In this document: piece after piece, positions 1 to 48,101 of the stretch | How the letters are laid out: each line of letters starts with the position of its first letter | Position numbering within the stretch: position 1 is the first letter of the stretch | Assembly: GCA_025056565.1 (NCBI GenBank) | Contig: JANWWA010000006.1 | Coordinates: forward strand, 1-48,101 | DNA length: 48,101 nt | DNA from: Chloroherpetonaceae bacterium | GTDB lineage: Bacteria; Bacteroidota; Chlorobiia; Chlorobiales; Thermochlorobacteraceae | Direction of reading: 5' to 3' | The notes under the pieces: generated by a model | Databases searched by the model: none | The model's input: only the letters and a program-made list of their open reading frames with translations | Told to the model about the DNA's origin: nothing | Translations under genes and position numbers: made by a program

Positions 1-215
1 GCACCGCTATCTGCCAATGCACGCACCTTTACACTCAGCACCTCTTCAGGCTTGATAAAGCCACGCGCTGCCATCCCGATGTAATCAGCGTTAAACAGTT
101 CAATATCAGCATATACCAGCCCCATGGTGCCCTCTATTTTTGAAAAACGCTCGTTAGTAAGGTCAATGACTTTGCCGTTTTGGATGAGTGGTCTATCCAT
201 CGTAAGGTGCAGCAT
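1..215 (-). CDS. Clan AA (retropepsin-like) aspartic protease, partial
   Basis: The gene runs off the left edge of the window, so only about 71 N-terminal residues are visible. The protein begins MLHLTMDRPLIQNGKV and reaches the segment ALADSGA at the edge. That segment matches the D-(S/T)-G active-site motif of small retropepsin-like clan AA proteases, which usually open with a strand such as GLVYADIELFN, also present here. The ATG at 215 was chosen because an AGGAG box lies 6 nt upstream of it; an in-frame ATG at 200 is the alternative. The substrate is unknown. The family call rests on the short N-terminus and the DSG motif only. Confidence 0.6.
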   Translation of the reverse strand, partial: MLHLTMDRPLIQNGKVIDLTNERFSKIEGTMGLVYADIELFNADYIGMAARGFIKPEEVLSVKVRALADSG

Positions 216-361
216 AGTGTTCTCCTTGCTTCTTTCGGTGCGCATCACTGAAAAGGTGCTCTCTCGTTGGCTAACTCAGGCACCCATTACGCATGGCTCA
301 CAGCTTTGCTCTTCAGGAAAGTTGCAACACTGGTTCTATCCTTCTAGGTGAAAGGCACTGG

Positions 362-1264
362 CTAAGCGGACGACTCTGCCTGCTCAGCTGCATGATAGGA
401 GCTGCGCACCAGTGGGCCGGACTCTACGTGGCGAAAGCCCATCTCTAAGCCCACACGTTTATACATCTCGAATTCTTCCAGCGGTACGAAGCGATGCACG
501 GGTAGGTGCGCTTTGGTGGGCTGCAGGTATTGCCCAATTGTAAGAATATCAACCTTGTGGGTGCGCAGGTCTTGCATCACGGCGAGCACTTCCTCAGGCT
601 GTTCGCCAATGCCGACCATCAGACCGGATTTGGTAACCAGTTGGTAAGTCTCTTTGGCGTATTTGAGCAAGTCCAGTGAGCGTTGATACTTGGCTTGTGG
701 GCGCACGAGGCGGTAGAGTCGGGGCACGGTTTCAATGTTGTGGTTTAGGATTTCGGGGCGCTCGCGCATAACGGTATCCCACGCAGCCGTGTCGCCTTGA
801 AAGTCAGGAATTAAGACTTCAATGTGCGTAGCAGGGTGAGCTTTACGGATTTCGCGAATGGTCTCAGCCCAGATGCTGGCACCGCCGTCGTCTAATTCAT
901 CACGGTTGACACTGGTGATCACGGTGTGGCGCAAATTCATCAGGCGGACAGCTTCGGCGACGCGCTTTGGCTCAGCAAGGTCAAGTTCCGTAGGGCGACC
1001 AGTCTTAACGGCGCAGAAGCCACATGAGCGCGTGCAAGTCTCGCCCAGAATCATAATCGTGGCAGTCCCAGCTCCCCAGCACTCTGCGATGTTGGGGCAG
1101 CGTGCTTCTTCGCAAACTGTATGGAGGCGATAAGAGTCAATAAGGGCTTTTAGTTTGGCGTAGCCCTCGCCTGAGGGCATGCGGACACGTAGCCAGTCTG
1201 GACGAGAGGTAGGCTTAGCAGGTGGCGAAGGCTGCAAAATGTTTAGGTCGGGTGTAGTAATCAT
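362..1264 (-). CDS. lipA: Lipoyl synthase (LipA)
   Basis: Radical-SAM enzyme that inserts two sulfurs into protein-bound octanoyl groups to make lipoyl cofactor. The 300-residue length is normal. Both iron-sulfur sites are intact: the LipA-specific auxiliary site C51-x4-C56-x5-C62 (in [13 protein letters not shown]) and the radical-SAM triad C77-x3-C81-x2-C84 (in CTRSCGFC). The C-terminal RSSY motif that contacts the auxiliary cluster is present (VRSSYH). It lies downstream of the E2 gene on the same strand, whose lipoyl domain is a natural substrate, with a DUF4259 gene between them. The ATG at 1264 gives the usual N-terminus. Substrate supply (LipB or LplA) is not encoded in the window. Confidence 0.97.
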
Positions 1265-1321
1265 TTCAAGATGTGAAGATTAAAAAGACTGAAAACGCAT
1301 TGTAAGCTAAAAACACGCTGC

Positions 1322-1666
1322 TTACGCAGAAAGTGCCGCACCGAGCACGCTCAGGGCTTGCTTGCGCTGCGCAAGATTAGTCTCCCCCAAGTCAGCCCAG
1401 GGACCAAGGCTTTTACCAGAACGAATAATATGCAAGACCTCGTCGCGCAGTTTTGGGTCAAGTGCCTTATGCTCAAGCTGCAGAGCAGCCAGTGCCAGTT
1501 GAATGACGGCTAATACGTCTTCATTTTTGGCAATTTCGCCAAGTTCAGTTAGAACGCGCTCAGTGGCCGCAGGGACGGAGAGGCCTTCGGCAATTGCATC
1601 CTCAAAAATCGCTTTTGCGGCAGCAGCGGCGTCGTTATCAAAGATGTCGGACCCCCAGATGCCCAT
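1322..1666 (-). CDS. DUF4259 family protein, unknown function
   Basis: A 114-residue soluble protein starting MGIWGSDIFDNDAAAAAK. The opening MG-x-WG-x-x-x-FDND-A-A is characteristic of the DUF4259 family, small alpha-helical proteins of unknown function. I chose the ATG at 1666. The frame is open further upstream (to 1726), but that part would overlap the end of the E2 gene and does not look like the family. It lies in the same-strand run E2, this gene, lipA, so it is probably co-transcribed with them. Nothing in the sequence suggests a role in lipoylation; no catalytic motif, signal peptide or membrane segment is visible. Confidence 0.7.
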   Translation of the reverse strand: MGIWGSDIFDNDAAAAAKAIFEDAIAEGLSVPAATERVLTELGEIAKNEDVLAVIQLALAALQLEHKALDPKLRDEVLHIIRSGKSLGPWADLGETNLAQRKQALSVLGAALSA

Positions 1667-1682
1667 AGTTTTTGATTTGCGA

Positions 1683-3071
1683 TTAAAGTGGTGTGTGCTC
1701 GTTGTAAGATTCCAGAGTGCGAACAAGGAACTGCAAGAAGTATCCCGCTAAAGCTCCGTCAATGATGCGGTGGTCATATGAAAGCGAAAGATACATCATT
1801 GAGCGGATGGCAATCACGTCGGTGTCATCGTCCAGTGTTTTCACTACAGGGCGCTTGACAATTGCACCCGTGCCCAGAATCGCTACTTGCGGCTGATTGA
1901 TAATCGGGGCACCGAAAAGATTGCCAGTTGTGCCATAGTTGGTGATGGTAAATGTGCCACCTTGGATTTCATCAGGCAAAAGCTTTTTGCTGCGAGCCCG
2001 CGCGGCAAGGTCTTGCACGGCGCGCGCCAAGCCTACCAGATTCTTCTCGTCTGCACCTTTGATAACAGGCACAATCAGCCCACCTTCGCCACGCTCACCT
2101 AGCGCCACTGCAATACCGATGTTGATATACTTCTTGATAATAATCTTGTCGCCTTCGACCGAAGCATTGAGCATAGGGAATTCTTTCAAACTCTTGACCA
2201 CTGCATCAACAAAGAAGGGCGTGTAGGTAAGCTTGATGCCATTTGTAGCCTCGAAGGTCGCTTTCTTCGCTCTGACAAGGCGGACGAGACCCGTTACATC
2301 GGCTTCGGAGACTGAGGTAACATGCGCTGAGGTTTGCTTGGAGCGCACCATATGCTCGGCAATCAGCTTGCGCATGTGATCCATCTGAATGACCTCAGCG
2401 CGGTTAGCATCATAGACGACTGGTGCAGGAGGCGGAGTCGGCTTTGCAGGCTCAGGTGCAGGAGGCGTGGGAGCTGGGCGAGTTTCGACCCTTGCCGCGG
2501 CGGATGCGGTAACAGGAGCAGGTGCAGCAGAAGGCACAGACGGAGCAGCCGGAGCGGTCGGGAGCGTGCGACCAGACTTGAGGTAATTGAGCACATCATT
2601 TTTTGTAACTCGTCCCCCGATACCAGTGCCGGGAATTCGGTTTAACTCCTGCATTGAAATACCTTCCTCTTGAGCGATACGCATCACAACAGGCGAGTAA
2701 AAACGGTTGCCGACAGGTGTATCGGCAGTGGCAGGCCGGTTGCCATTTGAATGTGGTGAGGCAGGAGAGAAAGCAGCGGGTGCAGTCGCAGAGGCGGGCG
2801 TAGGGGGAGTAGGCGACATAGCGGCGCTGACGTCTGTTTCAATGCGCGCAACCGTTGTGCCAATTGGCACAACGGTTCCTTCGGCAAAGAGAATTTCGGC
2901 AACGATGCCACTTGCAGAGGAGGGTACATCGGTGTCAATCTTGTCCGTGCTAATGCGAAGCAGGTTTTCGTCCTTCTGGATAGGGTCACCCACTTTCTTA
3001 TACCACTCCAAAATTGTGCCTTCCATGAGGCTTTCGCCCATTTTCGGCATTACGATATCAACTTTTGCCAT
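1683..3071 (-). CDS. 2-oxoacid dehydrogenase complex E2 (dihydrolipoamide acyltransferase)
   Basis: Acyltransferase core of a 2-oxoacid dehydrogenase complex, 462 residues. One N-terminal lipoyl domain (about 1-80) carries the lipoylation site Lys in STDKIDTDVPS. An Ala/Pro-rich linker follows, then an E3/E1-binding domain (about 125-165, with RIAQEEGISMQEL and GTGIGGRVTKNDV), a second Ala/Pro linker, and the catalytic domain ending in SYDHRIIDG with catalytic His434 and Asp438. Whether the substrate is pyruvate, 2-oxoglutarate or branched-chain oxoacids cannot be told from this gene; no E1 or E3 gene is adjacent. It heads the run E2, DUF4259, lipA. It is divergent from the polyketide synthase gene, with 179 bp between them. 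Confidence 0.93.
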   Translation of the reverse strand: MAKVDIVMPKMGESLMEGTILEWYKKVGDPIQKDENLLRISTDKIDTDVPSSASGIVAEILFAEGTVVPIGTTVARIETDVSAAMSPTPPTPASATAPAAFSPASPHSNGNRPATADTPVGNRFYSPVVMRIAQEEGISMQELNRIPGTGIGGRVTKNDVLNYLKSGRTLPTAPAAPSVPSAAPAPVTASAAARVETRPAPTPPAPEPAKPTPPPAPVVYDANRAEVIQMDHMRKLIAEHMVRSKQTSAHVTSVSEADVTGLVRLVRAKKATFEATNGIKLTYTPFFVDAVVKSLKEFPMLNASVEGDKIIIKKYINIGIAVALGERGEGGLIVPVIKGADEKNLVGLARAVQDLAARARSKKLLPDEIQGGTFTITNYGTTGNLFGAPIINQPQVAILGTGAIVKRPVVKTLDDDTDVIAIRSMMYLSLSYDHRIIDGALAGYFLQFLVRTLESYNEHTPL

Positions 3072-3250
3072 ATAGTTAATTAACTGTTTAGTTACGGGGG
3101 AGAGTTACTATGCAAGGGTGAATATAGAAAAAAAGCGTTCTGCTAAAAAATTGTGCATAGCTCTAAGCTAGACAAGTGCGGTGAGGTCGCAAAGAAACTG
3201 TTAGCTGTGCTTTTGGCTTTATTAGGGGTAGGAACTTTTAAGCAAACGGT

Positions 3251-4318
3251 ATGCCCAGAATTCAAGCGGTTGGAACAGCGCTGCCACCCTACAAGGTGAC
3301 CCGAGATGAAAGCAAGGCGTTTGCACTAAGCCTGTACGGTGAGGTGTATCGGGGTGACCTAAGCCGATTGCTTGCGATTTTTGATAATACAGCAATCAAT
3401 ACGCGGCACTTTTGCGTGCCCCCTGAATGGTTTGCATCACCAAAGTCTTTCGAAGAAAAGAACAATCTTTACATTGAAGAAGGTTTAAAGTTGTCGGAGA
3501 AAGCGATTGCGGAAGTGCTGGAAAAAACAGGGCTGGACTACGACAGTATTGATTGTCTGATGTTTGTCTCTAGCACAGGCCTGTCGACGCCGACAATGGA
3601 TGCACGCTTGATTGACCGTCTGCCGTTTCGAAAGAACGTGCAGCGACTGCCAATCTGGGGAGTAGGGTGTGCAGGAGGAGCAATGGCGCTTTCGTGGGCA
3701 ATGCGGTTAGCGAAAGCAGAGCCAGAGCAAAAAATTCTTGCGGTCGTCACAGAGCTGTGCGGACTCACATTTATTCGCAATGACCTCTCCAAAGCCGCCG
3801 TGATATCCAGTGCCCTCTTCGCCGATGGGGCAGCAGCTGTGCTTATAACGGGTGATAAAGCAAAAGTGCCTGTTCAAACTCATGCGCCTTGTCTTCTGGC
3901 GGCAGCGACAGAGACAATGCCAAATTCACTGGATATAATGGGCTGGCATTTTTCAGAACTTGGCTTCAATGTGAAGTTGTCAAAAGATGTGCCTGAAGTA
4001 GTTCGTACGTTCTTGAGATCAGTGTTGGTAAGTTTCTTAAATAGAAGGCGTTTATCTCTTTCAGATATCAAGCATTTTATTACTCATCCAGGTGGCGCAA
4101 AAGTGTTAGAAGCCTATCAAGCGATCGGTATTCCGCCGTGTAAACTGCACTATGCGTGGGACGTGTTGCGCAAGTGTGGCAATATGTCTGCTGCAACCGT
4201 GCTATTTATTCTTGAACGGTTCTTGGAGGAGCTAAAAGACGAGCATGCAGCGTTTGGCGTCGTTACGGCCTTAGGACCCGGTTTTTCAGCTGAACTTGTG
4301 CTCTTGCATTGGGATTAG
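3251..4318 (+). CDS. Type III polyketide synthase (chalcone/stilbene synthase family)
   Basis: Homodimeric condensing enzyme that extends an acyl-CoA starter with malonyl-CoA. The catalytic triad is complete: Cys140 (in GVGCAGGA), His279 (in FITHPGG) and Asn311 (in KCGNMSAA). The C-terminal GPGFSAELVLL matches the family's G-PG loop. At 355 residues it has the usual bacterial length. It is followed, with only 1 nt between stop and start, by an isoprenylcysteine-methyltransferase-like gene. This is the same pairing as Bacillus subtilis bpsA-bpsB, which makes alkylpyrones and their methyl ethers. By analogy (inference) the product is a long-chain alkylpyrone or alkylresorcinol lipid. No strong ribosome binding site is visible. 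Confidence 0.93.
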   Translation: MPRIQAVGTALPPYKVTRDESKAFALSLYGEVYRGDLSRLLAIFDNTAINTRHFCVPPEWFASPKSFEEKNNLYIEEGLKLSEKAIAEVLEKTGLDYDSIDCLMFVSSTGLSTPTMDARLIDRLPFRKNVQRLPIWGVGCAGGAMALSWAMRLAKAEPEQKILAVVTELCGLTFIRNDLSKAAVISSALFADGAAAVLITGDKAKVPVQTHAPCLLAAATETMPNSLDIMGWHFSELGFNVKLSKDVPEVVRTFLRSVLVSFLNRRRLSLSDIKHFITHPGGAKVLEAYQAIGIPPCKLHYAWDVLRKCGNMSAATVLFILERFLEELKDEHAAFGVVTALGPGFSAELVLLHWD

Positions 4319-4319
4319 A

Positions 4320-4868
4320 ATGGAGTGGCTGTATTTTGGTGCGCTAATTGCCTTTTTAGCTCTGCAGCGCCTAAGCGAACTCTGGATAGCCAAGCGTAAC
4401 GCCGAGTGGATACGCTCGCAGGGAGGTTACGAGGTGGGAGCAGGACATTACAAATGGATGGTCTTGTTGCATATTGGCTGGTTTCTCTCAATGGTAGGGG
4501 AGTATGTATGGCGTCGGCCAGCGTTGCCCACGCACTGGTGGGTGTGGCTAACACTATTCTTGCTGGCGCAAGTCGGACGCTACACCGTCATTGCAACGCT
4601 CGGCAAGTTTTGGAATACACGCGTTTTCATTTTGCCGAATGCACCAAAAGTGGAGCGAGGCATCTACCGCTATGTGCGGCACCCTAACTACTGGATAGTG
4701 CGGATAGAACTCTTTGTAGCGCCAATGATCTTTAACCTGCTTGGTACAGCAGTTCTTTTTTCTGTGCTAAACTTTTTTATGCTAAGAGTGCGCATTGCAG
4801 CCGAAGAAGAGGCACTGAAAGCAATGCCATCGGCAAAGGGAAAACAAAATTCTGTTATTGCAAAGTAA
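4320..4868 (+). CDS. Isoprenylcysteine carboxyl methyltransferase-like membrane methyltransferase (BpsB-like)
   Basis: A 182-residue integral membrane protein of the ICMT/phospholipid-methyltransferase type. The C-terminal SAM-binding signature is visible as ERGIYRYVRHPNYW, followed by hydrophobic helices and the acidic segment AAEEEAL. The ATG at 4320 follows the polyketide synthase stop (4316-4318) by 1 nt, suggesting translational coupling; the longer in-frame N-terminus upstream is unlikely. By analogy with Bacillus BpsB it probably O-methylates the polyketide (inference). The last codons are embedded in a copy (4846-4863, antisense orientation) of the dispersed 18-bp repeat described separately, so the C-terminal residues NSVIAK come from repeat sequence. 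Confidence 0.85.
   Translation: MEWLYFGALIAFLALQRLSELWIAKRNAEWIRSQGGYEVGAGHYKWMVLLHIGWFLSMVGEYVWRRPALPTHWWVWLTLFLLAQVGRYTVIATLGKFWNTRVFILPNAPKVERGIYRYVRHPNYWIVRIELFVAPMIFNLLGTAVLFSVLNFFMLRVRIAAEEEALKAMPSAKGKQNSVIAK
4846..4863 (-). repeat. Dispersed 18-bp repeat, copy 1
   Basis: Exact TTGCAATAACAGAATTTT on the minus strand, overlapping the 3' end of the BpsB-like methyltransferase gene and coding its C-terminal residues NSVIA on the plus strand. Confidence 0.8.
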
Positions 4869-4885
4869 ACACATCCAAAACAAAG

Positions 4886-5206
4886 ATGCACATTACTATT
4901 GCATTCAGCTGCTTCCTCGTGAACTTCCTCTACGGCATTTTGGCAAAACTCCGTGTTGTAGATGCAGCGCGCTTCAAAGTCGTGCACCATGTGATGTATT
5001 TTTTCGTGATGGCGTCTTTGGTTGCGGCAGTGAGCTTAGAGATTTACGAAAGGGGGGTGCCGGTCCCGCTCTTAGTGATGGTTGTAGCGCTGCTTGGAAT
5101 GACACGGTTCAGTGGCAAGTCGAGCTGGCACTGGCGATATGCCGTGTTGTGCTTGGTGATGTATTTGGCAGTGGCAGGGTATTACTTCTACAGGTTTTCA
5201 CAGTAA
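4886..5206 (+). CDS. Small three-helix membrane protein, unknown function
   Basis: A 106-residue hydrophobic protein with about three membrane helices: residues about 3-22, 35-50 and 58-100, the last stretch probably forming two segments. It has no recognisable catalytic motif. It starts 17 bp after the methyltransferase stop codon and is on the same strand, so it probably belongs to the polyketide operon. Its role could be in membrane placement or modification of the lipid product, but nothing in the sequence shows this. I do not recognise the family. Confidence 0.65.
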   Translation: MHITIAFSCFLVNFLYGILAKLRVVDAARFKVVHHVMYFFVMASLVAAVSLEIYERGVPVPLLVMVVALLGMTRFSGKSSWHWRYAVLCLVMYLAVAGYYFYRFSQ

Positions 5207-5287
5207 TCTCTCTCAAAAGCATTAAGCTTTTGAAAGAAAAGGGCTTAAAGGGTATACTTTCACAACTGTTCAAACAGAGTAGACAAG

Positions 5288-6187
5288 ATGAACCTTCCCA
5301 GGGATATTTTTGAGGTTATTCGGCAACGGCGAACAACCAACGGGTATTTTCTTGACCGTCCGCTTAGCGATGAGCATATCAAGATGATGTTGGAGGCAGC
5401 CAGTTTTGCGCCAAGCCATTTTAATTCGCAGCCTTGGCGCTTCGTGCTTATCCGTGACGAGAAGCGGCGTAAGGAGCTCGGTAGAATTGCTGGGCAATCT
5501 ATGCGCGTCGTAATGGAAAAAGGAGACTTCTGGCGGCGATACTTGCGGTACTTTCGTTTTAGCAAAGAGGAAATCGAGAAAACAGGCGATGGTATCTACA
5601 TTGACAATATGCCCGCGCCGCTGCGTCCCTTCATTCGCTACCTTTTCTCTGAGAAGGGTAGTGAAATGATGAATAAGCTCCGTGTGCCATGGATTTTGGC
5701 AATCGACTCTAAGAAACTGGTTTCCAGCTCACCGCTAATTTTGGGGGTCTTGCTGTCTAAGGACGAGTATAAGCCCGAAGAAAAGTCAGGAATGTATTGC
5801 CTTTTAGCACTTGGTATGGCCATTGAGAACATCTGGCTTGCGGCTACTGCCCTGGGAATTGGAGTGCAGTTTATTTCGCTTCCAATGGAAGCAGGCGGTG
5901 AGTATTGGCAAAAGTGCATTGAAATGGTCGCGCCGCCCCCCGATTACGAGCTCATTGCACTTTTTAGGCTTGGCTACATCAACCCAGACGCTAAGCGCCC
6001 TGTAATTGACTGGACGAGCACGCAACGCAAAGACGTGTCACAATTTTGCTTTGCGGAAACCTTCGGTCACCCTTGGCACCCAAAGTTAGATTCTGTCGCA
6101 CCACTTGCTGAACACGCCTCTGGCAGAGAGAGCTTGCAAGCCGCGACGGACAAGAGTGCTGGAGACAAAGCGACTCTGACAGAGTAA
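5288..6187 (+). CDS. Nitroreductase family flavoprotein
   Basis: A 299-residue member of the FMN-dependent nitroreductase fold. The N-terminus has the family's FMN-phosphate site (IRQRRTTNGYF) and the conserved segment AASFAPSHFNSQPWRFVLI. The middle carries GMAIENIWLAATALGIGVQF, matching the second conserved block of the fold. About 50 C-terminal residues after the core are polar and look disordered. It follows the polyketide gene set on the same strand after 81 bp, so an oxidoreductase role in tailoring that product is possible but unproven. The true substrate cannot be deduced; this family includes nitroarene, flavin and enone reductases. Confidence 0.85.
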   Translation: MNLPRDIFEVIRQRRTTNGYFLDRPLSDEHIKMMLEAASFAPSHFNSQPWRFVLIRDEKRRKELGRIAGQSMRVVMEKGDFWRRYLRYFRFSKEEIEKTGDGIYIDNMPAPLRPFIRYLFSEKGSEMMNKLRVPWILAIDSKKLVSSSPLILGVLLSKDEYKPEEKSGMYCLLALGMAIENIWLAATALGIGVQFISLPMEAGGEYWQKCIEMVAPPPDYELIALFRLGYINPDAKRPVIDWTSTQRKDVSQFCFAETFGHPWHPKLDSVAPLAEHASGRESLQAATDKSAGDKATLTE

Positions 6188-6432
6188 GTGTTACAGCCTC
6201 TTTGAATAGCCGGCTTGCATACTTTATACTTTCGCATTTTGCATATTTTACTTTACATAATTTTCATTATACAACAGATTCACCTGCACGAAAATGTCTT
6301 GCTTTATTTAAACTGAGCTGCCCTGACACTCATCGAATCTAAGTGACGGCTCTCTGCAGAGGAACGATAAGTTGGAATTTACGCTTAGGTTACTTAGGTT
6401 TCGCCTGCAGCACTAACTGAAAGGTAAGAGAT

Positions 6433-7263
6433 ATGACACAGAATGCTGAACAAGTAGGTACGCCTACACTCTGCTACTTGTCTTTCGCGCATCAGATTTG
6501 GCGGCGGTTGCTGGCACTGCTTGCAGGGTACTTGATGCTCATCGGCGCATTGGCTACCACTCATAACGCGCTGGCATACGCACTGTCAGACACGGCAAGC
6601 AAGACCAAAGTGTATGATGACACGGAAGATGAAGAAATGGCATTTTACGGTGGCGCTTTCCGTCCACGACCGGGCATCGCAGGCGTCATTGGGCTGACCA
6701 CCAACAGCTTTGTTGCGTCTTTCAACTTCGTGCATCAGCACACGCCTGACCTTATCAGCCTTATTAGCATTGGTATCACGACAGGACGCGATCCAGCTGA
6801 GATTGATCGGTTTGACCCCCTCTACGGCCAGACCTTCACCTTTGGTCCAGATGGCTTTCCTAAGAAATCAGGCTTAGTGATGCTTACTTCTTCTTTCGGG
6901 CTGCAACAGAGGCTTTTCCGCCGTGACATTACAAGCTCGTTCAGGCCTTTCGTAGAAGTGGGCGCAGGTCCAACAATCGGCTACATCCACATGATTTCTC
7001 GCTTGCCAGATGGTCTGGCAGACATTCCGCAGAATTATGAATTCTCAGGCACGATCTTCAACCCACGCGGTATTACGCTTGGGGTAAATGGATATGTCGG
7101 CGCAGGCGCATACTTCGGTGCAAACTTTCTTTCTCTGCAAGGTCTCACTGTGCGCTACATCGCAAACTACTTGCCCGCAGGCGTTGAGCTGCTGCGCGGC
7201 TCACGCGTCTCACTTTTTCATGGCATCTCTATCAACCTAATCTTCGGAACACTGTATAATTGA
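6433..7263 (+). CDS. Predicted outer-membrane or exported protein, unknown family
   Basis: A 276-residue protein with a hydrophobic segment near residues 24-50 (LLALLAGYLMLIGALATTHNA) that may act as a long signal peptide. After it come an acidic stretch (DDTEDEEMAF) and many alternating, glycine-rich strands such as FVEVGAGPTIGYIHM and VNGYVGAGAYFGANF. The last residues (ISINLIFGTLYN) resemble a C-terminal beta-strand of an outer-membrane barrel. I do not recognise a named family; an OmpA-like or lipid A deacylase-like small barrel is possible. A 245-bp AT-rich gap precedes it, so it probably has its own promoter. An AAAGG stretch lies about 10 nt before the ATG. Confidence 0.6.
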   Translation: MTQNAEQVGTPTLCYLSFAHQIWRRLLALLAGYLMLIGALATTHNALAYALSDTASKTKVYDDTEDEEMAFYGGAFRPRPGIAGVIGLTTNSFVASFNFVHQHTPDLISLISIGITTGRDPAEIDRFDPLYGQTFTFGPDGFPKKSGLVMLTSSFGLQQRLFRRDITSSFRPFVEVGAGPTIGYIHMISRLPDGLADIPQNYEFSGTIFNPRGITLGVNGYVGAGAYFGANFLSLQGLTVRYIANYLPAGVELLRGSRVSLFHGISINLIFGTLYN

Positions 7264-7299
7264 ACAGCGATGCAGCGAAAAAAAATTTTACTGTCTGCT

Positions 7300-7331
7300 C
7301 TTGCAGATGTGAAACAAAACCCTTATATTTG
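7300..7331 (+). promoter_or_regulatory. Bacteroidetes-type promoter of the initiator tRNA gene
   Basis: CTTG at 7300-7303 is followed after exactly 20 nt by TATATTTG at 7324-7331. This fits the Bacteroidetes primary sigma factor consensus (TTTG, 19-21 nt, TAnnTTTG) except for one base in the upstream element. The expected transcription start is about 7338, roughly 15 nt before the mature tRNA 5' end at 7354. Confidence 0.75.
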
Positions 7332-7353
7332 CGTTCCATTCTGAACGAGATAC

Positions 7354-7426
<73 letters not shown>

Positions 7427-7437
7427 CGAAGAAGTAG

Positions 7438-7463
7438 AAAAGCCCGCCTCAGAGCGGGCTTTT
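7438..7463 (+). terminator. Intrinsic terminator after tRNA-fMet, probably bidirectional
   Basis: A perfect 10-bp inverted repeat, AAAAGCCCGC (7438-7447) and GCGGGCTTTT (7454-7463), with a 6-nt loop. It has U-rich ends in both directions. It can end the tRNA transcript and also the minus-strand S9 peptidase transcript, whose stop codon is at 7485. Confidence 0.88.
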
Positions 7464-7484
7464 CCTATTCTCTTGCTCCCTGCT

Positions 7485-9524
7485 CTACGGCGCGCTTCCC
7501 TGCTTGGCAGCAGCAGTTTCGCCAAGATACTTCTCAAACCACTCTACGTTGGACTGCATCACAATCTGCATCATTTTCGGTTCGTTTGGACCGTGCGGCT
7601 GGCGGGGTAGCTCCAGCATTCGCGTTGGAACGCCACGCATCTTGAGGGCACGATAAAACTCCATTCCTTGCGAAATCGGCACGCGTACATCTGCTGTGCC
7701 GTGCTGAATCATTGTGGGTGTTGTAACGTTCTTCACGTGCGTAATTGGCGAGTGCTTGTAGTACACCTCAGGCTGCTCCCAAAACGCACCACCAAAGTAG
7801 TCAGGGATAAAGTCAGGGATGTCGTTGGTGGTCATCATACTGACTAAGTTCGTAACGGGGGCACCAGCAGAAGCTGCCTTGAAGCGATTGGTCTGCGTTA
7901 CCACCCATGAGGTCATATAGCCACCATAACTCCACCCCATTACGCCCAGCCGATTGGGATCAGCAACACCCATCTCAATGACCTTGTCAACGCCAGCCAT
8001 CAAATCTTGGTAATCCATTCCGCCCCAGTCCTTGAAATTCGCACGTCGGAACGCTACCCCGTATCCTGACGAACCGCGTGGGTTGGGACGGAGAATCGCA
8101 TAACCTTTCGCCGAGAACGTTGCAATCGGGTAGATGCTTCGGCTGCCGTTAAAAGTCTGCTGGAACACACCAGCGGGACCCCCATGAATGTTAAGAATGA
8201 GCGGCACTTTCTTGCCTGGTGTGTAACCAACTGGGTAGGTCAGCAAGCCCTCAATTTCTTTACCGTCGCTGCTCTTCCAGCGAATTAGCTCAGTTTTGCC
8301 CACTGATGGCAGTTTCAGGTCGGCATTTGCCCGAGAAACTTGCTGCCCGTTAGCGGGTGAACTCAAGGAAGCCACCCACACTTCCTGCGGCGCATCAGAA
8401 GTCTGGCGCACCAGTGCTATCATCTTGCCAGCTGCGCCGATGCTTGGCGAGGTGTAAACTGCTGCTGGCAGCTTAACTTCTTCAATTTTGCTTGCACTGA
8501 CGTCGACCGCATACACCTGTGAGAGCGTACCTTTGGCTTCGCTAAAGTAGAGCCGCTTGCTGTCGGCTGACCAACCAATCAGATTCGGCTGCCCATCAAA
8601 TGAGGCTGGCATGCGCTTGGGTTCACCGCCAGTAGCAGGGGCGATGAGAATTGTGCGGTCTTGCGCCCAGCGAGGCGGCACATCACTGGCTAAGAAGGCA
8701 ACTGAACGACCATCGGGCGAGAACAAAGGGGCAGTTTCCGCAGCAGGCGTGTTGGCAAATACAGTAACCTTGCCTGTTTCGATTTCCACCACAGACAAGT
8801 CAGCTGTCACCCAGTCGTTGGGACTTGGCGACTTGGTGTGCGAGAAGACAATTCGCTTGCTATCAGGCGACCAGTCGAAGCCGCTCACCGAGCGCTCTTC
8901 TGTGGTGAGTTTCTTAGGCTCTCGCTTGCCACTTGCATCGGGCTGAACCGGCAGGAGATAAAGCCGTGAGAGCTTGACATTCTCGTCAACCCAGCGGTAG
9001 TCATTTTTGCCTTTCTCATTCTTCTCCTCCTCTTCGGTCTTGGGGTCTGGCATCGTGAAGGCAATGTAGCGACCGTCTGGTGACCACTCGAAGTCAGCAA
9101 TGCTTCCCTTGACATCGGTGAGAGGCTCGGCTTCCCCGCCGCTCAGGCGTAAGAGGTAAAGGTTGTTTTTGTTATCCTTTCGGTTTGAGAGAAAAGCAAT
9201 CGCTTTCCCGTCAGGTGACCACTTTGGATTAGTAGAAGACTTATCGCTAAACGTCAGTTGCCGTACCTCTTTGCCATCGCTGGTGGACAGCCAAATTTGC
9301 GTAAGGTATTCACTTTTGTCTGACGTCATGACGGCATCGGTGACGGTATAAACTACAAGCTTGCCGTCAGGTGAGACTTGCGGTGAGCTAACTGCTTTTA
9401 CTTTCATCTGCAGCTCGACCGACCAAGTGCTTGGTGCAGGCTGCGTCTGTGTTGCCTGTTGTCCCCAGCTACTTGCGGCGATACCCAGCCACAAGAGAAG
9501 TGCAGGAAAAGTAATTCGACTCAT
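7485..9524 (-). CDS. S9 family peptidase (prolyl oligopeptidase/acylaminoacyl peptidase type), exported
   Basis: Secreted or periplasmic serine peptidase, 679 residues. It begins with a signal peptide (hydrophobic LLLWLGIAASSWGQQ, predicted cleavage near residue 21). A beta-propeller made of WD40-like PD40 repeats follows, with at least five copies of SPDG/SPDS motifs (for example SPDGKLVVYT, SPDGKAIAFL, SPDGRYIAFT). The C-terminal alpha/beta hydrolase has catalytic Ser532 in GWSYGGY, Asp612 in GTADVRVP and His644 in RQPHGP. An AGGAGG box lies 10 nt upstream of the start. The likely role is degradation of short peptides; exact specificity (dipeptidyl or acylaminoacyl) is not readable. It is a single-gene unit. 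Confidence 0.93.
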   Translation of the reverse strand: MSRITFPALLLWLGIAASSWGQQATQTQPAPSTWSVELQMKVKAVSSPQVSPDGKLVVYTVTDAVMTSDKSEYLTQIWLSTSDGKEVRQLTFSDKSSTNPKWSPDGKAIAFLSNRKDNKNNLYLLRLSGGEAEPLTDVKGSIADFEWSPDGRYIAFTMPDPKTEEEEKNEKGKNDYRWVDENVKLSRLYLLPVQPDASGKREPKKLTTEERSVSGFDWSPDSKRIVFSHTKSPSPNDWVTADLSVVEIETGKVTVFANTPAAETAPLFSPDGRSVAFLASDVPPRWAQDRTILIAPATGGEPKRMPASFDGQPNLIGWSADSKRLYFSEAKGTLSQVYAVDVSASKIEEVKLPAAVYTSPSIGAAGKMIALVRQTSDAPQEVWVASLSSPANGQQVSRANADLKLPSVGKTELIRWKSSDGKEIEGLLTYPVGYTPGKKVPLILNIHGGPAGVFQQTFNGSRSIYPIATFSAKGYAILRPNPRGSSGYGVAFRRANFKDWGGMDYQDLMAGVDKVIEMGVADPNRLGVMGWSYGGYMTSWVVTQTNRFKAASAGAPVTNLVSMMTTNDIPDFIPDYFGGAFWEQPEVYYKHSPITHVKNVTTPTMIQHGTADVRVPISQGMEFYRALKMRGVPTRMLELPRQPHGPNEPKMMQIVMQSNVEWFEKYLGETAAAKQGSAP

Positions 9525-9672
9525 ATTTAATTTGCCTCCTGTGTTAAGCTTTGAGTAAGGGGAAAATATGAACTCTGACGAAAAATCAGTAAGCGTTTCT
9601 TAGGCACTATGCCCTAAGACAGGGGGAAGCTTACGCCTGTAAGTCCAGTCACCAGCGGAAGCAAAAGGGGCT

Positions 9673-10326
9673 TTAAAACCTTGACACCATCAGCTCTGCT
9701 TTTTCAATAGCAGCTTTAGCAAATGTCCAGATGAACGCTATGGCTTTTCTGCTGTTTAAGATTTCGGCACCACTAGTGGAGGGTGAAAACTCCTTGATAC
9801 CATACTTTTCGCAGATGTCTTTAGCTTCCTCACGAAGCATTTCTTCCTTGTCCTTAGACGGATACTTCGTATGCATTTGGCGATTCCAAAGATCTAAAGC
9901 ATCAGCGTAGGCTTCTACTGCAAATTGCAGCTCGCGCTTCAGCTCTGAGCTAATGTCTTGACGCAATGCCTCGTCTACACTTGCTTTCAAGTCAATCATA
10001 CGCGTGCTGTATGCCTGAAAGGTGATTCCGACCTCAGTTGCCGCTTGCATTTTGCGCAGCTCTTTCATTGCTATAAGCACGCTTTCTGGTAGCTTCTTTG
10101 GCGGCACAATAGAGTCACGCTTTGGAGTAGGCGGATTTGCCGAAAACTCCCAGCGACCATTCGGATACAAAATCACGATGCGCCCATCCTGCGCAGTAGC
10201 AGTCATCGGTGCGTCAATGAGCCTGCTCTTCTTTGGTGGCTTTCCCTTCGATTTCGGCTTCTCAGCTTGTGCGAATGCAGGGTAGGTGATAAGAAGTGAA
10301 AGAGTTGCTGTGAGTAGTAGTTTCAT
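9673..10326 (-). CDS. Exported protein of unknown function
   Basis: A 217-residue protein with a clear signal peptide (MKLLLTATLSLLITYPAFAQA). Next come a lysine-rich stretch and the segment TAQDGRIVILYPNGRWEFS, a short beta-hairpin pattern (DG-x-x-V-x-L-x-x-NGRWEF) that recurs in secreted Bacteroidetes proteins. The remainder is mostly alpha-helical and charged, with no catalytic motif I recognise. A copy of the dispersed 18-bp repeat (10344-10360) lies 17 bp upstream of its start codon, inside its probable leader. The nuo terminator at 10400-10428 separates it from the upstream operon, so it needs its own promoter between about 10330 and 10400. Confidence 0.6.
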   Translation of the reverse strand: MKLLLTATLSLLITYPAFAQAEKPKSKGKPPKKSRLIDAPMTATAQDGRIVILYPNGRWEFSANPPTPKRDSIVPPKKLPESVLIAMKELRKMQAATEVGITFQAYSTRMIDLKASVDEALRQDISSELKRELQFAVEAYADALDLWNRQMHTKYPSKDKEEMLREEAKDICEKYGIKEFSPSTSGAEILNSRKAIAFIWTFAKAAIEKAELMVSRF

Positions 10327-10343
10327 TTTTTTTGGTATTTAAA

Positions 10344-10360
10344 TTGCAATAACAGAATTT
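10344..10360 (+). repeat. Dispersed 18-bp repeat, copy 2
   Basis: TTGCAATAACAGAATTT, a 17-of-18 match to the dispersed repeat. It sits in the leader of the minus-strand exported-protein gene. Other copies are at 4846-4863 (opposite strand), 22325-22342 and 28576-28593. Confidence 0.8.
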
Positions 10361-10399
10361 AGTAACCGAACTTTGCGTTTGTGAAATTAGAATAAGCCC

Positions 10400-10428
10400 A
10401 AAAAAGAAGGCGGACTGAGGTCCGCCTT
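10400..10428 (-). terminator. Intrinsic terminator of the nuo operon
   Basis: Inverted repeat AAGGCGGAC (10407-10415) and GTCCGCCTT (10420-10428) with a 4-nt loop. Read on the minus strand it is followed by CTTTTTT. It lies 26 bp beyond the nuoN stop codon and is a textbook Rho-independent terminator for the complex I operon. Confidence 0.9.
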
Positions 10429-10454
10429 GCGTTCTACCTTTTCGGCACTTCCTA

Positions 10455-11972
10455 TTAGCGCAGTAGCATTGCTCCCAAAATACCGACTGAGTTTTTCGCC
10501 AAGTTTGCAAGCGGCGTAAAGAAAAGCCCCAGTACTACGGTCAAGACTGCCAGCAGGGCGACCATTGCATTTGACCACGCCCCTACGCTTAACTCCGATG
10601 TATTGCCGCTCTCTGACTCGCGCAAGTACATATTGAGCGGAATCTTGAAGTAGTAATAGAGCGAAATCACGCTAGTCAAAATGCCAACCAGTGCCAAGCC
10701 CAAATAAAGCGTCCCCTTTTCCAAGAGCGCAGCAAAAATCATAAACTTCCCTACAAACCCCACAGTTGGCGGCAATCCCGTCAGCGAGACGAGGAAAATG
10801 GTCAGTGCCGCTGCTGCCAGTGGCATTCGCTTCGCCAGCCCTTTGTAGTCATTGACATCGTCACTCCCAATTTTGTTTGAGATAAGCACCGTTACAAAAA
10901 ACGCGCCGACATTCATCACCGTGTAAGCAACAAGGTAGAACATTACGGCTTGCGTGCCAAGGTCGTCAGCGACCAAGACCCCCAGTAGCAGGTAACCTGC
11001 GTGCGCTACGGAGGAATACGCCAGTAGCCGTTTCACGCTGGTTTGCCAGATTGCAACCACATTTCCCAGAATCATTGAGACCAGCGCAAAGATGGAGAGC
11101 ATGGTGACCCAATCTATGCCAATCATGCCCTCCCCTGTCCCAGTTGGTACGGTTACGCGGAAAAAGCGAATCAGCATCGCAAAGCCAGCTGCCTTCGAAC
11201 CGACGGAGAGAAATGCGGTTACGGGCGTCGGCGCTCCTTCATACACATCAGGTGACCAGAAGTGGAACGGCACTGCACCGATTTTGTAGCCAAAGCCCGC
11301 CATAATTAGCAGCGCCGCCAGCAGCAGCGTGACACCGTCGACAGGATTGTTCACCAAGAACTCGTTGATTTTGAAAATGTTCGTATGCCCCGTTAAGCCG
11401 TAGAGAATTGAAATACCATAAATCATTACGCCTGACGACACCGCACCGTAGATGATGTATTTCAGCGAGGCTTCTGAGGAGCGCACTTGTCCTTTGAGGT
11501 AGCCTGTCAGAATGTAGGAAGAAATGCTGACCAATTCCAGCGACAGGAACATCATCAGCATATCAGTGGCTGACGCCATCAGGAACATTCCCAACACCAT
11601 TGCGACCAAAATCGCGTAGTATTCGCCTAAGCTTCGTGTTTTTGGCTCATTGAGTTCTTCAGAGTCCATTGAGATGAGCACGGCTAAAATGCCTGCACCT
11701 AAGAAGAGATACTTAAAGAAAATCGCAAATGGGTCAATTGCAATCATTCCGAAGAACTTTTGCTCTGCTGGAAAAGCCTGCTGCTGATAGACGAAGAATC
11801 CCGTAATGAGCATTCCTGCTATAGCCAGAGCTGGAATCAACAAGCGATTGCCTTTGGTTATCACATCTACCAGCACCAGCAAAAGAAAGAGAATTGAGAG
11901 TACAAGCTCAGGCACAAAAGCCGATACGCTTGCTTGCAGTGCTTCGGATATGGTCTTGATGTCAAACGACAT
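10455..11972 (-). CDS. nuoN: NADH-quinone oxidoreductase subunit N
   Basis: Antiporter-like membrane subunit of complex I, 505 residues with about 14 transmembrane helices. The proton-translocation signature is visible as FGYKIGAVPFHFWSPDVYEGAPTPVTAFLS (about 230-260), with the conserved Lys in the KIGAVPFHFW segment, and further along as LAYSSVAHAGY. It is the last gene of the operon, 59 bp after nuoM, and is followed by a strong terminator. Length and motif order are normal for NuoN/NdhB. Confidence 0.96.
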   Translation of the reverse strand: MSFDIKTISEALQASVSAFVPELVLSILFLLLVLVDVITKGNRLLIPALAIAGMLITGFFVYQQQAFPAEQKFFGMIAIDPFAIFFKYLFLGAGILAVLISMDSEELNEPKTRSLGEYYAILVAMVLGMFLMASATDMLMMFLSLELVSISSYILTGYLKGQVRSSEASLKYIIYGAVSSGVMIYGISILYGLTGHTNIFKINEFLVNNPVDGVTLLLAALLIMAGFGYKIGAVPFHFWSPDVYEGAPTPVTAFLSVGSKAAGFAMLIRFFRVTVPTGTGEGMIGIDWVTMLSIFALVSMILGNVVAIWQTSVKRLLAYSSVAHAGYLLLGVLVADDLGTQAVMFYLVAYTVMNVGAFFVTVLISNKIGSDDVNDYKGLAKRMPLAAAALTIFLVSLTGLPPTVGFVGKFMIFAALLEKGTLYLGLALVGILTSVISLYYYFKIPLNMYLRESESGNTSELSVGAWSNAMVALLAVLTVVLGLFFTPLANLAKNSVGILGAMLLR

Positions 11973-12031
11973 ATTTTGGTTGCGTTAAAGTTTGAATTTC
12001 ACTTTTAGCAAACTGCTCCTCACACCCTACA

Positions 12032-13660
12032 CTACTTCAATAGCGCAGTGCCCACGCTCTGCACGGTCGGTGCTAAAATCTCCACAATTTTATTCATACT
12101 CGGCATCATTAGGTCAGTCAGCAGCGAGGGATAAACCCCCAAGATGACCACAATAGCAGTCAGTGGCGCCATCATTGCCACTTCCCTACCGTCTAAATCC
12201 ACTTTCCCTGCCCAGTCGTGGAAATGGGCGTGTTCATGTCCATGCTCCCCTTTTACTTCGTAGGCAGCATCAGGCTTGCGCTTACCGAAATAGACACGCT
12301 GCAGCGCCCAGAGTAGATAACCTGCACTAAGCAAAATACCCAGCGTCGAGACCACCGCCACTGGGCGCGTTAGCTCCGCACGGAACGCGCCCAAGAAGAC
12401 AAACGATTCAGCAATAAACCCTGACAGTCCCGGCATACCTAGCGACGCCATAAACGTCGTAATCACAAAACCAGTGTAGACAGGCATATAGCTTGCCAGT
12501 CCACCAAAGCGATCAATATCGCGTGTGTGTGCACGGTCGTAAATCACGCCTACCAGCAAGAACAGGAGCGGTGTCAGAATGCCGTGACTAAACATCTGCA
12601 TCATTGCCCCCGTCATTCCTTCTGTGGTGACTGATGCAATACCCAAAAGCACAAAGCCCATGTGCGACACGGATGAATACGCCACCATTTTCTTTAAGTC
12701 CTTCTGCGCAATCGCACACAGTGCCCCATAGATGATGTTAATTGCCCCCAGCACGGCGATTGAATACGCCAATGCTCCAAAGATTTCAGGGAAGATGGGA
12801 AAGTTAACACGCAGAAAACCGTAGCCGCCCAGTTTCAGCAAAATTCCACCCAGAATGACTGACATCGGTGTAGGTGCCTCCACGTGTGCATCAGGTAGCC
12901 ATGTATGGAATGGGAACACCGGCACTTTTATCGCAAACGCCAGAAATAGACCAATAAACGCCAGATATCGCATCGTTGTGCCGCTGCCACCAAAGATGCT
13001 ATCTGGGAGGAAGTTGTTTGGGTTAGACATAGCAACCATGTTAAAGGTATGCTTGCCTGTCTCAGGGTCAATCACACTAAAGTAAAGCCCAATTCCGACA
13101 AGCAGCATAAAGACCGAGCCAAAGAGCGTGTAGAGGAAGAATTTAATAGCCGCATATTCACGATTTGGTCCGCCCCAGATGCCAATGAGGAAATACATTG
13201 GCACCAGCAGCATCTCCCAGAAGATGTAGAAGAGAAAGAAATCCAGCGCCACAAAGCTGCCCACCATCGCCGTTGACAGCACATTGTAGAGCAGAAAGTA
13301 GCCTTTGACGGATTTCTCTATCGTCCAGCTTGAAATGACGCCAATAGCTGAGACCACTACGGTCAAAATCACCATCGTGATGGAAAGCCCATCGACACCC
13401 AAGAAATAATCCACATGGAATGAGAAATTGCCAAGTTGCAGGTCAATCCACTTCACTTTCTCGACAAACTGGAATGCCTGCGGGTCGTTGATGCCTGCTT
13501 TGGAGTAATCGTAATTTTTCCAAATCCAGAGCGACAGCGCAACCTGCCCCAGTGCCGCAACCAGCGTAATAATGCGAATGAGCTGTTTTTGCGTGGCGGG
13601 CAGAAAGAGGATAATTGTCGCCGCCACCATTGGCAAAAAGGTAATGAGCGTCAGTTCCAT
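12032..13660 (-). CDS. nuoM: NADH-quinone oxidoreductase subunit M
   Basis: Antiporter-like proton-pumping subunit, 542 residues with about 14 membrane helices. The core signature FAIKVPVFPFHTWLPDAHVEAPTPMSVILGG is present with the conserved Lys, and KKMVAYSSVSHMGFV marks the second conserved block. A histidine-rich segment (GEHGHEHAHFHDW) sits in a loop before the C-terminal helices; it is unusual for NuoM and is matched by similar stretches in NuoL. The gene lies 37 bp after nuoL and 59 bp before nuoN. Confidence 0.96.
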   Translation of the reverse strand: MELTLITFLPMVAATIILFLPATQKQLIRIITLVAALGQVALSLWIWKNYDYSKAGINDPQAFQFVEKVKWIDLQLGNFSFHVDYFLGVDGLSITMVILTVVVSAIGVISSWTIEKSVKGYFLLYNVLSTAMVGSFVALDFFLFYIFWEMLLVPMYFLIGIWGGPNREYAAIKFFLYTLFGSVFMLLVGIGLYFSVIDPETGKHTFNMVAMSNPNNFLPDSIFGGSGTTMRYLAFIGLFLAFAIKVPVFPFHTWLPDAHVEAPTPMSVILGGILLKLGGYGFLRVNFPIFPEIFGALAYSIAVLGAINIIYGALCAIAQKDLKKMVAYSSVSHMGFVLLGIASVTTEGMTGAMMQMFSHGILTPLLFLLVGVIYDRAHTRDIDRFGGLASYMPVYTGFVITTFMASLGMPGLSGFIAESFVFLGAFRAELTRPVAVVSTLGILLSAGYLLWALQRVYFGKRKPDAAYEVKGEHGHEHAHFHDWAGKVDLDGREVAMMAPLTAIVVILGVYPSLLTDLMMPSMNKIVEILAPTVQSVGTALLK

Positions 13661-13697
13661 ATCTTCTGAATGCGTTTATGGCGTTTCTGAACTTCGT

Positions 13698-15815
13698 TTA
13701 CTGCCTTAGTGCAAAGACGAAATAGGTCATCATTGCCAGCAAAGCAATTACGATGTAGGTCTGCACTCTTCCAGTTTGCAGTTTGCGCAGCACGATACCG
13801 AAGATCTGCACCATCATTCCTGCAAGATTCACTATACCATCCACCACATTCTTATCCAGCAATCCATTCAAGTTGGAGAATGACTTGCCGAAACTGGCAC
13901 CACCGCTTACAATCACACCTTCGGGCACTAGGTTGTTGAACCATGTCATAGCTTTGCTTAGGAACTCAAATGGCGCGCCAACTGCCTCCATCCCTTTGTG
14001 ATAGACCAGCGTTGCCAGCAGCAAGCCGATGAGAGCCAGTGAAATGGAGAGCGTTACCGCTGTGCTGTGTGCCTCGTGCGCAGCGTGCTCGAGCTTCGCC
14101 TGACGCGACTCACCGTGCGCAGCCTTATGCGACTCTGAATGGTCAGCACTTTGCTGCGGCGTGCCTTCATTGAAGCTAACTGCCTTGAAGACTGACTCAC
14201 TTACTCGCTGTGCTTCTGGCTGAGTGGTTTTCTCGAACTTAACTAGCGTCTCTGGCGTCTTAATGAGGCTCAAAAACCAGCCATTTTCGGCAGAAAAAGG
14301 ATTCGGTGAGAAGACAAACCAGAGTGAAAACAACGCTAGCACCACCAGCGGCGCAGTCATCACCCAAGAGGACTCATGAATTTCGCCCTGATGCTCGCTA
14401 TGTCCATGGTGATGCTCATCGTGCGCCGAAGCGGGCTTCTTATGTGCACGATTTTCACCGAAAAAGACCATAAACCACTGACGCCCCATGTAAAATGGAG
14501 TCAACAGAGCAGCACCGAACCCCAAAATCGGCACAATTGCCCAGGCTCCGCCTTCCACACTTGCAAAGCCTAGCGCGCCTGCCAAGATTGCATCTTTGCT
14601 CAGAAAGCCAGTGAAAAGGGGAATACCAGAAAGCGCAAAGAGGCAAATTGTAAAGGTTGCAAATGTAATTGGCATTTTTTGCCGCAAGCCTCCCATATAG
14701 CGCATATCTTGTTCATGATGTGCAGCATGAATCACAGAGCCTGACCCAAGAAAGAGACCTGCCTTGAAGAAAGCGTGCGTAACGAGGTGGAAAAAGGCCG
14801 CTGCAAATGCCCCTACGCCCATTCCCATCACCATGTAGCCAAGCTGCGAGAGTGTTGAGTAGGCTAGCACGCGCTTAATGTCATTTTGTGTGATGGCAAT
14901 TGTGGCAGCAAAGAACGCCGTGACCGCACCGATAATCGCAATAACATGGAGCGCATCCACAGTGAGAATGACAAAGACACGCGCCAGTAGATAAACGCCT
15001 GCAGCCACCATTGTTGCAGCATGAATGAGAGCTGAAACAGGTGTCGGACCTTCCATCGCATCTGGCAGCCATGTGTGCAGTGGAAACTGCGCGGACTTGC
15101 CTACACAGCCCATAAAGAGCAGTATCCCTGCGGCGGTCAGCCAGCCTTCTGAGAGTGTCCACTTCCCTGCCTCTACGGCACTGTAAATCTCAGTGTAATT
15201 GAATGTCTTAAACTGCGAGTAGAGAATCAGAATTCCGAGCCAGAAACCAATGTCCCCTACGCGGTTGAGAAAGAAGGCTTTATTCTGTGCATTCGTCGCC
15301 GAATCGCGCTCAAAATAAAAGCCAATTAGCAGGTATGACGAGAGTCCAACCAGTTCCCAGAAACAGTAAATCGCATAGAAGTTATCGACCAGCACAATGC
15401 CCAGCATTGAGAAGGTAAAGATGCCCAGATAGCCGAAGTATCGCCCGTAGCGTGGCTCACCTTCCATATAACCCATGGAAAAGACATGGACAAGGAAGCT
15501 AATGCCCGTAACGACCACCAGCATAATTGCGGTGAGGTTATCGAGCAAGATGCCCAGTTTGAATTTCAGTTCGCCTAAGCCGGGCACATTGCCGAAATCC
15601 ACCCAAGTAAAGTGCCACTCGAGGCGATAGTTCGGATTCCATTGTCCGATGACCTGTGCTGCCACATACAGCGACAGCACCAGTGACAGACCTACCACGC
15701 CAGAGGCTATGAAATCACCCTGACGTGGCAACCTACCCGAAAAGAAAATCTGCACCGCAAATGAAAGGAGCGGCAAAAGCAAGATGTAAATGCAAAGTTG
15801 AATCAGCGGATCCAT
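13698..15815 (-). CDS. nuoL: NADH-quinone oxidoreductase subunit L
   Basis: Largest antiporter-like complex I subunit, 705 residues, with 15-16 membrane helices and the C-terminal lateral helix expected of NuoL. Conserved segments include the FWELVGLSSYLLIGFYF region and FPLHTWLPDAMEGPTPVSALIHAATMV with the proton-channel residues. The ATG at 15815 (MDPLIQLC) is preferred over a TTG three codons upstream. Two histidine-rich polar stretches (HDEHHHGHSEHQGEIH and a later one near SESHKAAHGES) lie in the loop region before the lateral helix and make the protein somewhat longer than usual. Gene order nuoK-L-M-N is standard. Confidence 0.96.
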   Translation of the reverse strand: MDPLIQLCIYILLLPLLSFAVQIFFSGRLPRQGDFIASGVVGLSLVLSLYVAAQVIGQWNPNYRLEWHFTWVDFGNVPGLGELKFKLGILLDNLTAIMLVVVTGISFLVHVFSMGYMEGEPRYGRYFGYLGIFTFSMLGIVLVDNFYAIYCFWELVGLSSYLLIGFYFERDSATNAQNKAFFLNRVGDIGFWLGILILYSQFKTFNYTEIYSAVEAGKWTLSEGWLTAAGILLFMGCVGKSAQFPLHTWLPDAMEGPTPVSALIHAATMVAAGVYLLARVFVILTVDALHVIAIIGAVTAFFAATIAITQNDIKRVLAYSTLSQLGYMVMGMGVGAFAAAFFHLVTHAFFKAGLFLGSGSVIHAAHHEQDMRYMGGLRQKMPITFATFTICLFALSGIPLFTGFLSKDAILAGALGFASVEGGAWAIVPILGFGAALLTPFYMGRQWFMVFFGENRAHKKPASAHDEHHHGHSEHQGEIHESSWVMTAPLVVLALFSLWFVFSPNPFSAENGWFLSLIKTPETLVKFEKTTQPEAQRVSESVFKAVSFNEGTPQQSADHSESHKAAHGESRQAKLEHAAHEAHSTAVTLSISLALIGLLLATLVYHKGMEAVGAPFEFLSKAMTWFNNLVPEGVIVSGGASFGKSFSNLNGLLDKNVVDGIVNLAGMMVQIFGIVLRKLQTGRVQTYIVIALLAMMTYFVFALRQ

Positions 15816-15863
15816 TGCGTTCAAGATTTGGTGTTAGGTTTTCCCTCTGTTTCCCTTCAACTC

Positions 15864-16172
15864 CTACTCGCGCATTGTGTCAATTTCACTTAAATCCACA
15901 GTGCGGAAGGTTGCATAGATATTCAGCACAATTGCGAGCGCAATTGCAGCTTCCGCCGCTGCCAGCACGATGACAAAAATGCTGAACATAATGCCATTCA
16001 TCGTGCCAGTGTATTTAGAGAAAGCGATGAGATTCAAGTTTGCAGCGTTTAAAATCAGCTCCACGCCCATCAAGGCGACCACTGCATTCTTGCGTGTCAT
16101 TACGCCGAATAGTCCCAGTGAAAACAGAATCGCCGAGAGCACGAGATAGTGACTGAGTCCAATTTCAGGCAT
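15864..16172 (-). CDS. nuoK: NADH-quinone oxidoreductase subunit K
   Basis: Small membrane subunit of complex I, 102 residues with three helices. It carries the conserved glutamates of the proton path in LMGVELILNAANLNLIAFS and AAAEAAIALAIVL. I start it at the ATG at 16172 (MPEIGLSHYLVLS), which matches the usual NuoK N-terminus. The longer TTG-initiated frame (to 16196) would overlap the region just after the nuoJ stop. It lies 25 bp after nuoJ. Confidence 0.95.
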   Translation of the reverse strand: MPEIGLSHYLVLSAILFSLGLFGVMTRKNAVVALMGVELILNAANLNLIAFSKYTGTMNGIMFSIFVIVLAAAEAAIALAIVLNIYATFRTVDLSEIDTMRE

Positions 16173-16197
16173 CTTATAGTGCAGATTGGGTTTCAAG

Positions 16198-16734
16198 TTA
16201 ATTTTCCAAACGACGGATCATTTCGGTAATCTTTGTGCGGTCGGGACGCGCAATGTAGGCTGCTCCCATTAGTGCCACTAGCAAAAGAATAGAGACAATT
16301 TCAAAGGGCAAGACATAGTTTGACATTGTCTCGTAGCCAATTAGCTCGACGACTGAACCTGTACGCGGTGTGGTTTCCACCCATTTTGCACGATAGAGAA
16401 AGGCATAAAGAATCGCTGCCAAGATGCTGAGCATGACCACCAGCCCGGGCACAAAGTTGAGCACATCAGTACGCAACTTCTCCTGCGTGATTTTATTTGT
16501 CAGCATCACGCCAAAGAGCAGTAGCACCAAAATGCCGCCCACATACACCACCACTTGCGTAACAGCAATGAAATCCGCATTCAGAAACACATACATCGCC
16601 GCTACGCCAAAGAGTGTAAAGAGCAAGGAAAACGCTGAGTAAATGATATTTTTTGAGAACACTACAAACACACCTGATACCACTATGATTGTCGCAAAGA
16701 GGTAAAAAATCACTTGATAGGTTAAGTCTTGCAT
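16198..16734 (-). CDS. nuoJ: NADH-quinone oxidoreductase subunit J
   Basis: Membrane subunit of complex I, 178 residues with five predicted helices. Conserved segments SAFSLLFTLFGVAAMYVFLNADFIAVTQV and VYVGGILVLLLFGVML match the NuoJ family, including the pi-bulge region of the third helix. The ATG at 16734 gives a normal N-terminus. It is separated from nuoI by 109 bp, with no gene seen in that gap. Confidence 0.95.
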   Translation of the reverse strand: MQDLTYQVIFYLFATIIVVSGVFVVFSKNIIYSAFSLLFTLFGVAAMYVFLNADFIAVTQVVVYVGGILVLLLFGVMLTNKITQEKLRTDVLNFVPGLVVMLSILAAILYAFLYRAKWVETTPRTGSVVELIGYETMSNYVLPFEIVSILLLVALMGAAYIARPDRTKITEMIRRLEN

Positions 16735-16843
16735 CGTCTTCCAGTTTTATGCGTTGACAGAGGTAAAGTTTTTCTTTCACTTGTGTTCGCTTCTTGCCAA
16801 CTGCTTGGCATCTCTTTGCTGAGAGAGATGCCAAGCACAAGTT

Positions 16844-17785
16844 TTACTGCGCATTGCTTTCGCCACCTTCACTTGCTTTGCGCTTCGCCTCAGCTTCTGC
16901 CAATTTTTTCTGCATCATTGGCGACAGCTTTGGTGCTGGTTTCGGCGCATCCGGTGCAGGCGAAGTTGCGCTCTCGGCTGCTTTTGCTTCAGGGGCAGCT
17001 GGTGCTGCAGTTTCACCTGCTTCGGCTTTCTTTGCCGCTAATTTGGCAGCCATCATTGGTGAAAGTTTCGGTGCAGGCTTTGGTGCGTCGGCTGCTGGTG
17101 TTTCTGCTGCTGGCGCTGCGCTTTCAGTGCCCGACTCTGCTTTTGCTGCAGCAGCTCTAGCAGCCAGCGGTGTTCTGGCGGCACTTGCTCCCGCTGCTTT
17201 CGGCGCAGCGGCTTTCTTCGCCTTCTCCTCTTCTTCATACTTTGCCAGCTTTGCACGCTTTTCTGCAGCTTTGGCTTTGGTCAGCACCCCGAAGTGGTAG
17301 ATGAAGTTGCTGCGGTCAAATTCTGAGAAGTCGTGCACAGGTGTCATGGTGAGGCACTCTGTTGGGCACGGGTAAGTGCAGTAGCCACAATACATACACT
17401 TTGCCATATCAATGTCAAATTGCTCCAGCCAGAGCTTTTTTTTGCTCCCGTCCGACGTCGTGCCCAACTCTTCAAGGTCGTCTGGCGTCGCTTTGAACGA
17501 TTTGATAGTAATACATTGCACAGGGCAAGCACGGGCGCACTGGTCGCAAGCGATGCAATCTGCTGAGTCGTTGTGCAAGCGATAGCGTGAGAACGGTGGC
17601 GTTGGAATTGCCTCGCTAGGATACTGAATCGTCACAAGACCCAGTGGCTGCTTGAAGTAGTTGTCGTCTTGCGCCGACAGGCGGTCGCGACGCTTCGTTG
17701 CGCGTGCAAAGTGCTCAATCGTAATTTTGAGCCCTCCTAAAACTGTTTCTGCCCCGCGTTTTATCGTTCCGAAGTAACTGCTCAT
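16844..17785 (-). CDS. nuoI: NADH-quinone oxidoreductase subunit I with a long repetitive C-terminal tail
   Basis: Peripheral-arm subunit carrying two [4Fe-4S] clusters (N6a, N6b). Their ligands are C77-x2-C80-x2-C83-x3-C87 and C130-x2-C133-x2-C136-x3-C140. The canonical protein ends near residue 175. Here about 140 further residues follow, rich in Ala, Lys, Pro and Glu, with the motif APKPAPKLSPMM occurring twice (234-245 and 280-291), 46 residues apart. The tail is in frame, has codons like its neighbours and is followed by a stop, so it is not a sequencing artefact at the end of the gene. Its function is unknown; it may tether a soluble electron donor in place of the missing NuoEFG module (speculation). 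Confidence 0.95.
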   Translation of the reverse strand: MSSYFGTIKRGAETVLGGLKITIEHFARATKRRDRLSAQDDNYFKQPLGLVTIQYPSEAIPTPPFSRYRLHNDSADCIACDQCARACPVQCITIKSFKATPDDLEELGTTSDGSKKKLWLEQFDIDMAKCMYCGYCTYPCPTECLTMTPVHDFSEFDRSNFIYHFGVLTKAKAAEKRAKLAKYEEEEKAKKAAAPKAAGASAARTPLAARAAAAKAESGTESAAPAAETPAADAPKPAPKLSPMMAAKLAAKKAEAGETAAPAAPEAKAAESATSPAPDAPKPAPKLSPMMQKKLAEAEAKRKASEGGESNAQ

Positions 17786-17880
17786 AGTCGGTTAAAGATT
17801 GAAATTGCAGAAATACACTTGTCCTCCTATCCACACCTGAAGCCCACCCAAATTCCGCACACAGTCACTTTTCAGCCTTC

Positions 17881-19053
17881 TTAGAACTTTACAGGGTTAC
17901 GCACATACATCTCCCAGAACGCTGTAATGACGAGCGCTGCCATGGCAAATGGCGTGAGCACTTTCCAGCAGAGATACATCAGTTGGTCAACTCGGAAGCG
18001 TGGTAGCGTCCAACGCACCCACATCTGCACGAAGATGAAGAACAAGCCCTTGAGCATAATCCAAAAGACACCCCAAATCGGTCCATTTGTCCACTCATTG
18101 AGCAACACAGGGCCGATGTTTGGCAGCGGTGAATTCCAGCCGCCCAGAAAGAGCGTGGAGATAATCACGCTGACCATAAACATACTGGCGTATTCGGCAA
18201 GGAAAATCATTGCGAATTTCATTCCCCCATATTCGGTAAAGTAGCCGGAGACCAGCTCTGATTCAGCTTCAGGAATGTCAAAGGGGGCGCGGTTACATTC
18301 TGCCAGCGACGCAATGAAATACACAATGAACGCAATCCACGCTACTGGCGATTGGAAAATGAAGAAGTTTAAGAAGCCCAAGCCGTTGTTTGTGCCGTCA
18401 GGCTGAATGCCGCTTTGTGCCAGCGTGATGCCGTGCATAGAGAGCGTGCCAGCCATCATCACGCCCGTAAGGATGGCTAGTCCTGCTGGGATTTCATAGC
18501 TTACAATTTGCGCTACGCTGCGCACTGCTCCGAACAGCGACCACTTGTTGTTAGAGCCCCAACCACACATCAGGATTCCAACCGCTTCTACAGAGACTAT
18601 GGACACTGCATAAAACACACCGACATTCAAATCTGCACCAATAAATGCAGGTCCAAATGGTAGCACCGCATAGGCAGCAAATGCCCCTACGAAGACAATG
18701 ATTGGCCCCAGCACATACAGCACTTTGTCGGCTGCAGCCGGCACCACATCTTCTTTCTGGATTAGCTTCAAGATATCGGCAATCGTCTGCAGCAGTCCCC
18801 ACTTGCCTGTCTCATTGGGGCCGATACGGTCTTGAATAAACGCTGACACTTTCCGCTCGCCATACACGCCCGCATACAGCGCATAGACAGCAATGAAAAC
18901 CAGTGGAATTGCGGGAATGAGCAGCAAGCCCGGCAATCCCAGTTCAGCTAAAGCGTTGCTCCACTGGTTCAACTCCACCGATGCTACTGGAGGCGATGCC
19001 GCCACTGCAGGCTCTGCTATCAGATTTGACGAAGCAATAAGAAAGCTTAGCAT
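17881..19053 (-). CDS. nuoH: NADH-quinone oxidoreductase subunit H
   Basis: Membrane subunit forming the quinone chamber at the junction of the two arms, 390 residues with eight or nine helices. The highly conserved loop [27 protein letters not shown] is intact, as is [27 protein letters not shown] near the first helix. I use the ATG at 19053 ([10 protein letters not shown]) rather than a TTG seven codons upstream. The N-terminus before the first conserved helix is about 45 residues longer than in enterobacterial NuoH and looks like an extra hydrophobic segment. It lies 33 bp after nuoD. Confidence 0.96.
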
Positions 19054-19086
19054 AGATAAGGTATTGGTTTGCAATCAATTGATTTT

Positions 19087-20301
19087 TTATCGATCCACAT
19101 CTCCAAGCACAATGTCAATACTTCCCAAGATGGCTACCACATCAGAAATCAGGTTTCCCTTCGCCAGCTCAGGCAGCACGGAAAGGTTACTGAATGATGG
19201 GGCACGCACCTTGACACGGAAAGGCTTGACGCCCTTGCCATCGGAGATGATGTAGTAAGCCAGCTCTCCGCGTGGGTTTTCTCCACGTGCAATGACTTCG
19301 CCCGCTGGTGGTTTAATGCGCTTCGGCACAGCCTTGTGAGGGTCGAAGCCCGGCTCTTCAGGCATCATATCAAGGCACTGCTCAATAATTTTGATACTCT
19401 CATAAATTTCATAGCAGCGCACAAGGTGACGTGAGAGGCAGTCGCCGATGACGCTTCGGTCACCCTTTGGCACCACTACATCAAACTCCAGCTCTGGGTA
19501 AATCGAGTAAGGCACATTTTTACGCAAGTCCCACTTGACGCCCGAGCCACGTAGCATCGGGCCGGAGCAACCGTAGTTAATCGCTACATCTGCTGGCAAC
19601 ACACCAATGCCGCGTGTGCGTTGCACAAACAGCTCGTTTTCCGTCAGGAGCTTATTCATCTCATCGACGCGTGGCTTGTAGTATTTGAGAAATTCAGCCA
19701 CTCGCTCTTTGAACTTTGGTGGAAAGTCATGCGACACTCCTCCAATCCAGATGTAGTTATAGAGCATCCGTGCACCGCAGAGCCATTCCAAAAGGTTCAT
19801 AATGTGCTCTCGGTCATGGAAGGTATGTAGGAAGGGCGTAAAGGCGCCGATGTCCAATCCGTAGGTGCCAATAGCAACGATATGTGAGGCGATTCGATTG
19901 AGCTCAGCTACGATTACGCGCATAAATTCAATGCGGCGTGGCACCTCAATTTTGAGGAGCTTTTCCACTGCCATACAATACACCCACTCGTTATTCATCG
20001 CCGACAGGTAGTCCATTCGGTCGGTGTAAGGTATGGTCATTTGGTATTCCAGTGCTTCAGCGTGTTTTTCAAAGCAGCGATGCAGATACCCGATGTAGGG
20101 CGTGGCTTTAACGACAATCTCACCGTCGGTAATCAACTCTACGCGCAACACGCCGTGCGTTGAGGGATGCTGCGGCCCCATATTCAGCACCATTACATCT
20201 GTGTCAAGCCCTCGCTCCAATACATACTGCGTTGCACCGACTTCGGCGTAGCTGCTCAGCTTTTTTAACTCCGCACTTTTTGGCTCAATGACTTCTGCCA
20301 T
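19087..20301 (-). CDS. nuoD: NADH-quinone oxidoreductase subunit D
   Basis: The 49-kDa-type subunit that, with NuoB, forms the quinone reduction site; 404 residues. The key N-terminal motif [21 protein letters not shown] holds the quinone-contacting His, and [27 protein letters not shown] and the C-terminal [21 protein letters not shown] are conserved. It is a stand-alone NuoD, not fused to NuoC. A 198-bp gap separates it from nuoC, the longest within the operon. Confidence 0.97.
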
Positions 20302-20499
20302 AGCTCTGCATTTAGCATTAAGTTATTGAAATAAAATTCCCTTGCACTCTGCACCGCAATGCATTTTACCTCGCAGCACAGATTCTACTACTTGAACTAC
20401 CTTTGAAACTACTTAGAACTGCTTTGGGTCTCCGTTGCTTGCTTCCTACTCTGAGCAGTTTTTCACTCCAACCTTGCAGCAAGCAGCATTCATGGGGAC
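20302..20499 (-). other. Long intra-operon gap between nuoC and nuoD with a short imperfect direct repeat
   Basis: No open frame with coding character is visible. On the plus strand ACTACTTGAACT (20387-20398) and ACTACTTAGAACT (20408-20420) form an imperfect direct repeat. Other nuo gaps are 25-109 bp, so this spacing is unusual. It could hold an internal promoter, an mRNA processing site or decayed sequence. Confidence 0.4.
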
Positions 20500-20997
20500 T
20501 TAGTAAGGCACTCGAATGCCGTGATAGTACTCTGCAACCTTGTAGTCTTTGCGCAGTGGATGCCCTTCCCAATCCTCTGGGCAAAGAATGCGACGCAGAT
20601 CGTTGTGCCCAATGAATTTAATGCCTAAAAGGTCGTAGGCTTCTCGCTCATGCCAATCTGCTGTGCGCCAGATTTCAGATACCGATGGAATCTCTGGCTT
20701 CTCAACAGTGCAGTGGGCTTTCACTTCAAGACGGTGCCCGTGAATACCCAACGATTCAAGATGATAGACAACAGAGAGCGTGCCATCTGCATTATCCACG
20801 CCTGAGAGGCAGTATAGGTAGTTAAATTTTAGGCGATCGTCTTCTCGGAGGAAATACATTACGGCTTGCAGGTATTCGAGGTCCGTGATAGTGAAAAATT
20901 CAGCTGTCGGTGTTTTGACGGGGTCGGAGATGACATCGCCAAACTTGTCACGCACGATGGCTGCAATCTCGTCTATCGTCAAGGGTTTTGGTTGCAT
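20500..20997 (-). CDS. nuoC: NADH-quinone oxidoreductase subunit C
   Basis: The 30-kDa-type peripheral subunit, 165 residues. The family signature is seen in the segment SVSEIWRTADWHEREAYDLLGIKFIGHNDLRRILCPEDWEGHPLRKDY (about 105-150), which matches the NuoC consensus E-x-x-W-x-x-x-x-W-x-E-x-E-x-x-D-x-x-G. The protein ends GIRVPY, a normal terminus. It follows nuoB after 72 bp. Confidence 0.96.
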   Translation of the reverse strand: MQPKPLTIDEIAAIVRDKFGDVISDPVKTPTAEFFTITDLEYLQAVMYFLREDDRLKFNYLYCLSGVDNADGTLSVVYHLESLGIHGHRLEVKAHCTVEKPEIPSVSEIWRTADWHEREAYDLLGIKFIGHNDLRRILCPEDWEGHPLRKDYKVAEYYHGIRVPY

Positions 20998-21069
20998 AGT
21001 GCTCTTTCACACGCTTTTCGTTCTGGTCATTTTTCTTGTCTTTGCAGGCTACGCACCCCACATGCCCAG

Positions 21070-21693
21070 CTACGCGGCTGTCTCGGCTTCTTCCACCTCT
21101 TTTTCTTTCTTTGCTTGCCCTGCTGAGCCTGCTAAGTAGGGGTGCTGCATCATAATCACCTCTTCAGCAGGTGCTGACTTTGCAGCAAGGCGCTTCTTTG
21201 CATCTTCACGCTTGCCGCCGAATTCCTCCTCACGAATCAGCTCTTGAATTTTCATCAGCCCACCAATCAAGGCTTCTGGGCGAGGCGGGCAGCCAGGCAC
21301 ATACACATCGACTGGAATGATGCGATCGACTCCCTTTACGACATGGTAGCCATGCTCCCAGTATGGACCGCCGCAGTTGGCGCAACTGCCCATTGAAAGC
21401 ACATAGCGTGGCTCAGTCATCTGCTCATAGAGTCGCTTGACACGCTCTGCCATCTTGAAGGTAACCGTTCCAGCCACAATCATCACATCGGACTGCCGTG
21501 GCGATGAGCGTGGAAAGATGCCAAACCGCTCAAGGTCATAGTTCGACGCATTGGTTGCCATCATCTCAATTGCACAGCACGCTAAACCAAATGACATCGG
21601 CCACATGGATGAGAGGCGCGACCAATTGAGCAAGTCTTCTACCTTGCTAATCACGACGCCTCCTTTTTCAAACTTCGCATCTAAGAGACCCAT
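21070..21693 (-). CDS. nuoB: NADH-quinone oxidoreductase subunit B
   Basis: Holds the terminal [4Fe-4S] cluster N2 next to the quinone site. The four ligands are present: Cys39-Cys40 (in [10 protein letters not shown]), Cys104 (in MGSCANCGG) and Cys134 (in [10 protein letters not shown]). The ATG at 21693 ([12 protein letters not shown]) is decided by an AAGGAG box at 21700-21705, 6 nt upstream, and by the family N-terminus; the open frame further upstream is the nuoA overlap region. A C-terminal extension of about 40 charged residues (ending [14 protein letters not shown]) is longer than in most NuoB proteins. Confidence 0.97.
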
Positions 21694-21730
21694 CTTTCGC
21701 TCCTTTCGGATTGGTGTAAGGTTGTGACAG

Positions 21731-22186
21731 TTAAACCGTTTCAGCTTCGGCTTTCGGCGTAGCTTTTTTGGGTGGCATCTCGAACTTCTTCTTTGGCATC
21801 TCGGGCGTGTAAGGCTTTGGTACCACCCATTCAAGGTCGCCTTTAGCCCATGCAAAGGCTAAGCCTATTGCCAATACTCCCACGAAAATCAAAGCTTCAA
21901 TCAGCGCTAAGGCCCCGATATTCTTGAAAACTGTCGCCCACGGGAAGAGAAACAGCAGCTCTACATCAAAGATGATAAAGATGAGCGCCACTACGTAGAA
22001 ACGAATGTTAAACTGCACCCACGCCGTTCCTACTGGCTCTTCGCCACACTCGTAGGAAGTCAGTTTCTCGGGATTTGGTCGGTGTGGGCGAATTAGGCGA
22101 GAGGTAAAGAAGCCCAAGACCACAAAGACTACCCCAACCAGAAGGAAGAGGAACACCTTTCCAAACTCTGAGAGCTGTGCGTCCAT
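21731..22186 (-). CDS. nuoA: NADH-quinone oxidoreductase subunit A
   Basis: First gene of the operon; 151 residues with three membrane helices. The conserved loop [40 protein letters not shown] contains the ND3-type Cys and the acidic residues of helix two. A Lys/Pro-rich C-terminal tail (about 30 residues, [15 protein letters not shown]) extends beyond the usual end. The operon promoter should lie in the 260 bp shared with the divergent phhB gene. I found no perfect TAnnTTTG element there; TAAATTCG near 22206 on the minus strand is the nearest. Confidence 0.95.
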
Positions 22187-22324
22187 TATGAGCGTTTGTT
22201 TTCGTTTGCGAATTTATGATGCAAACTTCACTTTCAGCGCATAAAATTTCCTTTCTTCAAAAAAAGTTTCACAAAACGCTTGCGCCATCTGCACCATTCT
22301 TCGTTTCTTGTTTTATGCGTCAAC

Positions 22325-22342
22325 TTGCAATAACAGAATTTT
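22325..22342 (+). repeat. Dispersed 18-bp repeat, copy 3
   Basis: Exact TTGCAATAACAGAATTTT in the intergenic region between nuoA and phhB. It is about 105 bp before the phhB start codon, so it may fall within or near either promoter. Confidence 0.8.
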
Positions 22343-22447
22343 ATGATTGCAGCGCCCATCGCTTGCGCCATCTAAAAGTTTTGAGCAGAGCGTGTATCTT
22401 TACAGTGTTGCAGCCACTTTTTCCCAAATCGCAAACAACCACAACCG

Positions 22448-22753
22448 ATGAAAACGCCACTTCTCTCGGACGCCGAAATTCAAGCACGTCTTGCTACGCT
22501 CAAAGGCTGGACGGTCAATGGAAAAGTGCTTGAAAAGAAATTTTCCTTTCCCTATCAAAAGGGTGAGCTTAGCCCATTTATGAAAGGCTTACTCTTAGTG
22601 GAGCGCATTGCTGCGCTTGCCGAAGCAGCAGACCATCACCCTGACATTACGCTCACCTATCCAGCCGTAACTGTGCAACTTACCACACATGACTCTGGGG
22701 GACTAACGGAAAAGGACTTTAAGCTCGCTGCACAAATTGATGCCATCACATAG
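22448..22753 (+). CDS. phhB: Pterin-4a-carbinolamine dehydratase
   Basis: A 101-residue enzyme that dehydrates 4a-hydroxytetrahydropterin, recycling the pterin cofactor of aromatic amino acid hydroxylases. The full family signature is visible: AEAADHHPDITLTYPAVTVQLTTHDSGGLTEKDFKLA, with the paired catalytic His residues in DHHPD and the later His in TTHDSGGLT. Length is normal. No hydroxylase gene (phhA) is nearby. Some green sulfur bacteria make glycosylated pterins, so a role outside phenylalanine hydroxylation is possible here. Confidence 0.94.
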   Translation: MKTPLLSDAEIQARLATLKGWTVNGKVLEKKFSFPYQKGELSPFMKGLLLVERIAALAEAADHHPDITLTYPAVTVQLTTHDSGGLTEKDFKLAAQIDAIT

Positions 22754-22996
22754 CTTTCACAGTGCGCTTCAAATGTTGCAAGCGCTGCACAAAGTGCCTT
22801 GTGCTTGAAATGGGTGTGTTTGCTACCACTATCTCTGAGGCACAAGAGACGCCTAACTGCGCCGGACAAAGAGCTGAAAGACCTGCTTTGTCCAAGTATT
22901 TTCCTCACAGGCTTTGGCTGAACTGAGTTAGCTGCCTTTTTGAAATGCAAACGAGTGCAGTGTATCTTGCGCTGCTCACTAAACAAACGCTGGCTT

Positions 22997-23464
22997 ATGG
23001 AGACGCAAACGATTTCGCAATATGAATTGGAAAGAGGAAAACCTGTGCCACGCTTCAAACACGCGCTCGTTCAAGGTAACTTAATCGCCGCGCTCTCTTC
23101 GCATAGAGACCGTTATAGCATCTTGCCAGAATTGGATCTTGAGCTAAATGGCAAGCCCTTTGTGCCCGATATCTGCGTCTATCCAAAACGCACAGTGAAT
23201 TGGACAGCCGAAGAAGGCCCAATGACCGAACCCCCTCTGCTTTCTATTGAAATTATTTCCCAAAGTCAAACCATTGATGAGCTTATCCGTCGTGCAGAAG
23301 CCTATCTGGCAGCGGGCACGAAGGCTGCTTGGGTCGTGGTGCCCTCGACGCAAACGATTTTTGTGCTGAAGCCGAATGCGAAAATTGAAGCCTATACGAA
23401 AGGCATCATCAGAGACAATGCCACTGGTATTGAAATCAATGTGGAAGAGGTCTTTCGCTCGTAA
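22997..23464 (+). CDS. Uma2 family (DUF820) putative nuclease
   Basis: A 155-residue protein of the Uma2 family, which has a PD-(D/E)xK-like restriction endonuclease fold but no proven general function. Matching blocks are the N-terminal YELERGKPVPRFKHALVQGNL, DLELNGKPFVPDICVYP with the acidic residue after PFVP, EPPLLSIEIISQSQTIDELIRRAEAYLAAGTKAAWVVVP, and the final strand. The ATG at 22997 (METQTISQYE) is preferred because the upstream open frame lacks family similarity. Uma2 genes are typically abundant and mobile in cyanobacteria and this group; a second, broken one lies at 28148-28584. Confidence 0.8.
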   Translation: METQTISQYELERGKPVPRFKHALVQGNLIAALSSHRDRYSILPELDLELNGKPFVPDICVYPKRTVNWTAEEGPMTEPPLLSIEIISQSQTIDELIRRAEAYLAAGTKAAWVVVPSTQTIFVLKPNAKIEAYTKGIIRDNATGIEINVEEVFRS

Positions 23465-23543
23465 CTCCGAAAAATGAAGGGCAAGTTTCTGCCTACCCCT
23501 TCCTCTATTTACTTCCCAATTCTCGCTTCTTGCCTCTCAATTC

Positions 23544-24530
23544 TTACTTCACCAGCGTCATTTTCTTGGTCTCTACAAACCTGCCTGCTTGCAAACGGTA
23601 GAAGTAAAGTCCTGATGCCAATCCGCTGGCGTTGAACGCAACCGCATACCGCCCTGCCTCTTGCCGACCGCTCGCCAGCGTCGCCACTTCTCTGCCCAAT
23701 GCGTCAAACACCTTCAAACTCACTTCGCTTGCCACAGGCAACTGATAGGCAATCGTCGTTGTCGGATTGAACGGATTCGGATAGTTCTGGAACAATTCAA
23801 ACGACTTTACTTGTGCCACTCGTTCTGCTACTGAACTTGCTCCCGCTTGGTGAATGGCAACCACCGCATCAAGGTCAAAGGATTGCGCCAAAATGCCGCC
23901 ATCATTTACGCGACTGCCTGCGTCAGTAATGCGCACAAAGTGGACGGTATCCAGCCCCACCACCGACAAATCAAACGAATCACCGCCGCTGAAAGGTGAA
24001 AGTTGCCCCGAAACGAGCGGCGGTCCCGGGCGGAATGGACTTGCAGCGCCGTTGGTTGGCGTTACGCCCGCTAAGCCTCGATATCGGCGTGGCGAATTAA
24101 TCGGCAAGGTATCCACCACGCTGAACGGAAACTCCACAAAATTCACCCCATCGCGGCTCACGCTGACGATGGCAGTTTCCGCAAAGACCCGATTCGTATC
24201 GCAGCCAACATAAAACGCATTTTCAAACACGGTGAAATCAGGTCCTTCACGATTGACAATCGGTCGGCGGAAAAACAGCGTAATCTCGCCGCCATCGCCC
24301 AGAGACAGCAACTCGCGTGGGTCTGCGGTTGGGGCGCAGGGTCTTGCAGTAGAATCTGGCCGCCCAAGCACGCATCGTGGAAAATGCGGATTGTCTGGGC
24401 CGAACCCCGCATTGAAATTTGGTCCAAACCGCACCGACACCACACTATCAGCAAACTGTCCTACTGCCACATTTACCAGCCAAAGACTTGCAAGCCCCAA
24501 GGCGACTATGGTTTTTGCTATGCCTTTCAT
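23544..24530 (-). CDS. T9SS-exported cell-surface protein, third gene of the cobalamin-riboswitch cassette
   Basis: A 328-residue protein. It has a signal peptide (VALGLASLWLVNVAVGQ), a globular domain of about 210 residues, and a C-terminal type A sorting domain of about 85 residues (from FELFQNYPNPFNPTTTIAYQ to ETKKMTLVK) that directs export by the type IX secretion system. The globular part contains LSLGDGGEITLFFRRPIV and GPDFTVFENAFY, followed by a discoidin-like pattern around VSVSRDGVNFVEFPF. From memory, proteins with this VFENAF pattern are annotated only as cell surface protein and often lie in cobalamin-uptake loci. Binding of cobalamin or a surface glycan is inference. It lies 96 bp after the second gene. 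Confidence 0.8.
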   Translation of the reverse strand: MKGIAKTIVALGLASLWLVNVAVGQFADSVVSVRFGPNFNAGFGPDNPHFPRCVLGRPDSTARPCAPTADPRELLSLGDGGEITLFFRRPIVNREGPDFTVFENAFYVGCDTNRVFAETAIVSVSRDGVNFVEFPFSVVDTLPINSPRRYRGLAGVTPTNGAASPFRPGPPLVSGQLSPFSGGDSFDLSVVGLDTVHFVRITDAGSRVNDGGILAQSFDLDAVVAIHQAGASSVAERVAQVKSFELFQNYPNPFNPTTTIAYQLPVASEVSLKVFDALGREVATLASGRQEAGRYAVAFNASGLASGLYFYRLQAGRFVETKKMTLVK

Positions 24531-24581
24531 TGGTTTATTGCAATAACGGTAAAAAACGCCCTGTGTACCCTCATCATTGCT

Positions 24582-24607
24582 CCCCTCTCCTTTGAAAAGG
24601 AGAGGGG
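24582..24607. repeat. GC-rich palindromic repeat within the cobalamin cassette
   Basis: A perfect 12-bp inverted repeat (CCCCTCTCCTTT and AAAGGAGAGGGG) with a 2-nt centre. It belongs to the same family as the palindromes at 27846-28730. It lies between the second and third genes of the cassette and could form a hairpin in the mRNA that affects relative expression or decay. A partial copy of the 18-bp repeat (TTGCAATAACGG, 24538-24549) is 33 bp away. Confidence 0.8.
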
Positions 24608-24626
24608 GTTGCGAATAAGGTTGTCC

Positions 24627-25970
24627 TTATTTCACTAGCATCATCTTCTTTGTCTCCACAAAGTTGCCTGCTTGCAAGCGGTAGAAGTAGATGCCGCTTG
24701 AGAGACCTGTCGCCGTGAAGGACACTTGATACTCCCCTGCAGCTTGCCGACCACTGACCAGTGTGGCCACTTCTCTGCCTAACATATCATAGACCTTGAG
24801 ACTGACCTCACTTGCCACAGGCAGGCTGTAGCCAATCATTGTCGTTGGGTTAAATGGGTTTGGATAGTTCTGGAAAAGCTCAAACTTCATTGGGCGCGCT
24901 GCATTGCGGTCCGCTGAAGCCACGCCATCTGGTCGAAGCGTTACAGGCGTCAGCGAGAGATACGGTTGCGTTGAACCTAAGGTAAATTGCGTGAGGCTAT
25001 CTAAGGTGCGCGCATTAAAAAGCACCAGCCTGCGGTTTCCGCCCGGGGTGGTTCTTACGACAAACAGCGTATCGCCAAAGCCCAGTGTGCCCGCCGGTGC
25101 GGTGCGTGTTAGCGTGGAGAGAAGCGAAGCATTGTACAGCGTGCCCGTACTTAAAATGCCCACATTTTCAGAGTTAATCACCACGCTGCTGGGATTTCCA
25201 CCCACTGCCAGTGTGCCGACCACTTGGTCGTTTGCTGGATTAATGACGGTTACAAAGCCCAGACTATCAGGGCTGCGTGCCCCAAAAAAGCCTGTGCACA
25301 CCACGTGCAAGCGCCCCAGTCTATCGGGCGTGATGCCTTGCGGATTAGGACGCACACGAATCCGCCCTAACACCGTATCTGCCACCGTATTGATGACAAA
25401 CACCGTGCTATCAGGCGCAAAGGTGCGTGAGTCTACTGAGCGCGCCACATAGAGCTTACTTCCAACAATGAACGCATTTTGCTGCCCGGGAATAATTCGT
25501 ATTAAACCACTGAGCGTATTGTTTGCTGCGTTGAAAATAGTTACAGCACTATCTAAAAAGTTGGTGATGTAAGCTTTGCTATCGTTCAGAAATACAAGGT
25601 CATATGGGTTGCGACCGTCTGGAATTCGTACCGTTGTGATTGGCAGCGGCGTAACATTGTTGATGATGTCTGGAATGTTGATGATTTGAATGGAGTTTGC
25701 TGTGCCGTTGAAGTTTGCGCCAGAGTTGACAATGTAGAGCCGATTGTTGCGCACCCTAATCACATTTGCAATTGGACCGATAGCTGCAATGCTATCGCGC
25801 ACGACACCTGTCGTGAGGTTAATCAACGTAAGCGCTTGCGTAGGCTGCGGACTTGTTGAGCTACCAAAGCCACGAATCGCAAAAAGTAGCCGCTGCGGTT
25901 GTGCCTGTGCCCAAAGATGGCTGACTAAGGTGACGATGAGCAGCAGCGTGAGCATTACTCGTTTGTTCAT
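24627..25970 (-). CDS. T9SS-exported beta-propeller (YVTN/YncE-like) surface protein
   Basis: A 447-residue protein with a signal peptide (LTLLLIVTLVSHLWAQAQ). About 330 residues of repeating beta-propeller blades follow (NNRLYIVNSG, NDSKAYITNFLDSAVTIFN, GSKLYVARSVDS, GNPSSVVINSENVGILSTG), then a type A T9SS sorting domain (FELFQNYPNPFNPTTMIGYS to ETKKMMLVK). The propeller has the same blade type as the lipoprotein encoded just upstream, and the sorting domain is very similar to that of the next gene. By position it is the second gene behind the cobalamin riboswitch. A role in binding corrinoids outside the cell is inference from context and the known propeller fold of BtuG. Confidence 0.85.
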   Translation of the reverse strand: MNKRVMLTLLLIVTLVSHLWAQAQPQRLLFAIRGFGSSTSPQPTQALTLINLTTGVVRDSIAAIGPIANVIRVRNNRLYIVNSGANFNGTANSIQIINIPDIINNVTPLPITTVRIPDGRNPYDLVFLNDSKAYITNFLDSAVTIFNAANNTLSGLIRIIPGQQNAFIVGSKLYVARSVDSRTFAPDSTVFVINTVADTVLGRIRVRPNPQGITPDRLGRLHVVCTGFFGARSPDSLGFVTVINPANDQVVGTLAVGGNPSSVVINSENVGILSTGTLYNASLLSTLTRTAPAGTLGFGDTLFVVRTTPGGNRRLVLFNARTLDSLTQFTLGSTQPYLSLTPVTLRPDGVASADRNAARPMKFELFQNYPNPFNPTTMIGYSLPVASEVSLKVYDMLGREVATLVSGRQAAGEYQVSFTATGLSSGIYFYRLQAGNFVETKKMMLVK

Positions 25971-25999
25971 TTTGTCCTCCTTTTGATTGGTTCAGTGTT

Positions 26000-27064
26000 T
26001 CATCGCAAAAACGCGATGCTTGATGGGTTAATCCCTGCTTGAAATGAAAACTTGCGCCGCCCTTCACGGTCAAAGCAGATGACTTCGCCACGCACGACGT
26101 AGTTAATCGCATCGCAGCCGTAGAGGTCGCCTGTGCTCTCGTCGACTTCAATCGCATAGAGCAGGCGGAAGTTGGATGCATCTATGAAGTTTTCCCGAAC
26201 AATGCGCTCTAAGCGTGTGTCGAAGAGCGAAATCGTATTGCGCCGCGCAATGTAGGCTGTATCGCCTTTGAGACAGATGCGGTCAATTTCAAAGGGTAAG
26301 GTTGCTTTGACTTGGTCTGTGCGACTATCAATAATCATTAGGCGGGAGGGCACATCTTGGTAGTTGCCACGTGAAATCACATACACATCGCCTTCTTTAT
26401 CGGCGACCACTGCGCCCGGATTGATACGCAACGGAATACGCTTTATTTCTCGTAGCGAAATTGGGTCAATGACGGAAACTGTGCTGTCGTAATTTGGAAA
26501 ATCCAAGCCCCCTGAGTTGGCGACATAGATTTTGCCATTTTGAAACGCAAGACCTTCGGGGTGCCGCCCTACGCGAATCACACTGGTTACCACAAGCCGC
26601 GCGGTGTCAATCACACAAACCGTGCCATCAAAGCATGTTACAAAGAGCCTTCCGCCAACCAGCAGCATTTCACGGGGCTGACGGGCTACATTGCTATTGA
26701 AGAGTGGAATTGTTGCAAGGGCGCGACCGCTGCGTGCATCTAAGACTTCAATCTTGCTGGAGACATTCACCAGCACATAGAGCTTATCGCGCAGCATAAG
26801 AAGGTCGTTGCCCGTGTCACCCAGCGTGCGGCGATTAATTAGCTCAAAAAAGTCGGTGGTCGCTTTGTTAGAATCCAGTGAGTAAAACGTGAGCGTGGAA
26901 TTATTGCGTTGGAAGAGTCCTTCATTCAGCACATAGATGCCGCGTGTGATGGCAGGTGCAGACGGCGCAGGTTCAGTCGGCATAGGTCGGCAAGTCGCTA
27001 AGACAAGCGATAATAGACCCACAGTTACCCCTGCCACGAATGGCTTTTTAGGTAAGACATGCAT
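26000..27064 (-). CDS. Surface beta-propeller lipoprotein, BtuG-like (DUF5074/YncE type)
   Basis: First gene behind the cobalamin riboswitch; about 354 residues. A lipoprotein signal peptide ends in the lipobox LATC, making Cys25 the lipidated residue. The mature part opens with GIYVLNEGLFQRNNSTLTFYS, the start I associate with DUF5074/BtuG-type seven-bladed propellers. Blades follow (DKLYVLVNVSSKIEVLDA, GRLFVTCFDGTVCVIDT, GKIYVANSGG, GDVYVISRGN). In Bacteroides, BtuG is an outer-leaflet lipoprotein that binds cobalamin with very high affinity and hands it to BtuB. The start is uncertain: ATG 27064 is used, GTG 27073 is possible. No BtuB gene is adjacent, so partner and ligand are inferred. 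Confidence 0.82.
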   Translation of the reverse strand: MHVLPKKPFVAGVTVGLLSLVLATCRPMPTEPAPSAPAITRGIYVLNEGLFQRNNSTLTFYSLDSNKATTDFFELINRRTLGDTGNDLLMLRDKLYVLVNVSSKIEVLDARSGRALATIPLFNSNVARQPREMLLVGGRLFVTCFDGTVCVIDTARLVVTSVIRVGRHPEGLAFQNGKIYVANSGGLDFPNYDSTVSVIDPISLREIKRIPLRINPGAVVADKEGDVYVISRGNYQDVPSRLMIIDSRTDQVKATLPFEIDRICLKGDTAYIARRNTISLFDTRLERIVRENFIDASNFRLLYAIEVDESTGDLYGCDAINYVVRGEVICFDREGRRKFSFQAGINPSSIAFLR

Positions 27065-27342
27065 TTTCACCACTGGGTTTTTTCTGCTTTGCCTTCGCAG
27101 GACGGCTTAGAGCAGGCGGCTATCTTTCTTCTCGCTTGGGTGCAATCTGAGTCTGGTCGCTCAGCTATTTCTAACGCTTTTTTCCCTTCGTGATGTGAGT
27201 CGTCGCAAAGGCGCTTCGGGAATACTCTTTCAAGCGAAATCAGCTACTTCTTTGCTCACGGATTGCCCACGAAAGCTTTTGCAGACAGGTTTTCACTGAG
27301 ATACGTTGCCCAACGATGGTCCCGTCGTTGTACTGGCAAGTA

Positions 27343-27531
27343 TGGTTCGGCAGGTCTCCTGACTTCTCGCGTGCTTTGTGAAGCCGTCTTCCCAAAAGCG
27401 TTTTGGGGCGCTTCCAGTGACCGCTTCGCTCTGATGCGAGTTACAGTTGCGGGCACAGTTCCCGACTACATCGCTCACCATAGCGACTTCACGGGATTCC
27501 CTATTCTCCCCTTCTTTGGGGCACCGAACCA
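27343..27531 (-). promoter_or_regulatory. Cobalamin (adenosylcobalamin-type) riboswitch aptamer
   Basis: Read on the minus strand. The closing stem P1 is perfect: TGGTTCGG (27524-27531) pairs with CCGAACCA (27343-27350). The conserved B12 box AAGTCAGGAGACCTGCC lies at 27349-27365, the core element GCCCGCAACTGTAA at 27441-27454, and the 5' GGGAATCCCGTG segment begins at 27501. A GGTCACTGG segment near 27413-27421 provides the L5 region. A hairpin (27311-27330) with loop CGGGACCA follows and could form the kissing contact with GGTC of L5. The 278-nt stretch to the first gene shows no clear intrinsic terminator, so control of translation is more likely than early termination. Confidence 0.95.
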
Positions 27532-27557
27532 GCTTTTGAAAGAACTGTTTTGCTCCG

Positions 27558-27588
27558 CAAAGTTAACACGCTGCAAAGGCTTATCAAA
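27558..27588 (-). promoter_or_regulatory. Bacteroidetes-type promoter of the cobalamin-riboswitch operon
   Basis: On the minus strand TTTG (27585-27588) is followed after exactly 19 nt by TAACTTTG (27558-27565), a full match to TTTG-N19-TAnnTTTG. The expected start is near 27551, about 20 nt before the 5' strand of the riboswitch P1 stem, exactly where it should be. Confidence 0.85.
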
Positions 27589-27845
27589 ATCTCGACCCTT
27601 TTAACACAACGCTTTCTTATTACTGCGGCTTATTCGGAAACATTTAGCGGAATGCAGCTACTCACTTTTTGCACACACCCGGCCACTCTGACTTGACTGT
27701 TTTTGCGAAATTTACGCCGATACACAACGCTGTCAAACCCTACCGTTCCCCCGTGTTTCAACCGAAAATCTCATCACCAATGCCTAAGGAAAATGTGATT
27801 CGCAAGAGCGTGCTCCCGATACGCTAACCGTGCCTTAAACACACC
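27589..27845. other. Intergenic stretch with no feature seen
   Basis: About 257 bp between the riboswitch promoter and the palindromic repeat cluster. I see no coding frame with good character, no tRNA and no strong hairpin. Confidence 0.4.
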
Positions 27846-27870
27846 TCCTCTCCTTACAAAAAAGAGAGGA
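27846..27870. repeat. Palindromic repeat, diverged copy
   Basis: Imperfect inverted repeat with TCCTCTC (27846-27852) and GAGAGGA (27864-27870) around CTTACAAAAAA. It is the first of three palindromes of one family within 130 bp and appears to be a decayed copy. Confidence 0.6.
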
Positions 27871-27890
27871 ATAGGTGGGTGAGTCAATTC

Positions 27891-27913
27891 CTCTCTCCTT
27901 GCAAAGGAGAGAG
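27891..27913. repeat. Palindromic repeat, second copy
   Basis: Inverted repeat CTCTCTCCTT (27891-27900) and AAGGAGAGAG (27904-27913) around GCA. It has the same layout as the neighbouring copies but a CTCTCTCC arm instead of CCCCTCTCC. Confidence 0.7.
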
Positions 27914-27950
27914 ACCTACGGGTTACAGTAAGCATAACCTTAGCAGGTCG

Positions 27951-28019
27951 CCTCCCCTCTCCTTACAAAGGAGAGGAGCCGGGGTGAGGTCAGCCCAACT
28001 TGATTTCATCGGCTAAAAC
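27951..28019 (+). repeat. Direct repeat unit, left copy (palindrome plus moxR-like tail)
   Basis: A 69-bp unit made of the CCTCCCCTCTCC/GGAGAGG palindrome, then CCGGGGTGAGGT, then GCCCAACTTGATTTCATCGG and CTAAAAC. A near-identical 70-bp copy lies at 28661-28730 in the same orientation. The tail includes TTGATTTCATCGGCTAAAA (28000-28018), identical to bases 35607-35625 within the MoxR ATPase gene. Confidence 0.85.
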
Positions 28020-28147
28020 CATGTTGAGTTCAACGACTAACCAGCCTTATTCTTATGCCCAAAAGCATTTTAGAGCTGAAACGCCTTGCTTTTATAACTT
28101 GCGGGCTCTGACGGGAGCATAAAAATGAAAGGAAATGAGGAAACCTT

Positions 28148-28584
28148 ATGCTCACGGTAGACGAAATCAAGCGAATAGGCATCCACGCGCCGAAAGAGTA
28201 TCAGCGTTTGATTGCAACGCTTATCATTGCGCTTGGCAATCTATATCGCTCAGGGAAAATCCAGTTAGAGCCACTTCCCGAAACGATGCTCAACGAGGGA
28301 CAAACCAGTCCTGTGACTGATATTATGCTATTTGATAACGAGCGCGATGAAACGCCTATTATCATTGAAATTGCGCACGGCACGGGTGTCAAATCCGACC
28401 AAATCAAAGTGAAGGAGCTGGTAGCAAGCAATTTCTACGGCATCCGTGAAGCCTTCATTTACGATTACAAAAACAAGCGTTGGCACATTGGCACAAGTAT
28501 ATCAAGAGGAAAGGCTTTGCAACCGAACGCGTTTCGCTCAGCGACATTTTGCAGCTTGATTTTAATATGTTTCTTTTGCAATAA
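28148..28584 (+). pseudogene. Uma2-like nuclease gene with a frameshift
   Basis: From the ATG at 28148 the frame reads as a Uma2-related protein: MLTVDEIKRIGIHAPKEYQR, SPVTDIMLFDNERDETPIIIEI and ASNFYGIREAFIYDYKNKRWHIGT. At about 28493-28496 similarity moves to the -1 frame, which continues KYIKRKGFATERVSLSDILQ and ends LDFNMFLLQ at TAA 28582-28584. That is the expected C-terminal end of the family. The original frame instead runs into repeat DNA until 28699. The stop codon lies inside a copy of the 18-bp repeat (28576-28593). The gene is bracketed by two 69-70 bp direct repeats. A sequencing or assembly error remains possible. Confidence 0.65.
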
Positions 28585-28593
28585 CAGAATTTT
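28576..28593 (+). repeat. Dispersed 18-bp repeat, copy 4
   Basis: Exact TTGCAATAACAGAATTTT. It overlaps the end of the frameshifted Uma2 gene and supplies its stop codon (the TAA in GCAATAACAG). Palindromic repeat sequence begins a few bases downstream. Confidence 0.8.
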
Positions 28594-28660
28594 CTCTCCT
28601 CTTACAAAGGGGAACGGTCAGCTCCCCTCTCCACGAGAGGTCAGGGGTGAAGTCACCTTT

Positions 28661-28730
28661 CCTCCCCTCTCCTTACAAAGGAGAGGGGCTGGGGGGTGAG
28701 GTTGCCCAACTTGATTTCATCGGCTAAAAC
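28661..28730 (+). repeat. Direct repeat unit, right copy (palindrome plus moxR-like tail)
   Basis: A 70-bp copy of the unit at 27951-28019, with only a few differences (for example a CTGGGGGG tract). The perfect palindrome is at 28664-28688. The tail again contains TTGATTTCATCGGCTAAAA (28711-28729). A degenerate related stretch (28602-28660) lies immediately to its left. Confidence 0.85.
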
Positions 28731-28752
28731 TAAGTGAATAAAACGCCTTAAA

Positions 28753-29464
28753 ATGAACCACTGGCTAGCGCTAAGCATAGAGTATGCCAATCAGCGCTCT
28801 TATCTTGATGATCTTTTCCAAGTTTATCCGACAATCCCAGAGGGCATTAGAGATATCAGTCCAGAACAGTGGGACAAGGTAGAAAAAGCGTTCAAGCATA
28901 AAAATAATAATGCTTTATTCGAGAACTCTTGTAACTTCAAAAGACAGTTACATTGCTTATCTTAAGCGTGATCTTTCTGCAATTGAGCGTAATCCTACGA
29001 CCGTTAATCAGCCAAAGGAAACCAATCGTCAAATTGGTCCGTTTTTCCGACGCTGGCTCAACTCTAAAGCGTTAGGTATCACACCTGTAACACTCGATGA
29101 ATTCACAAAGAGCAAGAAAGACGCTATCTTAGACGGAAGTGACAAGCAACTAATGGATTTTGCTCATCAAGAGTTAAACTATAAACATCATAAAGGTCTT
29201 GATTTTATTGGTCGCTTTAACGGCAAGTATGTGATTGGAGAAGCCAAGTTCCTAACTGATTTTGGTGGTCATCAAAATGCACAGTTTAATGATGCAATTA
29301 GCGTCTTAAAGGTTAGAAATGTAAAGGCTATAAAAATTGCTATTCTTGATGGCGTGCTTTACATTAGGGGAAAGACCAAAATGTATAAGCAGATTACTAC
29401 TGAATACAAGAATTTGAACATTATGAGTAGCCTCGTGCTTCGTGAATTTCTATACCACTTATGA
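28753..29464 (+). pseudogene. Type II restriction endonuclease gene, frameshifted
   Basis: Two overlapping frames together read as one restriction enzyme. The first begins MNHWLALSIEYANQRSYLDD and continues through VYPTIPEGIRDISPEQWDKV to about 28930. The second takes over by about 28950 with DSYIAYLKRDLSAIERNPTT and runs to the stop at 29464. The second part holds the likely PD-(D/E)xK site: Asp in GLDFIGRFNGKYVIGEAKF with the E-x-K of GEAK. From memory of the family, about 20 residues also seem missing between NPTTVN and PKETNRQIGP. The end overlaps the methyltransferase start as ATGA, the normal layout of a restriction-modification operon. The local DNA is clearly AT-richer than its neighbours. 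Confidence 0.65.
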
Positions 29465-30630
29465 CTATGCAGCTTTCTTACCCAAACAAAAAGACTGAAC
29501 AGGAAATCTTCGACAGCATTCCTGACATTGAGCTTGAGCAAGTAAACGAAAGCAGCAGTCCGAACCTGCTCATTCACTCTGAGAACTTAGTTGCGCTAAA
29601 ATGTCTCATTACGAAGCATAACCTTGCTGGAAAAATTGATTTGATTTACATAGACCCACCGTTTGCAACCAGCAATGTTTTCAAAATAACAGGCAGCCGC
29701 GCCAACACAATTAGCAATAGTTCTGCCGGCGCCGTTGCATATACCGACCATCTCAAAGGCGCTGAATTTATTGAGTTTCTTCGTGAGCGACTTGTGCTGC
29801 TGAAAATTCTGCTGTCTGACAGAGGCTCAATCTACCTGCATACTGACTACAAAATTGGGCATTATGTAAAAGTCGCAATGGACGAAATTTTCGGCATTGA
29901 AAATTTCAGAAACGACATTACTAGAATCAAATGCAATCCTAAAAACTTTGCCCGAAAGGGCTATGGAAACATCAAAGACCTCATCTTGTTCTACTCAAAG
30001 TCAGACAATTTAATTTGGAATGAACCCAAACTTCCATACACCGAAGCAGACAAGGTCAAGCTTTTTCCCAAAGTTGATAAAGACGGTCGGCGATACACGA
30101 CAATTCCACTTCACGCGCCTGGAGAAACCCAAAACGGGAAAACTGCACAAGCCTTCAAGGGTATTTTACCGCCATCTGGCCGACATTGGCGTAGCGACAT
30201 ACAGACTTTGGAACAATGGGACAAAGCAGGCCTGATCGAATGGAGCGAGAGCGGCACTCCGCGAAAAAAAATTTACCTTGATGAGCAAGATGGAAAGCGC
30301 GTGCAAGATATCTGGGAGTTCAAAGACCCACAGTACCCCACCTACCCAACTGAAAAGAATTTTGACTTGCTTAACTTAATTGTACGCACTTCCTCTAACG
30401 AAAATAGCATTGTATTAGACTGCTTTGCTGGCTCAGGCACAACTTTGAAAGCCGCCCAAATTAATGGGCGGAAATGGATTGGCATTGACCAATCCGATGC
30501 AGCAATTAAGGCAATTACTCGAAAACTTGATGCTGTGGAAGATAACCTGTTTGTCTCAAAGCCTGATTACAAATTTTTAGTCGAAAAGCGGACACAAGGT
30601 CACCTAAACCTACTTTGCTATGACGCTTAA
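29461..30630 (+). CDS. Site-specific DNA methyltransferase (N4/N6, beta-class motif order), type II
   Basis: A 389-residue amino-methyltransferase. Catalytic motif IV (IYIDPPFATSN, DPPF at 65-68) comes before the SAM-binding motif I (VLDCFAGSGTT, FAGSGTT at 322-328). This is the beta-class order, with the target recognition region between them. Motif X-like residues (EKNFDLLNLIVRTSS) precede motif I. The gene appears intact. Its ATG overlaps the stop of the broken restriction gene by four bases (ATGA). It probably now acts as a solitary methyltransferase that protects or marks a site once cut by its partner. Adenine versus cytosine specificity and the recognition sequence cannot be read from the protein. 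Confidence 0.9.
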   Translation: MTMQLSYPNKKTEQEIFDSIPDIELEQVNESSSPNLLIHSENLVALKCLITKHNLAGKIDLIYIDPPFATSNVFKITGSRANTISNSSAGAVAYTDHLKGAEFIEFLRERLVLLKILLSDRGSIYLHTDYKIGHYVKVAMDEIFGIENFRNDITRIKCNPKNFARKGYGNIKDLILFYSKSDNLIWNEPKLPYTEADKVKLFPKVDKDGRRYTTIPLHAPGETQNGKTAQAFKGILPPSGRHWRSDIQTLEQWDKAGLIEWSESGTPRKKIYLDEQDGKRVQDIWEFKDPQYPTYPTEKNFDLLNLIVRTSSNENSIVLDCFAGSGTTLKAAQINGRKWIGIDQSDAAIKAITRKLDAVEDNLFVSKPDYKFLVEKRTQGHLNLLCYDA

Positions 30631-30988
30631 TAGCGCGCTATTTTGCCTAAACCGTCCACCAGTTGTGCTGCGGATTTGGCTGTATATTTTGCTTGCTTGG
30701 CTTTTACTCCTACCTGCTGAACTGCGGGCACAAAGTAGCCAAAGACCTCATACCTTCCACTCCTTGCTTCTTTCGCATCAAGGTAAGTGGGTGATGTGGG
30801 ACGGCGCCGGATTGCGCAATAGTGTCTTCAAACTCAAAGCTGTCCAAGAGGATTACATTGCCTTGCAGTGGTCAGAAGACAAAACTGGGATTTTCGAATA
30901 CATCATTCCGCTCCAAAGCATTCACCACCTTGTCCTTACCCAAACCGATACCCTTCAGCTTGTTACCTACCACCGCATAGCACGATAG
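30620..30988 (+). CDS. Small exported protein, unknown function
   Basis: A 122-residue protein whose start overlaps the methyltransferase end by 11 bp. A hydrophobic segment (WLYILLAWLLLLPAELRAQ, about residues 20-38) looks like a signal peptide with cleavage after RAQ. The rest is a small beta-rich domain (HQGKWVMWDGAG, DYIALQWSEDKTGIFEYIIP) that I do not recognise. The overlap suggests co-transcription with the methyltransferase, but the protein has no visible link to restriction or modification. Confidence 0.5.
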   Translation: MTLNSALFCLNRPPVVLRIWLYILLAWLLLLPAELRAQSSQRPHTFHSLLLSHQGKWVMWDGAGLRNSVFKLKAVQEDYIALQWSEDKTGIFEYIIPLQSIHHLVLTQTDTLQLVTYHRIAR

Positions 30989-31083
30989 GTCTTTCTGCAG
31001 AGCTTTCACAAGGATTATTTGCGCACTTTAAGAGCTACCACATTGCTCTTCAATGCCAGCGTTCAGCTAAAGGGTCTTACCCT

Positions 31084-32133
31084 TCATCGTGAATGCTGAC
31101 CCGCTTCACAATAGGAGTGGGATTGCGTGAGCATTTGCCGACGCGCTTCTGCGATTTCCTCTGCCAAATACGTGGCTTCAATCACACTCTTTGGATTTGC
31201 AATGCCTTTGCCTGCAATGTCGAATGCCGTGCCATGGTCAGGCGAGGTGCGCACAATCGGCAGTCCTGCTGTTACATTGACGCCGGTTTCAAATGCCAGC
31301 ATTTTGAAAGGAATTAAGCCTTGGTCGTGATACAGCGCTAGCACGGCATCGAAGTGCTTGTAGTGCTTCGCCCCAAAGAAACCATCAGCCGCAAAGACTC
31401 CACTGACTTCAAACTCTTTCTTCAACGCATCCAGCTCAGGCTGAATCCACTCAACTTCTTCTCGCCCAATTACGCCGTTATCCGATGAATGAGGATTGAG
31501 TCCCAAGACGGCAATCTTTGGCGACCGAATGCCAAAGTCACGTCGTAAGGCTTGCACCAGTGAAGCGATATGTGGTCGCAATCCTCCTGAGGCTCTCAGC
31601 GTTTCGGAGACCTCTCTAAGTGGCACATGCACCGTTGCCAGCGCAACTCGCAGTTTTGTGTGCCTATCAGCCAGTATCATCTGTGCTTTGGCATTGTAGC
31701 CTTCTTTTCTGCAAAGAAATTCCAGAAAGTCCGTATGCCCTTGAAACGCATATCCAGCCGCCTGAATTGCCTCTTTGTGAATCGGTGCAGTGACCATCGC
31801 ATCGGCCTTGCCTGCAAGACAGAGCTTTGCAGCAGTTTCGATTGCTTGCATGGACAGCGCGCCTGCATCCGCTTGCACCGTGCCCACTTTCATCTTGATA
31901 GGGCACGACAGACTTAGCACATAAAGCCGTTCATTGGAGAGCGGCAGCCCATCCAGCGAATGGATTTCTTCAATCGGCACTTGAAAGCCCAGCTCTTTTG
32001 CATAGAACTTCATCACACAGTAAGAGCCAACCACAATGTAGCAATGCTCACTTTGACGCCGTGCCTTAAACGCTTTGAGAAGAATCTCCGGACCAATGCC
32101 GTTGGCATCGCCGTGCGTCCAAAGAATGCGCAT
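31084..32133 (-). CDS. pdxA: 4-hydroxythreonine-4-phosphate dehydrogenase
   Basis: NAD-dependent enzyme of the DXP-dependent pyridoxal phosphate pathway, 349 residues. Characteristic segments are the N-terminal HGDANGIGPEILLKAF, the metal-site region AYKHFDAVLALYHDQGLIPFKM-like (here HYKHFDAVLALYHDQGL), and NVTAGLPIVRTSPDHGTAFDIAGKG. The ATG at 32133 (MRILWTHGD) fits the family; a TTG-initiated extension to 32163 would overlap the upstream DUF4293 gene. It follows that gene with a gap of 4 bp. Confidence 0.95.
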   Translation of the reverse strand: MRILWTHGDANGIGPEILLKAFKARRQSEHCYIVVGSYCVMKFYAKELGFQVPIEEIHSLDGLPLSNERLYVLSLSCPIKMKVGTVQADAGALSMQAIETAAKLCLAGKADAMVTAPIHKEAIQAAGYAFQGHTDFLEFLCRKEGYNAKAQMILADRHTKLRVALATVHVPLREVSETLRASGGLRPHIASLVQALRRDFGIRSPKIAVLGLNPHSSDNGVIGREEVEWIQPELDALKKEFEVSGVFAADGFFGAKHYKHFDAVLALYHDQGLIPFKMLAFETGVNVTAGLPIVRTSPDHGTAFDIAGKGIANPKSVIEATYLAEEIAEARRQMLTQSHSYCEAGQHSR

Positions 32134-32137
32134 ACTG

Positions 32138-32611
32138 TTAGAGCCGCTTGTAAGCTGTTGCAATTTCCTCGTCTTTCAGGATACCGCGCCGTGCAAGAAA
32201 TGAGAAAACTGGTGCAATCAGTAGAAGCACAAACCCCAGCTGTGGCGTGTGCACCACACTTCCTGAACCCAGCTTTGCCTGTAAGGCTATTGCCGACAGT
32301 GTGCCAAACAGCACAGCTAAGATTTCGGCACTTGCTGACGCCAACGCTAACTTTGCCTGTAATAGTCGCTTGCTAAAAAGAAAAATCGTGATGAAAGGCA
32401 GCGCCGCAGAAAGTAAAATCGCTGCATTAAACAGCCAGAAAAAAATGCCCATTGACAGTCCTTTACCAAAACTGCCGAAGCCATAGAGCGTCATTTGCGC
32501 TGCCGCTGGGTTGTCTGGAAAACTGTATTGCCAAAACGGCACAATGCCAAAGTTCATCACCGCACAAAGTGTTGCTAAAAGTAGGTAAAGCGTCTGAATC
32601 CGAGCCAACAT
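32138..32611 (-). CDS. DUF4293 family membrane protein
   Basis: A 157-residue protein with four membrane helices (about 7-25, 50-70, 75-95 and 125-145). The opening MLARIQTLYLLLATL and the C-terminal cytoplasmic tail ARRGILKDEEIATAYKRL are the conserved ends of DUF4293, a family restricted largely to Bacteroidetes and relatives. The function is unknown. It lies 4 bp before pdxA and 5 bp after the PAP2 gene, so the three are probably one transcript. Confidence 0.75.
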   Translation of the reverse strand: MLARIQTLYLLLATLCAVMNFGIVPFWQYSFPDNPAAAQMTLYGFGSFGKGLSMGIFFWLFNAAILLSAALPFITIFLFSKRLLQAKLALASASAEILAVLFGTLSAIALQAKLGSGSVVHTPQLGFVLLLIAPVFSFLARRGILKDEEIATAYKRL

Positions 32612-32616
32612 TGTTT

Positions 32617-33237
32617 CTACAAGTGAAGCGAGTTTTCGGAAACTGTTTCAACGGTGTGCAGCGCTCTTGCCGCATGCCAAGCCTGCACTTTATTCAGCAG
32701 CCAAAATGCACCGCTTGCCGTTGCCACTCCCAAGCACGCGCCTGCCAGAACATCGGCTGGAAAGTGCGCTCCCACATAGACACGCGAGAGTGCAATTACC
32801 GTCGCCATAGCGTAGAGCGCGCCTTTTGCGGCTCTGTGCCAGCGCACACAGAGGTAAGCCAGCGAATGCGCCACCGTAAAAGCCACCTGTGAATGCCCTG
32901 ACGGAAACGAATGAGCATACAGCGGCTCAAACATCACATTTACGACCACATTTCCACTCGCAATCGCTTCTTGAAATAGAGCCAGCGGACGCGGTGCATT
33001 GAAGAAAAGCTTTGCTTCCGTAACTACAATGCCTCCCAAGAGGCCTGCCAGCGCAAGGTAGCCAAAGTTGCGCCAGAAAGCCTTGCGGTCATACAGCAAG
33101 AGCACTAATACAGCTATTGGGAAAAGCACGGCGGCATTGCCCAAGTGCGTAGAGTAGCCCAGCCAAAGGTCATTTATGGGGTGCTTGAGGTCACTATTGA
33201 TGAAGAAAAAGAGTTTCGTATTCCACTCACTCAGCAT
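32617..33237 (-). CDS. PAP2 superfamily membrane phosphatase
   Basis: A 206-residue integral membrane phosphatase. The three acid phosphatase motifs are present: K-x6-RP in KLFFNAPRP, PSGH in SFPSGHSQVAF, and SR-x5-H-x3-D in SRVYVGAHFPADVLAG. Five or six helices surround them. Such enzymes recycle undecaprenyl diphosphate or dephosphorylate other lipid phosphates at the outer face of the inner membrane; the substrate here is not readable. Its start overlaps the queG end by 11 bp, indicating coupled translation. Confidence 0.92.
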   Translation of the reverse strand: MLSEWNTKLFFFINSDLKHPINDLWLGYSTHLGNAAVLFPIAVLVLLLYDRKAFWRNFGYLALAGLLGGIVVTEAKLFFNAPRPLALFQEAIASGNVVVNVMFEPLYAHSFPSGHSQVAFTVAHSLAYLCVRWHRAAKGALYAMATVIALSRVYVGAHFPADVLAGACLGVATASGAFWLLNKVQAWHAARALHTVETVSENSLHL

Positions 33238-34243
33238 GTTCTGCTCCTTGCACTGTGTTCTTTGCCATCAACTCGCTGTTCAAATTTTCTTGTACGGCTT
33301 TTGCATTCCGCTTCAGCCGCCGTAGTCCTGTGCGAAATACAGGCGTGTCGCCAAAGATGCGCTTAAAGCTTGACTTGGTCATTTCCAAAATTTCTTTCTC
33401 TGTGATATGCTCCACTTCTGGTTTTGGCGCAAACTCTAACAGCACAGTTGGCTTTGAGAAGCGTGTCCAAGGACATACCTCTTGGCAAATATCGCACCCA
33501 AAGAGCCACTCGCCAAGCATTGCTTTTTCCTCATCTGTGAACTCTCGCTTCAGCTCAATGGTCAGGTATGAAATGCACCGACGCGCATCGACTTGATAGG
33601 GTGCAATGATTGCTTTGGTCGGGCAGCTATCTATGCAGGCCGTGCAAGTGCCGCAGTAGTCCTTCAGTAGCGGAGCATCGGGCTCCAGCCTGCAATCTAA
33701 GAGCAGATTTCCAATGAAAAAGTATGAACCTATTGAGCGGTTAATTAGGTTAGAGTGCTTGCCCATCCAACCTAGTCCTGCACGCGCCGCCCACGCCTTG
33801 TCTAGCATTGGCGCAGAATCTACAAACGCACGCCCGTTCACTTCACCGACGCATTCGCATACAAACTCAAACAGCTGATACAGCTTTTCCTTTATGACTT
33901 GGTGGTAATCTTTCCGCTGCGCATAAATGGAAATTTTCCCCCTTAAATTTTCCAATTCCACTGCCTCGTCTTCCCTAACCACTTCGCCCTTCATTTCATT
34001 TTGCGGGGTAAAATAATTTGCAATAACAGAAATAACAGTTTGGCAATTCGGCAAGATTTTTCTTGGGTCGATTCGCTTGTCGAAGTTCTCCTCCATATAG
34101 TGCATCTCGCCGTGCATTCCCTTCTCGAGCCAGCTTTCCAGTCGCCGAGCTTCTTCGCTTAGCTCCTCTGCTTTGCTAATTCCAACTGCTGAAAATCCCA
34201 AAGAGAGTGCATAGCGTTTTATTTTCTCCTTCATAGACAGCAT
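33227..34243 (-). CDS. queG: Epoxyqueuosine reductase
   Basis: Cobalamin-dependent iron-sulfur enzyme that catalyses the last step of queuosine synthesis in tRNA. About 338 residues. The active-site segment DSAPMLDKAWAARAGLGWMGKHSNLI is intact. Two ferredoxin-like cluster motifs follow (CGTCTACIDSCPTKAI and CDICQEVCPW). The ATG at 34243 (MLSMKEKIKR) is chosen, with the ATG at 34234 an equal alternative and GTG 34285 less likely. QueG needs cobalamin, so the organism has a use for the vitamin presumably imported under control of the riboswitch at 27343-27531. A short stretch at 34018-34030 resembles the 18-bp repeat. Confidence 0.94.
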   Translation of the reverse strand: MLSMKEKIKRYALSLGFSAVGISKAEELSEEARRLESWLEKGMHGEMHYMEENFDKRIDPRKILPNCQTVISVIANYFTPQNEMKGEVVREDEAVELENLRGKISIYAQRKDYHQVIKEKLYQLFEFVCECVGEVNGRAFVDSAPMLDKAWAARAGLGWMGKHSNLINRSIGSYFFIGNLLLDCRLEPDAPLLKDYCGTCTACIDSCPTKAIIAPYQVDARRCISYLTIELKREFTDEEKAMLGEWLFGCDICQEVCPWTRFSKPTVLLEFAPKPEVEHITEKEILEMTKSSFKRIFGDTPVFRTGLRRLKRNAKAVQENLNSELMAKNTVQGAEHAE

Positions 34244-34306
34244 TTTCACCACTTCAAACTCTGCTTTTTTACAGCGCTGTGGCACTTTTCGCCTGCGCAG
34301 TCCTCT

Positions 34307-34954
34307 CTAATTCTTCTTACGCTTTTTCTTCTTTTTCTCGGATTTCTTGACTTTCTTACCTTCTTTCTTGGACACCTTCTTGACTGACTTCTTCTTGCCG
34401 CTCTTACTCATTACCGCATCAGCTGGCACATAGCGTCGGTTTTCTGCTTCCAGCTCTGGCGTCTCACTGGGCACGTATCCCAAAATTTTTTTTAGCATCT
34501 TTTGGCGGTAGCGTACGGCTAGCTGAAACGCCATGGCTTCGCCATATTTGGCAATTGAGAACGACTTTGTGCGAATCACATTCGGTTCTGGGTTCCAACT
34601 TGCGGCGTAATAGTGTCGTTCTTTACCATCTTTGGTCTTGCTTACGCCACGATAGACGCCTACAACGCCTGTTTCTATGCGCTTGCTACTGATGCGCCGA
34701 GTGCGCCGACGTGCCGCCAGTGATTCAATACCTAACTTTTTGGCAAGTTGCTTGCGATATTTTCGCGCCGCTTTCAGTGCTTTTTTGGCACTGCCATAGA
34801 CACCATCACTGAAGAGTTTACTGTAAGTCGTGCCTTGATGATAGAGGCGCATTATCCAGCCGTGCGTATCGTGGCTATCGACGCGCGTCAGTCCTTGCTC
34901 AGAGCGAAGTGTGTCGGATTTTTTCTGCTTTGCTGCGTCTTGCTTTTTTGGCAC
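34307..34954 (-). CDS. Tandem AP2-like DNA-binding protein with a lysine-rich tail
   Basis: A 215-residue basic protein. Two AP2-like domains are visible. The first (about 22-75) reads GLTRVDSHDTHGWIMRLYHQ then YSKLFSDGVYGSAKKALKAA. The second (about 97-150) reads GVVGVYRGVSKTKDGKERHY then RTKSFSIAKYGEAMAFQLAV. The last 35 residues are almost all Lys with a few Ser/Glu, like a histone H1 tail. AP2 domains bind DNA in plant ERF factors and in mobile-element proteins; from memory, stand-alone bacterial versions occur in Chlorobi and Bacteroidetes with no known role. A chromosome-binding or regulatory function is inference. It sits 18 bp after moxR. Confidence 0.7.
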   Translation of the reverse strand: MPKKQDAAKQKKSDTLRSEQGLTRVDSHDTHGWIMRLYHQGTTYSKLFSDGVYGSAKKALKAARKYRKQLAKKLGIESLAARRRTRRISSKRIETGVVGVYRGVSKTKDGKERHYYAASWNPEPNVIRTKSFSIAKYGEAMAFQLAVRYRQKMLKKILGYVPSETPELEAENRRYVPADAVMSKSGKKKSVKKVSKKEGKKVKKSEKKKKKRKKN

Positions 34955-34972
34955 ACGCTACAGTTGGAAATG

Positions 34973-35971
34973 TTATGGCACAGGCACAGCGTTCAGCACC
35001 TTTCGGATAATCTCCTCAGGCTGAATTTCCTCCGCTTCAGCCTCATATGTGAGAATAATTCGATGCCGCATCACATCGTAGGCAACGGTTTTGACATCTT
35101 CTGGCGTTGTGTATCCGCGCTGATTGAGAAAAGCGTGCGCACGTGCCGCCAGATTCAGATAAATCGTGGCTCGTGGTGATGCACCGTAGGCAATCAAATT
35201 TTTCAAATCACTTAGTCCTACTTTTTCAGGCTCACGGGTAGCAAAGACCACATCTACGATATACTGCTCCACTTTTGGGTCAATATAGACTTCATTTACT
35301 ACCTTGCGTGCCCTTAGAATGTCATCGGGCATCACGACCGGTTGAATTGGCTCTGGCGGCTCGGTGCGTGCCATTCGACGCATAATTTCCAACTCTTCGT
35401 CGCGCGTCGGATAGCCCACTTTGAGTTTCATCATAAAGCGATCGACCTGTGCTTCTGGTAGAGGGTAAGTGCCTTCTTGCTCGACAGGGTTCTGGGTTGC
35501 CAAGACGAGAAACGGTGAATCCAGCTTGTAAGTCTCCTCGCCAATTGTAACTTGCCTCTCTTGCATCGCTTCCAGCAACGCTGATTGCACCTTTGCAGGT
35601 GAGCGATTGATTTCATCGGCTAAAATGATGTTGGCAAAAATTGGGCCTTTTTTGGTGTAAAAGCGCATATCTTTCTGGTTGTAAATCATTGTGCCGATGA
35701 GGTCTGCTGGCAGGAGGTCAGGCGTAAATTGAATGCGCTGAAACTTCAAGTTGAGCGCTTTAGCTAAGGAGCTAACCGTCAGAGTTTTTGCCAGCCCAGG
35801 CACTCCCTCTAACAAGATATGCCCATTGGTTAGCAAGCCAATCAGCAAACGATTAATCACATAGTTCTGCCCAACGACGACTTTGGCAATTTCGGCACGC
35901 AAGCGATGCACGAATTCCGATTCTTGCCGAATTTTTGCATTCAGTTCTTCAATTGATGCGGCTGCAAGCAT
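34973..35971 (-). CDS. MoxR family AAA+ ATPase
   Basis: A 332-residue chaperone-like ATPase. Walker A is GVPGLAKT (56-63) and Walker B is ILADE (116-120, in NIILADEINRSPAK). Sensor 1 (LATQNPVEQEGTYPLPEAQ) and the arginine-finger region (DRFMMKL) follow, along with the C-terminal lid containing SPRATIYLNLAARAHAFLNQRGYTTPEDV. MoxR proteins usually work with VWA-domain and DUF58 partners; none is in the window. The neighbouring 97-residue membrane protein lies 24 bp upstream. Bases 35607-35625 encoding the Walker B region are identical to the tail of the direct repeats at 27951 and 28661. Confidence 0.94.
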   Translation of the reverse strand: MLAAASIEELNAKIRQESEFVHRLRAEIAKVVVGQNYVINRLLIGLLTNGHILLEGVPGLAKTLTVSSLAKALNLKFQRIQFTPDLLPADLIGTMIYNQKDMRFYTKKGPIFANIILADEINRSPAKVQSALLEAMQERQVTIGEETYKLDSPFLVLATQNPVEQEGTYPLPEAQVDRFMMKLKVGYPTRDEELEIMRRMARTEPPEPIQPVVMPDDILRARKVVNEVYIDPKVEQYIVDVVFATREPEKVGLSDLKNLIAYGASPRATIYLNLAARAHAFLNQRGYTTPEDVKTVAYDVMRHRIILTYEAEAEEIQPEEIIRKVLNAVPVP

Positions 35972-35995
35972 AGAGGTGTAAGTGGTTTTTTAATA

Positions 35996-36289
35996 CTACG
36001 ATGATGGCTGCGGCGGTTCATTTGATTTCTCTGAGCCAGCCTCAGAGGATTTTTCACTGCTGTAGTAGTAATAAAGCCCTTCGCCGCCGATGAAGGCATA
36101 AATGCAAATCACAAGGCCTGCAATGGTGAGAAAAAACGACAGCAGTGGATTGACATGATAGACCAAATGAATTTGCCCGATGCGCGGTAAAAAAAGAAAA
36201 ATCAAGCTGGCGCCGAACAGAAACAAAAACATTCGTGAAAAGCGCACCATTGAATAAGTCTTCTTTTTATCTTTGCGCGGCTTTTCCAT
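35996..36289 (-). CDS. Small membrane protein, unknown function
   Basis: A 97-residue protein with two membrane helices (about 18-36 and 48-70). It has a basic N-terminus (MEKPRKDKKKTYS) and a Ser/Glu-rich C-terminal tail, which suggests a cytoplasmic N-terminus by the positive-inside rule. It precedes moxR by 24 bp on the same strand and is likely co-transcribed. Its start codon is only 23 bp from the divergent tsaD start. I do not recognise the family. Confidence 0.6.
   Translation of the reverse strand: MEKPRKDKKKTYSMVRFSRMFLFLFGASLIFLFLPRIGQIHLVYHVNPLLSFFLTIAGLVICIYAFIGGEGLYYYYSSEKSSEAGSEKSNEPPQPSS
36268..36275 (+). promoter_or_regulatory. Possible -7 element for tsaD
   Basis: TATCTTTG matches TAnnTTTG 37 bp before the tsaD ATG, within the opposing gene. 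No good upstream TTTG lies at 19-21 nt, so support is partial. Confidence 0.35.
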
Positions 36290-36312
36290 ACTGCAAAAAA
36301 AATGTTTGATTG

Positions 36313-37362
36313 ATGAAAATTCTTGGTCTCGAAACCAGTTGCGACGAAACCTCTGCCGCAGTGCTCATTGGCGGCAAGGTGGTATCGAACCTCATTAGTT
36401 CGCAAGCGCTGCATCAGCTCTTTGGTGGGGTTGTGCCTGAGCTGGCTTCACGTGAGCACGAGCGCCTGATTGTCCCAATCACGCAGCAAGCGCTTGAAGC
36501 AGCAAATATACAGAAGTCTGAGCTCGATTTCATAGCTGCCACAGCTGGCCCTGGCTTAATTGGCGCTGTGATGGTCGGCCTAAATTTTGCGCAAGCCCTT
36601 GCCTTTGCACTAAGAAAACCTTTTGTGCCTATCAATCACATTGAAGCTCATATCTTCTCCACCTTTATTGACGATGGCACGCCAGACTTCTCACCCCCAC
36701 ATTTTCCATTTCTTTCGCTTATCGTCTCTGGCGGGCACACACTGCTTGCCATTGTGCAAGAAGACCTTAGCTACGAAGTGGTTGGGCACACCATTGACGA
36801 TGCAGCTGGAGAAGCCTTCGACAAAACAGGCAAAATGCTGGGACTGGGTTACCCTGCTGGCGCTGCAATGGACAAACTGGCTCAGCAAGGCGACCCGCAC
36901 TTTCATCGCTTTCCGCGCGCAATGATGACCAAGCTCCCCAGCAATAAATCGCAGCTTGAAAACTTTCACTTTAGTTTCTCTGGTCTCAAAACATCGGTGC
37001 AAACTTTTCTGCGTAGCAAAAGCACAGAGTTTCTGCAGACACACCTTGCTGACATTTGCGCCTCCATTCAAGCGGCAATTGTTGATGTGCTGGTTGAAAA
37101 AACACTGGCAGCCGCCGAAACTTTTGGCATTCGCACCCTCAGCATCGCTGGTGGCGTCAGTGCCAACTCTGCCTTGCGTGCAAAATTCAAGGCAGAATGC
37201 GCCCAAAGAGGTCTTTCGCTCCACATTCCTAAACCAATTTTTTCAACCGACAATGCAGCCATGATTGCTATGCTTGCTCACCTTAAAGTTTTGCGCGGTC
37301 AGTATGAACCCAACCGATACAATACCCGCGCATTTGCCAGCTTTTTTGACCGACCCGATTGA
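36313..37362 (+). CDS. tsaD: tRNA N6-adenosine threonylcarbamoyltransferase
   Basis: Catalyses the last step of t6A37 formation in ANN-reading tRNAs, acting with TsaB and TsaE. 349 residues. The start [18 protein letters not shown] and the metal-binding H109-x3-H113 (in NHIEAHIFS) are conserved. So are [10 protein letters not shown], the active-site region [24 protein letters not shown], and the C-terminal ASK-fold segment [13 protein letters not shown] with [10 protein letters not shown]. The ATG at 36313 is preferred to a TTG one codon upstream. It is divergent from the membrane-protein/moxR unit and lies 20 bp before hisF. Confidence 0.97.
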
Positions 37363-37382
37363 ATCATAGCCCTGCAATAGCG

Positions 37383-38138
37383 ATGTTAGCCAAGCGAATC
37401 ATTCCGTGTTTAGACGTCAAAGACGGACGTGTGGTCAAAGGTGTCCAGTTTCAAGCTCTGCGCGATGCGGGCTCCATCGTCGAGCAATCGAAGTTCTACA
37501 ATTCCGAACTTGCCGATGAGATTGTTTTCTTAGACATTTCTGCTTCCGTAGAGTCGCGCAAAACCACACTCGAAGAGGTGCGTAAGGTCTCAGAGCAAGT
37601 TTTCATTCCACTTACGGTGGGTGGCGGCATTCGCTCTATGGAGACCGCTCGTGAAGCTTTTCTTCACGGTGCAGATAAAATCTCGCTCAACACCGCTGCC
37701 GTTCAGAATCCATCTCTCATTTCAGAGCTTGCTGAGCGTTACGGCTCACAAGCTGTAGTGGTTGCTATTGACGCAAAGAAAGTCGGCTCGCACTGGGAAG
37801 TTTTTACGCACTCTGGTCGCACTCCGACAGGACTTGACGCCATTGAATGGGCTGCCAAAGTGGCTACGCTGGGCGCAGGTGAAATCTTGCTTACCAGTAT
37901 GGACCGTGATGGCACGCAGCAAGGCTACGACCTTGAGCTTTTGCGCCAAGTTTCCACTTCTGTTCCAATCCCTGTTATCGCTTCAGGCGGGGCAGGCAAT
38001 CTTATGCACCTCTACGAGGCTTTCTCCAGTGGTCAAGCTGATGCAGTGCTTGCTGCCTCAATTTTTCACTATCGTCAATACTCCATTATTGAAGCCAAGC
38101 GGTATTTGCAACATCGTGGGATTGCGGTGCGTCTTTAA
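37383..38138 (+). CDS. hisF: Imidazole glycerol phosphate synthase, cyclase subunit
   Basis: A 251-residue (beta/alpha)8 barrel that converts PRFAR and ammonia from HisH into imidazole glycerol phosphate and AICAR. Catalytic Asp11 is in [15 protein letters not shown] and the second catalytic Asp is in [15 protein letters not shown]. The phosphate sites [10 protein letters not shown] and VIASGGAGN are conserved. The ATG at 37383 is chosen over an upstream TTG at 37359 that overlaps tsaD. No other his gene is adjacent, so the pathway genes are dispersed. Confidence 0.97.
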
Positions 38139-38216
38139 GCTGCGCAGGTACTTGCTACGTTTGCCACCTGATGCAGTTTCTGTATACTCCCGCAGAGCAG
38201 TTGCCATTTTCCTTCA

Positions 38217-38248
38217 CTTGCGTAAGAAGATAGAGTGATGTAATTTTG
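38217..38248 (+). promoter_or_regulatory. Bacteroidetes-type promoter of tRNA-Glu
   Basis: CTTG (38217-38220), a 20-nt spacer, then TAATTTTG (38241-38248). It has the same upstream variant and the same spacing as the tRNA-fMet promoter. The mature tRNA begins 11 bp after the -7 element, so the transcript leader must be very short (about 3-5 nt). Confidence 0.75.
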
Positions 38249-38258
38249 TGCTACAGTT

Positions 38259-38332
38259 GGCGTGTTCGTCTAGAGGCCTAGGACGCCGCCCTCTCAAGGC
38301 GGAAATCATGGGTTCGAATCCCATACACGCTA
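38259..38332 (+). tRNA. tRNA-Glu (CTC)
   Basis: A 74-nt cloverleaf with anticodon CTC in the loop CTCTCAA on a CCGCC/GGCGG stem. The D arm GTCTAGAGGCCTAGGAC is the one typical of tRNA-Glu. The acceptor stem is GGCGTGT/ACACGCT with a G1-U72 pair and A73 as the discriminator. The encoded 3' end reads CCC, so CCA is added later. An open frame overlapping it is not coding. Confidence 0.95.
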
Positions 38333-38391
38333 CCCTGTCCCCCTGTTCCTTCTTTCTGGGAAGTGGCTCTGTCAACCTTTTCATCTTTGAT

Positions 38392-39741
38392 ATGCGAATC
38401 CCTGAGCGGTATGTGCGCCACATTTGGAAGAATCTTTACCTTCGGCTCAATGAACTAACACTTTGCGATGGTCGGTCGCTGCAAGTGCTCTCCACCGGCA
38501 CGCTGAACCCCAACGAAGGTGCAGACTTTCTAAACGCTCGGCTTCTGATTGACGGAGTGCTACACACAGGCAATGTCGAGATTCATTCGCGTTCTTCGGA
38601 CTGGCTGCGGCACCAGCACCATCGCAACCCGCGCTATGATTCAGTTATCCTGCACGTCGTCTTCGAGCACGATGCACCTGAGAGCAGTTCTGCACCCGTC
38701 TTGGAACTTCGCCCGTTTCTTCATAACGACCTTCATTGCACACTGGCTCAGTGCATTCGTGATGAAGCGGCACTCTCCGCAAGATATGCGCTGCCTTGCT
38801 CACCGGCCGTGCTGTCCGTAGCCGATGATCTCAAGCTCAATTGGCTCCAGCAGCTCTCGGAAGCTCGCTTTACGCGCAAAGTGCAGCGCTTTGCTGAGCG
38901 ACTGACCGCCGATAACTATGATGAGCTCATCTATCAAGGTCTGATGCGTGCGCTAGGTTACAGCGAAAACATCACAGGCTTTGAGCAGCTAGCGGCTTTG
39001 GTTCGCTTTCAAGATTTGCAGTTTCTTGTATCGCTAAGCTTTTCAGAACGGCGCATCACGCTTGAAGCCATCTTCTTTTCACTCTCTGGACTGTTGCCTG
39101 AACAATCCAGCACCCCTGAAACGCAGGCGTATACGGACATCTTGCGACAGACCTTCCAGACGACACCGTTTGTGCACCTGCCACCGCTCAGTCTCACTGA
39201 TTGGATTTTCTTTCGCCTGCGTCCCTCAAACTTTCCTACGCTTCGTTTGGCGGCGCTTGCAGAGATTCTTTCCAAAAACCTGAGTAGCGGTTTTCTCCAC
39301 AAGGCTCTTGAGATTGCTCAAAGCGCTTTGCCGTTGCGCCGAAAAATCACTCAGCTCGAGCATCTTTTCATTGCCGATGCATCAGGTTACTGGCAGCATC
39401 ACTATCGCTTTGGGGAACGCAGTCAGGTCGTTATCCGCACACTGGTCGGGAAACACCGCGCCTCAGAAATCGTCATCAATACACTTTTGCCCGTACTGTC
39501 GCTTTATGCAACTCGCACTCACAATCACTCGCTTGCGGATACTGTCTCCTCGCTTTATGCATCTTATCCGAAAGGGCTGACCAATCGACTTTCAGAGAAG
39601 ACTATGCAAGAACTGCTGGGCGACAGCTACCAAGTTAAATCTGCAGCCTTTGAGCAAGGGCTTTTGGAGCTGAAACAAGAATACTGCAATGCTTTGCGCT
39701 GCTTAGAATGCCGCATTGGGCAAGCGATTTTAGGTGTGTAG
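38392..39741 (+). CDS. DUF2851 family protein
   Basis: A 449-residue soluble protein of DUF2851, a family typical of Bacteroidetes/Chlorobi with no known function. Diagnostic blocks are the N-terminal YVRHIWKNLYLRLNELTLCD, LNPNEGADFLNARLLIDGVL, HTGNVEIHSRSSDWLRHQHH and YDSVILHVVFEHD. The ATG at 38392 (MRIPERYVRH) is the family start; the frame is open upstream through the tRNA-Glu gene, which is not coding. It converges on tyrS with 11 bp between stops. Confidence 0.88.
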   Translation: MRIPERYVRHIWKNLYLRLNELTLCDGRSLQVLSTGTLNPNEGADFLNARLLIDGVLHTGNVEIHSRSSDWLRHQHHRNPRYDSVILHVVFEHDAPESSSAPVLELRPFLHNDLHCTLAQCIRDEAALSARYALPCSPAVLSVADDLKLNWLQQLSEARFTRKVQRFAERLTADNYDELIYQGLMRALGYSENITGFEQLAALVRFQDLQFLVSLSFSERRITLEAIFFSLSGLLPEQSSTPETQAYTDILRQTFQTTPFVHLPPLSLTDWIFFRLRPSNFPTLRLAALAEILSKNLSSGFLHKALEIAQSALPLRRKITQLEHLFIADASGYWQHHYRFGERSQVVIRTLVGKHRASEIVINTLLPVLSLYATRTHNHSLADTVSSLYASYPKGLTNRLSEKTMQELLGDSYQVKSAAFEQGLLELKQEYCNALRCLECRIGQAILGV

Positions 39742-39752
39742 CCGCCTTTGTC

Positions 39753-40979
39753 TTATGCCTCTGCTTTCCGCAAGCGGAAAAACTTTCGCTTTCCCACCTT
39801 GATAATTTTTTCCGTTTCCAGCGAGAGCATCTGCTTTGCATCACTGGCTCGCATGCTATCGACCATGACCCCTCCTTGCTCGACCAATCGGCGCGCTTCG
39901 CTTTTTGAAGATGCTGCTTTTGCAACCACTAATGCATCAAGCAAGCCAATTTCACTTGTGGACACGATCACCTCCTCAATATCCTCGGGCGCTTCGCCTT
40001 TTGCAATGCGCTCGGCTGCCTCTCTTTCACGCCGCCCTGCTTCGGGGTTATGGAAAAATGAAACGGTTTTTTCGCTGAAAAAGTGTTTGGCTTCTCTTTG
40101 GTTTTCTTGCATTAGGCGCTCGAGCGTGTGGAGGTCATCTTGGCTGAGAATCCCTGTGTATTGTGCATACTTCATCACAAGGCTATCTGGCACATTGAGC
40201 AGTTTTTGATACATCTCTCGTGGTGGATCGTTAAAGCCAATGTAATTGTCTAGCGATTTAGACATTTTTTGCACGCCGTCTGTGCCTTCCAGAAGTGGCA
40301 ATGTGATGCAGACTTGCGGCTCTGCAATGCCGTATTCACGCTGCATATCGCGCCCGACCAGCAAGTTAAACTTTTGATCTGTGCCCCCCAGCTCTACATC
40401 GTTTCTTAGTTCAACGGAATCCATTGCTTGAGCCAGTGGATAGAGCAGCTCGTGAATGGCAATTGGCTCACCTGCTCTGTAGCGGTTGGCAAAATCGTCT
40501 CGCTCCAGCATACGTGCGACGGTATATCGGCTGGCAAGGCGAATGACATCTTCAAACGACATTTTGCCGAGCCACTCAGAGTTGTATCGGATAGTGGTTT
40601 TGTCTTTGTCCAAAATTTTCGTGGCTTGTTCAAGGTAAGTTTGTCCGTTTCGCACAGTTTCTTCTCGGCTGAGCTGTGGGCGTGTTTTGTTTCTGCCTGA
40701 TGGATCACCAATCATTGCGGTAAAATCACCGATGATGAGAATCGCCAGATGTCCAAGGTCTTGAAAATCACGCAGCTTGCGCAGCACAACGGCATGCCCC
40801 AAGTGCAAATCTGGGCGTGATGGGTCGGCACCCAGTTTGACTTTCAAGGGCTCACCCGTTTGCAAACTGCGCTCAATTTTGCGTTCCAAGTCTTCCACTG
40901 GAATCACCTCGACTGTGTTGCGCAAAATCCAGTCCAGTTGCTCGTTCTTCGGAGGAAAGTGCTTGACACTTGTTGTCAT
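39753..40979 (-). CDS. tyrS: Tyrosyl-tRNA synthetase
   Basis: Class I aminoacyl-tRNA synthetase, 408 residues. The HIGH-type motif is HLGH (59-62, in [11 protein letters not shown]) and the KMSKS motif is KMSKS (238-242). The C-terminal S4 RNA-binding domain is seen in [20 protein letters not shown] and VEQGGVMVD. The ATG at 40979 ([15 protein letters not shown]) matches the family start; an in-frame ATG at 41012 is possible. It lies 40 bp downstream of smpB on the same strand. Confidence 0.96.
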
Positions 40980-41019
40980 AGTTGATATGTTTTTTTGCAT
41001 CTCTTGATACATGGTGTTT

Positions 41020-41487
41020 TTACTCTCCACGCCGCATTTCTCGCTCCAAGTCGCGTTGCTTAATTGCTTCACGCTTGTCGTGCAGCTTTTTACCGCGTGC
41101 AAGCGCCAGCTCTAATTTAGCTTTGCCTCTCTCGTTGAAATACAGTTTCAGTGGCACCAGCGTCAATCCTTTTTCTGCAACCTTTTGCTTGAGTCTCAAA
41201 ATCTCCTCCTTGTGCATCAGCAGTTTGCGACTGCGCTTTGGGTCGTGGTTTTCTGTCGTGCCCAGTTCATATGGAGTAATTTGCATATTTTCAAGCGTGA
41301 GTTCGTCATTGCGCACAAGGGCAAAACTATCGTCCAAGCTGGCTTTGCCTTGCCGAATAGACTTTACCTCCGTGCCTTTGAGCGCAATTCCTGCTTCAAA
41401 TGTCTCAAGCACATCATACTCAAAGCGCGCCTTTCGATTGTGAATGGTTCTAACAAACGCAGGTTTGGATGTTTTTTTGCTCGACAC
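41020..41487 (-). CDS. smpB: SsrA-binding protein SmpB
   Basis: Partner of tmRNA in rescuing stalled ribosomes, 155 residues. Conserved segments are [39 protein letters not shown], and [18 protein letters not shown]. The basic C-terminal tail ([20 protein letters not shown]) enters the mRNA channel. It starts with GTG at 41487. No tmRNA gene is visible beside it. Confidence 0.97.
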
Positions 41488-41740
41488 AGTTCAAAATTGA
41501 AAAGTGTTGTTCAAAATTTTTCATCAAGAAAAATACACACATCAGGCGTAAAAAAATCTGCACCCAGCATTACGATTTTTCCGCTTTCTTCCCCACTGCG
41601 ACTGGCTTTCAGCGACCAGTTTCTTCAAAAATCGCTCATTTTTACGCTTCGGCTTGCTTTTTTCTGTTTCCGCGCTTTCTTGGCACGGTATTTGTGCGTT
41701 TTATTTGCAGTGTTCCTTCTTACAGCTTCTCTCCAGCCGC

Positions 41741-41781
41741 AGTGGGCTGCCTAGTTAGGGGGGTAGCCCACTTTTATTTTT
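41741..41781 (+). terminator. Orphan plus-strand terminator-like hairpin
   Basis: Inverted repeat AGTGGGCT (41741-41748) and AGCCCACT (41765-41772) followed by TTTATTTTT. It has the form of an intrinsic terminator for plus-strand transcription, yet no plus-strand gene ends nearby. It may end a small unannotated RNA or antisense readthrough. Confidence 0.6.
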
Positions 41782-41815
41782 GCCGCTAAAAACTCTCCTT
41801 TCCCTATGCATTTCG

Positions 41816-41823
41816 TAGATTTG
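41816..41823 (+). promoter_or_regulatory. Possible -7 element for the EamA transporter gene
   Basis: TAGATTTG matches TAnnTTTG 26 bp before the ATG at 41850. No upstream TTTG at the expected spacing, so support is partial. Confidence 0.35.
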
Positions 41824-41849
41824 GGCTTTGCAAATTACCTTTTTACGCT

Positions 41850-42773
41850 ATGAGCCGCTGCACGATTTACGCCAGCGATGAAGATAGGCTGCGAGGCATT
41901 TTCTACGTGGCGCTTGCTGCACTTCTTTGGAGCACAGGTGGGGCATTCATCAAGTCAGTTGAGCTTGACGCCTTTCAAACTTCGTTCTGGCGCTCACTTT
42001 TTGCTACCCTCACGATTGCAGCTATCACGAAACCCCGACACCTTACGCTCAATACCGACACGCTGCTCACCTCGCTTGCTTACTCTGCCACGCTCATGTT
42101 CTTCGTTGCAGGCACAAAACTGACCACTGCTGCCAATGCCATTCTCTTGCAATACGCTGCTCCGATTTACATTCTTTTGCTTGCGCACTTTTTGCTCAAA
42201 GAGTCAATGAACCGAGCACAGGTCATTACCGTCTTTTTCTGCGTGATTGGCATGGCGATCTTCTTCCTTGACCAGCTTTCACCACAGGGTTACTTGGGCA
42301 ATATCTTTGCGGCGCTCTCTGGCGTTGCTTTTGCCGTAATGACCGTGATGCTTCGCAAACAGCGTCACGCCGACCCCACTCAATCTATTTTTCTGGGCAA
42401 TCTCTGGATTGTGCTTATTACCGCCTTTATTCTCATCACGCAATCGCTTTCGCACCCCAAAGGAGCGCTTCACCCTGATGTGTATCTTGGCTTTGCTATC
42501 TCCACTGCCGACAGTATTATTGTTGCCTTCTTGGGCATTTTTCAGATTGGCATTCCATACCTTCTTTTCACGCGTGGCATTCGTGCACTGCGCGCCGTAG
42601 ACGCTGCCCTTATTGGAATGTTAGAGCCAGTCCTAAACCCAGTCTGGGCATTTCTCATCGTAGGAGAAGTGCCTTCAATGTATGCTTTCATTGGCGGTGC
42701 AATTATTATTGTTGCTGTCTTTGTTCAAAATGTCTGGGTACTGCGCGTTCAGCAAAGCCAAAATGCAGCATAG
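41850..42773 (+). CDS. EamA/DMT family transporter
   Basis: A 307-residue inner-membrane protein with ten predicted helices arranged as two EamA repeats of five. Recognisable segments are ALLWSTGGAFIKSVELDAFQTSFWRSL in the first repeat and GVAFAVMTVMLRK and GMLEPVLNPVWAFLIVGEVPS in the second. The E-P-x-x-x-P-x-W-A pattern is typical of drug/metabolite exporters. The substrate is unknown. The first residues (MSRCTIYASDEDRLRG) form a short cytoplasmic lead before helix one. Confidence 0.9.
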   Translation: MSRCTIYASDEDRLRGIFYVALAALLWSTGGAFIKSVELDAFQTSFWRSLFATLTIAAITKPRHLTLNTDTLLTSLAYSATLMFFVAGTKLTTAANAILLQYAAPIYILLLAHFLLKESMNRAQVITVFFCVIGMAIFFLDQLSPQGYLGNIFAALSGVAFAVMTVMLRKQRHADPTQSIFLGNLWIVLITAFILITQSLSHPKGALHPDVYLGFAISTADSIIVAFLGIFQIGIPYLLFTRGIRALRAVDAALIGMLEPVLNPVWAFLIVGEVPSMYAFIGGAIIIVAVFVQNVWVLRVQQSQNAA

Positions 42774-42822
42774 CTCTGGCAACAGGCTACTGGTACAGTT
42801 ACCAAAAAGCGGCTGGTTTAGG

Positions 42823-42853
42823 CTTGAAAAAGGCGCTTTGCATCGTATTTTTG
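42823..42853 (+). promoter_or_regulatory. Bacteroidetes-type promoter of miaB
   Basis: CTTG (42823-42826), 19 nt, then TATTTTTG (42846-42853), a full match to the -7 consensus TAnnTTTG. It lies 32 bp before the miaB ATG, giving a leader of about 25 nt. Confidence 0.65.
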
Positions 42854-42885
42854 CGCTCTAACTCAATTTTCGGGGAACTTTCTCT

Positions 42886-44307
42886 ATGGCTCAATTAGAA
42901 CTGCCAACGATTCAGATTCTTGAAGGCTCGCGTGAAGTATCGGCTGACGGACAAGAAACCTTTGCGGCTGTTTCCACCTGCGCTGCCACTGAAGGCGCAA
43001 AAGGCAAGGTTTACATTGAGACATATGGCTGCCAGATGAATGTCTCCGACTCGGAAATTGTAGCGTCTATTTTGCATAAAGACGGCTACAGCACTACCGA
43101 CCGTCCCGAAGAAGCCGATGTGATTCTTCTTAACACCTGCGCAATCCGCGAACATGCGGAGCTTAAAATTCACCACCGTTTAGAATCGCTAAAACCTTAC
43201 AAGCGCCGTAAGCCAAAGCTGGTCATTGGGGTTTTGGGCTGTATGGCTGAGCGAATGAAAGCCAAGCTCTTTGAGGAAGAGAAAATCGTTGACTTGATTG
43301 CTGGTCCTGACGCATATCGCTCGCTGCCGCAGCTCATTGAGCTGGCTGAGACAGGGCAAAAAGCCGCAAATGTTTTTCTGTCACTTGAGGAAACCTACGC
43401 CGACATTACACCCGTGCGCCGTGCGGGCATCAGTGCTTTTGTCTCCATTATGCGTGGGTGCGACAATATGTGCTCGTTTTGCGTTGTGCCTTTCACGCGC
43501 GGGCGTGAACGCAGTCGCCCTGTGCAGTCTATCTTGGATGAAATCAAGCAGCTCTCTGACGAAGGCTTCAAGGAAGTTACGCTTTTAGGTCAGAATGTCA
43601 ATTCCTATCGTGACGAGCAAAGCGGCGTCAATTTTGCTGAGCTAATGTATCGCGCCAGTCTCATCAACCCCAACATGCGCATTCGTTTTACCACGTCCCA
43701 CCCAAAGGATATTTCAGAAGAGCTGGTGCACGTCATGGCAGAGCGACCTAATCTCTGCAAGTTCATTCACTTGCCTGTTCAATCTGGCGCAACGACTGTC
43801 CTTGCCAGAATGAACCGCAACCATACCCGCGAGGATTACCTTAGAAAAATTGAGATGATTCGCCGCCATCTTCCAGAGTGCTCTCTTTCGACTGACATCA
43901 TCACGGGCTTTTGCGGCGAAACTGAAGCGGAGCATCAAGAAACGCTCTCACTCTTAAAGGAAGTGCGCTACGACTATGCCTTTACCTTCATTTACTCAGA
44001 GCGCCCTAATACGCCTGCTGCCAAGAAAATGGTCGATGATGTGCCGCTCGAAGTCAAGCAGCGCCGCTTAGCAGAAATCCTCGATGTGCAGCGCCAAATT
44101 TCTCTGGAACTTTATCAAGCCTCTGTGGGTCAAGTCTATGAAGTGCTGATTGAAGGCGATAGCAAACGTTCTTCAGCGCACTGGATGGGGCGCACGGATA
44201 CCAACCGTGTGGTGGTATTTCCAAAGCGCAATGAGTCAATTGGCGATTTTGTTAGCGTGAAAATCTTAGGTGCAACGTCTGCTACGCTCTTTGGGGAGCG
44301 CGCCTAA
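42886..44307 (+). CDS. miaB: tRNA-2-methylthio-N6-dimethylallyladenosine synthase
   Basis: Radical-SAM methylthiotransferase that converts i6A37 to ms2i6A37 in tRNA; 473 residues. The N-terminal domain binds the auxiliary cluster through Cys49 (ETYGCQMNVSDSE), Cys85 (LLNTCAIREH) and Cys119 (VLGCMAER). The radical-SAM triad is C192-x3-C196-x2-C199 (in RGCDNMCSFC). The C-terminal TRAM domain begins near residue 405. The first 40 residues before the conserved start are an extra, poorly conserved lead. It has its own promoter. Confidence 0.97.
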   Translation: MAQLELPTIQILEGSREVSADGQETFAAVSTCAATEGAKGKVYIETYGCQMNVSDSEIVASILHKDGYSTTDRPEEADVILLNTCAIREHAELKIHHRLESLKPYKRRKPKLVIGVLGCMAERMKAKLFEEEKIVDLIAGPDAYRSLPQLIELAETGQKAANVFLSLEETYADITPVRRAGISAFVSIMRGCDNMCSFCVVPFTRGRERSRPVQSILDEIKQLSDEGFKEVTLLGQNVNSYRDEQSGVNFAELMYRASLINPNMRIRFTTSHPKDISEELVHVMAERPNLCKFIHLPVQSGATTVLARMNRNHTREDYLRKIEMIRRHLPECSLSTDIITGFCGETEAEHQETLSLLKEVRYDYAFTFIYSERPNTPAAKKMVDDVPLEVKQRRLAEILDVQRQISLELYQASVGQVYEVLIEGDSKRSSAHWMGRTDTNRVVVFPKRNESIGDFVSVKILGATSATLFGERA

Positions 44308-44526
44308 GCCTTCCCCCTCATTGGCATATCTCACTACCTGTGATATTCATCACGCCTCTAATTAACCTTTCCGTGCATCTTGCGTTTAGACGGTTGTGAT
44401 GCAAGCTGTTTGCAAGTGGTCATCACGCCAGTTTTGACAGTTACCGCCTGGGTTTTGATAGGTTGAGTCGCTGGGGCAGCAGCAGCGATTCCCGAGAAAA
44501 TTCAGGCGGTTTTCATTTTGTTTTGC

Positions 44527-44534
44527 TATCTTTG
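44527..44534 (+). promoter_or_regulatory. Possible -7 element of the HU/ruvX unit
   Basis: TATCTTTG, a full match to TAnnTTTG, 42 bp before the HU-like gene ATG. The upstream TTTG is not found at 19-21 nt (a TTTTG lies too close, at 44516-44520). Confidence 0.45.
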
Positions 44535-44576
44535 TGCGAGATTTGCAGTGACTTTTAATTCCCTTGTGCAATCCTG

Positions 44577-44972
44577 ATGAGTCAGCAAAGCAAGCCGTCT
44601 AACGCCCGCAAGATTGAGCACACGCTCACCCGCCGTGACTTAGTGGCTGATGTGGCTCGCCGCACTCGCCGCCCTGAATCGGAAGTATCGGAAATCGTTG
44701 ATGCCACCTTAGATTCTCTTTCGAAGCTGATTCGTAGCGCAAATCCAGAAATTCGTATTGAGCTGCGGGGCTTAGGCGTCTTTGAAGTAAAGTATATGAA
44801 ACCTGCCGCTGCCGTGCGCGACCCACGCACAGGAGAGAGCGTCTCTTACTCTGGTCGGCGGCGTAAAGTGCACTTCCGCCCAAGTAAGCTCATTAAACGA
44901 TTTTTTCAGAAAGACATTTCCATCATACGCAAACCTGATGACGACCATCAAGAAGCGCATTCTGGCAATTGA
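44577..44972 (+). CDS. HU/IHF family DNA-binding protein
   Basis: A 131-residue nucleoid-type protein. The fold is recognised from TRRDLVADVARRTRRPESEVSEIVDATLDSLSKLI (helices 1-2), RIELRGLGVFEVKYMKPAAAVRDPRTGE (the strand and DNA-clasping arm, with the arm-tip Pro replaced by a longer loop), and VHFRPSKLIKRFF (C-terminal helix, the usual F-x-P-S/G-x-x-L-K). It is longer than HU (about 90 residues) because of a 15-residue lead and an acidic tail. The last 35 bp overlap the ruvX start. Confidence 0.9.
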   Translation: MSQQSKPSNARKIEHTLTRRDLVADVARRTRRPESEVSEIVDATLDSLSKLIRSANPEIRIELRGLGVFEVKYMKPAAAVRDPRTGESVSYSGRRRKVHFRPSKLIKRFFQKDISIIRKPDDDHQEAHSGN

Positions 44973-45375
44973 CTATGGCACGCGTCGCATTGGCTTAGCC
45001 AAAAGTGACCCCTTCTGGCTTTTTGCACAACCTGTTGGCACATTTAGCGAACCTGAACTCTATCACACTCTTCACACTTTCCTTGCACAAGACGGCATTG
45101 AGAAAATTCTTGTTGGCTACCCCACTCATCACGATGGCTCACCTCACCCAATGAAGACGGTGGTTGATGCTTTCATTGAGCGTCTGAAAACGCGTTTTCC
45201 TTTGGTGCCCATAGAGCGTGTTGATGAATTTGGCTCTTCTAAAGCAGCCATGAAGGTGCTCATTGAAAGTGGTGTGCGCCGAAAAGCCCGTCAAGTGAAG
45301 GGTCGCATTGACCAAGCGGCTGCCGCCTTGCTTTTGCAAGCCTATTTGGATTCGCAGCCTTCCAAACAAGCATAA
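44938..45375 (+). CDS. ruvX: Putative pre-16S rRNA nuclease / Holliday junction resolvase-like protein (YqgF)
   Basis: A 145-residue RNase H-fold protein of the YqgF/RuvX family, which trims the 5' end of 16S rRNA precursors in Escherichia coli. The first strand with catalytic Asp is in ILAIDYGTRRIGLAKSD. The second conserved block is KILVGYPTHHDGSPHPM, the third VDEFGSSKAA, and the C-terminal Asp is in GRIDQAAAALLLQAYLD. The ATG at 44938 overlaps the HU-like gene by 35 bp; no later start would keep the first strand intact. A terminator for the opposing gene lies just after the stop. Confidence 0.93.
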   Translation: MTTIKKRILAIDYGTRRIGLAKSDPFWLFAQPVGTFSEPELYHTLHTFLAQDGIEKILVGYPTHHDGSPHPMKTVVDAFIERLKTRFPLVPIERVDEFGSSKAAMKVLIESGVRRKARQVKGRIDQAAAALLLQAYLDSQPSKQA

Positions 45376-45410
45376 AAAAATGCGAGCAACCTTTTCTTGG
45401 CTGCTCGCAT
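45374..45410 (-). terminator. Intrinsic terminator of the DJ-1/PfpI gene
   Basis: Inverted repeat ATGCGAGCA (45380-45388) and TGCTCGCAT (45402-45410). On the minus strand the hairpin is followed by a run of Ts (plus-strand As at 45374-45380). It ends the minus-strand DJ-1/PfpI transcript and may also limit ruvX readthrough. Confidence 0.85.
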
Positions 45411-45430
45411 CAAGTCTATTTCCTCTGCGC

Positions 45431-46027
45431 TTAGGCTACAGCGCTTTCTTCGTGCAGAATCTTTGTGCCTAAAAGCTCAAGGAACTTGGAAAGTAGAGCG
45501 GGGTGCGACGGCCAAGCTGGTGATGAAACAATGTTGCCATCGACAATAGCTTCATCCATTGGAATTTGCTCATAGTGTCCGCCTGCCATATTGACTTCTG
45601 GCGCACAAGCTGGATACGCCGAGATTTTCTTTCCTGCAATGACATTTGCAGCTGTCAGGACTTGCACACCGTGGCAAATGGAGGCAATTGGCTTGTTGTG
45701 CTTTGCGAAGTGTTGGACAATTTCAATCACTTTCGAGTTGAGGCGAATATATTCGGGCGCTCGTCCGCCACAAATGAACAGCCCGTCGTAATCTTCTGGC
45801 TTGACATCAGCAAATGTGGCGTTGAGTTTAAAGTTATGCCCGCGTTTTTCGCTGTAGGTTTGGTCTCCCTCGAAATCGTGGATAGATGTGCGCACCACAT
45901 CACCTGCTTTTTTGTCGGGGCAAACGGCGTGAACTTGGTGCCCGACGGTTAAGAGGGTCTGGAAGGGCACCATCACCTCATAGTCCTCGACATAGTCGCC
46001 GACCAGCATCAAGATTTTCTTTGCCAT
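45431..46027 (-). CDS. DJ-1/PfpI superfamily protein
   Basis: A 198-residue cytosolic protein of the DJ-1/PfpI (class I glutamine amidotransferase-like) fold. The nucleophile elbow is [10 protein letters not shown], with Cys followed by His as in PfpI and Hsp31-like members. The acidic partner is in the N-terminal [12 protein letters not shown] region. Activities known for the family are peptidase, glyoxalase and deglycase; which applies cannot be read here. A GGAG box lies 9 nt before the ATG at 46027. It is a single-gene unit with its own terminator. Confidence 0.9.
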
Positions 46028-46207
46028 ATCGCTTTCTCCTTTGTTTAAGTTAATTGGAATTTGCGTGGGTTACGGCAAGTTACGGGACTTTACTCTGCAA
46101 TCCAAACGCTTGCGTAAAGCGCCCTAAAAAGCAATCCCATCATTTTTTCAGCATTTCAAATTGGCTATATTCGCAGTTCTATTTTTTCAAAGCGTTAGAA
46201 CGACCAA

Positions 46208-47986
46208 ATGAAATACCGCACGCACTTCTGCGGCGAACTTCGCCGAGAGCATCTTTCCCAGAGCGTCAAATTAGCTGGCTGGATTCACCGCAAGCGCGAC
46301 CATGGCGGTCTTATCTTCGTGGATATGCGCGACCACACAGGGATTTGCCAGCTTGTCTTTGAACCTCAAAGCGGCGAGATTTTTCATCAAGTTGAACATT
46401 TGCGCGTAGAATCGGTGATTGTGGTGCAAGGCACCGTTGTTCTGCGTTCAGAAGACACCATCAACGCTAACTTGCCGACTGGCGAAATTGAAGTGCGTGT
46501 GCATGCGCTTTCAGTGGAAAATGCTGCTGAACCGATGCCTTTCCCTATCGCCGATGAAGTGCCAACCTCTGAGGACCTTCGTTTGAAGTATCGCTTTCTT
46601 GACTTACGCCGTGAGCACCTGCATCAAAATATCCTCTTTCGTTCAAAGCTGATTTTTGAGATTCGGAAGTATCTTGTTGGGCTGGGCTTTAACGAAATCC
46701 AGACGCCGATTTTGACCTGCAGCTCACCAGAGGGCGCTCGAGACTACCTTGTGCCCAGTCGCCTGCACCCCGGAAAATTTTATGCTTTGCCGCAAGCACC
46801 GCAACAATTTAAGCAGCTCTTGATGGTCGCTGGCTTTGACAAATACTTTCAAATCGCTCCTTGCTTTCGCGATGAAGATGCCCGTGCTGACCGTAGCCCC
46901 GGCGAGTTCTATCAGCTTGATATGGAGATGGCATTTATCACCCAAGATGAGTTGTTTGAAGTGCTGGAAGGACTTTTTGCACATCTGACCAAAACGCTTT
47001 CTCACAAGCGCATTTGGAAGTTGCCCTTCCCCCGTCTCACTTATCACGAAGCAATGAACCGATATGGCTCTGATAAGCCTGACCTACGCAATCCACTGGT
47101 CATTGAAGACGTTACGGACATTTTCGTTGGCTCATCGTTTAAAGTCTTTTCGCAAAACACGGGCAAAGGGCGCTGTGTTAAGGCACTCGTGCTTAAAGGA
47201 AAAGCTAATGAGCCTCGCCTTTTTTACGACAAAGCTGAAGACTACGCCAAAACCGAACTAGGCTTGCCTGGACTTGCTTACATTCGCTACCGCGACAGCG
47301 AAGTGCAAAGCCCGATTTACAAGTTTCTCTCCGACACGGAAAAAGAACGTCTTGTCGAGCGGCTCGGCATTGAAACTGGTGATGTCGTTTTCTTTGCTGC
47401 TGGCACATGGGAAAAAACTTGCAAAGCCATGGGCGCTATGCGAAACTACTTTGGGAAGCACTACCCGCTTGATAAAGACCTTTTAGCCTACTGCTGGATT
47501 GTTGATTTTCCGATGTTTGAGTATAACGAGGAGCAAAAGAAGATCGACTTCTCGCATAATCCGTTCTCAATGCCACAAGGCGGCTTAGACGCTCTTCTGA
47601 CCAAAGACCCCCTCGAAGTGCTTGCTTACCAATACGACATTGTGTGCAATGGCATTGAACTTTCCAGCGGCGCAATTCGCAATCACAAGCCAGAGATTAT
47701 GTATAAGGCATTTGAAATTGCAGGCTACACAAAGGAAGAGGTCGATAGGCGCTTCGGTCACATGATTCGTGCCTTCCAGCACGGTGCACCCCCGCACGGC
47801 GGTATTGCGCCCGGCATTGACCGCATCGTTATGCTCTACCGCGACGAGCACAACATCCGTGAAGTGATTGCCTTCCCGATGAACCAGAAAGCTCAAGACC
47901 TGATGACCGGCGCTCCGTCAGAAGTTTCAGAAAAACAGCTTCGTGAGCTACACATTAAACTTGACTTACCTCAGAAAGAGTCGTAG
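46208..47986 (+). CDS. aspS: Aspartyl-tRNA synthetase, bacterial type, probably non-discriminating
   Basis: Class II synthetase of 592 residues, the bacterial length, with the GAD insertion domain in the middle. The N-terminal anticodon-binding domain ([22 protein letters not shown]) is followed by motif 2 ([22 protein letters not shown]) and motif 3 ([16 protein letters not shown]). His32 in KRDHGG is the residue seen in non-discriminating enzymes such as that of Pseudomonas aeruginosa; E. coli, which is discriminating, has Leu there. That predicts that Asn-tRNA is made through GatCAB (inference). The protein starts at ATG 46208; the 180-bp gap before it holds TATATTCG near 46167, a weak -7 match. 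Confidence 0.96.
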
Positions 47987-48101
47987 CCACCCCCTACGCA
48001 TTTCCTTTCAGGTGCGCCATCTACTTACAAGCTACTGAAACCTAAGAAGCCGTCGGTATCCTCTGCGCACTTTGCCATGCTTTCGTGCCCTCTTTTTGCT
48101 T

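Follow-up and report, generated by a model that had tools for sequence, protein, structure and literature searches.

Intrastrand triplex motifs (TM, earlier PIT) are G/C-rich repeats that have been described in E. coli and in cyanobacteria. In a TM the stem has 6-15 nt and the loops have 1-6 nt, and a third strand is the mirror image of the purine arm, with one mismatch tolerated above 7 nt (PMC4666352). Holder et al. (2015) list E. coli motifs such as CCCTCTCCCTGTGGGAGAGGGCCGGGGTGAGGGC, which lie in variable regions averaging 2,966 nt and near which transposase remnants were not found (PMC4666352). For the E. coli copy a stable triplex forms in vitro and in single strands only, none being stable in vivo; the published work ties the motif to instability while leaving the mechanism open, and according to earlier work cited there the motif has neither promoter nor terminator activity (PMC4666352). 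Other described systems resemble the repeats considered here in particular respects. REP and BIME elements, with their RAYT transposase, are likewise short palindromic repeats, clustered and mostly intergenic; MITEs are likewise short, non-coding and dispersed, with inverted ends such as our repeats show in composite form; and integron-like gene cassettes likewise place one gene between two direct repeats.

We find that the window, by which we mean the whole stretch of 48,101 nucleotides that was analysed, contains two direct repeats that are probably locally duplicated copies of this instability-linked triplex-motif family, the motif and 27 nt having been copied around a gene that was broken separately (Table 1). 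The repeats occupy positions 27951-28019 (69 nt) and 28661-28730 (70 nt) in the same orientation, with a spacer of 641 bp; an earlier note on this DNA had described two near-identical direct repeats with this separation, and both coordinates and alignment agree. The copies do not differ over 26 nt in their 5' part, show small indels and a few substitutions around the GGGTGAGGT junction in the middle, and are the same again over the 27 nt GCCCAACTTGATTTCATCGGCTAAAAC at the 3' end, so that the anatomy proposed in the note (a hairpin, GGGTGAGGT and a common tail) is seen in both. In 100 dinucleotide shuffles of the window the palindrome and tail gave a mean of 0.00 matches, and chance is excluded as the origin of either. 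The two repeats are the best pair of a cluster, with degenerate hairpins of the same family nearby, and the 641 bp, which the note had taken to carry only the broken gene, also hold a degenerate motif directly upstream of copy 2.

Table 1. Features of the triplex-motif locus (positions are those of the window)
Feature	Position	Strand	Basis or remark
Variable segment	27546..31171	.	Flanks conserved in both same-genus genomes; interval absent beside them
Degenerate triplex-motif relative	27845..27883	+	Weak model match, 21 bits, E 0.0099; 2 mismatches to palindrome
Same-family hairpin, like the second hairpin of the composite repeat	27887..27914	+	1 mismatch to palindrome; predicted stem
Triplex-motif copy 1, partly decayed	27951..27991	+	Covariance-model match, 52.6 bits; predicted hairpin
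Parts of copy 1	Pyrimidine arm 27954-27963, purine arm 27969-27978, third strand 27981-27990	+	
27-nt tail copy 1, local flank outside the dispersed element	27993..28019	+	Genome-unique apart from copy 2
Broken, divergent Uma2-like gene	28148..28584	+	50-57% identity to intact ~142-aa homologues; 8-bp tandem duplication
Decayed composite motif, two short hairpins, directly upstream of copy 2	28590..28654	+	Model match, 34.6 bits, E 7e-7
Triplex-motif copy 2, perfect	28661..28703	+	Covariance-model match, 60.5 bits; predicted hairpin
Parts of copy 2	Pyrimidine arm 28664-28674, purine arm 28678-28688, third strand 28693-28703	+	
27-nt tail copy 2	28704..28730	+	Same letters as tail copy 1
Tsp45I-like restriction endonuclease gene, two frames, within variable segment	28753..29464	+	PF06300 positions 1-58 and 62-260 in two ORFs
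N6/N4 DNA methyltransferase gene, intact, within variable segment	29461..30630	+	PF01555, E 1e-41

Read 5' to 3', the element consists of CCCCTCTCCTT, a loop, AAGGAGAGGGG, a second loop and GGGGTGAGGTT; a single strand thus carries, in order, a pyrimidine arm, a short loop, a purine arm, another short loop and a purine-rich third stretch that mirrors the purine arm (GGGGTGAGGT). Judged by its sequence, the element is the G/C-rich intrastrand triplex motif known from earlier work on E. coli and cyanobacteria. Scoring the third-strand mirror by reverse-Hoogsteen rules (G on G, A or T on A), we find 11 of 11 Watson-Crick stem pairs and 11 of 11 reverse-Hoogsteen positions in copy 2, with loops of 3 and 4 nt, and 9 of 10 of each in copy 1, with loops of 5 and 2 nt; both copies fall within the published limits for stem, loops and third strand (PMC4666352). 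When only the post-hairpin sequence was shuffled, an equal mirror score arose in about 1% of trials per copy, which alone is modest evidence, given that some of the sequence is just rich in G. Homology to the E. coli motifs is the stronger evidence: a model built solely from copies found in this genome and in its family, with no E. coli sequence, hits motifs 1, 2, 10 and 11 of E. coli at the coordinates given for them in the paper (E 3e-7 to 2e-3; two E. coli regions tried). In the E. coli motifs (TMECO), too, pyrimidine arm, purine arm and mirror third strand follow in this order, and the letters are near-identical (CCCTCTCCC..GGGAGAGGGCCGGGGTGAGGG); they are likewise dispersed, with no transposase nearby (PMC4666352), and the variable regions in which they lie have a counterpart at the one locus described here. 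They differ from the repeats described here in that our stem reads CCCCTCTCCTT, in that our motif is often one part of a composite of 75-105 bp that has one or two hairpins more and inverted ACCTCACCC/GGGTGAGGT ends, and in that it is copied here along with local flank, around a gene. We also considered an intrinsic terminator, and rejected it; the perfect copy was not scored as a hairpin plus T-run, and the three terminator-like sites are at about the level of shuffled sequence.

The 70-bp unit falls into two parts: an element of about 42 nt that is dispersed through the genome, and a flank private to this locus. Across the genome as a whole (2.92 Mb, 75 contigs) we find 37 strand-wise matches to the palindrome at three mismatches or fewer, and 29 matches, at roughly 17 distinct sites, to a covariance model that covers the palindrome and GGGTGAGGT; many of the genome copies are longer composites of 75-105 bp with one or two extra hairpins, and the full ones have inverted ends, ACCTCACCC...GGGTGAGGT. 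Of the two same-genus genomes compared, G001 has 57 matches to this model and G002 has none, copy number thus differing among close relatives (29, 57 and 0 in three genomes of one genus), and the model gives 28 and 11 matches in two further relatives (G007 and G004, respectively). By exact pattern the motif is present in Cyanobacteria, Bacteroidota, Ignavibacteria, Chloroflexi and Patescibacteria. A repeat dispersed in this bacterial family, in Cyanobacteria, in Bacteroidota and in others is now tied to the E. coli triplex motif. The 27-nt tail, with up to three mismatches allowed, has two matches only in the genome, both at this locus, and as exact strings its 26-nt core is absent from the genome_contigs collection and its 23-nt core from viral contigs; we regard the tail as private flank because it is absent elsewhere in the genome. 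The dispersed element of about 42 nt bears out the idea, put forward in the earlier note, of a non-coding unit that recurs, but of the 70-bp unit only the palindrome and GGGTGAGGT part is found at dispersed sites in the genome, the tail being confined to these two places. We note that on the opposite strand a 26-nt piece of a moxR-like gene in the window (35607-35632), apparently the part that codes for Walker B, shows 92% likeness to the tail (E 4e-4 in one genome), which may be chance or an old gene fragment.

The distinction between element and flank bears on whether one 70-bp non-autonomous element, MITE- or REP-like, was inserted twice and independently at this locus, as the earlier note had suggested. 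The dispersal of the first ~42 nt and the inverted ACCTCACCC...GGGTGAGGT ends of full composites speak for such an element. The tail, however, is missing from all other genome copies and from genome_contigs, which largely refutes this reading; it is only the first ~42 nt that are dispersed. Moreover, no target-site duplication is seen, and the sequences to the left and right of each copy are unlike. A search of this genome for the Y1 or REP-associated transposase (Y1_Tnp, PF01797) gave no match, the control search being positive in 5 of 14 known genomes. Two independent insertions are, in our judgement, very improbable. A RAYT/REP system was likewise rejected, there being no Y1 transposase in the genome. 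Compared with REP and BIME elements, then, the repeats described here have a third triplex strand and lack a PF01797 gene in their genome; compared with MITEs, they lack a visible target-site duplication, and a partner transposase was not identified in a genome-wide search that covered PF01797.

The gene enclosed by the repeats has lost its frame at an 8-bp tandem duplication within it (TTGGCACA twice, 28480-28495). It is an ordinary event of the slippage type, for which we see no link to either repeat, and it is this internal duplication, rather than the insertion of repeats as had been proposed, that accounts for the frameshift. Homologues in relatives are intact, with about 142 aa, and are 50-57% identical to the enclosed gene. 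The window ORF has no hit to Uma2 (PF05685), and four intact homologues score 15.9-23.9 bits against that family, below the Pfam cut-off of 27; the label Uma2-like appears fair for the enclosed gene by remote similarity only, and falls short of a proven Uma2 assignment. Most likely the enclosed gene is an ordinary accessory gene in decay, at an unstable site next to a restriction-modification system, and its frameshift is of separate origin. We note that in this Tsp45I-like pair (28753-30630) the endonuclease gene is split near 28910-28965 and the methyltransferase gene is whole, which may reflect decay or an assembly error.

That one gene is enclosed by direct repeats of 69-70 bp could also mean that the locus is a cassette, in which a single-gene module between direct triplex-motif repeats integrates, and is excised as a circle, through recombination between the repeats. 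If so, the motif might be expected beside related genes, yet pattern and model searches of relatives found it within ~1.5 kb at none of ten loci with intact homologues, and at none of 30 Uma2 loci of the family and its neighbours. Uma2 genes are thus rejected as general partners of the motif, the mobile Uma2 cassette of the earlier note is left without support, and, for the gene family, relatives carry the gene without the repeats, a finding that the note had named in advance as a refutation. Further points against a cassette are that no recombinase gene is seen in the segment, that the common segment begins inside a motif cluster, at the 5' arm of a hairpin, and that contents between neighbouring copies are heterogeneous and often non-coding. 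A plasmid or phage origin was considered and rejected, no match to either being found. The likeness to integron-like cassettes is limited in the same way, since an integrase was not identified in the segment and the motif is mostly free of cargo and inconsistent in the cargo that it has.

The motif site at this locus is a variable segment. Its left flank, which runs to 27,545 and has a cobalamin riboswitch at its end, and its right flank (from 31,172, pdxA) are conserved in G001 and G002 and are not adjacent there. Past the riboswitch all three genomes are unlike one another; upstream of pdxA, G001 and G002 are collinear, which makes this genome derived on the pdxA side. The sequence that formerly adjoined pdxA is on contig C8 in this genome, and a covariance-model census found no motif on that contig, the other side of the pdxA junction, so that motif-to-motif recombination is not visible in the pdxA rearrangement. 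At 3.6 kb, the segment is close in size to the 2,966-nt average around E. coli motifs, a comparison that concerns this locus in three genomes. Elsewhere in the 48-kb window there are more synteny breaks, near 22.4 and 34.2 kb, with no strong motif there. We also note that the riboswitch (27332-27543, minus strand), the last conserved stretch before the variable segment, lies upstream of a DUF5074/NHL protein gene, and that a true Uma2 gene (22940-23464) lies inside the synteny break at 22400-23500 relative to G001, to which the nearest motif is a weak model match at 24579-24622.

Duplication of the motif together with its flank is found at other loci. We took a census of motif copies less than 3 kb apart, at loci from public genomes and from this genome, and find that 6 of 52 same-locus pairs share a 3' flank (score of at least 40), compared with 9 of 1712 different-locus pairs, an imperfect control in that several of its flank-sharing pairs involve a single genome or an adjacent motif. 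Tandem arrays of G001 were excluded from this statistic (13% contamination, runs of N). The six flank-sharing pairs, five of which are direct, come from Bacteroidota, Ignavibacteria, Patescibacteria (two) and this genome (the window and contig C26). On contig C26 (5142-6400, locus L230) a true Uma2 gene lies between direct repeats of ~185 bp (147 nt at 88% ungapped, about 185 nt gapped), each made up of two composite triplex elements and a common short spacer; in Ignavibacteria (L163, 5855-6973) motif-plus-flank direct repeats 1,077 bp apart surround ORFs of 173 and 68 aa. Otherwise the content between neighbouring copies is mixed, consisting of small ORFs or apparently non-coding DNA. Listing what lies between copies, as the earlier note had proposed, therefore reveals no common cargo, although the Uma2 gene of C26 is bracketed in like fashion. 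It is because of C26, with repeats of the same kind around a true Uma2 gene, and of L163, with repeats around two small ORFs, that we keep the cassette as a minority reading, albeit an unlikely one. A wider version, to which we give slightly less credence still, would have triplex motifs act as junctions for recombination or copying that gather and shuffle small accessory genes, amounting to a recombinase-free cassette system across several phyla. Were that true, modules of 0.4-1.1 kb (Uma2-type nucleases, two-gene modules) would be bracketed by motif-plus-flank repeats and lost or passed on. We note that the two ORFs of L163 look like a two-gene accessory module.

Flank-sharing local duplications are common near clustered motifs, as might also be the case if unequal crossing over at such motifs had given rise to a plain tandem segmental duplication of motif and tail, the remainder of which was lost or diverged and in which the triplex played no role. 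However, no other repeat of at least 13 nt links 27546-28150 to 28151-31171, and because nothing else is repeated at that length, near-total loss of a larger duplication would be required; we consider this quite improbable, although the genomes compared here are compatible with it as well as with the reading that we favour.

We thus favour local copying of a known, instability-linked triplex motif along with part of its flank, and infer the following course of events. Single-stranded motif DNA may stall replication or repair; the nascent strand could then re-anneal at another copy of the motif and read on into the flank, and the motif would be copied with a short neighbouring piece, here 27 nt. 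Re-annealing and read-on of this kind would give a sharp-ended direct repeat with a tail that is found nowhere else. Recombination or copying between repeats, as raised in the earlier note, is a fair idea, but the 70-bp mobile element and the Uma2 cassette to which it was attached are unsupported. A motif duplicated locally with a short unique flank, recurring in several genomes, is a concrete footprint, and it provides a testable clue to how these motifs destabilise the chromosome, a matter left open in the 2015 paper.

Lastly, we note two further associations. DUF559-like (Vsr-fold) ORFs lie tightly between triplex-motif pairs in two phyla (L143, 5145-5704; L163, 5227-5896); DUF559 nuclease genes, considered as candidate partners of the motif, are found close between motifs at 2 of 80 motif loci, and 16 DUF559 loci of the class gave weak model hits only. 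On contig C15 (~2507-3140; locus L228, 8-638) an array of CRISPR-like repeats (ATTTCAATCCCACATTGGTGCAATTAGAAT), at least 10 in number, lies ~1.3 kb away from two triplex motifs, and near this array an inverted motif pair surrounds two ORFs resembling DNA glycosylases.
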